DNA from: Tillus elongatus
Taxonomy: Eukaryota; Arthropoda; Insecta; Coleoptera; Cleridae
NCBI GenBank assembly: GCA_964006375.1
Contig: OZ023265.1
Coordinates: 15,731,252 to 15,795,251 of the forward strand
DNA length: 64,000 bases
Reading direction: 5' to 3'
The notes under the pieces are model-generated. The model worked only from the letters and a program-made list of their open reading frames with translations, searched no databases and had not been told where the DNA came from. Below are positions 1 through 64,000 of the stretch, one piece after another; position 1 is the stretch's first letter, and every line of letters begins with the position of its first letter. The position numbers were made by a program, and so were the translations under genes.

Positions 1-312
<312 letters not shown>

Positions 313-363
313 TAGTGGAAAAAGAAGGACACATGACGTTGAAAAACTATCATCCTGTACATT

Positions 364-735
364 GTGTGTGTGTGTGCGGGTGTGTTTTGTTTCTTTAACG
401 TCGGCCTATTTCCGCGACAATCGTCAATCACCGACGCCCGGTAGCAGTGTCACCTAACTATCCTGCAAATTTTGCGAAACCCCTGCCTTTCTGTAAGGAG
501 GGTAGAAATCTTCAACATGCACAACATCGCATGGACCCGGGACCGACGACTTTACGCCCCCTCCGAAGGGCGGAACGCGGACACATTCAACTTGCTCAAA
601 TACAATGCCACAACCTCGGTTAATGTTAGTTGTACAGTGTGTACTGAAAAAGTGAAAGGAGAACCTTGTGATCGAACCCAGTACCCTTAGGTTCAGACGG
701 ACACGTTCTTACCACTGAACCACAGAGGATTTATC
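364..735 (-). repeat. tRNA-derived SINE, copy 1
   Basis: On the minus strand the head carries a box A-like TGGTTCAGTGG (complement of 716-726) and a box B-like GGGTTCGATCAC (complement of about 669-680), spaced as in a tRNA. The body contains CCTTCGGAGGGGGCGTAAAG, as many invertebrate SINEs do. The tail reads TTAAAGAAACAAAACACAC and ends in a CA-rich run. The family resemblance rests on three copies in this window (also 17473-17816 and 56236-56552). The frame across 472-690 is a by-product. Confidence 0.8.
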
Positions 736-941
736 CTGTACATTGTTTCTCAATATAACTAGGTCATTTTATAACCACTCTAGAAAGAATTATTTGTACC
801 AAATATGGATTCGTTTGGATTCGTCATCTTAAAAAATGTAGGAGCTAAGCTAAAAAAATTTAACATTTTGAGATGTTTAACACCCTGTATTTCGAAAACT
901 AATTATATTTGGACATATGTTCATAGAAACTTTTGGCTTAG

Positions 942-947
<6 letters not shown>

Positions 948-1034
<87 letters not shown>
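948..1034. repeat. (TA)n-(GA)n compound microsatellite
   Basis: About 26 TA units are followed by about 17 GA units. The Tyr-Ile and Arg-Glu reading frames crossing it are translations of the repeat, not genes. Confidence 0.95.
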
Positions 1035-1038
<4 letters not shown>

Positions 1039-1170
1039 AGATATTATTAGCCTCGTTTTACAGTGGGTTTCGAGGAAAACCATAATGTTGCGCTTCCAGT
1101 TAACACAATTTGATTTAATGTTTGCAACTGATCTGTCAAAATATTTTGTATAAAATGTTACATTAAAAAT

Positions 1171-1433
1171 GTTATTGTGAGATGTGCGACAGGGTCGCCA
1201 TCTCGGTGCGGAACCAGGTAATATGTTGTCACAACAGCTCCAAATAACACAAAGTGTTATAAAATAGAGACTGTGTACAACCAACCATCAATTTTGTAAA
1301 TAGTCAGCCCTGGCCCATTTCTTCCCTAATATAGGGACAATATATGTAAGGCTAGATGTATTCTCACCATAGTTAGAACCGCAGCCCGGTTTCACTCTCA
1401 TTAGAGCTTATCAGTACAGTATACTATTTATGT
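1171..1433 (-). repeat. Family-3 (~330 bp) hammerhead repeat, copy 1, interrupted by LINE A
   Basis: Matches the reverse complement of 8415-8739. It runs from TGTGAGATGTGCGACAGGGT through CCTAATATAGGGACAA to the ribozyme-like segment near 1360-1430. LINE A (about 1625-3212) separates it from the rest of the same reverse-oriented unit at 3212-3374. LTR-like TG...CA ends are visible, but a Penelope-type pseudo-LTR or retrozyme unit fits the ribozyme better than a classical LTR. Confidence 0.75.
1358..1430 (-). ncRNA. Hammerhead-ribozyme-like motif, family 3 copy 1 (degenerate)
   Basis: On the minus strand: CTGATAA (complement of 1408-1414; canonical CUGAUGA with one change), stem II GCTCT/AGAGT with loop AATG, then GAAACCGGGC. 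The 16.1 U of stem III is G here, so this copy is probably inactive. An outer stem I can form between ATAGT and ACTAT. Known in this family: hammerhead core CUGANGA, stem II, GAAA, stem III, UH. Inferred: an old copy of a self-cleaving repeat. Confidence 0.6.
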
Positions 1434-1624
1434 TTTTGCTTTTTGGATACAGGTGTGGAGAAATGCATCATGCAGACCTTATTCACAACATCGTAGTGCG
1501 TGGGATATCGAGGTACGGTGAGACTCATACTCACTAAAACTCTCTCCCATGAAGTACCGGACCTTAGTCCACACCTCCGTCGGAAAGATTTCACACAATG
1601 ACGTTTGGGTTTGAATGTTTCCAT

Positions 1625-3212
1625 TCTGTTTTTGCCGCGGGGTAAGTATTAAGCTTTGGACGCTTATGCCTATGTGTAAGTTGCTCATAGTAGTCGGTGG
1701 CACTATGGAGAAGAGCATTTGGGTGAGAAGCGGCTTTTGCGAACTGAGTTGTGGATAGTTGAGTGATAAACTCAAGTATCTAAGACATTTCCAGATCAGA
1801 GTGAATCTGACTGTTTCTGACAAACCATGTCGCTCCGGTAACCATTCTCAGAATTTTATTCTGGGTAATTTGAAGGGTCTTGATGTGTCTGTCGGTCGCG
1901 GTGGTCCATGCAGGAGATGCATAGGTCAATGCTGGCCGGATTATGACTTTGTACATGAGCAGTTTATTGTTCATGGACAATTTGGAATTTCTATTAAATA
2001 GTGGGAACAGCTTCGAGATGAACATCGAGCCTTGCCAGTGACTTAGACGGTCGTCTAATGATACAGGTTCATGAGGTGTTTGTCTCCTCTTAGAGAATAT
2101 GACTACTGAACATTTATCGGGGTTTATGGATAGACTAGATTTCCCATACCAGCATTGCTGCGCGTCTAGGGCGGTCTGTAGAAGTTCAGTTATTATCCTC
2201 GGCTGAGTGCAGCTGCTGAGGATGGGAGTGACATCTACGTACAGTGCGTATGTCACGTTTAAGGGCAGTGTAGGTATGTCTGCGACAAATATATTGTACA
2301 GCAGAGGGGAGATAGTAGAACCCTGCGGGAAACCAGCCGTGGCTGCGTAGGTTATAAATCTGGCTCCCAGATGTTTGAGCTGGAACTTTTGCAGGTATGA
2401 CCTGATTAGCAGAATCGGAGGGAGATGATATTTAAATGATAGAAGTTTGTTTAGGAGACCAACACGCCAAACTCTGTCGAAGGCTTGAGCAATGTCGAGA
2501 GATATTGCACCAGCTGACTTGTTTTAATTAAAACCTTTGGTGATGTTTTCCACCAGACGAAGGACTTGGTCTGTGGTGGAGTGCTGGTCTCTGAAACCGA
2601 ACTGCTCGTCAGGAAGGATATGATTCTCAGAGGTGAATGAAGCTAGCTTTTTCTGAATCAGTTTTTCGGCGATCTTGCCGATGACTGGGAGTAGGCTCAT
2701 GGGCCTGTAGTTCTGAGATAACAGCGGATCTTTGCTAGGTTTCGGGGTGCTGATAATGTCGACAAGTTTCCACATGGAAGAAAAATGTTGAAATCTCATC
2801 ACGGCATTCATAATCGTAACTATGAATACCACGGCTTTGCGAGGGAGGTTTTTCAGGGATACGTTGGGGATTCCATCGTATCCCGCAGTTTTCCTATTTT
2901 TTTATGATTTGATTATCTGGGAAACTTCTTCGAAAGTTGCGGGCTCAATCATTGTGTCTGGGGTGGCGCGAAGCACACTCCTGGCATAACGGTGCGTTCT
3001 TGCGAGGTGAGACAGATCCGCGAATGCACATGTTTTCTCCGCATCCGTGTATACGATGCCGTTACGGCCGTGAAGTGGGGATATCGAAAGTTTGTGCGAG
3101 CGAAGGGCTTTTGCCATTTGCCAGATGAAATTGTCTTGGACTGACAGGGTTTGAAGGCGTTCCTCCCAACAGTTGTTCCGGAGATCTTGTAGGGCGGATC
3201 GTACTTTGATGA
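1625..3212 (-). pseudogene. LINE A: Jockey-clade reverse transcriptase, 5'-truncated, broken
   Basis: Minus-strand pieces of a Jockey-type ORF2. About 2905-3200 gives the linker before the RT domain (ISPLHGRNGIVYTDAEK). About 2524-2832 gives RT motifs (NYRPMSLLPVIGKIAEKLI, PDEQFGF). About 2240-2520 gives LDIAQAFDRVW and GFPQGSTISPLLYN. About 1640-2240 gives the thumb and C-terminus (LSINPDKC, RPALTYASPAW). The catalytic YADD box reads YVDV near 2240, and stops and frameshifts occur, for example near 1781 and 2525. The endonuclease and ORF1 are absent. It sits inside a reverse-oriented family-3 repeat, just upstream of that repeat's ribozyme motif. Confidence 0.85.
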
Positions 3213-3374
3213 GTACAGCAAAAACACACCTAAAAAGTAATACGGCTATGGTAGCCAGCCTCCCAGAACATTGTGAGATGTGCGACGGGGTCGCCATCTC
3301 GGAGCGCAACCAGCTGGTATGTTGTCACGACAGCTCCAAATAACACAAAATGTTATAAAATAGATACTGCATAC
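3212..3374 (-). repeat. Family-3 repeat, second part of the copy split by LINE A
   Basis: Continues the 1171-1433 copy on the minus strand: GGAGCTGTCGTGACAACATA, GAGATGGCGACCCCGTCGCA, then TGTTCTGGGAGGCTGGCTAC and GGTGTGTTTTTGCTGT, where LINE A begins. The N-terminal residues of the 2902-3309 frame come from this repeat, not from the LINE. Confidence 0.7.
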
Positions 3375-3394
3375 AACCAAGAAAAAAATTTGTT

Positions 3395-3640
3395 TCATTA
3401 GATTTTTTATAATTTGTTGTGTTATTTGTATCTGTCGTGACAACATACTACCTGGTTCCGCACCGAGATGGCGACTCTGTCGTACATCACACAATCTCCT
3501 AGGAGGCTGGCTATCATAGCCGTATTACTTTATAGGTGTGTTATCGCTGTTATTACTATACTGTAGTGACGAGCTCTAATTAGAGCTAAACCGGTTTGCG
3601 ATTCTAAGTATAGTGAGAATACATCCAGCCTTACATTAAA
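3395..3640 (+). repeat. Family-3 hammerhead repeat, copy 2, inverted relative to the adjacent copy
   Basis: Plus-strand unit with TGTCGTGACAACATACTACC, GAGATGGCGACTCTGTCGTA, then AGGAGGCTGGCTATCATAGC and the ribozyme segment. The adjacent reverse copy ends at 3374, so the two lie head-to-head across a 20-bp AT-rich gap. Such inverted pairs recur in family 1. Confidence 0.75.
3555..3614 (+). ncRNA. Hammerhead-ribozyme-like motif, family 3 copy 2
   Basis: Outer stem I ACTATAC (3555-3561) pairs perfectly with GTATAGT (3608-3614). Inner stem I GTA pairs with TGC. The core reads GTGACGA (C3 changed to G). Stem II GCTCT/AGAGC (3573-3577 with 3582-3586) has loop AATT. TAAA stands where GAAA is expected, then CCGG and UU at the cleavage position. 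Two core changes suggest this copy is dead, but the fold is well preserved, including the stem I internal loop usual in Penelope-type hammerheads. Confidence 0.65.
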
Positions 3641-4619
3641 AATGTTGTCAATTGGATGGCTGTATTACGCCAAATTGTCTCAACTAAAATTATGTTTTTT
3701 GTCGCTATATTTTTAACATTTCTTCTTCATCAATCAATCACTCTCGTAGATCAGATTTAGACAATTTTTCTGTGTTTGTTTTTAAAAGCGATTTAAATAC
3801 GTTGAGACTGACTACTAGAAATATGATCATGTATCTTTGAACACTAGAGCCTTCTAAACATGTGGCAACAATGTATGGTAGCCGCGATCAGTTAAGAGCG
3901 GTCATAAATTTGGTCAAGTGAGTCATCGGCTCCCACACTAAATCCAAACGGCGAACTCGTGCTGAATAGACAGGGAGATCACAGCAATCAGACAATCAGA
4001 GGAAAACTAACTCACATGATTGCTGATATTGTTAATCTTTCATCCAGATAGATGCCCTTTTCCTAATACGGACAATATTTGTCTCTAGTGGTGCTGGCAA
4101 ACCGAAGGAGGAGTAGGCTAGAAAAGATATTAGTCACTTTTTTTGCAGGAAATCTTGTCATCTTTGATTGAGATTACGTAATACGGAACAAAATCTACTG
4201 ACAGGAAGTATCATAGCTCTTGATAAAGATAGCCGGTCAAAATTGAAACAAAAATAATAATGGATATTATATTTTGGACTTATATTACACAATGTGTTGT
4301 TCATAAAAGCAATGCAAAATATTTTGTTTTTAATATAGATGGCTGAACAAACAACAAAACTGGCTGAAAATGCAATTTCTAAAAATATCTTTGACAAAAA
4401 TTAAACCGATGCTTGCAAAATCTTTAACATTTGTATATCTAAATTGTTTAACATATATTTGACAAAATTCTTATTTATGAAATGATAACGTCAGAAAATT
4501 TAAGGGAAATAAAACTGATTCTTGTATTGTACCTCATAAATTTTATTTGCACACAATGTGTTAAAAGCAAGAATGTAACCACTGCATGGAAGTGCTATTA
4601 GCAAATTTTTATTAAACCT
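3641..4619. other. No recognisable gene
   Basis: AT-rich sequence without a supported coding region, RNA gene or clear repeat. The short frame near 4158-4397 has no recognisable motif. Confidence 0.6.
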
Positions 4620-4694
4620 TTTAAAAAAAAATTCAGATGAGCGCGAATTTGGGTCACTAGGACCCAAAACCAAGGTCCGTTAAAATGTATATTA

Positions 4695-4756
<62 letters not shown>
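4620..4756 (+). repeat. TA-core repeat, diverged 5' part with (TA)n
   Basis: Contains the leader words GATGAGCGCGAATTTGGG and ACTAGGACCCAAA, then a (TA)n tract (about 4690-4754). No 3' hairpin end follows. A family-2 hammerhead element begins directly after the tract. Confidence 0.6.
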
Positions 4757-5249
<493 letters not shown>

Positions 5250-5256
5250 AGGTCAA

Positions 5257-5499
5257 ATAGCTTGTGACGTAAGCTCTAACCTGAGATGACGCAACTCAAT
5301 ATGGCTGCCATGATGGCAAACCACCACCCAGCACCCGCCACCTGGATGACGGGTCGATAGTGGTGATTGGATATCTTGTGACGTAAGCTTTAACCTGAGA
5401 TGACGGAGTCCACAACGGAGGATGATGGGTGGTGATCACCACTCTTGGCAGCCATCTTGGATTACGTCATTTCTGGTTAGAGCTTAGCTCACAAGCTAT
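5257..5499. mobile_element. Foldback/MITE-like element with ~25-bp inverted ends
   Basis: The left end ATAGCTTGTGACGTAAGCTC (from 5258) is inverted at the right end (5475-5499, GGTTAGAGCTTAGCTCACAA). A third copy of the end, in direct orientation, lies at 5371-5405, so the left arm is doubled with a 113-bp period. There is no coding capacity. Inferred to be a small non-autonomous DNA element. A clear target duplication was not found. Confidence 0.6.
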
Positions 5500-6050
5500 C
5501 CGAGCGTCACCTTGGATTACATCACACGCATGCGCAGTGGCGTTTGGTGAAAGGTGGTAGGTGGGCGCAGAACCCCATTTATACCTACTAATACATTTTG
5601 TAGCACTTTTTTGACTGTTGTTTTATTTCGCCTCCTTTTTTTTTGTGGTTCTTCATCTTATCTTCTTCTGTTTACTCTCCGTTTGGCATTCCGCCGGCTA
5701 TTTTCTGCTTTTTATGACTTTCTTTGGTTGGATTAGTTTTATACATAAGTTTAATTTTCTTGAAGAAGGTTGTGGTGTAGGAAATTATTGGCTCACGCAG
5801 TATATGTACTCCATGGGATTATCATTGTTTACTCATGTTACCTTATTATAGGTTTTTTGTAATTGTACAGTGAGCACCAAAATGATTTGTTTATTTTTAA
5901 AAAGCAATAAAAAATGAAGATGTTTCAGTCACAAAAATTCAGGACAGGAATCAAAAGAGGAGGCCTTGAAGATATTTTGACGGTTGCCTGATAGTTATCG
6001 GAATAGAGCGTAGGATTATATGAAACGACGTATGATTCGTATTAAAAATC
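5500..6050. other. No recognisable gene
   Basis: Noncoding. The pyrimidine-rich frames at 5554-5851 lack any motif I recognise. Confidence 0.5.
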
Positions 6051-6052
6051 TA

Positions 6053-6056
6053 ATAT

Positions 6057-6152
<96 letters not shown>
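6053..6152. repeat. (TA)n microsatellite
   Basis: About 50 TA units with a small interruption near 6066. No TA-core leader is visible on either side. Confidence 0.95.
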
Positions 6153-6155
<3 letters not shown>

Positions 6156-6394
6156 CCATAATTATTGTAATAGTTCAACTATTATTTCGTCGCAAATAAT
6201 ACTCGTTGTGTTTCGTATCGAAGTGTAATTTGATATTGGTGTGTAAGTGGCAAAATAAAAGATTAGTAAAAAAGAGGATCACCTGGTGGGAAGCGATCTG
6301 CATAAAACCCCGAAAATCCTGAAAATGTTTGTGATACTATCAATTCTTCAAGAGCGAATCAATTAGTAAGACAACATGCAACAGCGTTAAATTA

Positions 6395-6600
6395 TTCTGC
6401 CATGAGTACCCAAATCATTCTGCACAGGATGAAATTCGAATCGTACATAATAGCAGTAGCACTGAAAGTGGTGGAAAGATGGACGGTTGGCCAAAGGCTC
6501 GGGGTGAGCCCAGAGAAAGTTACCGTCATACCGTTTACGAGGAGGAGGAAGTGAGAGAGCCACAGAAGTTTCACTCTTAACTCACCCAAAGACGCTTATT
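6395..6600 (+). pseudogene. LINE reverse transcriptase fragment (thumb region)
   Basis: A plus-strand frame reads ALKVVERWTVGQRLGVSPEK followed by VTVIPFTRRRK and a stop. This matches the segment just after the YADD box in R1/LOA/Jockey-type LINEs (consensus form: ALxxVExWxxxxGLSVNPEK, then PFTRRR). Only about 60 residues remain. It may come from the same RNase H-bearing LINE type as 14436-16690. The minus-strand frame over it is a shadow. Confidence 0.6.
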
Positions 6601-6879
6601 ATTAAGAACAAACAACTATTTTGGTTCTCACTGTGTATGTACAGGCAAAAACCTTATTTATACTTTATTAATTTTTTATCAAGGTTCATAATACAACTTG
6701 TTACACTTGACTTTTTTATTGTTTTTTTCTTATTTCAACAACACACCACGAGGGTTTACAGCTTAAATACTATCGTACCGTGAGTGTCGACAAGAAGGAA
6801 AGAGGCAACTTGTTAATTCTGGACTTGAAGTAAGTACACTTGGAGAACACCCAAATCACCACAACACATATTTCAGAGA

Positions 6880-6920
6880 CCTTACGATCGTTTCGTTGAC
6901 AATGTCAACATCTTCAGAGG
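6880..6920 (-). ncRNA. Hammerhead-ribozyme-like motif, family 1 (left arm of 6831 element)
   Basis: Complement reads CCT, CTGAAGA, one extra T, stem II GTTGAC-ATT-GTCAAC, GAAAC, GATC, GTA, AGG. Stem I CCT/AGG closes the core. Stem III is only AC/GU with a GATC loop, and the cleavage triplet is GUA. Confidence 0.7.
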
Positions 6921-6936
6921 AATAAATTTTTTTCTT

Positions 6937-6977
6937 CCTCTGAAGATGTTGACATTGTCAACGAAACGATCGTAAGG
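6937..6977 (+). ncRNA. Hammerhead-ribozyme-like motif, family 1 (right arm of 6831 element)
   Basis: Same core as the left arm in opposite orientation: CTGAAGA at 6940-6946, stem II 6948-6953 with 6957-6962, GAAA at 6963-6966, cleavage predicted after A6974. A transcript of either strand would contain one sense motif. Confidence 0.7.
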
Positions 6978-8399
6978 TCCCTGAAATATGTGTTGTGGTG
7001 ATTTGGGTGTTCTTCAAGTGTACTTATTAGTGCTCATCACAGGTTCCAGTTTTCACATTCTGGACTTGAAGGTTTGGAGGTTCGGGGGAGAATGAAAAAC
7101 ATGTGCCGGCAAGGAATTCCACAACTTGGAAGCCCTCGGGACAAAAGAGCGGGCATGACAAGATGTTCTATGTCTGGTTACCTGGACAATAAAAGGGTGC
7201 ATTCGCTCTGTTCCCCTGGTAGATCTGTTGGAGGCAGCAGGTGGAGGAACTATGGAAGAAAGCTCCTGTGAACAGAGCCCGTGCAGATATCTATAAAAGA
7301 GAGAGAGGTAACCAACGGCACGTCAGTGGGCAAGGGATGACAGCCTTTGGGCGAGGGCAGGCTCACCGATGAGACGTATAGCTCTCTTCTGAATGGACTC
7401 CAGGATAGCGAGTGTAGAAGCGGCAGCGGCACCCCAGATGTGGGAGCAGTATTCGAGGTTTGGTCTTATTTGTGAAGTATATAAGGTATAGAGATTAGCT
7501 GGTGAAAAGTATTTGCGAGCCCGGAAGAGGAAACCTAATTTCTTAGCAGCCGCTTCTGCAATTAATGTGAGATGTTGGTACCAATTGAGATTACGATCCA
7601 CAGAAATGCCAACAAGTGAAAAGGACTCATTACTTTGAATAACTTGGTTGTTCATTGTGATATGTCTAGGGTTGGTGTATCTCTTATGAGAAAGAAAGCA
7701 AGACTCTGGTTTGGTGGGGTTGAACTGTACAAGATTTCTACCTCCCCAGTCTAATATTTGTTGAAGATACACGGAGAAAGAACTCTCCATGAGTCTGCGA
7801 TCCTCATCTAATTGGGCTAAAGAGACAGGCTTAGAATATTGTATATTTGAGTGGAGGGTGCTGTCGTTCGCCTAACTGTGAACTGGGTTGGATGTGCTAA
7901 AGAGGAGGTCATTGATGTGGAGAAGAAACAAAGTGGGGGCTAAAGCTGAACCTTGAGGAATTCCTGCATTCATTGGATACAGTTTAGAGGAATGGCCATC
8001 TACGACAACAGAATTGCTCCGGTTGGAGAAGAAATTTACTGTCCAGGTACAGAGTTTTGGTGGTAGGCCATAGGCCTGAAGTTTATTAAACAGCGCTGCG
8101 TGCCAGACCTGGTCGAATGATTTGGATATGTCTATAGCGACAATCTGGGATTCACCGTGTGGTTCCATAAACTTGTTACAAGAATGGGTGACAAAGGAAA
8201 GGAGGTCGGCAGTTGATCTGCGCTGACGGAATCCATATTGCCTGTCGTGGATTAGACTGTGTTTTTCAAGAAATTTTTGTAATTCGGTGTCCATATACTT
8301 TTCCATCACTTTAGAGACGACTGAAATGAGAGAAATAGGCCTGTAGTTGCTAGGAAGCGCTTTGGGTCGGTTTACATTTTTAGGACAGCAGACATATGT

Positions 8400-8739
8400 G
8401 TTGAGATCGCGACCCTGTATTACATCTCACAATGTTCTAGAAGACTGGCTACCAAAGCCGTATTACTGTATAGGTGTATTCTCGCTGTAATTAGTAGTAC
8501 CGTACTGATGAGCTCTAATTAGAGCGAACCGGTCTTATGGTGAGAATACATCTAGCCTTACATACATTGTCCCTATATTAGGGAAGAATTGGGCCAGGGC
8601 TGACAATATACAAAATTGTTAGTTGGTTACATACAGTCTCATATTTATAACATTTTATGTTATTTGGAGCTGCCGTGACAACATACCACCTGGTTCCGCA
8701 CCGAGATGGCGACCCTGTCGTACACCTCACAATGTTTTA
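8400..8739 (+). repeat. Family-3 hammerhead repeat, copy 3 (most complete)
   Basis: A whole unit runs from TGTTCTAGAAGACTGG (8432) to GTACACCTCACA, preceded at 8400-8430 by the end of another unit (GACCCTGTATTACATCTCAC). This means tandem units. It contains a ribozyme motif at 8495-8545, the shared block CCTTACATACATTGTCCCTA and the end block GAGATGGCGACCCTGTCGTA. There is no coding capacity. Confidence 0.75.
8495..8545 (+). ncRNA. Hammerhead-ribozyme-like motif, family 3 copy 3
   Basis: CTGATGA at 8505-8511 is canonical. Stem II GCTCT (8512-8516) pairs with AGAGC (8521-8525) over loop AATT. GAA is followed by CCGG and the triplet GTC (8532-8534). One A of GAAA is missing. Stem I CCGTA can pair with TATGG (one G-U) if one U is bulged. 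Across the three copies a canonical base is present at each core position. Confidence 0.65.
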
Positions 8740-9350
8740 TTAATCTGTTTTTCTTTGAAAAATTAATCGTGATACTATTTGAGAAAGGGGGTAAACGACA
8801 CAAAATTAACACATATGTAGGCAATATAAATATTATAGGTACACAAAACAAAATGTATTGCAAAACGGAATGTGAATACAAATAACTAGATGCCAGTATA
8901 AGAATTTAATATAAACATGTTTGGGAGCCATGCCTCAAAATGTCTAAACGTCGCCTTAAACTTTCAGATGATGGCAGGTTAACTTTCCACTTGGATCCTG
9001 TAGTGACAAGAATGGAGAATAGAGAAAATTTACTATAGTCACAAGGCATAGGGGATGTAGGCAGCATCAGGTAAGAGTAGAATGATTCACTGGTGAATTT
9101 AGTGCGACTGTATAATAGGGGAAGACTGTGTACATGGGAAGACTACTGCTGCATCACATACAAGCACTACTAGCACACCCCTGGGACACCAAGGAAAAAA
9201 TACACCTCCATTCCCTGTGAATTCCCTCTTATTACTAGTGTTCACGTCATCTTAAAAGATGTTTGTGCGTTTTCGTAATACTCAGTATGTGGTTACGTAC
9301 AGCATCGTACAGTATAATACATAATCATTTATGTTCAAAATGTAAATATA
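8740..9350. other. No recognisable gene
   Basis: AT-rich noncoding stretch. I saw no motif, RNA gene or known repeat end. Confidence 0.5.
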
Positions 9351-9478
9351 AAAGTCTGGACGCAGCAAGTGTGTTATGGTAGTGAATTTTCATTAAAATG
9401 TTTTTAATAGCAAGCAGGCATCAATTTTGTCACCGGGATAACCTATATAGTAGAAAAAATGTACCATATTTTATCCAG
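9351..9478 (-). repeat. TA-core short form, left part (split by LINE B2)
   Basis: Starts with the terminal hairpin in reverse (GTCTGGACGCAGCAAGTG, TATGGTAGTGAATTTTCAT) and runs to ACCATATTTTATCCA. The remainder resumes at 12343 after LINE B2. The order matches the uninterrupted short form at 26131-26447. Confidence 0.75.
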
Positions 9479-12342
9479 TCCAGTTAGTTAGTCCCCTGTG
9501 GGTCCTAAAAGAATAGGCCCAAGGTAACTCCTGCCTGTCGTACGAGGCGACTAATCGGAGTCAAGCAGGAGGTAGTGGACTTTTCGCTTATGTGATAGTA
9601 AAGGATTTTTTCACGTCCGAGGTGGTACCACCCCTTAGATCAAGTGGCCGGTGAAGTCCCAACGGACGTTTCCGGTTCTGGTGTATGAGTCGGTTTCCCT
9701 TATAAACAAAAATGATGATGGCTCCTCCTTGCACAAAAGATTACAGAGATAAAATACCCCTCCATTCGGATCTCCGGGAGAGGGGTGTACAGGGGGCGCC
9801 GGCATCAAGATTTAACATATCCTTCTCGAATATATGTGGCCTAAATTCTAACCTGAACTGCTTCCACCATTTCCTCCAGGCTAATAGGCCCCAACTCCTC
9901 TTTCTCACCAAAACCCAAATCAGTGCCAAAACAGCCACTAATCACCTTAATTTCCCGGGATATGAGCTCCTTACTTCCTTTAGATTGCATGGAGGTGTGT
10001 GCGCATACGTCCGTAGCAATCTACCCTGCAACAGACTTCCCAATTTAGAAACTGGAAGAAAATACATACTTTGGATGGAACTCTCTCTCAGGGCTGCAAC
10101 TAAATTTATCTGTTGCATTTACCGGTCACCTTCTGACAACAATGTTGTCCAGCTCTTAGACTATCTTTCTGAAAAAACCGACCATCTGATTTCTGAATAT
10201 CCTTCCTCCGAGGTCACTAGTCCATAATAAGGAATGGCTAGGATCTTCAAAAACCGATTGACAAGGGAAGGCAGCAGAGGCCTTTATAGTCAGCAATTAT
10301 GTAGCCAATATGGTTCAGCAACCTACTTACTTTCCTCGCATAACACAGAGCTCAAATCTCTTGGATTTCATTCTTACTACAAAACTTGAATGCTCTAAGA
10401 TATCAGTCACCGCCCCCCTTGGTCGCTCAGACCATGACATTGTCACTGCTTCCTGGGCAATGCAACCCGAGGTCACACAGTCATTACACTAACGTATCGT
10501 TTGGCACTACAACTCCGTGATCTGGGAACAAATGCGGGACTAGTTTTCCTCATTTCCATGGGCGTCTGTCTGCTTCTCTCATCCTGACCCCTCTGATATC
10601 TCACAAAACGTCACCGAAATTATCCAAGCTGGCATGGAATTATTTACTCCACGTAGACAGAAAACCTCTTCAGCCTCTCAACAGCCGTGACAAGGCCAGA
10701 CTTGAAAAGGTGAAAGCTCACAAAACGCTTCTACACAATCTCAGTCAAGAAAACCGTCAAGCATTTAACGAAGCAAGAAACCGCTATGTCCACATTCTTT
10801 CTGAGGCAAAAAACTCGTTTAATAACCACATCAAAAACAACGTCCTCTGAAGTTCCAACGGCAACAAATCCTTCCGGACTCTTGCTAAATCTACTGGGAA
10901 TAATTTCTGCAAGAACACGTTTCCACCTCTTATTTTAGGGGATGAAATTGTTTCTACCGCCCTGGGCAAAGCTGAACTTCTTGCTTCATTGTTCGCCGGC
11001 AATTCTACTCCGAACCCACGTCCAAATGTACAACCACCAACAGTCCCCAATATCGCGCATAAAATGACCGATGTCATTTTCAAAACCAAAAAAGTTACTA
11101 CCAGGAAAGCCTCTCTCTAATCCTCGACAGGCAGTATGGATTCCGTCAGTGCAGAATAATTGCCGACCTCCTTCCCTTTGTCACCTATTCTTGAAAGAAG
11201 TCTATGGAACTACACGGTGAATCCCAGATTTTCGCTTTAGACATATCCAAAGCATTCGACCAGGTCTGGCACGCAGTGCTGCTTAATAAATTTCTAGACT
11301 ATGGCCTACCACCAAAACTCTGTACCTGTACAGCAAATTTCCTCTCCAACCGGAGCATTTCTGTTGTCGTAGATGGCCATTCCTCTAAACTGTGTACAAT
11401 TAATGCAGGAGTTCCCCAAGCTTCAGCTTCAGCCCCTACTTTGTTTCTCTTCCACATCAATGACCTCATCTCTAGCACTTACAACCCAGTTCACAGTTAC
11501 GCTGACGACAGCACCCTACACTTAAATATACAATACTCTAAGACTGTCTCTTTAGCCTAATTAGGTGAGGATCGCAGACTCGTTGAGGGTTCTGTCTCCG
11601 TGGATCTCCAAAAAATATTAGACTGTACAATTCAACCCCAGCAAATCTCAGTCTTGCTTTCTATCTCATAAGAGATACACCAGCCCTAGACCCATCAAAA
11701 TGAACAACCAAGTTATTCAAAATAATGAGTCATTTTCACTTGTTGGCATTTCTGTGGATCGAAATTGGCGCCAAGATATCACAGAAATTGCAGAAGCGGC
11801 TGCTAAGAAATTAGGTTTCCTCTTCCGGGCTCGCAAATACTGTTCACCAGCTAATCTCTATACCTTATATACTTAACAAATAAGGCCAAACCTCGAATAC
11901 TGCTCTCACATTTGGGGTAACGCTGCCGAGCTATACGTCTCATCGGTGACCCTACCTTTACATAAAGGTTGCCATCCCTTGCCCACCGACGTGTGGTTGA
12001 TGACCGCTCTTTATTTTATAGATGTCTGCACGGGAACTGCTCAGAGAAGCTTTCTTCCATAGTTCCTCCACCTGCTGCCCCCAACAGATCTACCAAGGGA
12101 ACAGAGCGAATGCACCGTTTTACTGTCCAGGTCACCAGACATAGAACATCTTGTTATGCCCGCTCTTTTGTCCCGAGGATTTCTAAGTTGTGGAATTCCT
12201 TGCCGGCACCAGTTTTTCCTTCTCCTCCGGACCTTCAAACCTTCAAGTCCAAAATATACAAGTTGCTTCTTTCCTCCTTGTCGACACCCACGGTACGATA
12301 GTATTTAGGTTGTGAGCCCTTTCGTGGTGTGAAATATTAAAA
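9479..12342 (+). pseudogene. LINE B2: long Jockey/CR1-group LINE with endonuclease and RT
   Basis: The most complete LINE B. 9490-9700 resembles the 5'/inter-ORF block of insect LINEs (AGAATAGGCCCAAGGTAACT). 9712-10490 is the APE-like endonuclease (FSNICGLN near its start, QLLFLTKTQ, then the C-terminal SDHDIV at about 10428-10445). 10700-11100 is the linker. An internal deletion near 11100-11120 removes the RT N-terminus. 11120-11560 gives ALDISKAFDQVWHAVLLNK and an intact YADD (about 11498-11509). 11640-12304 gives the C-terminal part ending FVPRISKLWNSLPAPVFPSP, with the stop at 12302. Several stops and frameshifts make it inactive. Confidence 0.85.
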
Positions 12343-12522
12343 AAATAATAACTTATTGTTTGAAAATGTACAAACATTTCCGAAAATAAACTAAAATTGT
12401 TTCCGAAAAAACTAGTTTCCTAGCCTACGTACCTTAGGTTAATAGCAAACTGAGTTATTGAATTTTGAAGCACCTAATGAAAACTCGCTACCGAAACGCA
12501 CTGACTGCGTCTAGATTTTTTT
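12343..12522 (+). repeat. TA-core short form, right part
   Basis: Continues the 9351-9478 element after LINE B2 (ACTTATTGTTTGAAAATG) and ends in the terminal hairpin CGCACTGACTGCGTCTAGA before a T run. Confidence 0.75.
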
Positions 12523-13002
12523 TACAAGCATGCATCATATTTCGATGAAAAATGCAATAAGGAATGTTAAAAAAAAATGTAGGTAACACCAACGACTTAT
12601 TGGTCACCCTGTAATTGTCAAAATAATTTTATAGGATGCAGCTCAAGACATCCTATAGGTAAGGTAAGCTTGGCTCCAGTGTTTTTACTCACTCTGTATG
12701 CTGTTTGCAAGGAATTCTTTCTGTATTGATTGAAGTTGAAAGAAGAACACTTTTCCAGATTTTTGGCCTTATAGAGTATTCCATGCTGACATATTAATGA
12801 AGATACAGTCCGTCAAATGTGCCTCTGCTGTTTTAAAAAAGTGGCCATCATTTTTGAATGACTCGGTATATACCCCAACAACATACATTGGATGAATCGC
12901 CAAAACAAGGGGAATACAAAAGTAAAACAATATCCAGCATGTGCCATTTAAAAAAAGTGAAGTTTGGGTTGTATCTAACTTATGCGACACCCTTTATATG
13001 AC
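12523..13002. other. Fragment of a TA-core-associated flank; no gene
   Basis: 12525-12670 resembles, in reverse, the stretch at 25905-26125 and the one at 63110-63330 (CAACGACTTATTGGTCACCC; GATGCAGCTCAAGACATCCT). The rest is AT-rich without recognisable content. Confidence 0.5.
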
Positions 13003-13355
13003 AAGTACACTTGGAGAAACCGAAATCACCACAACACATTTTAAAAAGACCTGACGATCGTTTCACTAACCAAGTTAGCGTCATCAGAGGATGAAAAATT
13101 CTAACTATTTTAAAAACTAACATCACCTTATATACCGGATCTTAGGTAAAGGGACCGAACTGAAATGGGAAAATAAACGCAGGCAAATTCTGCAGTGTAT
13201 TGTATTTTTATCGCGGGACGAGGTCTGCACTGTCCCTACTAACTTATTTTAGATAAGTTAGTAGGGACAGTGCAGACCTCGTTCCGATCGTCAGATCTTT
13301 TTAAAATGTGTTGTGGTGATTTGGGTTTCTCCAAGTGTACTTGTCAGTGCTCATC
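13003..13355 (+). mobile_element. Family-1 hammerhead foldback element, diverged copy
   Basis: The left arm AAGTACACTTGGAGAAACC is inverted at the right (CCAAGTGTACTTGTC), followed by the family tail CAGTGCTCATCACAGGTTT. The inside holds a second perfect foldback (about 13213-13285: GGGACGAGGTCTGCACTGTC and its complement). No clear target duplication was found. Confidence 0.7.
13050..13090 (-). ncRNA. Hammerhead-ribozyme-like motif, family 1, canonical core with GUC triplet
   Basis: Complement reads CCT, CTGATGA, extra C, stem II GCTAAC-TTG-GTTAGT, GAAAC, GATC, GTC, AGG. CUGAUGA, GAAA and the GUC triplet are all canonical. The stem II bases differ from the other copies but stay complementary (covariation). 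Outer stem I ATTTT/AAAAT also pairs. Confidence 0.8.
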
Positions 13356-13356
13356 A

Positions 13357-13541
13357 CAGGTTTCAATATCTCAAAAAATAACAAAGTTATTTTGGTGAAA
13401 TTTCGTCAGTATGTTGCCCTTGTAACTCCACCACATACAAAAGCTCAACCATCTAGGTTTATAGAAAACTGAGTTATGCAAATTTCAAACAGTTAATGAA
13501 AATTCGCTACCGTAACGCACTTGCTGCGTTCCCAATTTTTT
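13357..13541 (+). repeat. TA-core repeat, 3' fragment
   Basis: Internal block (ATCTCAAAAAATAACAAAGT; TCTAGGTTTATAGAAAACTG) ends in the hairpin ACGCACTTGCTGCGTTCCCA before a T run. Confidence 0.75.
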
Positions 13542-14435
13542 TCTTTTGTAGACGCATCTAGTTACTTACAAGAAGTCGTTAGTTACGCCTGAGAACATAA
13601 ACATATGTAACGACGGTTTCTGCAAAAAGAGTCTTTATTTTTTCTAGGTGTCTTAGAATGGAAAAAAGTCGTGTGATGAGAATAAATTCTGAAACCGAGC
13701 TATTGTTACACCCCTCGAGTACTCTCTAGAATGCGAAGAAAATCCCCAGCGCGAGTGCAGTGCACACAATAATCAGTGGAGTTCATCATTAACTTCTACT
13801 CCTTTAATTACCTTCGTGAATAAACACTCAACATTGTTGCAGTGTGCCATGAAAAACGCAAATACAATACCAGCCACATAATTAGACTTGTTCTCCCATA
13901 GAACTTATCTCTCTGTTTACGTGAGGGTTGATTTTTATTAGTTTCACTACACGTCTTGACGATTTCTCGAGTGTTTCCATTTGCCCCCTCCGTTTCTCCT
14001 TCTGTTTCTATTTGTTTTAAGGAGTTTTTATTTGATTGGACGCTACATTTGATAGCTCATTTTATAAAACAATTCTATTAGCTTTTACAAATAATACTGA
14101 CAAATTAACCACTTGTTAGTTTTTCCAGGAAAGTTTGGTCTTTAGTTTGCTCTTATCGTGAAGCGGTTTACAGAAAGAGGTAATCAAATTCTATCGGGGA
14201 AATAATAGGTAAAGTTTCTGGCTTGTTTGTTTATTTTTCCGGTTGTGGGTTTCTGAAAGTTTCGTATTTATTCGAATATTTGTTAATTTCGGTATATTTG
14301 TGTTTGTTTTGAAATACATAGACTGGTAACAACAACAAAGTCTTAATAATAAATCTACACTCTCTCTAAGGAAATAGGTCATTATACGGGGTGTTTCATC
14401 GAAAATATGGCATACAAATATAGTTAACTGGTCCG
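13542..14435. other. No recognisable gene
   Basis: AT-rich noncoding sequence. No supported feature. Confidence 0.5.
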
Positions 14436-14612
14436 TCTGGTTCACAGACGGTTCCGGCGGGGAGCGTGAGACGGGGGCAGGCGTTTATTCGGAAGGTCAT
14501 AGTATTTCTCTCGCAGCTCATGCACTGGTCTTTCAAGCCGAAATGTACGCCATATTGCACTGCGTGCACAGTAGCTGCTCGTACCTAAAGGTATTGTGGG
14601 TGCGCAAGAAAA
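14436..14612 (+). pseudogene. LINE D RNase H domain, N-terminal part (split by a TA-core insertion)
   Basis: A plus-strand frame gives VWFTDGSGGERETGAGVYSE followed by GHSISLAAHALVFQAEMYAI, the first half of a LINE-encoded RNase H. The first catalytic Asp (TDGS) and the Glu in QAEMYA are present. It breaks at about 14612 and resumes near 16040. LINEs with this domain belong to R1/LOA/I-type lineages. Confidence 0.75.
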
Positions 14613-14618
14613 AAAAGT

Positions 14619-15193
14619 TCGGGACGCAGCAAGTGCGTTAAGGTAGTGAATTTTTATTCAATACTTCAAATTTCAATAACTCAAGTTTCTACGAACTTAG
14701 AAAGTTGAGTTTTGGTTTATAGTAGGGTCTTACCAAGAGCAACATATTCGCCAAATTTCATCAAAATAACTTTGTAATTTTCGGAGAAAAAATTTTTTTT
14801 CGAAAGAAAACTCAAAATTGGAAAAACTTAATTTTCTATAAACTTGTGTGGTAAGGTCTTCATCAAGGCAATATCTCCACCAAATTTCATTAAAATAACT
14901 TTGTAACTTTCTAAGAAAAAAAGTTTTCTCGAAATAAAACTCAAAATTTGAAAACCTTAATTTTTTATGAACGTAGAAAGTTGAATTTTGGTGCATAGTA
15001 GAATCTTACCCAGTGCAACATATCCACCAAATTTCATTAAAGTAACTTGGCAATTTTCGGTGAAAAAAAAATTTTAAAAGAAAACTCAAAATTTTCCCGG
15101 AAAACCTTGTCCCATTTTCCTGCCATTAATAAAAGAAAGGCACTTACCGAGTTTCATCGAAATCGGTTAATTATTTTTTAAGTTAGCTGTTGG

Positions 15194-15255
<62 letters not shown>

Positions 15256-15368
15256 TGATACTGACCACGAATATGGGTTCTAGGGGTCCTAATTCGCGCT
15301 CATTTGAAAAAATTTTCTCACCATCGATACCACTCTATTAGTGCATTTCTTTTAATAAAAATTCACTT
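14619..15368 (-). repeat. TA-core repeat, near-complete reverse copy
   Basis: Begins with GGACGCAGCAAGTGCGTTAA and has two or three ~110-bp internal units (AAATTTCATTAAAATAACTT). The (TA)n tract is at about 15197-15251. It ends at the leader hairpin near 15330-15367. It interrupts the LINE D RNase H domain. Confidence 0.8.
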
Positions 15369-15985
15369 AAAAAACCTACTTACTAAACTTAATAATTATT
15401 AACTACTTACTAAGTTATCCTCTAGTTAGTTATACGTTATAGTAGTTAAAAAGTCCCTTAAAAAGTTAACCTTTAAATTTATAATATTATCCACTGAGTT
15501 AATCACAGCATCACAATTATTTTGTCCACTTATTAAGCAACCCGAAATAGTGGCCATCATAATAATAATAATTGTCTTGTTAGAACATGTAAACCACAAC
15601 GAAATGATCTAATTAAAAATCAATTCGACGCGAAGACGAAAATTACTAGGTAGTAGGTACACACGCTCTACCAAAAGTCCACTACAAACTGAAGTGTGTA
15701 ATTTTATAGCGCACAACATATTGCTTATTCGGTCGTTTTCGACAACGATCGGTGATCATTTCGCACTGAAGTATCGAATTTCCGGGAGAGCACCGAAAAA
15801 TACACACCGCCGCCTAACTGATTTATATAGATATAGATGTATATAGCGTCTGCAACGATTATTACTATACTTATGACTTATTCTGATTCTATATTCTGTG
15901 TTAATGGCTGCCGAATGCAGGAGGTAAAAAAGACAATAAAAATTTATTAAAATATAGCATAGCAAAAATATTATTTTTTCCACGG
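15369..15985. other. No recognisable gene
   Basis: AT-rich insert between the TA-core end and the resumed LINE D frame. No motif seen. Confidence 0.5.
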
Positions 15986-15989
15986 CAGG

Positions 15990-16690
15990 AGCCGCCCCTG
16001 TGCGTGCAAGAGAACAATGGGGGGGGGCTAGACTAACAATTGGATCCTCATAACCACAGACAGCCAGGCAGCTCTTAAGGCCCTAAGTAGCCCACGGGTA
16101 AATTCCAGGCTGGTAAGTGAATGCCAAGACGAGGCGTGCAATCTGGCTGGGCAGAATGAGGTCACCCTCATCTGGATGCCTGGTCACTCGGTAGTCAAAG
16201 GCAATGAAGAAGCTGACAGTTTCGCGAAGAGACGATAAGCAGAACCATTGATGGAAGCAGAACCGGCCCTGGGCGTGACAAAGAGCACTGCCAGGGATCC
16301 ATTAAGTCCTGGGTCAGAAATGAACATAAGGTGTACTGGGCAGACTGTCCAGGGCTCAGGCATGGGAAGTCAGCAATTGAGGAACCCGGTTCAAATAGAG
16401 GTGTGGAACTGCTAAATCTTAGCAGAAGGCAGCTCAGGAACATCACAGGACACTTGACGGGACACATGGCTGTTAAGAAACACCTGCATAAAATGGGACG
16501 GTTCTAGGGGGACTTGGCATGCAGACTCTGCGGCGAGGGGAAGGAATCAGCCCACCAGATCTTCTGTGAGTGTAAAGCTCTGGACCACAAAAGAAAGCTG
16601 ACCTACAGACAGCCTAGTTTGGATACAGAACAATATAAACTTCACCCTACCAGTTGCTGGACAGACTTGTTCAAGGCAAAGTGATTTTGG
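15990..16690 (+). pseudogene. LINE D RNase H C-terminus and post-RNase H zinc region
   Basis: The plus strand gives ITTDSQAALKALSSPRVNSR, then VTLIWMPGHSVVKGNEEADS (third and fourth RNase H residues: D of TDSQ and the EEAD block). After a frameshift come the RRQLRNITGHLTGHMAVKKH block and CRLCGEGKESAHQIFCEC, the H/C-rich tail typical of R1/LOA-like LINEs. Stops (for example near 16240 and 16508) show it is dead. It continues the domain begun at 14436. Confidence 0.75.
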
Positions 16691-17472
16691 AATGGGTGGA
16701 GTAAAAAAGACAAAGGCCATGCACGGTAAGTCAAAGGCTGCGGTGCTATCGGGGCGGCAAAGACGCAGACGGGCTCTAAGGAAAGAAATAGATAACTGGT
16801 GTCAAAATAAAATCATTAAGACAAAGATTTATACACATGGTGATTCTTTAATCTTACAAAAGATTTTAAGGAGCGATTCCTTGTCAAAAACTAAAGGGGG
16901 TGTTTTACATAAAAATATTTCCAAAAACATCTCCATTTGGAGTTACACCCATTCAATAGTGTAGGATAAAATAAACTGCTTATTTAGTTTTTCAAATTTG
17001 AAGATACGTGAAAGAATAAAATTTTTGATATAACTTTACCTTATCAAAAGCTTTCCTACACCAATATTCTTATTCGTCTCTCACCCTCAGAAGGGATTGA
17101 AAATTGTAACGCTTCATGAGTTTTTCATTGTACATTTTTGTGGAGTTTCAAAATTTCAATTCGAAAAATGCTCTTTTACAGCCCGACTCACTCCGAACCA
17201 TTGTAGTTTTCCGCATTTTTTTTCGTTAAATTTGCCGTTTTTGAGCAAAAACAATTAAATACATGTCATGGAATGAACGAAATAATCACAATTGTCACTG
17301 TCACTATTTGTGTGGTTATACATTTAAAAGACCGTATAAGTCGTGCACTACAATACACGTGTCAATTGGCTTTATCGATACACAGTGATTATGAAAGCAA
17401 GGATTATCAGATGAAATTCCCGATAATGTATTATCTTTAAAAAAATTATGTTGCAAAGAAGACAGTAAAAAC
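16691..17472. other. No recognisable gene
   Basis: The frame at 16692-16964 is basic but without a recognisable motif, and may be LINE D 3' sequence. The rest is AT-rich. Confidence 0.5.
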
Positions 17473-17816
17473 TATGTGTGTGTTTTTGTTTCTTTAACGT
17501 CGGCCAATTTCCGCGACTATGGCCAATTACCGACACCAGGGAGCAGTTTCACCTCACTGTCCTGGAAATTTTGCAGAACCCCTGCCTTTCTGTAAGGAGA
17601 GTAGGGATCTTTAACGTGCCCAACATCGCATTGACACGGGACCGACGGCTTTACGCCCCCTCCGAAGGGCGGAACGTGCAGACATTCATCTTGCTCAAAT
17701 ACAATGCCAGAACCTCAGTTGATGTTAATTTTACAGTTTGTACTGAAAAAGTGAAAGGAGTAGCCCAGTACCCTTGAGTTCAGAGGCACACGTTCTTACC
17801 CCTGAACCACCGAGAT
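17473..17816 (-). repeat. tRNA-derived SINE, copy 2
   Basis: Same family as 364-735. Tail TTAAAGAAACAAAAACACAC and body block CTTCGGAGGGGGCGTAAAGC on the minus strand. Box A (TGGTTCAGGGG) is recognisable. The box B segment is deleted. It lies just before the gypsy relic. Confidence 0.8.
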
Positions 17817-17864
17817 TCTTTAGCGAAAACTAATTTTACACTGACATTTGTTAAAAAACACCCT

Positions 17865-18345
17865 TCATTTGGACCAATGATTGTGAAAAAGCATTCAAGA
17901 CACTAAAGCAGGCTCTCTGTTCGTCCCCGATTTTGACATACCCCCAGCCTGGTCACCGGTTTATTTTGGACACAGACCCGAGCAATGTTGGCATTGGCGG
18001 CGTGCTTTCACATGAACAGGGAAGCCAAGAGAAGGTTGTAGCGTATTTCAGCAAAGCACTGTCCAAAGCAGAGAGGAACTGCTGTGTGACGAGAAAAGAA
18101 CTTCTAATTATTATCAATACGTTGGAACATTTTCACAAATATCTATATGGTCAAGAATTTTTACTGAGAACCGATTACGCTTCACTACGTTGGATTATTC
18201 AATTTAGAAATCCAGAGGGTCAGATGGCCAAATGGCTAGAACGCCTTTAAGAATACAACTTTACCATCGAATACCGCCCAGGACGACAGCACGGTAATGC
18301 CGACGCCCTATGCAGGAGACCTTGCTCACCAAATGCAATCATTGC
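17865..18345 (+). pseudogene. Ty3/gypsy pol: RNase H domain
   Basis: Frame from FIWTNDCEKAFKTLKQAL (RT thumb/RNase H junction) through FILDTDPSNVGIGGVLSHEQ, VVAYFSKALSKAERNCCVTR KEL and LLRTDYASLRW. It ends after a TAA (18248-18250) with EYRPGRQHGNADAL. RNase H acidic residues D (LDTD), E (KEL) and D (RTD) are visible. The upstream RT, protease and gag are absent, and the element starts abruptly next to the SINE. Confidence 0.9.
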
Positions 18346-18559
18346 CTCTCTGGCGAAAATAGGAAAGGGTTGATCTCGAAGTGTGTAGGAGGACAACAGT
18401 GCAAACAGTTAACCCATAGAGGTTAATGCAAGACCAAAAAGAAGACCCTGATATCCAGCCAGTCTACAGATAGAAGGAGACTTGCCACCAAAGACCCGCT
18501 TGGTCCGAAGTTAGTGATAAAAACGCTGCCACCAAAAGTTACTGCGCCTAGTGGGACTC

Positions 18560-19345
18560 TATTGAAATCAAGCATGGTCTTTTGGTAAGGAATTGGGAGT
18601 CAGAGGATGTAACCCGCATAATGAAGCAAATAGTCCGCCCGCGGCCAAGAGTTAGAGAGGTAATCGAGGAGATCCATGATGGAGCAGGTGGAAGCCATTT
18701 AGGGGTGAAGAAAACTTTGGAGAAGGCCAGAGAACGTTTTTATTGGTTAAGATGTATAGCTGATATGGAGGAATAGTGCACAACCTGCCAAGAGTGTGCA
18801 TCCAGTAACGGACCTAAATCAAAAACCAGGAAGCGAATGAAACAGTACAACATGGAGCCCCATTGGAAAGAATTGCAATCAACATAGCTTGCACTTTTCC
18901 TAGAACAGAGACAGGAAATCGCTATATGCTTGTAGCCATGGATTATTTAAGCAAGTGGCCAGAAGTATCTGCGGTCCCGAATCAAGAGGCCACCACCCTT
19001 GTAGAAGTATTGGTAAATGAGTTTTTCTGCAGATTTGGCGCATCGCTAGAGCTCCACTCACCAAGGATAAAACTTCGAGTCGGCTGTATTTAGAGAGATT
19101 TCTAAGCAGATGAGAATCAGAAAAACGAGAACTACACCCATGCGCCCTCAATTTGACGGAATGGTGAAAATATTCAATGCTACATTGAAGTCCCACTTAA
19201 GAATATTTTTCAATGAACACCAAAAGGATTGGGACCGGCACATTCCACTATTTTTATGGCATACCGCTCGGCCGTACATGAGACTACCGGATATACCCCA
19301 GCCAGCGTAGTTTTTGGGCGAGAGTTAAGACTTTCTCCTGATCTC
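18560..19345 (+). pseudogene. Ty3/gypsy pol: integrase, catalytically dead
   Basis: The zinc-binding part holds IHDGAGGSHLGVKKTLEKAR and CTTCQEC, with a stop (18776-18778) between them. The core is NRYMLVAMDYLSKWPEVSAV, then EFFCRFGASLELHS, KTRTTPMRPQFDGMV, and PLFLWHTA. All three catalytic acids are lost. The first Asp is Asn (AINIA, about 18868), the second Asp with the DQG segment is deleted after LELHS (about 19060), and the Glu of DGMVE is Lys (about 19168). A decayed C-terminal region extends to about 19700. Confidence 0.88.
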
Positions 19346-19724
19346 ATATTTTGAAAACCCACAGATGCTCCACGTTCAACTAATGAATACACCAAAGATA
19401 TAGAAAGAAGAATAGAAGCCATCCACTCTGCTGCCAGAATGCATATATGAGTAGAAAGCAACCGCATGAAGACCCGTTATGAGGTGCGAGCTAATTCTAC
19501 TGATTTTAAAGAAGGAGATCGTGTGTAGTTTTACAATCCATACGACGCAAGGATGGTCACCGAAACTACATAAATGATGGGAAGGTTCGTATATAGTGGT
19601 CAAAATGATCAATGACGTTGTTTATCGCATTCAGAGGAGCTCGAAGAGCAAGATGAAGGTGGTCCATATGCACAGACTTACGCCATACCAAGAAATGTCA
19701 GAATTCGACTGGGACTGTCGCATG

Positions 19725-20135
19725 TAAGAAGGGGCAGTGGCACATCCGTCCCTATGAAAATTAAGTTTATGGACTCTGTTACTTTTATGGTCAGAGGCCG
19801 GTTGCAAAACTGTGTTGGTAACAGCGAACACTCTGGGATTATATTTCTGGAAGGGACCAGAAGTGACAGGTGTAGAACAGTGTAGAAGGTTTAGAATTTC
19901 TATGGACAGTATAAATACGGAACCGCACCTAGAGTAAGTTAGTCAGTAATAAATTAATAGAATAAGTGATCATAGAAGGCGAACAGTGAAATATGGAAAT
20001 TCTATGGATATTTAGTGATAGAGCGTAATATTTTAGTTGACAGTGTTGTTGGAAAATAGTTAGGTATAATAAATTAGTATTTTAAAAAGCTTTTTTTTTA
20101 GTCAACAAATTCAGAACCACGAAGAATGTAACAGT
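19725..20135 (+). repeat. Probable 3' LTR of the gypsy relic
   Basis: A purine-rich tract AAGAAGGGGCAGTGG (about 19727) precedes it, as a polypurine tract should. Inside are a TATA-like TATAAATACGG (about 19911) and AATAAA (about 19949). The right edge near TGTAACA (about 20130) is a guess. No 5' LTR is present for comparison. Confidence 0.45.
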
Positions 20136-20309
20136 AAAAAATAGTATTTAATCAACAAAACGAAATAATACTCCTTCTCCTGTTTTAATTATAATTTTAT
20201 GCCTTATTGCTGCTTAAAATAAATAAACTTCTTACAACAGGGACCGCCACCATATTTTAGGTTTTAGTTGTGGCGCTGGAGGCCTTGCAAGTTGGACACC
20301 CTGATTTAA

Positions 20310-21434
20310 AGCATTGTCCAACAAATCTGGACAATTGTGTGTATCCATTATGCTGCTCGGATGCAGGACTTCATGATATTGCACAGAATCAAACACTGAC
20401 GGATGTCTGGTCCAGACGAACTCGGAGAGAGGTTATCTCTCTTTGAGCTTTGATATGGGCAAGCGAATTCGCTCAGATGGCAGTACATCTGTCAAACAAA
20501 GTGTCACCTCGCAGATGTCGTCTCCTGTCGGAAGCTCGATTTGTTGGGTGAAATTTAAGCTAACGCTGGCAGGTGTTGAACCTGGACGATCCCGGAGGCG
20601 GCTGGGGTCTCTAGGGGTGGATTACACCTCGAGACTTGGGCCTACTCTGTGAGCATCGATACAGGCTAACGACCCCGCCTGGATGCTGCTCGAAGGCGGG
20701 ACTTCATGATACCGCCTCGAGTCAATGAAACACTGGCGGAGGTCTGGTGCAGGTGAGGCTGGGGGGAGGCAGACATCTCTGGGGAGTGATATGCACCCGG
20801 AGTTTGGCGCCTCCACTGTAGCCTCAGAGACTGACAATTGTCCTCGCTTGGTTGTTACTCGGGAGCGGGGTTCCAGATGATACCGCCCTGCATTGAGCCC
20901 TGGCGTGTGTCATGTGTCCAGACGTCCCGGGGGCTCTGATCTCTGATGAGTGGTAAACACCCGGAGTTTGGAGCCCATACTGTGTGCTACGAAACGGACG
21001 GACGGTCTCGCTGGGGTGATTCTCGGGAGCGGGACTCGATGGGATGTTGCCTTGAGTCTTAACACTGTTAGGTGTCAGGTTTGAAAGAGCCTGAGGGGAG
21101 CTGAGATCTCTAGGGGTGAATTACAACTGGAGATTAAACGCTGCTCGAGAGCGGGACTTCATGATACCGCCTCGAGGCAAACACTGACGGATGTCGTGTC
21201 CAGACGAACTCGGAGAGAGGTTATCTCTCTTTGAGCTTCGAAACGGGCAAGCGACTTCACTCAGATGGCAGTACACCTGCCAAACAAACTTTCACCCTCA
21301 AGAAAAGATCGACTCCCTCAGGAAGCTGGAATTGATGGGTGAAATCTAAATAATTAGACGTGAGCCACAACAGACCTAAGGTCGCGGTGGAGAGACTGTA
21401 ATAGCCCACTCACAATAAAATCTAATCTAATCTA
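20310..21434 (+). repeat. GC-rich degenerate tandem array ending in an (AATCT)n LINE-like tail
   Basis: Five diverged units share blocks such as GCTCGAAGGCGGGACTTCAT, GATACCGCCTCGAG, CACTGGCGGAGGTCTGGT and ATCTCTGGGGAGTG. They recur near 20360, 20690, 20855, 21025 and 21145. The first and last units are the closest relatives (CTCGGAGAGAGGTTATCTCT in both). It ends CACAATAAAATCTAATCTAA, like LINE 3' tails with AATCT repeats. It looks like a 3' untranslated region of a non-LTR element with internal repeats. No ORF is supported. Confidence 0.55.
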
Positions 21435-22725
21435 TCCATAAAAATAGAAGGGCTATATAACAATTCTGTAACACAAAAACATGTTAGGTACATAAATGTT
21501 CATATGACTATTTATTGATTAATTAAATATTAGTTCTGATTGCACTGTTGAGGCAAAATGTATGCAAGTAAGCTAGGAACGCGGAATAATCCTTAGCGCA
21601 GTAAATTTACGACATCTTGGACAGCAGCATGGTTGAATTTAATGTCCTTTGCACTTCTACAATGAATTTATGGTGCAATTCTCATTATTCGCTTTAAATT
21701 AATCCAGAAAACGAATGAGCTACTCCTCTTCATGATATTATTTTAATAAAAGTTCCGGAGTTATTTCATCTCGCTGTGTGGTTAGTACTGCTGGTGCAAA
21801 TTGTATTTATGCAATTTGCCTTCTTCCTTGTGGGTATATTTTCTAGTAAATGTGATGTCTCTATGTGGACTACAAAAATAGTAAAATATAGTTAGTTTTG
21901 GGCTTGACAACTAATGAGTTAAATATCATACACATTTCTACAGTTAATTATATTTGGCACTTAGAAGTAATTCATTATGTTGCTTTTGATACAACTTAAA
22001 GTACTTGAGCTAGTCTAATAATACAAATAATTTTGAATACAACATTATTTTAGTGCTGTGCTCTGGTAACCCTTCTTATACCTGTGAAGGTTGCAATCAC
22101 CTGTATTGATCGGTTGGCCGTATATGAATTACGCCAAATATATGCCTATACATCTTTGTTCAGAGAACACTAGGGTTTGCAGAAGGGTGGTAGCAATCGT
22201 AGAAACATAATTATTAAGATCAGTAAAATAACAAGTGAAATTAGTTTTAGGAAAATTATCTGCACTAAGTAATGTAAATATTGCACATAATTAGAGGTCA
22301 CAATTGTATCGATAACATTGGCATTGAAACTATTACATTATTATATAAATAGTAAACAAGGTAAAATTGCAGCGTACAAAGAACGCAGGACTGCTGAAAT
22401 CTGCAATTTTGTAAGGACGTAAACTGGTTAAAAAAAAACTATAAGTAGTATTTATTGACAAACATGCAGAGACAGTTAATTTAGATTGCTTAAGATGTAA
22501 AGACGCGACACTTGTGATTTAATTATGTAAACATAAAAACAGTGTTCAATTAAGATTCACGATGTAAACAGTCCGAGTTAAAATTCATTCATTTAATTAG
22601 TTCGTAGGCATTGTTAAGTTTGTGAGTTCTTAAAGTTATAATTACACCGTTACTTATGTCGACATTCGCCTAGTTCGACGAGTTTATTGCTTCAATTATC
22701 CTCCGCTCCTTAAAATAAAAAAAGC
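21435..22725. other. No recognisable gene
   Basis: AT-rich noncoding sequence. No repeat end, RNA gene or coding motif seen. Confidence 0.5.
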
Positions 22726-23753
<1,028 letters not shown>

Positions 23754-24245
23754 AGTCTGGACGCAGCAAGTGCGTTATGGTAGTGAATTTTCATAAGCAT
23801 GTTTTAAATAGTAAATATATGCCTATAGGTCTTAAAATAAAAAAGTCTGGACGCAGCAAGTGCGTTATGGTAGTGAATTTTCATAAGCATGTTTTAAATA
23901 GTAAATATATGCCTATAGGTCTTAAAATAAAAAAGTCTGGACGCAGCAAGTGCGTTATGGTAGTGAATTTTCATAAGCATGTTTTAAATAGTAAATATAT
24001 GCCTATAAGTCCTAAAATAAAAAAGTCTGGACGCAGCAAGTGCGTTATGGCAGTGAATTTTCATAAGCATGTTTTAAATAGTAAATATATGCCTATAGGT
24101 CTTAAAATAAAAAAGTCTGGACGCAGCAAGTGCGTTATGGTAGTGAATTTTCATAAGCATGTTTTAAATAGTAAATATATGCCTATAGGTCTTAAAATAA
24201 AAAAGTCTGGACGTAGCAAGTGCGTTATGGTAGTGAATTTTCATC
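23754..24245 (-). repeat. Tandem array of the TA-core terminus, 90-bp period
   Basis: The block GGACGCAGCAAGTGCGTTAT is repeated with ACGCAGC at 23761, 23851, 23941, 24031 and 24121, and ACGTAGC at 24211: five whole 90-bp units and a sixth partial one. The units are nearly identical (a few changes in unit 3/4). As 90 is divisible by three, one frame stays open (23777-24331), so that 184-residue frame is an artefact. Confidence 0.95.
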
Positions 24246-24803
24246 AAAATATTTTTAATGGCAGATATGTCTTTTTTAATGAAATCAGGCATCAAATTTG
24301 GCTAAATATTTTTTACACAAAATTCTGCTAAAAGAATACATAAAACTCAACTTATATACCTAATCTGTAATTAGCATTGAAAATAAAATAATTTGTTTGC
24401 ACGAAAATCCATTAAAAACTTATTTTTGCCGAATTCTGTTTAAAAAATGTTCCATCAATTGAATAACTTTTCACACAAAAATTCTCAATGTTTCTTCAAA
24501 GAAAATTCGTTAAATTCATTTATAAGAAAATTCTCTATTAAAAGAAGATATCTTTTTACACAAAATTTTGCAAAAATGATAAATAAAATTCAAATTATAT
24601 GCCTAATCTGTGATTAATATTAGAAATAAAATATATTTTTTCACGAAAATCCATTAAAAGCTTATTTTTGATGAATTTTGTTTAAAAAATGTTCTATCAA
24701 TTGAATAATGTTTCATACAAAAATTCGCGACAAACATTTCTTCAAAGAAAATTCATCAAATTTATGTATAAGAAAATTCGCTTTTAAAAGAACATTTTGT
24801 ACA
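24246..24803. repeat. Two tandem ~243-bp units
   Basis: ACACAAAATTCTGC at 24315 recurs as ACACAAAATTTTGC at 24558. The blocks ACGAAAATCCATTAAAA and TCTTCAAAGAAAATTC recur with the same spacing. About 85 percent alike by eye. No coding content. Confidence 0.75.
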
Positions 24804-24817
24804 ATAGCTACTATTAA

Positions 24818-24991
24818 TAAGTACACTTGAAGAACACCCAAATCACCACAACACATATTTCAGAGCCCTTACGATCGTTTCGTTGACACAGTCAACATCC
24901 TCAGAGGAAGAAAATTCTGAAATATGTGTTGTGGTGATTTGGGTGTCTCCAAGTGTACTTATTAGTGCTCATCACAGGTTCCAGTTTTCCC
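24818..24991 (+). mobile_element. Family-1 hammerhead foldback element, short copy with 14-bp target duplication
   Basis: Target duplication ATAGCTACTATTAA at 24804-24817 and 24992-25005. The left arm TAAGTACACTTGAAGAACAC is complete. The right arm keeps only TGAAATATGTGTTGTGGTGA through AAGTGTACTTA, then the tail TTAGTGCTCATCACAGGTTC. The right-arm ribozyme is deleted. Confidence 0.8.
24867..24907 (-). ncRNA. Hammerhead-ribozyme-like motif, family 1 (24818 element)
   Basis: Complement: CCT, CTGAGGA (N7 = G, allowed), extra T, stem II GTTGAC-TGT-GTCAAC, GAAAC, GATC, GTA, AGG. The loop differs from other copies while the paired and core bases are kept. Confidence 0.7.
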
Positions 24992-25005
24992 ATAGCTACT
25001 ATTAA

Positions 25006-25835
25006 ACTTGAATTAAAAGTCTTAGAAGTGCTTATCTTTAATTTTCAACAAAAAGTCGCTAGAAATATATTGGGATTACACAATCTGATCAGATAACTTT
25101 AAAATGGAATCAAAGACGAAAAAAAGTTTTAAAAAAAGGAAACAAAAGGAAAAAGAGAAATTCTGTCAACGGCAGGATTTGAACACGCGTCCCTTCGTCT
25201 CATCAGACAGGCATCCTCACTAACACACCACGTAAGGTTTCTGGAAAACTGCTATAAAGAAAGGTAGATAACCGATAATGGTCTTAAGTTATTTATTTGT
25301 AATATGTAAGATCTTTAGAGGCAGATTTTGCAGATATTTTAACAAATGAGAAGAGTGGCATAAATGCAGAACATTATAATAAACATTTTATGCAAAATTC
25401 TTCATTCATAAACCGCAGTAGTTATACTAATTTTCACGTTTCAAATCTCCAGTTAGACATTTACAGGAGAAAAATTATAAAATTCTCAAAGTAATTTTCG
25501 GGTACTTCTTGAACTTTTTGTGCCATGAAAAGATAAACGTTGTCTGTAATATGTAATAGATTTTATTTAACACATACAATACTTTGATATTGCGTCTTCT
25601 CTGACTTTCAGTAGCATTACAATTTTGCTTTACTAAATGCCTATAACTTTTCTTTCATTTTAACATAGATACTTAAATTTTGGTGCAGAGTTTGGTTTTT
25701 ACAACATAGACGGATTATGTAAAGAGTGTTCTGCAAACACTTAAGTTTCAGCTTCAACCATCATTGCCCTTCATTTCGATAAAATATTTCCAGAAAATTC
25801 ATTTTAAATAGGCACTTTCTCTGATGCTTCTTCAA
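25006..25835. other. No recognisable gene
   Basis: AT-rich. Near 25150-25240 there is a slightly GC-richer patch (GAACACGCGTCCCTTCGTCT) reminiscent of a tRNA-like 3' half, but no complete RNA could be drawn. Confidence 0.4.
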
Positions 25836-26145
25836 ATGAGCGAAAATTAAGCCCCCTATAATCTAGAATCCATATCCGGGTTTACTTTCTGTTTACATAT
25901 ATACAAGGTGACGCATGTCTACGGTAAACCTCAATATAATTGTTATTATGCAAGATACGAGAAAAATTGTATACGTTACCTATAGGGTGTCTTGTGCTGC
26001 ATCTTGTTAAATTATTTTGACAGTCACAGGTTGCCCATTGGTCGTTGGTGATACCTACAAATTTTTTTTGAACATTCCTTATTGCATTTTTTCCATTTTT
26101 CATCGCAATATGGTGCATGTTTGTTAAAAAATGGAGACGCATTAA
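25836..26145 (-). repeat. TA-core subfamily without a long TA tract
   Basis: Leader words (CAAATGAGCG, CCATATCCGGGTTTAC) are followed by a short ACATATATACA, then GGTGACGCATGTCTACGGTA and the flank shared with 62250-63330. It ends at the terminal hairpin GACGCATTAAGTGCGTTTTG. Confidence 0.65.
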
Positions 26146-26447
26146 GTGCGTTTTGGTAGCGAATTTTCATTGAATGCTTCAAAATTTAATAACGCAATTT
26201 GATATCAACCCAAGGTTCGTCAGCTAGGAACCCAGTTTTCTCGGAAACGTTTTAAGTTTATTGTCGGAAAATTGTTGTGTTTTTTCAAACAAGTTATTTT
26301 GATAAAATATGGTACATCGTTCCTCCTATATAGGTTATGCCGGTGACCAAATTGATGCCTGCTTGCATTAAAGAGGCATATTTGCTATTAAAAACATTTT
26401 TTTAAAATTCACTTCCATAGCACACTTGCTGCGTCCATACTATTACT
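26131..26447. repeat. TA-core short form with hairpin ends in inverted orientation
   Basis: The left end GACGCATTAAGTGCGTTTTG (reverse) and the right end AGCACACTTGCTGCGTCCAT (forward) bracket a ~240-bp AT-rich core with TGGTACATCG and TGCCGGTGACCAAATTGATG. The same arrangement is at 63692-63980 and, split by LINE B2, at 9351-12522. Confidence 0.75.
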
Positions 26448-26449
26448 TT

Positions 26450-27099
26450 ATGTGTTAGAAAATAATACACTTGGTTTGTTTCCGTTTTAATTTCTCGTAT
26501 TATTAAAACATCATTTTAAATAGATTTTTCTCGAAAACGGTTCGAGATGCCGTAAAAAACAAGAGAATGTAATTAATTGAAAAATTATTTCTCTTTCCGG
26601 TTTTGAATCAAATTTAGTGTTAAACATACAGCATGAAGAGTTATTAAGTATAAATATCAGTGAGGTTGTCGTAAGTTGCGCCCTCTATGAACAAGCTAAT
26701 ATTTGCAACACGTATCTTATTCGTTGGCTAAAAAACATGGCTTCAGAAATGTTCAAGTTGCTAACCTAGAGATTTTCAAAATAATGACAAAAAACAATCA
26801 CAATTTTTACTCTCAACAACCTCCAACTTTCGGATGAGGCATGTTTGCGATAATTTTGAGTGTGGTATTTCCAGCTTTCGGATCTCCCATTGTGATGAAG
26901 TAGATATTTTCAGAACAGCTGTATATATTAAAAGCGGCTGTTCGAAAATAAATATAATATAAATCACACGGGTAAAAATTCCACGCAGTAAAATTTTTTT
27001 TATCATTAACATTTCTTAAAAGTACGCATTTTTCGAATTATCGCGGCGGAGTAAAAACATATCTGCAGAAGATAAGGATAAGGTATCTTCCACGGATTA

Positions 27100-27100
<1 letters not shown>
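26450..27100. other. No recognisable gene
   Basis: AT-rich. The short minus-strand frame at 26776-27012 has no recognisable motif. Confidence 0.5.

Positions 27101-27102
<2 letters not shown>

Positions 27103-27196
<94 letters not shown>
27103..27196. repeat. (TA)n microsatellite
   Basis: About 47 units with one CA interruption. TA-core leader sequence is not visible beside it. Confidence 0.95.
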
Positions 27197-27197
<1 letters not shown>

Positions 27198-27399
27198 CTG
27201 GAAGTTAGGTTCGATAAATAGAGAGTTCGTTCATAGAAATTGTAGTAAAACATTAGGATACCGTACCGTCCGCGCTGTGGTTATGAGAGGTAATTCCCTA
27301 GCTTAATAACCCTACTGAACGCCGTCTAGGTAAGAGTATTTTAGGTTTGTCTTATTGAATTTAATTATAGCGAATTTTCGGATATTTTTCTCAGTTCCC

Positions 27400-28280
27400 A
27401 CGCGCCTGTCCGTCGACGTCGAGATTGTGAGATCTAGCGTAGTTCCCCTCCGTTGTCCTACCCCATTATTGTTGGCGTGTCGTAATATGTTTTGGAGCTG
27501 ATGCTGTAGCTAACACAGACCTCCCAAGGGTGTTGCCTACGACCGTTCTAATTCGACTTTGGTCTGGACGCTGTAGTACACAAGCAGGCCAAGGTCGAGT
27601 TAGTATATGACAATATCCTTTTACAGGGTGTTCCCCTATAACCCTCCCTCTCCTTACCGACGCCCCGACGTCGAGGTGTTGGATATCGTGGCACCGACTG
27701 CGGCGGATAGACGCCACTTTAACTATTTGAAGAGCGTGTCTCCAACCGATCCACTTACGGCTGCATCCACGGGTTGTAAACCACAACACTCGGAGTTCCC
27801 GTCCGCATGACTCCCGCGCTTTATTTTTGTGGGGAATAATTAATTTCGTTGGCCCGTTACCGGTAACATAACTTGTACTAGGATAAATTAGCGTGATAAG
27901 TACCTTTGATATTGTGAGAATACCAGTGGACTGTAACGCTTTATAATGTAATAAATAATGTGAAAATTATTTTCCGTCTATATTATAACCACAAGCAAAT
28001 CTGCTACACCCACACAAATTTTCGGAAGGTCAGTAAAATACCGGGGGAGCGATTAAAGCCCGCAACCTCGGAGGTATCTATACGGCCCGTTACATCACAG
28101 GCTACCGGACCCTCTCCACAGAGCTATCCAGGCACTCTGACCACAACCGTGGCCAGAGTCTTGTGACGAGGTCGCAGACACCCTCGCAGGGAGTAAACCC
28201 TTTTAAAATCTAGCGCCCGGGACCGTTTTCGTAAGCCCGTTGAGCGTTCCACTAAATTACACACCCCGCAAGTCAGACCA
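27400..28280. other. GC-richer unexplained stretch
   Basis: Base composition is clearly higher in G+C than the neighbours. Open frames on both strands (27466-27789 minus, 27607-27810 plus) have no recognised motif. It includes a tRNA-like segment at about 28040-28110. It could be a retroelement 5' region or a host-gene untranslated exon. Confidence 0.35.
27965..28115 (-). repeat. Candidate second tRNA-derived SINE or tRNA pseudogene
   Basis: The minus strand reads GGTAGCCTGTGATGTAACGG (box A-like) and GAGGTTGCGGGCTTTAATC (box B-like, compare GGGTTCGAATC). The distance between boxes suits a tRNA. No second copy in the window confirms it. Confidence 0.35.
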
Positions 28281-29170
28281 CGTTACACCATTGTTAATGA
28301 ATCAGCCTGTATAGAGAGGCAGCCACACTTTTGACGGATAGCAGAACTGACTGTTTAAGATAGTTCTGCGAATTAACGTTTGGTTATAAATATATTTTGT
28401 AATAGTTGCTGATAATTTATCCATCAAGGATGAATGTTATCAAGAAAAGCAATTGGAGCATATGGATGCCTAACGTATAACTATGGCTAGGGAATCAAGC
28501 AAATGCATAAATTGGTGGAAACACTTGTAGTGGGCAGGTTTGCCATAAATTCATCACAACATCACTAGACACATTATAAATTTAACCTTCATAAATAGAG
28601 TTTAGAAGAGCCGGGTCTAGTTCAGCATTCTCGGTCTGGCAGGATACATATTTTCGTTTGTCAAAAGAAGGGCAATATTTCAGAGGTGGTGTAAATAACA
28701 GCGAGTTACGTGCCAGGAATTTCGACACCACTAGCTGTATATACCTGCTGTTCCTGAAGGAAACTGCGACGAGCAAACGCCGGAGATAAATTGATCTATA
28801 AATCCCCATAATGTTGCCGATACTACCGAAATTGTCACCTACTATGACTTTTCATTCCAGACGATCATTTATCGCTATAAGGAAATGGCCGGGTATTTCA
28901 TGTTCGTATTAAATAATGCAAATATATAGGGTTTTAGAGGGTGTATTATTGCAATAATGTAAAAATATGACGCTGCCAAGAGTGATAACTGCTTTTGATA
29001 ACAAGAATTTCCAATACATTATTGATTTAGTGGGATAATAATAATAGGACTATGTAGGTCAAACTTCTTGGAGCATTGCCTTTGCGTGACAAAATAAATT
29101 TGTTATCAGTACTTGAAAAGTGACAAAACATTGATAGCTGTACCCTGATTTTTGTATGTGTGTATCTATA
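28281..29170. other. No recognisable gene
   Basis: AT-rich noncoding. The minus-strand frame at 28582-28809 has no recognisable motif. Confidence 0.5.
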
Positions 29171-29172
29171 TA

Positions 29173-31081
29173 GGGCGGCGCATTGAAAACGAAACAGACC
29201 GAGTTGCGTCTAGAGAAATTTTCTTTAAGAAACGCTGAAACAAGTCAATTTTAATATTGAGGGGAGCATGTTTTGACATAAAACTCAATTTTGTCACATC
29301 AACCCCTTAAGGGTGGTGATAACAACCTTTATATTTTAAATAGGGAACATAGGTCGAGTGTTACATAATTTGAACGCTCTTTCTTTTCTGAATTCAGCAC
29401 ATTATTTTTTTTTTTGAAGTTTTATCAACTCGTTTAAAAATTATTCACAGTTGAAGATGCAAAAACGCATTTCACTCATTCCGATAAGAAATGTGCTGAT
29501 AATCAATGTTTTTATGGTTTGTAAACAAAAAATTGACTATCAGAACATTTCTTATCGGAATGAGAGAAATGCGGTTTATTATTTCAGTTTATCGGTCGGT
29601 TTGATACTTGATACTACTACCGAAAATTAATTTCACAATTGTGTATTCTGTAGAAGAAAGAGTTGAAATAATTACTTTTTTTTCAAGAACGATGACTGTG
29701 CCAACCGTACCGCAAATTTGTTTAATGAACGACATCCGAACAGACATGTTAACAGAAATTACATTTTGGAGTTAGTTGCAAAGTTTCGACAAAGTGGTTC
29801 AGTAGCCAACAAAAAACGGGATCCTGAACGTGAATTTCCGGTTAGAAATGAGACTACTGAGATTGAAGTTTTGGGACAACTTGAGCACGAGAAAATTGTC
29901 CACTGTTCCAAACATCAAAAGAAGAACTATTTAGCGAATATTGAGGCATAATAAATTTCACCCGTATAAAATTCATCTTGTACAACAACTGAATGAAGAT
30001 GATTTTGATCGGCTGCTGGAGTTTTGTGAAGTTATGACTGCACGAATAGCTGATAACGGGAACTTTATGTTCAATATCTGTTTTTCAGACGAGGGTACGT
30101 TTTTATTAAACTCTACAGTCAATCGTCATAAATGCCGTTATTGGGCAGATAATAATCCAAGAAATTTTCACGAAGTCCACAGTCAAACTCCACAGAAATT
30201 GAATGCCTGGACTGGCATTTTTTGAGACCGTTTAATCGGACCAATTTTTCTTGATGGCAATTTGAGTGACGACATGTATTTGGAGTTACTAGAAGATATC
30301 GTTTACCCTCTACTAATTCACATTGTTGAAAATGATGATCGCTATCAAAAAAATCAATTAGTGTTTAAACAAGATGGAGCTCCTCCGCATTTTTCACAGC
30401 GTGTTAGGGAGTTTTTGAACAGAGAGTTCCCAGGACAATGGATTGGGCCTAGAGGATTGAGTGTCCCCCTAGATCACCGGATTTAACTCCTTTAGACTTC
30501 TTTCTATGGGACCATTTAAAGAGTAGAATTTGCGCAACACAACCGAAGTCTCTGGAAGAATGACGACGACGCATTATTTGAAGAATGCCGTCTAATAACT
30601 CCACAAATGCTCCAGAATGTCAGAGCTCGTTTTGAACAAAATTTGTACTTTTGTATGGAATCCGGTGGTCAACAATTTGAACACTTACTTAACTGAATAA
30701 ACATTTTTGAACGTTTGGTTTTGTTTTTTAGTTTCTTTAACGAAAAATTGACTAGTTAGTGCGTTTCTTATCACAATGAATGAAATATGTTCTTGCAACT
30801 CCAACTGTGAATAATTTTTAAACGAGTTGATGAAACTTCCAAAAAAATTTGTGTGCTGAATTAAGAAAAGAAAGAGCTTTCAAATAATGTAAGACTAGAC
30901 CCATGTTCCCTATTTAAAATATAAGGGTTGTTATCACCACCCTCAAGGGGTTGATGTGACAAAGTTGAGTTTTATGTCAAAACATGTCACCCTCAATATT
31001 AAAATTGAGGTATTTCAGCGTTTGATTTAAAAAAAATCTCTGGACGCAAATCGGTCTGTTTCGTTTTCAATGCGCCACCTG
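29173..31081 (+). mobile_element. DNA transposon D1, Tc1/mariner (IS630) superfamily, long TIRs
   Basis: TIRs of about 350 bp: the left starts GGGCGGCGCATTGAAAACG (29173), and the right ends CGTTTTCAATGCGCCACCTG (to 31081). TA is on both sides (29171-29172, 31082-31083). Inside is a decayed transposase (29640-30695). An extra stem-loop (about 29474-29570) lies at the inner edge of the left TIR. TIRs this long are unusual for mariner-like elements. Confidence 0.85.
29640..30695 (+). pseudogene. D1 transposase (IS630/Tc1/mariner DDE), frameshifted
   Basis: The N-terminal helix-turn-helix region has the FNERHPNRHVNRNYILELVA pattern, after a frameshift near 29690. The catalytic part has FSDEGTFLLNSTVNRHKCRY (first Asp), FKQDGAPPHFSQRVREFLNR (second Asp), and after another frameshift near 30465 SPDLTPLDFFLWDHLKSR (third Asp). 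The C-terminus is ESGGQQFEHLLN. Stops occur near 29949 and 30223. All three catalytic aspartates are still encoded. The family binds TIRs and cuts at TA. Confidence 0.88.
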
Positions 31082-31083
31082 TA

Positions 31084-32095
31084 TATACAGATCTCCTCAT
31101 TAGTGCAATTTTGGTTTTACGAAAAATTCGCAAATTACTAGTGTGTGAATATTTTTTGAGCACTTTCGGGACTAAGTAATTTAAAGGAAATTGTATTTTA
31201 CCAAAGTGTTTTGTATTTTATGTACCTCTTTGGGTATTTGATGTAGCAAAATGCCACTTACAACCCTAAAAAATATTCTAAAGAATTCCGGTTTAAGAAT
31301 ACTTTAAGATAATCTACTCGCTTTTCATTCTACTAGAAAAAGCTTAAAATATTTACAACAGTTTAAATGCAGCTTTTACCTAGGATACAAGAAATGTAAT
31401 AGGGACGCGTCTAACACCTGAGGTCCATCAAGTGATTTATAGTAGCTTCTTAACTACCACTCTTAGAGTCGGAGGTGTTGACAATGGAATGATGTACGGT
31501 AAAAGTCGGCACTCTGGCAAAAAGCAGTGAATCAACACTTATGTTTACAGGGTAAGAGGAAAGAGCGCATTGTGGCAAAAACACGAATTGCAACATTAAC
31601 ATCGGGATTTATGGTCACATTATTTACAACGCCGACTTCATTCTACATCTGTTCTAATGTAGAATTGGACGGGGCAACTTGCTGGAGCGACGGAATTTTT
31701 AAATCATAAGTTTTATAATTCCACCAGCTCAATGTGAGTAATTCTGGAAAGTGGAAATATATTCTCAGCTCTTGGTTTCAATGTTCTTCGAAAAGTTGGT
31801 ATTCTATATTTGCTGGAGCTATTAGTTGATTTTCTGTGTGACAGTTTGATACAGCGCTACGAACTTTGCTGCTTGCTATTAAATATGCATATATGGCTTT
31901 TGGAGTTTGATATATTTAATCAACTGCAGGCAAATATAGACATCACGATGTGCGAACATTCTTTTTTCAGAATATTTGTTTCGGAATGTTCTAGTAACAT
32001 TTATGGAATTTCAAACTGCAACTTGAATATTTTGAGTACATTCGTTCAATCACATCCTAAGAAAGTTCTTCATCAATATACTGAGAATATTTGAA
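31084..32095. other. No recognisable gene
   Basis: 31088-31130 resembles a reverse TA-core leader (GATCTCCTCATTAGTGCAAT). The rest, including the frames at 31527 and 31810, shows nothing recognisable. Confidence 0.45.
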
Positions 32096-32103
32096 TTTTC
32101 TTG

Positions 32104-32684
32104 ATAATTCCATAACACACCACGGGGGTCTACAGCCCAAATACTATCGTCCCGTGGGTGTCGACAAGGGGGAAAGAGGCAACTTGTTAATTCTGGACTT
32201 GAAGGTTTGGAGGTTCGGAGGAGAAGAGAAAACATGTGTCGGCAAGGAATTCCACAACTTGGAAGTCCCCGGCACATAATAGCGGGCATAACAAGATGTT
32301 CTATGTCTGGTGACCTGGAAAGTAAAAGGGTTCATTCGCTCTGTTCCCCTAGTAGATCTGCTGGGGGCAGCAGGTGGAGGAACTATGGAAGAAAACTCCT
32401 CTGAGCAGTGCCCGTGCAGAGCATCCATAAAAGATAGAGAGGTCACCAACGGCACGTCGGTGGACAAGGGATGGCAGCCTTTGGGTGAGGGTAGGGTCGC
32501 CGATTAGACGTATAGCTCTCTTCTGAATGGAGGATAGCGAGTGTAGAAGCGGCAGCGGCACCCCAGACGTGGAAGCAATATTCGAGGTTTGGCCTTATTT
32601 GTGAAGTATATAAGGTATATAGATTATCTGGTGAAAAGTATTTGCGAGCCCGGAAGAGGAAACCTAATTTCTTAGTAGCTGTGT
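32104..32684 (-). pseudogene. LINE B3a: 3' part of a LINE B copy
   Basis: Minus strand from the connection region (about 32684) through ESIQKRAIRLIG-type sequence and 32144-32467, which encodes RHRTSCYARYYVPGTSKLWN. It ends at the family 3' end near 32104. It faces B3b head-to-head with only a few bases between. Confidence 0.85.
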
Positions 32685-32689
32685 ACTAA

Positions 32690-33737
32690 ACTTCCGGAAT
32701 ATGGCCTGCAACAAAAACTCTGTACCTGAACAGCAAATTTCCTCTCCAACCGGAGCATTTCTGTTGTCGTGGATGAAAATTCCTCTAAACTGTACCCAAT
32801 TAATGCAGGAGTCTCTCAAGGTTCCTATTTTGTTTCTTGTCTACATCAATGACCTCCTCTCTAGCACATCCAACCCAGTTCACAGTTGCGCTGACAACAG
32901 AACCCTCCAATTAAATATAAAACACTCTAAGCCTGTCTCTTTAGCCCAATTAGATGAGGATCGCAGATTCATGGAGGGTTCTGTCTCTGTGGATCTCCAA
33001 AAAATATTAGGCTGGGCAAGTCGAAATCGTGTACAATTCAACTCCACCAAAGCTCAGTCTTGCTTTCTATCTTATAAGAGATACACCAGTCCTAGAGCCA
33101 TCACAAGTAACAACCAAGTTATTCAAAGTAATGAATCCTTTTCACTTGTTGGCATTTCTGTGGATCGAAATCTCAATTGGAACCGACATGTCACATCAAT
33201 TTCAGAAGCGGCTGCTAAGAAATTAGGTTTCTTCTTCCGGGCTCGCAAATACATTTCACCAGATAATCTGTATACCTTATATACTTCACAAATAGGGCCA
33301 AACCTTGAATACTGCTCCCACATCTGGGGTGTCGCTGTCGCTTCTACACTCGCTATCCTGGACTCCATTCAGAAGACAGCTATACGTCTTATCGGTGGCC
33401 CTACCCTCACCCAAAGGCTGCCATCCCTCGCTCACCGACGTACCGTTAGTGACCTTCTCTCTCTTTTATAGATATCTGCACGGGCACTGCTCAGAGGAGT
33501 TTTCTTCCATAGTTCCTCCACCTGTTGCCCCCGGCATATCTACTAGGAGAACAGAGCGAATGCACCCTTTTACTGTCCAGGTCACCAGACATAGAACATC
33601 TTGTTATGCTCGCTCTTTTGTTCCGAGGACTTTAAAGTTGTGAAACTCCTTGCCGGCACATGTTTTTCCTTGTTGTCCCACCCACGGTAAGATAGTATTT
33701 AGGTTGTGAGCCCTCGTGGTGTGTTGTTGAATTAAAT
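32690..33737 (+). pseudogene. LINE B3b: 5'-truncated LINE B copy
   Basis: A 256-codon open frame (32701-33471) covers the RT palm end and thumb: LSSTSNPVHSCADNRTLQLN (YADD changed to CADN, so catalytically dead), LVGISVDRNLNW, and NLEYCSHIWG. After a stop the C-terminal part continues to about 33643, and the family 3' end is near 33737 (GTGTTGTTGAATTAAATAAA). Confidence 0.88.
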
Positions 33738-34213
<476 letters not shown>

Positions 34214-34372
34214 TCAAAAAACGCAGTCTCTCCAATAACTTATTTTTTATATGCAAAATTCGCTGAAACTTCCGAAATATTTTCTAATAATAATGAAGAT
34301 AACTCTATTGAGACAATAGAAATTATCACCCTCCGCATATCATGCACTTTTTGTCATTTTAGTGATTTTTTA

Positions 34373-34983
<611 letters not shown>

Positions 34984-34985
34984 AA

Positions 34986-36345
<1,360 letters not shown>

Positions 36346-36835
36346 TAATTATGAACAGCGACTGTGACATACCGGTTTTATAATTTTAGCCACGATAGTC
36401 GCTTAATTCATGTTTATTCGTCAAGCACTAATTAATGGATAATAGATCCCCGCAAATATGACGAATGAATACATTGTGTAGTTTCCATAGAGCGCGCAAC
36501 TTGGAGCTTTGCTCTAAAGCGTCTTGATCATAATTTAAGAGCTTTAGGCGAATATCTGAGCTGTCCGCCTCAATAGCTCTAGTCCAAGAGATCGCTAGTC
36601 CAACTCTGATTACCGAGCTTTGTACATTTAGAGACAATGTGAGTTTCTGACGTTCCTCTATGTTTTATCATCTTTGCTAAAGACATTAGGAAAGCATTGT
36701 CTAGCGACCGCCCGTCTCTCCTGATCTAAGCTTCCTACATTATTTGCTGATACAGATACATAGACGTAGACGTTCATATTTTTCAAAAGGTTTTCTTTTA
36801 GTGGTCTTAACTACTCACTTGCAAAGGACTAAAAA
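36346..36835. other. No recognisable gene
   Basis: Noncoding. The short minus-strand frame at 36428-36637 lacks a motif. Confidence 0.5.
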
Positions 36836-37288
36836 CTCGGGATGCAGCAAGTGCGTTATGGTAGTGAATTTTTATTAAATGCTTCAAATTTAAATAACTC
36901 AATTTTCTATAAACTTAGAGAGTTTAATTTCAATACGTAGTAAGGTTTTTCCGAAGGCAAGATATCCACAAAATTTCAGTAAAATAACTTTGTAATTTTC
37001 GGAGAAAAAAATTTTTTTCGAAAGAAAATTTAAAATTTGAATAACTCAATTTTCTCTAAACTTAGAAAGTTGAATTTTGGTACGTAGTAAGGTTGAGGCA
37101 ACATATATAGTAAATTTCATTGAAACAGCTTTGTTACTTTCGGAGAAAACAAATTTTTTCGAAAGAAAACTCAAAATTTATCCGGAAAACCCCGTCTCAT
37201 TTTTCTGGATAACGAACTCATCCAAGCCATTAATAAAAGACAGGCACTTGCCAAGTTTCATCGAAATCGGTTAATTATTTTTTGAGTT

Positions 37289-37377
<89 letters not shown>

Positions 37378-37389
37378 ATATAAAAATTA
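36836..37389 (-). repeat. TA-core repeat, reverse copy lacking the leader
   Basis: Hairpin end GGGATGCAGCAAGTGCGTTA, two internal units, (TA)n at about 37293-37373, then ACATATAAAAATTAAACC where the leader is cut off. Confidence 0.8.
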
Positions 37390-38025
37390 AACCTATTTAC
37401 AAATGAACTTTAATAAGATATTATGCTGTGACAATACCTCTCTCAAGCACCCTAAAATATAATCAAAATGTGCACAGTTATATATGTTTTATTTCTTTTT
37501 CCCTTGTCTTAATACACTACATATATAATGACAATCGATTTAATTTACTTATTTGATTTCATAAATAGTCGGTTAGTAGTGATTTGGAATGAAGTAGACA
37601 CCACATCTTCAAACATATTAAGAGAATATGAGTAAATCAACAGCAACTGGGAATGAATTCGGTCAGTCGCCCAGCCACGTGGTTAAAAAAAACTGTTTGT
37701 ATGAGTGGTTACAACTCTACATCTAAATAAAAGGACTGTAACAGCGGCAGAAGCAGAAGTCAATGGAAGGTGTGTGTATTCGGAAAGAAACTATTGACTA
37801 TTAATAACAACAATTGACTTAAAACGCTGCGAGTTGTAAGGTAAAAATAATTATACTACAGAGGTGATAAATGATAATAAATTACAATAGGGTTATATAT
37901 AATCGTAAATGCTTCCAATTAAGTGAATTCAGTATTATTGCCATTTCTCGGAAACTTACAAATGAATTTCATGAGTCAATAAGAGAAGCATTGACTAACC
38001 AACAGCAACCGCATACTTATGATTT
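37390..38025. other. No recognisable gene
   Basis: AT-rich noncoding sequence. No supported feature. Confidence 0.5.
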
Positions 38026-38029
38026 AAAC

Positions 38030-38447
<418 letters not shown>

Positions 38448-38846
38448 CATAGGTAAAATACACATTATAAACATGTACCGGGTGATTCTTTATAATGTCG
38501 CCCCCCCTTTAACTTTGTTATTTTAAGTGTGCCAAAAAAATTGAAAGTATGGTTATGTAGGTGCTAAAAAATTCTTTTTTTCTACGTATAAAAAATTGGA
38601 AAAATAATTACTATACAGGGAAAAACAAAAAGTTGATGTTTTTTTTCAATGGATCGCCCTATATATGAATTTATTTTTAGATTCCTCGTAAAATTCTTAG
38701 CATAATTTATATAACATACCGTATACTTAAAATGAATAGTTTTTGAAATAATCGCATTTGAAACGTTATCATCACAAATTTTATTAAACCAAAACAACTG
38801 GTACAAGAAATCTAACAATAGATAATATAACAAAAACAGTTTCTAA

Positions 38847-39786
38847 TTAAATATAAAGATGCTCTACCGGGCCTCCATTTTCTTCAACACATTGTATAAG
38901 GGTTCTTCGCATTTTCTCTAATGAATCTCTTACGAATGCTGGGTTATTTTTATTTAAATTAATAATTTCATTCCGTATCAAATCTTTAAGATGAACGAGG
39001 TTTTCAATTTGGTAGTCGTATACACGGTTTTTTATATAACGCCAAAGAAACGCATCCATGGATGTCAAATCGGGGCTGTTTGCAGGCCATTTAATTGGCG
39101 CATTTCTTCCGATCCATTCAGGAAACCTTTCATCTAGGTAATTAAGCACATCACGAATGTTGTGAGGGGGTGCTCCATCCTGTTGAAAAATTATATTTTG
39201 TAATATATTTAAAGGCAAATCGTCTAAATATTCTTCGAACTCGTTTTCCAAGAAATCTAAATAGCGGCCTTCATTTAAAACAGTATCAAAAAATACGGAC
39301 CGATAACTCAATCTCCCAGGATACCACACCACACATTCACGGATTGTCGCCCTTTGAACTTAAATTCCCTATAAGAATGTGGATTATCTCTTGCCCATTG
39401 TCTGGTTTTTTTTCAGTTAAACAGGCCACTAGTAGAAAAGGTAGACTCGTCAGTCCATAGAACTGTTTTGAAAAAATTGTTATTTATGTTTATTCTGTCT
39501 AGACTCAGTTGACAAAATGCAACCCGATCATCTTTTTGCATTTGGGTAAGCTTTGTAGTGGGTTTAATCGTATATGGCTTTAGATTCCATTTTCTTAACG
39601 TTCTTTGGACTTTACTGTATGAAGTTCGCTAAATATTTTCTTGTGTTGCTCGTAATGTCTTTGAAATGTTTCTTATGGAATTGTTTGGATTCTCTTCTAT
39701 AGCAAGTAAAATATTCAATTCTGCATATTCATCTACGTTCACAGCAGTTCTTTTTCTCCTTTGTAAATTTGACGTTTCTTGAAACT

Positions 39787-39883
<97 letters not shown>

Positions 39884-40010
39884 AACGTTTTTCGAGTTGG
39901 GACATGCATACCGGGATTATCTTTTATCATATTTCCAATGGCAGCGCGACAATTTAAATTATTTTTATACATATAATAACTTTAAATAACTCTTCTTTCT
40001 CTGTCTAGGT
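38847..40010 (-). pseudogene. D2 transposase (IS630/Tc1/mariner DDE), near full length
   Basis: Minus strand. The N-terminus YKNNLNCRAAIGNMIKDNPG resembles the helix-turn-helix start of this family. It is followed by the (TA)n insertion (39790-39872), then LWTDESTFSTSG (first Asp, about 39450), FQQDGAPPHNIRDVLNYLDE (second Asp, about 39170) and ANSPDLTSMDAFLWRYIKNR (third Asp, about 39050). It ends ENGGPVEHLYI with a stop at 38847. Only two or three in-frame stops or shifts are visible (near 39630, 39410 and 39310), so it decayed recently relative to D1. Confidence 0.88.
39790..39872. repeat. (TA)n microsatellite inside the D2 transposase
   Basis: About 41 TA units followed by GTGTGTGTGTG. 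It interrupts the transposase N-terminal region. Flanking TA-core leader sequence is absent. Confidence 0.9.
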
Positions 40011-40441
40011 ACGGCATTTTTACTTACTAAACAATACAACTACAACAATATTGACAGAATGTCACTGTCAGTTATTTGTTTTCAATTAAAAGCGTGGTAT
40101 CCTAGGATTTCTTGATTTGTAACAGTTGTTTAATAAAATATTTGATGATAACGTCTCAAATGCGAATATATCAAAAACTATTCATTCTAAGTATACGGTA
40201 TGTTATATAAATTATGCTTAGAATTTTACCAGGAATCGAAAAATAAATTCATATATAGGGTGATCCATTGAAAAAAAAATGAACTTTTTGGTTTTCTCTG
40301 TATACTGATCATTTTTCAAAATTTTTTTATGCGTATAAAAAAAGTATTTTTTATCACCTACATAACCATACTTTCAATTTTTTTGGGACCTTTAAAATAA
40401 CAAAGTTAAAGGGGGGCGACATTATAAAGAATCACCCGGTA

Positions 40442-41559
40442 CAGACTTGGATATTTGCAAGAATCTAGGACCAAGTTTCAGCTATTATTATTATTATTAT
40501 TATGACTATCCTTAATTGTCTAAATTTCACAGTGTGTCTAATAAAATAGGTCTCGTAGATAGATAGACAGATAGATATAGATATATTTCATGCTATCAAA
40601 AATCACATAGCGTGTCAAATAAAACTTAATATAGACAGACAAAATGCAAACAACAAAAAATCAGGACGCAGCAAGTGCGTTGTGGTAACGAATTTTCATT
40701 AAATGCTTCAAAACTCAAAAGTGACAAATTTATTCAGACGTTGTAAACAAAAATTAGATTTTGTTCAAAACGTATGAAATCTCTGCACTTGTGTTTCTCC
40801 AAATGTCAAAATAAAACAAACAAAAAATACACCAATCGAGCTGAAATCTATCTCGCAACCGTTTGCGTAGAAGACCAGCATACTACCACTGAGCTACCTA
40901 AGAATACGTTAACTAACATTTTGTATACCGGTATATTATATTAAAAGTATATGTAACAATTAATTGCAGAATTAGTAGAATTGCCTTGAAACACATTCAA
41001 TGACTGTTTCGGCCTTATATGACGTCCTATGTATAAGTTTAAAAATAAATTTTATAATTTCTTATAGAGACTTGACTTGATTTTGCATACATTTCTACTA
41101 TGTTATGTTACACTTTCAGTCTAAAATCACAGCGTAATATATTATGCTGTGTTAAAACTGTATATGAAGCCGTTCATCAAGCTAGAGATATAGTGTATTT
41201 TAAAAATTAGTTGAATCCCCCTAGTAAACTAACAATCACTTGCCAAATTTTTATTTTCATGTCGTCTGTCGTTTGCGGCATTTGTAGCCGAGATTTCACG
41301 ATTGTTGGTTCGGGTAGTATATTTTATGCCTATTATGTATTTAGTTTGGTTTCCGTTTAGGTATGGTTTATGCCTATTGTATGAATCAATCTAGGCGTGG
41401 CAGTTAACTACCCTGTCTGTCAGGTATTGGGCTTTAACAACTAAGTCGTTTCAATGCACGTCTTTCAAATTTTATTTTTAAGTTGGAAAAAACTCTAAAT
41501 ATTGTGTACCAAATTACGTAGAATTCACAACATAGGTTTACTTACGCCATTTATAGCCA
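40442..41559. other. Mostly unannotatable; TA-core end fragment at 40662-40720
   Basis: A reverse TA-core end (AGGACGCAGCAAGTGCGTTG, then GAATTTTCATTAAATGC) lies at 40662-40720. There is an (ATT)n run at 40486-40502 and a (GATA)n-like run at 40559-40585. No gene seen. Confidence 0.6.
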
Positions 41560-44284
<2,725 letters not shown>

Positions 44285-44425
44285 TATATAAACGTATAAA
44301 AATTTAAACGGACCTTGGTTTTAGATTCTAGGTACCCAAATTCGTGCTCACCTGAAGAAATTTGTTCAAAACATTTTCATCGTGACCTCTCTATTAGATA
44401 ATTTTTCTTAATGAAACTTCGCTTA
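44285..44425 (-). repeat. TA-core repeat, leader part after D3
   Basis: TATAAACGTATAAAAATTTA then ACGGACCTTGGTTTTAGATT is a diverged reverse leader. It ends in a decayed hairpin (AGATAATTTTTCTTAATG). It is repeated at 45646-45786 by the duplication. Confidence 0.65.
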
Positions 44426-45002
44426 CATAAACATTAGTACCAAACTTCGTAATTTTTGGAGATACAGAAATTTTCAGAAAGAAAAACGAAAACTAGTCCG
44501 CTTCGCCCCGTCCAATTTCATCACAATCGGCTACGTATATTTTTAGCTATTAAGTGGGAACTTTTTACAACAAAAAATCCCGTTATTATAAACGGTTTCT
44601 TCGTTGCGAAATCATTGTATAGCTAGAATGTTGTAATCTAGCATTAAAAAAAATCCCCAGAAAGTTCTTTATGCGACGCCTATGGATATGTTACGCTTAT
44701 ACGTTTTGAAGGAGACGTTATATAAGTTTCCATCTCCTAGCTAATCTTTCTGCAGTATCCGCTTGATTTCCTGGCTCGTGTCAGATTATGTTCGTCCTCA
44801 CTTGGTTTGTTTCATTGCTGATGATTACCAGTATGTAATAAAACCTCATGAGGGGTGTTTTTGTTTGACAACATAATCAGGAACACTTTACCGAGCTGGG
44901 ATGTCAACTTTTATACCGGCACGAAACAGGTGTAAAATATGTGCTTGAAAATAAAGCACAACGCAGTCAATTTAATTCGCTTGGAATTTTCACCCCACTT
45001 AA

Positions 45003-45135
45003 TTTTAGTGAATTTTCGTAGAAAAAATTCACCAATGGGGAGATCCCGACTTTTGAATTTTGAAAAAAATTTTGCAAATGAGCGCGAACTAGGACCCCTA
45101 GAACTCATATCCGGGGTCAGTTTCAATTTTTATAT

Positions 45136-45223
<88 letters not shown>

Positions 45224-45543
45224 CACACCGATAACTCAAAAAATAATGGGCCGATTTTGATAAAATTTGGGACGTAGGTTTCTTTTGTAAATAGCTTGGA
45301 TAAGTTCGTTAGTCAGGAAAATCTAAGGAGGTTTTCCGGGAAGTTTTCATTTGAGAAAAGTTCTTATCTCAAAAAGTAATAAGCCGATTTTAATAAAATT
45401 TGGCATGTACCTTTCTTTTGTAAATGGCTTGGATAAGTTCATTAGTCAGGAAAATCGGCCGAGGTTTTCCGGGAAAATTTTGAGTTTTCATTCGAAAAAA
45501 ATTCTTATCTCAAAAAGTAATAAGCCGATTTTAATAAAATTTG
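45003..45543 (+). repeat. TA-core repeat, forward copy truncated at duplication junction
   Basis: Leader hairpin (AGTGAATTTTCGTAG), leader, (TA)n at 45139-45220, and two internal units. It is cut at AAAATTTGG where unit 2 of the duplication starts. Confidence 0.85.
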
Positions 45544-46363
45544 GAACGAACATGAAGTTCTTCAAAACATTGCTAATTTAACCGTCTCCCTATTTCTAAT
45601 AATAACGGAGATAGAAATACATTCCCATCCCAGTGAAACACACTGTATATAAACGTATAAAAATTTAAACGGACCTTGGTTTTAGATTCTAGGTACCCAA
45701 ATTCGTGCTCACCTGAAGAAATTTGTTCAAAACATTTTCATCGTGACCTCTCTATTAGATAATTTTTCTTAATGAAACTTCGCTTACATAAACATTAGTA
45801 CCAAACTTCGTAATTTTTGGAGATACAGAAATTTTCAGAAAGAAAAACGAAAACTAGTCCGCTTCGCCCCGTCCAATTTCATCACAATCGGCTACGTATA
45901 TTTTTAGCTATTAAGTGGGAACTTTTTACAACAAAAAATCCCGTTATTATAAACGGTTTCTTCGTTGCGAAATCATTGTATAGCTAGAATGTTGTAATCT
46001 AGCATTAAAAAAAATCCCCAGAAAGTTCTTTATGCGACGCCTATGGATATGTTACGCTTATACGTTTTGAAGGAGACGTTATATAAGTTTCCATCTCCTA
46101 GCTAATCTTTCTGCAGTATCCGCTTGATTTCCTGGCTCGTGTCAGATTATGTTCGTCCTCACTTGGTTTGTTTCATTGCTGATGATTACCAGTATGTAAT
46201 AAAACCTCATGAGGGGTGTTTTTGTTTGACAACATAATCAGGAACACTTTACCGAGCTGGGATGTCAACTTTTATACCGGCACGAAACAGGTGTAAAATA
46301 TGTGCTTGAAAATAAAGCACAACGCAGTCAATTTAATTCGCTTGGAATTTTCACCCCACTTAA

Positions 46364-47393
<1,030 letters not shown>

Positions 47394-47500
47394 GATTTTT
47401 TTATATATGATTTCTTCATCAAGTTGGAATGATTCACATTGCAGGTAATAATAATGAGCGTGCACTGGCAGTAACATTATGACCAATAAATTTATGCCAT

Positions 47501-47632
47501 TTTAGTGAATTTTCGTAGAAAAAATTCACTAATGAGGAGATCCCGACTTTTGAATTTTGAAAAAATTTTTGCCCTTGAGCGCGAACTAGGACCCCTAGAA
47601 CCCATACCCAGGGTCAGTTTCAATTTTTATAT

Positions 47633-47718
<86 letters not shown>

Positions 47719-48335
47719 CACACCGATAACTCAAAAAATAATGGGCCGATTTTGATAAAATTTGGGACGTAGGTTTCTTTTGTAAATAGCTTGGATAAGT
47801 TCGTTAGTCAGGAAAATCTAACGATGTTTTCCGGGAAATTTCTGAGTTTTCATTTGAGAAAAGTTCTTATCTCAAAAAGTAATAAGCCGATTTTAATAAA
47901 ATTTGGCATATACGTTCCTTTTGTAAATGGCTTTGACAAGTTTGTTAGTCAGGAAAATGGGACGAGGTTTTCCGGAAAAATGTTGAGTTTTCATTCGAAA
48001 AAAAAATTTTTCTCAAATAATAATGGGCAGATTTTGATAAAATTTGGCATGTACCTTCCTTTTGTAAATGGCTTTAATAAGTTTGTTAATCAAAAAAATT
48101 GGACGAGGTTTTCCGGAACAATTTTGAGTTTTAATTTGAAAAAAATTTTATCTTAAAAAATAAAAAAGCTATGATAACCAAATTTGGTAAGTAGGTTTAC
48201 GATATAAAAAGTAAACTATCCACTAAAATTTATATTTCTATGTTACAAGAAAAAAAAGTTATAATAAAATATTTTGAGCCAGATCATTTCTATAAAAATT
48301 CACTACCATAACGCACTTGCTGCGTCCAGGCTTTT
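47501..48335 (+). repeat. TA-core repeat, full-length forward copy
   Basis: Leader hairpin, leader, (TA)n at about 47636-47714, three internal units, and end hairpin ACGCACTTGCTGCGTCCAGG before TTTT. Confidence 0.9.
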
Positions 48336-49323
48336 ATTAAAATGTAATAATTATTTCATACAAAAATTATAGTGCTGCAAATTGAATCATAACTTCCACA
48401 TATCTGTGATAATTTATTCTCGTTAGAAAGACATTCTCATAGAATGAATTTAGGGCCCATGACTTGACCGCAAATAAAATATTTGTATTCCTGTATCCGT
48501 AAGCTTTTGAAACGTTATGTTACTCGAGTTTTATTGAACAAATCTCAATTTTCACCAAATCACCCCTTTTTTTAGCGATTGCCCCCTGAAGTGATCTTAC
48601 CCAAAAAGAATTCAAAGCGTTCATTTGCCGGGTGCTAACTGGGTACCAAATTTAAAGATGATATCTCAGTTCGTTCGAAAGTTATTGCGCCTATTAACAG
48701 ACAGACGTACATGCCGACATACCGACAGACCGGCCGACCGACAGACCGACAGACAACAACATTTCGTTCCAGAATCAAGTTTTCTATGTGTTTTGAGACC
48801 TTTTAAACCGTTTTAGCAAAAGAAAATTCGAAATTTCCGATATTTTACCCCACAAATTCGGCCCCTAACTTAATTTCAGCACAGAATACCAGATGCTTGA
48901 TGGAATTAAAAGTCGTCGAATAAACAAACGCTAAAACATTACATTATTCGAGCTTTAACGAAAAACTGACCATTTTTACCAAATCACCACCCTCTGCTCC
49001 TCAAAATAGAGAGGGGGGATGTAAATGTCATAAATGTGTTTTGGTGTGTCCCTATTTATAACGTTAAGAGTGCTATTTTATACAAAAGTTAGTGACAAGA
49101 TCAATTACTAAAATTTAAGAGGAATTATGTGGGTGTTCAGGGCAGAACATGCGCTCTAATGCAATTCTCAAAAATATCTGGGAATGCTTGCGCGTGCGTG
49201 GGAACGTATGTATTCTTGTCAAATTGAAGTATTGAAGTTTCGCTGTGACCCTATAGCCGTGCCGGTTGATGTCCGCTTTTTTGCCACAAGTGACTGCGCA
49301 AGGATGTCTGTGCCTATTTCTTT
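48336..49323. other. No gene; short GACA-rich repeat at about 48698-48765
   Basis: An imperfect (CCGACAGA)n-like run lies at 48698-48760. Similar runs end some RTE-type retroposons, but no other support is seen here. The rest is noncoding. Confidence 0.5.
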
Positions 49324-49454
49324 TTTAGTGAATTTTCATTAAGAAATTCACTAATAGAGAGGCATCGATGGTGAGACTTTGCAGTCATTTTTTCAAATTA
49401 GCGCGAACTAGGACCCCTAGAACCCATATCCCGAGTTAGTTTCAATTTTTATAT

Positions 49455-49532
<78 letters not shown>

Positions 49533-49985
49533 CCATCCGATAACTCAGAAAAACAATTAACCAATTTCGATGAAACTCGGCAAATGCCTCTCTTTTATTT
49601 AAGGCTTAGACGAGTTCGTTAGCCAGGAAAATCAGACTTGGTTTTCCGGGAATTTTTTTTCTTTTTTTTTCGAAAAAACATTTTTTCTCCGAAAATTACA
49701 AAGCTGTTTTAATCAAATTTAATAGATTTATTGCATTAAGAGAGGCCTTACTACATACCAAAATTCAACTTTCTAAGTTTATAGAAAATTGAGTTATTCA
49801 AATTTTGAATCTTCTTTCGAGAAAAAAAAATTTCTTAGAAAATTACAAAGCTATTTTAATGAAATTTGGCAAATATCTTGCATTGGGAAAGAACTTACTA
49901 AGTACCAAAACTAAACTTTCTAAGTTTGTAGAAAATCGAGTTATTCAAATTTGAAGCATTAAATAAAAATTCACTAACCATAACG
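49324..49985 (+). repeat. TA-core repeat, forward copy lacking the final hairpin
   Basis: Leader hairpin (AGTGAATTTTCATTAAG), leader ending ACCCATATCCCGAGTTAG, (TA)n at about 49458-49528, and two internal units. It stops at CACTAACCATAACGAAAAA, just before the CTTGC hairpin. Confidence 0.85.
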
Positions 49986-50019
49986 AAAAAAAAGAGGAGG
50001 TTCTTAATTCGACTGTATG

Positions 50020-50370
50020 TTTTTTTATGTGTGTTACCTCAGAACTTTTTTCTAGGTGAACCGATTTTGATGATTCTTTTTTTATTTGAAAGCTGGTGCT
50101 TCTCATGTGGTCCCATATAAATGTGATCAGGATCTGCCAGTAGTTTTTGAGTTATCCTTAATAATGCGTATTTAATTGACTTCGACTACATTAATGATGT
50201 TCTTGTGTGTTACCTCAGAACTTTTTCTAGGTGAACCGATTTTGATGGTTCTTTTTTTATTTGAAAGCTGGTGCTTCTCGTGTGGTCTCATATAAATGTG
50301 ATCAGGATGCAACAAGTAGTTTTTGAGTTATCCTTAATAATGCGTATATAATCGACTTCGACTACATTGA
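50020..50370. repeat. Two tandem ~180-bp units
   Basis: TGTGTTACCTCAGAACTTTT recurs at about 50031 and 50207. Each unit ends TAATCGACTTCGACTACATT or a close variant. About 92 percent alike by eye. No coding content. Confidence 0.85.
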
Positions 50371-50450
50371 TGATGATTGTGGATCACACCGTTGCGCTTC
50401 CGTCTAATTAAATCAGATATAAAGCTTCAGATTCGCTAAAAATAGAGAAA

Positions 50451-51048
50451 TAAACAAAAATTTTAACAAAATGGAAAACCGACTTCACAAAAAATATTCT
50501 AAAACAAAAAATGCACTAAAAAGTAAAAAATAATTGCGTATTCTTCTGTCTACAACTTACAATCAACTTATTTTTTCCACTCAATGTACGATCAATGCAT
50601 TTACCACACAAGAATGTAGGTACCCACTGAAACTTAACCTCTAACTCCACACATGCCTATGACTAACAGACAATTATCAAAATATTTATTTAGAGTTCAA
50701 CTAAGCAGAAAGTTTTAAATATATGTGTAGACTGCTTAAAAGGCATCAAATTATTAGGATCATATAATGTAAAATTATTGTTATTTTTGGAGTCGGTGTC
50801 AGCCAAGGATATACGACAATATACATAACATTAATAATACGAGAATACCTTATGAAATCTATTTTACAAATGAAATTTTATACAATATACTGTGACAATA
50901 TCCTGGGACCTTGAAACGACAATATACCAATACCTAATTAAACCTTTTTACAAATGAATTTGAATGAATTACTTTTTAGTGCATTTTTTGTTTCAGAATA
51001 TTTTTTTGTGAAGTCGGTTTTCCATTTTGTTAAAATTTTTGTTTATTA
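50451..51048. mobile_element. MITE-like element with ~78-bp TIRs
   Basis: The left 50451-50527 begins TAAACAAAAATTTTAACAAA and includes TGGAAAACCGACTTCAC. The right 50969-51048 is its complement with a few changes. The AT-rich interior shows no ORF. A two-base duplication could be TA, but the flanks are too AT-rich to be sure. Confidence 0.75.
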
Positions 51049-51455
51049 TGTATGTCGTGCCGAGCTTATAATATAGCACTAAGGTGTTACTTTTTGATCT
51101 CACTTACAAATTTTTAACTTCTGTGGCACTAAACTTTATTTATTTATTTGTTTGATTATTGTTGTTGTTGTTGCTGTCATGCAGCTAAATAAAAATTATT
51201 ATTATTATACCTTATAATTTGGGTGGCGTCAGGCAGTAAAAATCGAGACTCGGTTAACTTCATTTATTAATAAATAATAATTTTAAGTTATTATGATGGA
51301 AGCAATTATAAATAAAAATTTTGAATTAAAATATACGTTACAGATTAGGAATGTACTTAAATATGGTGTGTATGCCGGCGCTCTTTGTATTAACTGGGTA
51401 TGAGAGGGTCTGAGACTATTCAGTTAACAAAACCTCTGGATATATTCTTGGATTG
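51049..51455. other. No recognisable gene
   Basis: AT-rich, with a (TTG)n-like run near 51160-51178 and (ATT)n near 51190-51210. Confidence 0.5.
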
Positions 51456-51534
51456 AGGTTATTGTAAAGACCACTCAGGGCTGGCAAAACCGCTGGATTG
51501 ACATAAGAGAATGCTGCTCCCAACAGTGGTTCGG

Positions 51535-51735
51535 CACGGCACGGTGTTGAATGGGGCTCCAACAACGATGGTGTTAAACGGGGCTATCAAAACGATGGAG
51601 CTGAACGGAGTCCTCAAAACGGTGCTGTTGATGGGGCTTTCATAATGGTGCAGCTGAACGGGGCCCAAAAAACGATGGTGTTGATGGGGCTCCCATAACG
51701 GTGTTGAACAGGCCCCTCAAAACGGCATAGCTAAA
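51535..51735 (-). repeat. ~27-33-bp minisatellite with a coding-like phase
   Basis: Six or seven degenerate units of the form GGGGCTCCCAAAACGATGGT with GTTGAAC spacers. On the minus strand part of it stays open (51459-51668) as repeats resembling APFNTIVV. Unit length varies, so frame is not kept throughout. No host gene is recognised. Confidence 0.6.
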
Positions 51736-51739
51736 AGTA

Positions 51740-53455
51740 GTTTACTCCATCCAAGTACATTATCACATTTGAGATTATCCATGTGTGATATGCTTGTAGG
51801 GTATCCAAGTTAAGAACAATGTTAATCTGTGTTAGTTCTTTCAACTATTCATAATGAGACTGTACGAGAATACCGCCACCAGCTATCACAAAATAAGAAA
51901 ATTAACATCAAACAGCCCAATCACGTTTGAAATAAGCAGTTATCATCTGTTACAAAGCAAAGAGAGCATTTAATATAGCAAAGTATTTAATTTAACTCAT
52001 CTGATATAACCGTGGTGCCTTTTCCTCTTAGTTAGTTATAGTTGTTCTTAACATTTTTACTGCTGCTAAGATTTTGTTGAAAAGAGAGTGAGCTGAAGGC
52101 TATACGAGCTTATAAAGAATTCTGTTATCTGACCAACGAAAATGAAATAGAGATATTGAAACCGGCTACCAACTGTCGTTTTCAAGATGTTTACGAAAAA
52201 TACCAGATAATATGTGTGTTTGCATGGAGAAAAATTTAAGACGTTATATTATAAATTTCATTGGGGAGAAAAGTAGTAAATTTCATTGGCTAAGAAGACA
52301 ATACATTTCATTGACTAAGAAAATAATGTAATCATGTGCCAATGACCCTTATAATGGGAATGTTGTAAAACGTGTAGGACGTTACATATTCCCATATCCC
52401 TTCACCAATTTTTTTCAAAAAATAGTTTAGCCTTTTTGAGCCATCCCCTTGTAACACTTTAAAATGCTCATACTGTACAGGGTACGGAGATGCTATGGTT
52501 ATAGAAAGTGTTCAATGCAAAAAATGAACGCAGGCTTTTTCGCTGCAGCAGCCTTTGTGTTACTAAAATCATATGAATATATTTTATTCTTATGTTTAAT
52601 CTGGATAGGATGGATCTTTTGACCGTATTTTGCAAGACATCTTAATGTGTGAAGCAGAACACACCTTTTTAGCAGCATTCGCTAACATCTAATCCATTTT
52701 ATATTCAGCTTTATATTGTTCTAGTAACAGGCTGTGTATAATATTGACCTACTTTCCTCCAAACCGTTTCTTTCATATTTATATTCGCCATATTAAACAT
52801 TCCGACTTGTTTATTTTTGTGCGTACAGAATAAGGTAAAGGAAATTCCATATAAATCTTGGGTTTTTATGTAGCGCTGAAAGAAACCTAGGGAGCTAAAA
52901 TCGGTTTATAGTACTCCAGTGTGCTGTGGCGGTCGTAAAATGCTGATTGGTGACGGCGCAGTAGGCTGTGAGATGACAAATGCCGGTTCACAGCCGGCTA
53001 TGATCTCCCTTAGCCGTGAGGATAGCGCCTCTCAGTTCGCGACCTCGTATTTATACCATAAAGATGATATCAACTGGTAGCTGAAATTGTACAAGAATCT
53101 TATCTAGCACATATAAACTAACGTATCGGCATTGTTTTACATTTTACATGTCTCTGCGAGAAAGAGTTCATCTTTTATGGTATGTTTTATGGACGGCCGT
53201 ATAACGAATATGAAGATTATTCCCGCAGCAGTTTCCGATCTCCGGGAAATTTTATTGAATACAATGTATCTCTGGATTATTTACCCTGGCATTGGATACA
53301 AGGTGTTGGTGTCGAATTTTCTTGTACATACTATGTTTTTTAGACAAACAAGTTTATTTACCTGTAAATATAAGTAACAGCCAAAAGAAGCCAAAACGAA
53401 TTTCATCAGTATAAATATAATGTCGCTTGTTAAGCGAAATTATAGATCTCTTACT
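51740..53455. other. No recognisable gene
   Basis: Noncoding. Near 52910-53050 a GC-richer patch contains a CCAAT-like and TATA-like pair on the minus strand (complement of ATTGGT at 52957 and TTTATA at 52906). No transcript can be assigned. Confidence 0.4.
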
Positions 53456-53512
53456 CAGTGGTCGCCAACCTGTCGATTGTGAGCTACCGGTAGATCGCAA
53501 AGGCAATTTTGA
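53455..53512 (+). mobile_element. hAT-type terminal remnant
   Basis: CAGTGGTCGCCAACCTGTCG, then TGTGAGCTACCGGTAGATCG, resembles hAT terminal inverted repeats (CAGxGGTxxxCAACC). Only one end is present; LINE B4 3' sequence follows within about 40 bp. Confidence 0.5.
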
Positions 53513-53545
53513 TGGCTCACATATTTTAAATTTTACATTTTTTTT

Positions 53546-55478
53546 TAATTCAACAACATACCACGAGGGCTCACATCCTAAATACTATCGTACCGTGGGT
53601 GTCGACAAGGAGGAAACAGGTATATGTCTCTTCTGAATGGAGTCTAGGATAGCGAGTGTAGAAGCGGCAGCGGCACCCCAGATATGGGAGCAGTATTCGC
53701 GGTTTGGCCTTATTTATGAAGTATATAAGGTATAGAGATTAGCCGGTAAAAAGTATTTGGGAGCCCGGAAGAGGAAACCTAATTTCTTAGCAGCCGCTTC
53801 TGCAATTGATGTAGCATGTTGGTGCCAATTGATATTTCGATCCACAGAAATGCCACCAAGTGAAAAGGACTCATTACTTTGAATAACTTGGTTGTTCATT
53901 GTGATGGGTCTAGGGCTGGTGTATCTCTCATGAGATAGAAAGCAAGACTGAGATTTGGTGGAGTTAAATTGTACAAGATTTCTACTTCCCCAATCTAATA
54001 TTTTTTTGGAGATTCACAAAGACAGAACCTTCCATTAGTCTGCGATCCTCATCTAATTGGGTTTAAGAGGCAAGCTTAGAATATTGTATATTTGAGTGGA
54101 AGGTGCTGTCGTCCGCGTAACTGTGAACTGGGTTGGATGTGTTAGAGAGGAGGTCTTTGATATGGATAAGAAACAAAGTAGCGGCTAAAGCGGAACCTTG
54201 TGGGACTCCTGCATCAACTGGATACAGTTTAGAGGAATGGCCATCCACGACAACAGAAATGCTCCGGTTTGAAAGGAAATTTGTGTCCAGGTACAGAGTT
54301 TTGGTGGTAGGTCAGATGCTGGAAGTTTATTAAGCAGCGCTGCGTGCCAGACCTGGTCGAATGCTTTGGATATGTCAAGAGAGGCAATCTGGGATTCACC
54401 GTGTAGTTCCATAGACTTGTTCCAAGAATGGATGACAAAGAAAAGGAGGTAGGCAGTTGATCTGGGCTGATGGAATCCATATTGCCTGTCGTGGATTAGA
54501 CTGCGTTTTTCGAGAAATTTTAGTAATTTGGTGTTTATATACGTTTCCATCACTTTAGAGGCGACTGAAAGGAGAAAAATAGGCCTGTAGTTGCTAGGAA
54601 GCGCTTTGGATTCTTTCTTGGGGACGGGTTGCACTCGAGCAATTTTCCAGTTACTAGGGAATATGCCTCTATTGTAAGATGTCTGAAACAGACGAGTCAA
54701 GACAGGAGCAAGTTCTGCTGCGCATTTTTTTAGAACAATTCCTGGGATCAAGTCAAGGCCAAAGGCTTTCCTGGTATTAAGGGAACAGAGCATCTTTCGT
54801 ACCTTTTTAGTTTTGAAAATGATATCCGTCATTTTATGAGCGAACATTGGGGACTGTTGGTGGCTGAACATTTGGAGGTGGGTTGAGAGTAGAATTTCTG
54901 ACGAAAAACGAGGCAAAAAGTTCATTATTGCCCAGGACGGTAGAAACAATTTCATCCCCTGAACGTACTCTTGCAGAAATTATTCCCAATAGAGTCCAGA
55001 AGGGTTTGTTGCCGTTGCAGCTTGAGAGGACTTTATTTTTGATGTGATTATTAAACGAGTTTTTCTCCTAAGAAAGAATGCGGAAATAGCGGTTTCTTGC
55101 GTCGTTAAATGTTTGACTGGGATTGTGTAGAAGCATTTTGTAAGCTCTGTCCTTTTTAAGTCTGGCCTTGTCACAGGATTTAGAGAACCAGAGCTTTTGA
55201 GTGCCTGAAGAGGTTTTCTATGTACGTGGAATAAATAATTCCATGCCAGCTTGGATAATTTCGGTGACGTTTTGTGAGATATCAGAGGGGTCAGGATGAG
55301 GGAAGCAGACAGACACCCGTGAAAATGAGGATAAGTAATCCCGCATTTCGTCCCAGTTCGCGGAGTTGTAGTGCCAAACGATACGTGGGTGTGATGACTG
55401 TGTGACCTCAGGTTGCATTGCGCAAGAAGCAGTGACAATGCCGTGGTCTGAGCGACCAAGGGGGGCAGTGACTGATAT

Positions 55479-55481
<3 letters not shown>
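53546..55481 (-). pseudogene. LINE B4: Jockey/CR1-group LINE, 5'-truncated in endonuclease
   Basis: Minus strand. About 55200-55480 holds the end of the endonuclease (SDHGIV-like sequence near 55440) and the AMQPEVTQ segment. 54185-54955 is a 256-codon RT frame with SNWKIARVQPVPKKESKALP, SNYRPIFLLSVASKVMETYI, DRQYGF and LDISKAFDQVWHAALLNKLP. A frameshift near 54250 leads to GVPQGSALAATLFLIHIKDL and an intact YADD near 54115. 53714-54000 gives the thumb. A deletion in the C-terminal part (about 53620) joins it to the 3' end. It fills the RT gap missing in B2. Confidence 0.88.

Positions 55482-55531
<50 letters not shown>
55482..55531. repeat. (TA)n microsatellite at the 5' truncation of LINE B4
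   Basis: About 25 TA units directly at the LINE edge. Confidence 0.95.
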
Positions 55532-55533
<2 letters not shown>

Positions 55534-56235
55534 AGGTCATTATTTTGGCTTATTCATTTTCTACGCTTTTCATAGTCATACATAATTTATCTCATCCAGC
55601 TGCGATTACATTTGCGCAAAGGAGAAAACCACTAGCAAATTAGCTTGTTTAATCAGTTGCACGAATGATTAGCCGTCCAATAAAACTCCAACAACATAAA
55701 TCCAGTTCTGTAGTTTGAGGAGTGACGTCCCTCCATCAACTAAAACACCGGGATATAGCGGGAGTCGGCAAATAGAGAGCCAATCTTTGTTATCCACGCT
55801 AATGCCGTTTGACAATGACCTAATCCCCTAATCCGATACTCTATGGCCCTGTCCTTACTCCAACTATTAGATCTCTTGGATAAATCCACCCTTATAATAA
55901 GATCATATTTATACCAGACCTTTCCTTCATGTCCCTACTGAATTTGCTTTAAGTTACTTGATGTTAAAATATATTGGTACTAGCTGAACAACTTTAAACT
56001 CTTATTAGGTATTTAGGCAATGTTAGAATAGTTTGGCTTGATAAGCGTTAGATTTCGAAATATTTTTACAGTCAATCTTTAAAAAATCTGCAAGTAAAGC
56101 AGTAGCTTAAGTTATTTTTCTTACACTTTTTCTTGCCTGGATTTCAATTATTATGAACAAAAAATATATCATCCATTGATTATTTTTCTCCCAACTTTAT
56201 GAAACCGTTATATACTAAGTGAAATGTAGTTTGAG
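55532..56235. other. No recognisable gene
   Basis: AT-rich noncoding sequence. Confidence 0.5.
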
Positions 56236-56552
56236 TATCAGTGGTTTAGTGGTAAGAACGAGTGACTCTGAACCGAAGTGTACTCGGTTCGATTCCCAAG
56301 ATACAGTACATGCTGTAAAATTAACATCAACCGGGTTTATGGCATTGTATTTGAGCAAGTTTAATGTCTGCACGTTCCGCCCTTCGGACGGGGCATAAAA
56401 CCGTTGATCCTGTTGGGCCGTTAGAGATCTCTCTCCTCCTTACAGAAAGGCAGGGGTTCGGCAAAATTACCAGGATAGTGAAGTGAAACTGCTCATCGGT
56501 GATTGGCCATAGTCGCGGAAATACACCGCGTTAAAGAAACAAAAACACACAA
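56236..56552 (+). repeat. tRNA-derived SINE, copy 3 (best preserved)
   Basis: Box A TGGTTTAGTGG at 56242-56252 and box B GGTTCGATTCC at 56286-56296, an RNA polymerase III promoter layout 33 bp apart. The body block is CCTTCGGACGGGGCATAAAA, then CCTTACAGAAAGGCAGGGGT. The tail is GTTAAAGAAACAAAAACACA. It defines the orientation of the other two copies. Confidence 0.88.
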
Positions 56553-56961
56553 TGTAGTTTTTCTCTAATTTAGAAGTGATTGGCTTTTCTCTGAGATCAA
56601 TATCACCTTTTACGGCATTGTTTCAGAAAAGAAGGCAAATATTTGTAAAACAGAGAACATTTCTCTAGGTCTATATTTAGAAACAAAACGTAAGATAATT
56701 AGCTTAATCTATTTCGTTACTCGTATGCTACTGTTTATCTGATTTTAAATCTTACTGTTTATTTTTATTTTTTCATTTAATTTTATTTTTCTATAGTGTG
56801 CTATATACCAAAGATATAATTAGCTGTATTTTCTAAAACTCTAAGTAGGCCAAATCCTGACGTGCCAAACTTACAAGTTTTCTCTGTATAATATTTTTTC
56901 GGCAACCGTCCGGCAAGTACCCACTTCCCGAACTCTTTTTCTTTGAGAAAGTAGCATTTCT

Positions 56962-57003
56962 CCGGCCTAGTCCGGGAAGTACGTACTTCCCGGACTAGGC
57001 CGG
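56962..57003. repeat. Perfect 42-bp palindrome
   Basis: Left arm 56962-56982 begins CCGGCCTAGTCCGGG; the right arm is its exact complement, centred at 56982/56983 on GTAC-GTAC. A weaker related pair (GTCCGGCAAGTACCCACTTC) is at 56908-56927. It lies 57 bp before the splice acceptor of the recombinase exon. Confidence 0.9.
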
Positions 57004-57060
57004 GAAGAATCACATCGTTGTTGTCATTGTGAATATGAAAATTAATATTTATTTTTACAG

Positions 57061-57372
57061 CCATCCCATACTCCACATACCAGATTATTCGTGAATTACA
57101 AAAAAGGAAAATGTTCGATTCAGCCCGTTGGTATCCACAGTTTTGGGAATCTCGGATTAAGAATTGCAGAATTTTTAAATTTACCCCATCCTAAAAATTA
57201 CACAGGCCATAGCATGCGTCGAACTTCAGCGACAATATTTGCTGATAATGGTGGAAACATCACAAATTTGAAGAGACACGGTGGCTGGAAGTCTACCAAT
57301 GTCGCTGAAGGATATATAGACAATTCACTAACAAACAAAATTAAAATTACCAATACCATTCAAAAATTATGA
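57061..57372 (+). CDS. Crypton-type tyrosine recombinase, last exon
   Basis: The frame is open from the splice-acceptor-like TTATTTTTACAG (ends 57060) to the stop at 57370-57372, about 103 codons. It encodes the C-terminal catalytic half of a tyrosine recombinase: GHSMRRTSATIFADNGGNIT holds the H-x-x-R pair, LKRHGGWKSTNVAEGYIDNS the second histidine, tryptophan and the nucleophilic tyrosine. This layout matches Crypton recombinases and host proteins derived from them in insects. No stop or shift interrupts it. Upstream exons with the first arginine were not found. A polyadenylation signal AATAAA lies at 57620-57625. It could be a live element, a domesticated gene or a preserved fragment. Confidence 0.75.
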   Translation, partial: PSHTPHTRLFVNYKKGKCSIQPVGIHSFGNLGLRIAEFLNLPHPKNYTGHSMRRTSATIFADNGGNITNLKRHGGWKSTNVAEGYIDNSLTNKIKITNTIQKL

Positions 57373-58239
57373 GATGAAAACAATCAATATGAAACGGAAA
57401 CTTTACCTTCTTGTTCTGACTACAAAAGGCATTTAAATATACCAAGCATTTCAAATAAATTAAATTCTTTTAATATTAGCAATTGTTCGAATTTTAATAT
57501 AAATATTAATATAAATAAGAATAAGAATGTTTCTGTTAGTACCTATCTTCTGTTCGAATTTCAATATTTAATACAAATAAGAATTAAAATGTTCGAAATT
57601 TTGTTCTACAAAGAAATATAATAAAGAAATGTGTCTCATTGATTTGTTATTCTACAGGGTTGCTGAAAAAATAGTGTACGCAACACGTTCGAAAACAGTT
57701 TTTTTGGACTCGCAGACTTCCAGGACTCGCCTACGGCTCGTCCTAGAATTTTGTCGACTCGTCCAAAAAAACAGTATTTTCCGGACTTGTAACGTAAATT
57801 ACTATTCTGTGTTGAATATATTTGTATTTACTTTTCTCATCTTGGTCAGCAACCCAACACTCGTCTCACATTATTTTGATTAAATACGTTACTTTTTTTA
57901 GTGTTTTGGCTCGCTAATTTCAAATAGTATTATATGGAACTAGCGAGATCAATTATTTATTGTTTCCTAATTAACTAGAGATATATTAGAAATTATTTTG
58001 TGGTGTCTTATGTCCTTCCTCGGAGCACTTTTGAATTCTGGACAGATTTCAGTTATCAGCAAAGTGACACAATTGAGTAGGCAACAACAGAGGCCGTTTT
58101 TTGGGTATCCAGAAGAAATGGTGGTTGTTTAAATGAGAGACAAGGAATTTTTTGGCAGCATATTATCGGTGAGAAAGAAACATACAAACTAATATGCCTG
58201 ATTAATGAAATAGCAAAGTTACTTCTGTAAATTTTAAAA
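57373..58239. other. 3' region of the recombinase exon; no other gene
   Basis: 57373-57625 is probably 3' untranslated. 57655-57800 holds a GC-richer segment with repeated ACTCG words (GGACTCGCAGACTTCCAGG; CGGCTCGTCCTAGAATTTTG). The rest is AT-rich. Confidence 0.45.
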
Positions 58240-58300
58240 AGTTCGGACGCAGCAAGTGCATTATGGTAATGAATTTTCATATAAATGATCTGGCACCAAA
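58240..58300 (-). repeat. TA-core terminus fragment
   Basis: Reverse hairpin end TTCGGACGCAGCAAGTGCAT and GAATTTTCATATAAATGATC. It abuts the following forward copy. Confidence 0.75.
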
Positions 58301-58418
58301 AAATTTTTAGTGAATTTTTATGAAAAAAAATTCACTATTAGAGAGGTATCGATGGTGAGACATTTTTCAAATGAGCGCGAATTTGGGCCCCTAGAACCCA
58401 TATCCGGGGTCACTTTTG

Positions 58419-58552
<134 letters not shown>

Positions 58553-58756
58553 AACCGATAACTCAAAAGATAATTAACCGATTTTAATGAAACTAGACAA
58601 GTGCCTTCCTTTTATTAATAGCTTCTACGAGTTCGTTAGCCAGAAAAATCTGACAACGCTTTCCGGAAAAATTTTGAGTTTTCTTTCGAAAAAAATTTTT
58701 CTCCGAAAATTACAAAGATATTTTGATGAAATTTGGCGTACATGTTGCTTTGAGAA

Positions 58757-60092
58757 TTATAATATTTATTTGCCATCGAGAAATTACATGGTGTGTCAGG
58801 TAAATAATATGTATACACATAAACACAGATGGTCAAATAGATAAAATACAATAGTTGTAAAGAACACCACAGAAACAATAGGAACAAACAACAAACAAAT
58901 CAATCCATGTACCAAATATATAGAAAACTAAACAACAGAAACTACACTTAAAGTCCCTAAGGAGCTGTTTTGATGCCTCTTACCAACCAGTCTCAAAATA
59001 CTCATCCACTGTATACAGTGTCGTCCGCAGCAGAAGTCTCTTAACCTCTCTGGCAAATTGTGATTCAGGCATTTCCCTCAAATTACTTGGCAGTCTGTTA
59101 TACAGCTTCAAACCCAGATAATTTGCACCCAATTGCGTTCTAGCCAGTCTGTGATATGGTATGCTAAAGTTGGCCTTCTTTATGGTATCATATGTATGTA
59201 ATTGTTCATTGGCTAGAAATAAGTCCTTATTTTGATGAACATATTTTAAGCAGACAAAAATGAATACCGATACTATGGTAAGTATACGCTCGCGCTCGAA
59301 CAACCCACGGCAGCTAGTCTTCCAAGACACGTCGCACAAGACACGTAGGGCTTCTTTCTGCTTCAGGAGCACTTGCTGCAAGCCTGGACTGCACCCCCAC
59401 AAAAGCACACCATAACCAGCGACAGGGTGAAAGTTGGAAAAATATGCCATCTTGCAGGCCTCCCGGCCCACCACAGCTTTCATTCGCCGCATTGTAAAAA
59501 TAGCCGTAGACAACCTTCCAAGCAGGGACGAGACATGAGCAGACCAGGCAAGGCCATCCTCCAGAATTACACCAAGAAGCTTTAACCTCGCCCCGCCGCT
59601 GTGTCCCGCACCCAGCACCAGTCGTTGTGTCTTATTTAAGTTTAATTTTAGAGAGTTTACTCTAAACCACTCATCTGCTTGGTCAAGGCAAGTCCTTGTA
59701 CGGAGGCCCAGATTAATCGCCGCTGTTGCTCTGTTAACAAAGCTGGTGTCATCGGCATAAAGCCCGATCGCATCCGATGCAATGTTGGCCGGCAGATCAT
59801 TCGTATAGATGATAAAGAGTATGGGGCCCAAAATGGAACCCTGCGGAACACCACAATCTACTGTCATCTCATCGGATAGCTGTTTATCCCAATACACAAC
59901 CTGCCTCCTATCCTCCAGGTAAGACCCAAAGAGGGAGAGGGCTGTACCTCTGACACCATAATGTTCCAGCTTCCCCAACAAAATACACTTTGAAACTGTA
60001 TCAAAGGCCTTACTCAGATCACAAGCTACGACTTCAACATGATTTTTTTCATAGAGTCCCTCGGCAATACTCATAACAATTTCGGTCAAGAA
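58757..60092 (-). mobile_element. LINE C insertion, 5'-truncated
   Basis: From the truncated RT (60089) through the stop at 58980 to a 3' untranslated region with AATAAA (complement of 58765-58770). It lies within the TA-core internal block; the two flanks rejoin as GCTTTGAGA with AAGACC. The target duplication is at most a few bases (AGAA-like). Confidence 0.8.
58980..60089 (-). CDS. LINE C reverse transcriptase, partial but open (369 codons)
   Basis: Longest real coding frame in the window. The start is given by the truncation, not a native start. Motifs: [20 protein letters not shown] (first Asp of the RT palm), [34 protein letters not shown] (YADD intact), [15 protein letters not shown], and [20 protein letters not shown], with [13 protein letters not shown] in the C-terminal half. 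It ends normally at the stop before the 3' untranslated region. Related RT sequences occur in Jockey-type and CR1-type LINEs. The endonuclease and RT N-terminus are missing, so it is not autonomous. The uninterrupted frame suggests a recent insertion. Confidence 0.88.
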
Positions 60093-60175
60093 GAAAGACC
60101 TAATTATGTGCCAAAATTCAGATTTCTAGGTTTACAGAAAATTGAGCTATTAAAATTTGAAACATTTATGTTTAA

Positions 60176-60499
60176 TATCACCGCGTTTCATTGACAATGG
60201 CAAACCTCGCTTATATGAGATCTAGTATGTCGTTGCCTGGTAACAGAACATTTGATATTATTGCGCAGGTCTGTTAGACGCTGTAACTGACGTTTATCGT
60301 ATGGTATGATATTGTTTATATGTTTATCTGTTTGAGTCGACAAATTATTTGTGTTATTTGGGAAATGTTTATATACAAGTGCAAATTATTCCTTTATTAA
60401 TGCTGGTGGGTGGACTAAACAGTATTTGTTATGTTTTATCAACACATATAAAGGATCGAAGTTTTACAAAAGGGACTGATATGCAACAGGTTAGTTATT
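60176..60499. other. No recognisable gene
   Basis: Noncoding sequence up to the target duplication of the next element. Confidence 0.5.
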
Positions 60500-60558
60500 T
60501 TCTCTCTGATAAGTACACTTGGAGAACACCCAAATCACCACAACACATATTTCAGAGA

Positions 60559-60599
60559 CCTTACGATCGTTTCGTTGACCAAGTCAACATCTTCAGAGG
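60559..60599 (-). ncRNA. Hammerhead-ribozyme-like motif, family 1 (left arm of palindrome)
   Basis: Complement: CCT, CTGAAGA, extra T, stem II GTTGAC-TTG-GTCAAC, GAAAC, GATC, GTA, AGG. The outer stem I word ATTTT can pair with GAAAT across an internal loop, as in type I hammerheads of Penelope-like elements. Confidence 0.75.
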
Positions 60600-61927
60600 A
60601 AGAAAAATTCTAACATAAAAAACTAGATCCCGTATATTTATATCGCGTCAAAGAAAACGAACTAGTCCGAAGGAAAGTTGTCGTACAAGAACGATCGTTA
60701 GTTTATTGCGCAGTGAAACAGGTCGGAGACCTGCTTTAATCTTTTGGTCGACAAATTTATGACCCTTATCTAATATAGGTTTAAAAAGGACCGGCGTTTT
60801 TTAAAGAGACAGCACGTTTCCTTTCGATCTAGAACTTTACAATGTGGATATTGGTTTATGCCGATAAAGACATCTGCTGAGATAAACAACATAAACTCAA
60901 ATCATCTCTTTTAAAAATAGAAAACTAAAACCCAGATGTCTGTCTCACCGTGTTAACTTTAACAAAGGAAAAATAGTTCAACTAAAATACTACACAAAAA
61001 CTAAATATTGATTTTAATTCTACGTGAAAATATTTATATTGACTACATAGATACAAAAACCGAATAGGTATTTAAATTAAGACAAACATAGTGATTAGTA
61101 TATGTATAAACCGGTCGAGTTATTGACCATAATTTATTATTCTACCAGACTAATTATGAGTATTTAAGCGGTCAAATGCAAAGAGCAAACAATGGGCTAG
61201 AGATTACAGGTGGCGCACGATTTAATGAAGTTTTGTTCTTAATAGACCTTAATATAAGGTCTATATAAGGTCTATTAAGGTCTATTAAGAACAAAACTTC
61301 ATTAAATCGTGCGCCACCTGTAATCTCTAGCCCATTGTTTGCTCTTTGCATTTGACCGCTTAAATACTCATAATTAGTCTGGTAGAATAATAAATTATGG
61401 TCAATAACTCGACCGGTTTATACATATACTAATCACTATGTTTGTCTTAATTTAAATACCTATTCGGTTTTTGTATCTATGTAGTCAATATAAATATTTT
61501 CACGTAGAATTAAAATCAATATTTAGTTTTTGTGTAGTATTTTAGTTGAACTATTTTTCCTTTGTTAAAGTTAACACGGTGAGACAGACATCTGGGTTTT
61601 AGTTTTCTATTTTTAAAAGAGATGATTTGAGTTTATGTTGTTTATCTCAGCAGATGTCTTTATCGGCATAAACCAATATCCACATTGTAAAGTTCTAGAT
61701 CGAAAGGAAACGTGCTGTCTCTTTAAAGAACGCCGGTCCTTTTTAAACCTATATTAGATAAGGGTCATAAATTTGTCGACCAAAAGATTAAAGCAGGTCT
61801 CCGACCTGTTTCACTGCGCAATAAACTAACGATCGTTCTTGTACGACAACTTTCCTTCGGACTAGTTCGTTTTCTTTGACGCGATATAAATATACGGAAT
61901 CTAGTTTTTTATGTTAGAATTTTTCTT

Positions 61928-61968
61928 CCTCTGAAGATGTTGACTTGGTCAACGAAACGATCGTAAGG
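61928..61968 (+). ncRNA. Hammerhead-ribozyme-like motif, family 1 (right arm of palindrome)
   Basis: Identical in core to the left-arm motif, opposite strand. CTGAAGA at 61931-61937, stem II 61939-61944 with 61948-61953, GAAA at 61954-61957, cleavage predicted after A61965. Confidence 0.75.
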
Positions 61969-62109
61969 TCTCTGAAATATGTGTTGTGGTGATTTGGGTG
62001 TTCTCCAAGTGTACTTATTAGTGCTCATCACAGGTTCCAGTTTTCACATAGTGAATTCTCTCTGATGCTTTGGCGGTAGTTTTAGTTAAGTTTATGGTTT
62101 AACGGTCCA

Positions 62110-62298
62110 TAATTTTTAGCTAATTTTCGTACAAAAAATTCGTCAATGAGGAGACCGCGACTTAAGAATTTTAAAAAGATTTCTTCAAATGAACGCAAAC
62201 TAGGCCCCCTGGAATCCATATCCGGGTTTACGTTCAGTTTTGATCTGCTTACATATATACAGGGTGACGCGTTTCTACGGTAAAGCTCAATATAATTA
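62110..62298 (+). repeat. TA-core subfamily, left part of a nested pair
   Basis: Leader variant (TAATTTTCGTACAAAAAATT; CCATATCCGGGTTTACGTTC) then ACATATATACAGGGTGACGC and TCAATATAATTATT. It is interrupted by the next copy and resumes near 63108, in the order seen at 25836-26145 reversed. Confidence 0.6.
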
Positions 62299-63107
<809 letters not shown>

Positions 63108-63352
63108 TTTTCATAAAAAATCAATAAAGTTCAATATATTATCAATATTATTATACAAGATATGAAAAAATATTTTATACATTAATTATAGGGTGTCTTG
63201 AGCTACATCTTAAAAAATTAATTCTACAATCACAGGGTGGACTATAAGTCGTTAGTGATACAAATTGTCTTTTTTTTTAATCAAACGCCTTATGTTATTG
63301 CATTTTAGCATTTTCCATCGAAATATAGTGCATGTTTGTAAGAAAAGAAATT
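63108..63352 (+). repeat. TA-core subfamily, right part of the interrupted copy
   Basis: Resumes with TCAATATATTATCAATATTA and TTATAGGGTGTCTTGAGCTA, as in the 25905-26125 relative, up to the next hairpin end. Confidence 0.55.
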
Positions 63353-63508
63353 CTGGACGCAGCAAGTGCGTTATGGTAGCGAATTTTGATCAAATGCTTC
63401 ACATTTAAATAGCTTGAGTTATTTTGATGAAACATGGCACATTGTTTTTACTATATAAACATTTTTATGAAAATTCACTACCTTAACGCACTTGCTGCGT
63501 CCAGGTTT
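63353..63508. repeat. TA-core short form with inverted hairpin ends, ~155 bp
   Basis: Left GGACGCAGCAAGTGCGTTAT (63356) and right ACGCACTTGCTGCGTCCAGG (63486-63505) with a compact AT-rich core. Confidence 0.8.
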
Positions 63509-63690
63509 TTATTATACAAGAGACGAGAAAAAATTGCATAAGTTAATTATAGGGTATCTTGAGCTGCATCTTATAAAATTATTTTGACAATCACCGGCTG
63601 GCCCATTAGTCGTTGGTGATCCCTACAAATTTTTTTTCGAACAGCCTTATTTTATTGCATTTTTTATCGAAATATGTTTGTAAGGAAAAA
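63509..63690 (+). repeat. Repeat of the 63108-63352 flank type
   Basis: TTATAGGGTATCTTGAGCTG and AGTCGTTGGTGATCCCTACA repeat the flank seen at 63108 and 25905, showing tandem organisation with the hairpin modules. Confidence 0.6.
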
Positions 63691-63691
63691 A

Positions 63692-63985
63692 TCAACACAC
63701 AGTAAGTGCGTTTTGGTAGCAAATTTTCATTGAATTTTAATAACTCAATTTGCTATTAACCTAAGGTTTGTTGACTAGGAAACCAACGTTTAAAGTTTAT
63801 TCTCGGAAAATTTTGGACATTTTCAAACAATAAGTTATTTTGATAAAATATGGCACATGTTTCTGCTTTATAGGTTATACCGGTAACCAAATTGATGACT
63901 GCTTGCATTAAAAAGACATATTTGATATTCAAATCATTTTTATAAAAATTTACTGCCATAACGCACTTGCTGCGTCCAGAGTTTT
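63692..63985. repeat. TA-core short form with inverted hairpin ends, ~290 bp
   Basis: Left end CACACAGTAAGTGCGTTTTG, right end ACGCACTTGCTGCGTCCAGA before TTTTT. The core shares TATACCGGTAACCAAATTGA with the 26131-26447 element. Confidence 0.8.
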
Positions 63986-64000
63986 TAAATTTAATGCCGA

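Follow-up and report, generated by a model that had tools for sequence, protein, structure and literature searches.

Among the systems described so far, Penelope-like elements (PLEs) come closest in layout to the insertions reported here, and a minimal type I hammerhead ribozyme within the pseudo-LTR (pLTR) counts as a mark of PLEs in the parts of the literature drawn on. The EN-containing Penelope retrotransposons of Adineta vaga (such as Pen2a_Av) have inverted pLTRs, mostly head to head, with an optional 31-bp tail on one of the two, target site duplications (TSDs) of 8-10 bp where these are present, and palindromes at the inverted junction, and their pLTR comprises the first 12 codons of the open reading frame (ORF), or 22 with the tail (PMC3846280, in part). 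For the Poseidon-type PLE of Anolis carolinensis, PAc, the purified protein, a predicted dimer, cuts both strands of the target and extends them, and reverse transcription begins at two start sites, the interval between which equals the tail (PMC11167929). Animal retrozymes have been reported from insects among others, and PLEs have been named as strong candidates for mobilising them (PMC7229834, in part).

Here, we describe four related insertions (E1-E4) in a 64,000-nt stretch of DNA from the beetle Tillus elongatus, which was analysed as a whole and is referred to as the window. These insertions are probably non-autonomous, coding-less PLE copies, in which two pLTRs stand head to head and a tail is found on one end only.

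A palindromic insertion with a one-sided tail

The stretch 60511-62055 is a nearly perfect palindrome (E4), with the same borders as in a preliminary description of this DNA, and consists of the following parts:

60500-60510, no strand: left TSD, 11 bp, TTCTCTCTGAT
60511-61254, sense strand minus: left arm, a pLTR copy with its upstream sequence, tail-less
61255-61272, no strand: central spacer, 18 nt
61255-61289: 10-bp tandem repeat TAAGGTCTAT, 3.4 copies, within the spacer and the right arm
61273-62016, sense strand plus: right arm
about 62017-62055, plus strand: one-sided tail, 38-39 nt as counted by hand
62056-62066, no strand: right TSD, 11 bp, an exact copy of the left one

A repeat search delimited arms of 749 nt each (60506-61254 and 61273-62021) on either side of the 18-nt spacer, which are complementary at 746 of 749 positions when compared base by base (the mismatched pairs are 60508/62019, 60629/61898 and 60799/61728; blastn likewise gave three mismatches). 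When the target duplication is left out, the count for 60511-61254 becomes 742 complementary positions out of 744, that is, the arms differ at 2 of 744 positions overall and at 0 of 89 within the pLTR core. The word TTCTCTCTGAT occurs on the plus strand of the window once in each E4 flank and nowhere else. The tail has no counterpart at the left end, which reads (T)AAGTACACTT, and the two ends do not form a pair of inverted repeats. The inverted arms of about 750 bp, the perfect 11-bp duplication and the tail on one side alone, all of which the preliminary description had reported, are thereby upheld. At the centre of E4, a short hairpin is formed by AGACCTTA-ATA-TAAGGTCT, and the 10-bp repeat beside it looks like the product of polymerase slippage at the turn-round.

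Related insertions and their target sites

A blastn search with the right arm of E4 against the 64-kb window retrieved three further insertions:

6831-7057, plus strand: E1, with 98-bp arms (93 of 98 positions paired), a hammerhead in each arm and a tail on the right side; exact 14-bp TSD at 6817-6830 and 7058-7071
24818-24991, plus strand: E2, with a hammerhead-bearing left arm and a tail; exact 14-bp TSD at 24804-24817 and 24992-25005
13003-13365, plus strand: E3, an older insertion with 84-88% identity to E4 and a tail; outer borders approximate

The right arm of E2 begins about 5 nt past the predicted cut site of the ribozyme. In E3, the palindromic centre has 34 of 36 positions paired going outward from 13250, the hammerhead is confined to the left arm (13050-13090, minus strand), the right arm carries an internal deletion, and no clear TSD was recognised at the flanks. 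In all four copies the arms are inverted head to head, with the sense strand pointing outward from the centre, and a tail follows the right arm and only the right arm; it measures 31 nt in E1, 30 nt in E2 and 38-39 nt in E4 by hand count, its end being indistinct in E3. The TSDs are exact in three of the four copies and variable in length (14, 14 and 11 bp in E1, E2 and E4), and the palindrome centre sits at differing places in E1, E3 and E4.

When the flanks of E1 were joined, they matched across the junction at two places in the window, which represent two empty sites:

32096-32455: E1 empty site 1, 360 columns, 88.6%
12351-11996: E1 empty site 2, 362 columns, 87.0%

A single copy of the E1 duplication word, at 32191-32204, stops exactly at the position where E1 would be, and four other matches to the E1 flanks fail to cross the junction. 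The empty sites and the duplication together indicate that E1 and its tail moved together as one unit, via a staggered cut. For the joined flanks of E2 and E3 no junction-crossing match was found within the window, and those of E4 gave one weak match, which extends beyond the junction by 7 nt only. Exact-pattern scans for relatives returned 0 matches in viral contigs and 0 in prokaryote genome contigs, which is what one would expect of an animal element.

Long inverted arms and target duplications are also what a foldback DNA transposon or MITE with long terminal inverted repeats would show, in which case the hammerhead words would be incidental, and a duplication of 11 bp would suit some DNA transposons. 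This reading is scarcely credible for E1-E4, as the two termini are not a pair of inverted repeats, the tail is one-sided in each of the four copies, the TSD length is not fixed, and the centre moves among E1, E3 and E4.

Other repeats of the window

The window is rich in repeats of other kinds. A long (TA)n run with an adjoining tandem repeat of about 141 bp (133 bp in one case) is found five times, once in the opposite orientation, as an amplified microsatellite-satellite unit:

22892-23626, 35115-36173, 45131-45548, 46492-47226 and 47628-48163: (TA)n/141-bp modules

A 90-bp tandem repeat at 23751-24244 (5.5 copies, 98% alike) has eight further single relatives in the window among the 14 copies of a family labelled D8. 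Broken reverse transcriptase frames with Pfam RVT_1 matches lie at 1780-2523, 7872-8426, 54185-54979 and 58980-60125, and these four matches are taken for LINEs; further broken reverse transcriptase frames were seen at 7323-7871 and 32668-33471, and one repeat is present in copies near 7.4, 33 and 54 kb (89-93%). In a protein search with a neighbouring reverse transcriptase frame, the hits with a species name among the 120 listed of 7000 are six, at 36-46% identity, and come from three beetles, two sharpshooter leafhoppers and a butterfly. A Tc3-like transposase fragment was found at 43104-43622 (HTH_Tnp_Tc3_2, E 7e-5, under Pfam's own cut-off), and two stretches of 300 nt each, 44175-44474 and 45536-45835, are 100% identical and 1361 nt apart, owing to either a recent tandem duplication or a doubling in the assembly.

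The hammerhead cores

A core composed of CUGANGA, GAAA and UH words with three helices, as recognised by descriptor match, is present in six of the eight arms of the four copies, namely in both arms of E1 and E4 and in the left arms of E2 and E3, and is absent from the right arms of E2 and E3. In E4, the ordered hammerhead words stand exactly where the preliminary description had placed them:

60559-60599, minus strand: left-arm hammerhead core, predicted cut between 60562 and 60561
61928-61968, plus strand: right-arm hammerhead core, predicted cut 61965/61966

The descriptor (CTGANGA, 0-1 bulge, stem II, GAA, short stem III, H, stem I of at least 3 bp), which was composed after the copies had been seen, matched six times in the window, always within this family, and once across 300 dinucleotide-shuffled windows. 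A looser pattern gave six sites against 0.11 expected, of which five belong to the E1-E4 family and the sixth (4800-4832, minus strand) is unrelated; the divergent core of E3 was missed by it.

The catalytic words are unbroken in all six cores, while N7, the stem II loop and an extra base vary. Five cores have GUA as their cut-site triplet, E3 having GUC instead, and standard pairs fill all 52 counted alignment cells of the core. Within stem II, two pairs are changed on both sides (U-A to C-G and G-C to A-U) and one pair on one side; this covariation derives from a single divergent row, the left arm of E3, and in the control four of the five scores were reached by 20 of 500 shuffles and the fifth by 500 of 500, and no slid version reached them. 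As read from the aligned copies, the predicted core is thus shown to keep its pairing through base changes. The stem II loop ATT is common to both E1 arms and absent in E2 and E4.

Two features set these cores apart from the textbook hammerhead. Stem III has 2 bp only, which makes the motif a minimal variant, and an extra unpaired base lies between A9 and stem II in all six cores. This base is U in E1, E2 and E4 (61938 in the right arm of E4), where it is also the central base of an ATG located where stem II begins, and C in E3. The preliminary description took the unpaired base for a departure from the core, yet it is not a serious one, since the plus-strand hammerhead of CChMVd, a plant viroid unrelated in sequence to E1-E4, has the same one-base excess at the same place: its natural extra base, between A9 and G10.1, is an A, its replacement by U raised trans-cleavage 3-4-fold, and C or G was harmful (PMC3705267, in part).

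The preliminary description had proposed a comparison with the Rfam covariance models as one half of its refuting test, and on this half the result went against the ribozyme. At gathering score, Rfam had 0 matches in the whole window; with E up to 10, the segment 60450-62150 gave eight matches, none to a hammerhead and all below gathering (five microRNA models, one trpB motif and two SNORD87), and 61900-62000 gave one sub-threshold match, to the SAM_alpha riboswitch, and again no hammerhead. The microRNA-model matches sit on the palindrome centre, as a long hairpin would give. The silence of Rfam weighs against a textbook hammerhead and less against the minimal type; minimal variants with a 2-bp stem III and a bulge may fall outside the Rfam models.

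Folding and possible dimerisation of the ribozyme

The stem III strand ACGATCGT (61957-61964 in E4) is an 8-nt palindrome, identical in all six cores, so that two RNAs could share an 8-bp stem III, and the modelled folds allow that the ribozyme could act as a dimer. In the predicted best two-strand fold of E1 and E4, the stem II hairpin of each strand and an 8-bp stem III between the strands are formed and stem I is missing (-23.8 kcal/mol); the full double hammerhead reaches -21.8 kcal/mol, against -6.4 kcal/mol at best, or -3.5 as a hammerhead, for the single strand. The best two-strand folds of E2 and E3 differ from the stem III dimer (-25.1 and -35.8 versus -21.8 and -17.0). In all four copies tested, the lowest-energy single-strand fold differs from the hammerhead, and in E3 the competing fold is far stronger (-13.4 versus -1.1 kcal/mol). 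Together with the C at the extra position, this strong competing fold suggests that the ribozyme of E3 is probably dead. A paper by Lunse of 2017 has the words 'cleave RNA as dimers' in its title.

The motif may thus have been inherited as a dead relic from a PLE parent, with no cleavage in any of E1-E4, a reading which is otherwise compatible with PLE identity and which we hold to be conceivable, if on balance doubtful. It would account for the lack of a hammerhead match in Rfam, for the other structures favoured in single-strand folds and for E3, where an extra C that is harmful in the viroid hammerhead (PMC3705267, in part) meets the rival fold given above. It also agrees with the anole PLE, whose ribozyme mutants insert like the wild type and for which no cleaved ends turned up in RNA-seq (PMC11167929). 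Against a relic speak the catalytic words, which are intact in every one of the six cores despite variation at N7, in the stem II loop and at the extra base, the dimer fold, which ranks best in both E1 and E4, and the anole ribozyme, which did cleave once protein was added (PMC11167929).

Putative promoter, arm junctions and short open frames

The arms contain candidate signals for transcription upstream of the hammerhead and a short open frame downstream of it:

61885-61892, plus strand: TATA-box-like TATAAATA, putative promoter element
60635-60642: mirror copy of TATAAATA, predicted start 60611
61979-62062, plus strand: short open frame MCCGDLGVLQVYLLVLITGSSFHIVNSL, from the arm through the tail, 13 codons up to the arm end

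The predicted start A of E4 is 61916, 31 nt after TATAAATA, and belongs to a TTAGAATTTTTC that E3 shares; in E3, TATATAA stands 32 nt ahead of the A of this word. In the numbering of E4, the right arm of E1 starts at 61918-61920, which is also where the longer E2 arm stops (AGAATTTTC...). For the E1 arms and the longer E2 arm, the distance between arm end and predicted start A is no more than about 4 nt. The simplest reading of these sequences is that the predicted start A would be the 5' end of the RNA, with the turn-round taking place where the template ends; this start-site and promoter reading is post hoc, from sequence only, and draws on two junctions. E3 and E4 turn round farther upstream than the predicted start, as if made from read-through RNA. 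Homology between their upstream parts beyond the start region was not shown (local score 21, against a mean of 18.3 and a maximum of 26 in 200 shuffles), and these parts may be different captured flanks.

The open frame, which begins MCCGDLG..., spans arm to tail in E1 and E4, does so in E3 after a frameshift and is broken in E2. It could, on weak grounds, be the former start of an ORF; 25 open codons arise easily. The E4 arm has no stop-to-stop frame longer than 54 aa, and a Pfam search with eight short arm peptides found nothing significant (best E-value 0.3, below cut-off).

Comparison with Penelope-like elements and retrozymes

Several features that would be looked for in a PLE are found in this family: inverted head-to-head pLTRs and a 30-40-bp tail at one end in four of four copies, short and variable TSDs (14, 14 and 11 bp in E1, E2 and E4), and, by sequence, a minimal type I hammerhead in the pLTR (six cores in eight arms). 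As there is no coding frame in the arms and the anatomy is PLE-like, E1-E4 are filed as PLE derivatives without a coding body. A Penelope reverse transcriptase or GIY-YIG gene was not found in the 10 Pfam-scanned of the 14 window ORFs of at least 150 aa, nor in the eight arm peptides, which counts against the PLE reading; a non-autonomous copy would not carry such a gene.

With the A. vaga Penelope the insertions share inverted pLTRs, a one-sided tail, TSDs, junction palindromes and a frame that starts in the pLTR, whereas in the A. vaga copies described the pLTRs either enclose an RT-EN ORF or captured DNA or occur singly and lack a TSD (PMC3846280, in part); in E1-E4 the arms meet directly, are non-coding and come with TSDs. 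PAc has in common with them the minimal hammerhead at the ORF start and the tail interval, and its cut falls 26 bp past the start codon, as compared to 29 nt after the stem II ATG here (hand count); unlike E1-E4, which are inverted, non-coding and in three cases TSD-flanked, PAc forms direct tandem repeats with a full ORF (PMC11167929). The stem II ATG of E1, E2 and E4 runs into a stop at the cut site, in contrast to the full ORF of PAc. No coding-less inverted-pLTR family was found in print among open-licence papers, which is a weak indication that this layout is a new one.

The preliminary description had called E4 a non-autonomous hammerhead retroelement in inverted-dimer form. This is well supported and can be sharpened to a Penelope-type pair of head-to-head pLTRs, while the part of the description that invoked retrozymes is not borne out, given that the window holds no tandem copy and the hammerhead is the minimal variant. 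Animal retrozymes are non-autonomous elements of 170-400-nt units which spread as small circular RNAs via type I hammerheads, and, as non-LTR elements, they share with E1-E4 that they are non-coding hammerhead retroelements (PMC7229834, in part). A type I-like hammerhead, the absence of coding sequence, a low G+C content and duplications longer than 4 bp would all be in keeping with such an origin. It is nevertheless highly unlikely, as retrozymes consist of direct tandem units of 150-450 bp with mostly canonical hammerheads and yield small circRNAs (PMC7229834, in part), and here the window has 0 tandem copies, each strand of a copy carries at most one sense hammerhead, so that no unit could be excised at both ends, and stem III is reduced to 2 bp.

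Possible routes to a head-to-head palindrome

If E1-E4 are PLE copies, two routes to the palindrome have to be weighed, of which priming from both cut ends is put slightly ahead of self-priming as a tentative choice that falls just short of an even chance. In the two-ended route, the arm promoter (the TATA, with a start near 61916) would produce RNA outward through the hammerhead and the tail region, and a Penelope reverse transcriptase/GIY-YIG nuclease supplied in trans would cut both target strands with a stagger of 11-14 nt. Each 3' end would then prime a cDNA, with the two RNAs of a pair as the templates. The first cDNA would begin at the inner start site and give the tail-less left arm; the second would begin 30-39 nt beyond it, at the outer start site, and give the right arm with the tail. 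Both cDNAs would reach the 5' end of the RNA, where ends with short self-complementary or micro-homologous sequence could join, and copying of the strands on each other would leave a head-to-head palindrome between target duplications. The minimal PLE hammerhead would on this model cleave best as an RNA dimer, via the 8-nt self-complementary stem III strand ACGAUCGU.

Both the duplications and the presence of a tail on one side only would follow from two cDNAs, one per cut strand, which would also account for the unequal arms of E2. The route gains credibility from the anole enzyme, which cuts and extends both strands and uses two start sites with the tail as their interval (PMC11167929). At least one arm crosses the cut site in each of the four copies, which implies that the templates were uncleaved there and, by analogy, would agree with the normal insertion of the anole ribozyme mutants (PMC11167929). 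Two separate cDNAs leave unexplained the loop shared by the E1 arms and the agreement of the E4 arms, unless both RNAs came from one locus.

Self-priming would take place within the same PLE family: one cDNA folds back on reaching the 5' end of the RNA and serves as its own template. It has been published for rotifer Penelope elements, where it was argued for an antisense template (PMC3846280, in part). For the present copies it is possible, at less than even odds, and slightly the less favoured of the two routes. The arms of E4, with 2 of 744 differences and 0 of 89 in the pLTR core, speak for it, and a single self-primed cDNA would explain their 742/744 agreement at least as well as two would. 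The stem II loop ATT common to both E1 arms and absent in E2 and E4, the central hairpins (AGACCTTA-ATA-TAAGGTCT in E4; in E3, pairing at 34 of 36 positions) and the 10-bp repeat on just one side of the E4 centre, which resembles slippage at a restart, point the same way. However, if a target-attached cDNA copied itself back, the copying should continue through the tail and on into target DNA, so that the second arm would contain both, and the left arm is tail-less in all four copies. In addition, the left arm of E1 shows 2/89 differences from the left arm of E4 and 2/90 from its own partner; as it is no closer to its partner than to E4, the shared descent of the E1 arms rests on the loop alone. 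E3 keeps a palindromic centre with one arm lacking an inner piece, which points to a deletion rather than to unequal cDNAs, and the asymmetry of E2 fits either two-ended priming or self-priming.

Implications

A further, more far-reaching reading, which we regard as unlikely, is that E1-E4 belong to a self-standing family of coding-less 'mirror' retroposons, whose RNA pairs with itself through the palindromic hammerhead stem III and a self-complementary 5' head, so that two RNAs enter each Penelope particle, priming starts on both cut strands simultaneously, and new insertions are normally head-to-head palindromes from the outset. If this were true, the ribozyme would be a device for RNA dimerisation, instead of or besides a cutter, the promoter-bearing copies that reach upstream of the start (E3 and E4) would be masters, and the copies that begin at the start (E1 and E2) would be dead on arrival. 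The route by which PLEs give rise to inverted copies with a one-ended tail, and the role of the minimal hammerhead, are described as open in the literature (PMC11167929; PMC3846280, in part). With four bare inverted pairs, three clean TSDs, one of them with empty sites, and junctions that can be read base by base, this small non-coding family offers a simple test substrate, and E1-E4 could serve to compare two-ended priming with self-priming, and ribozyme dimers with monomers.
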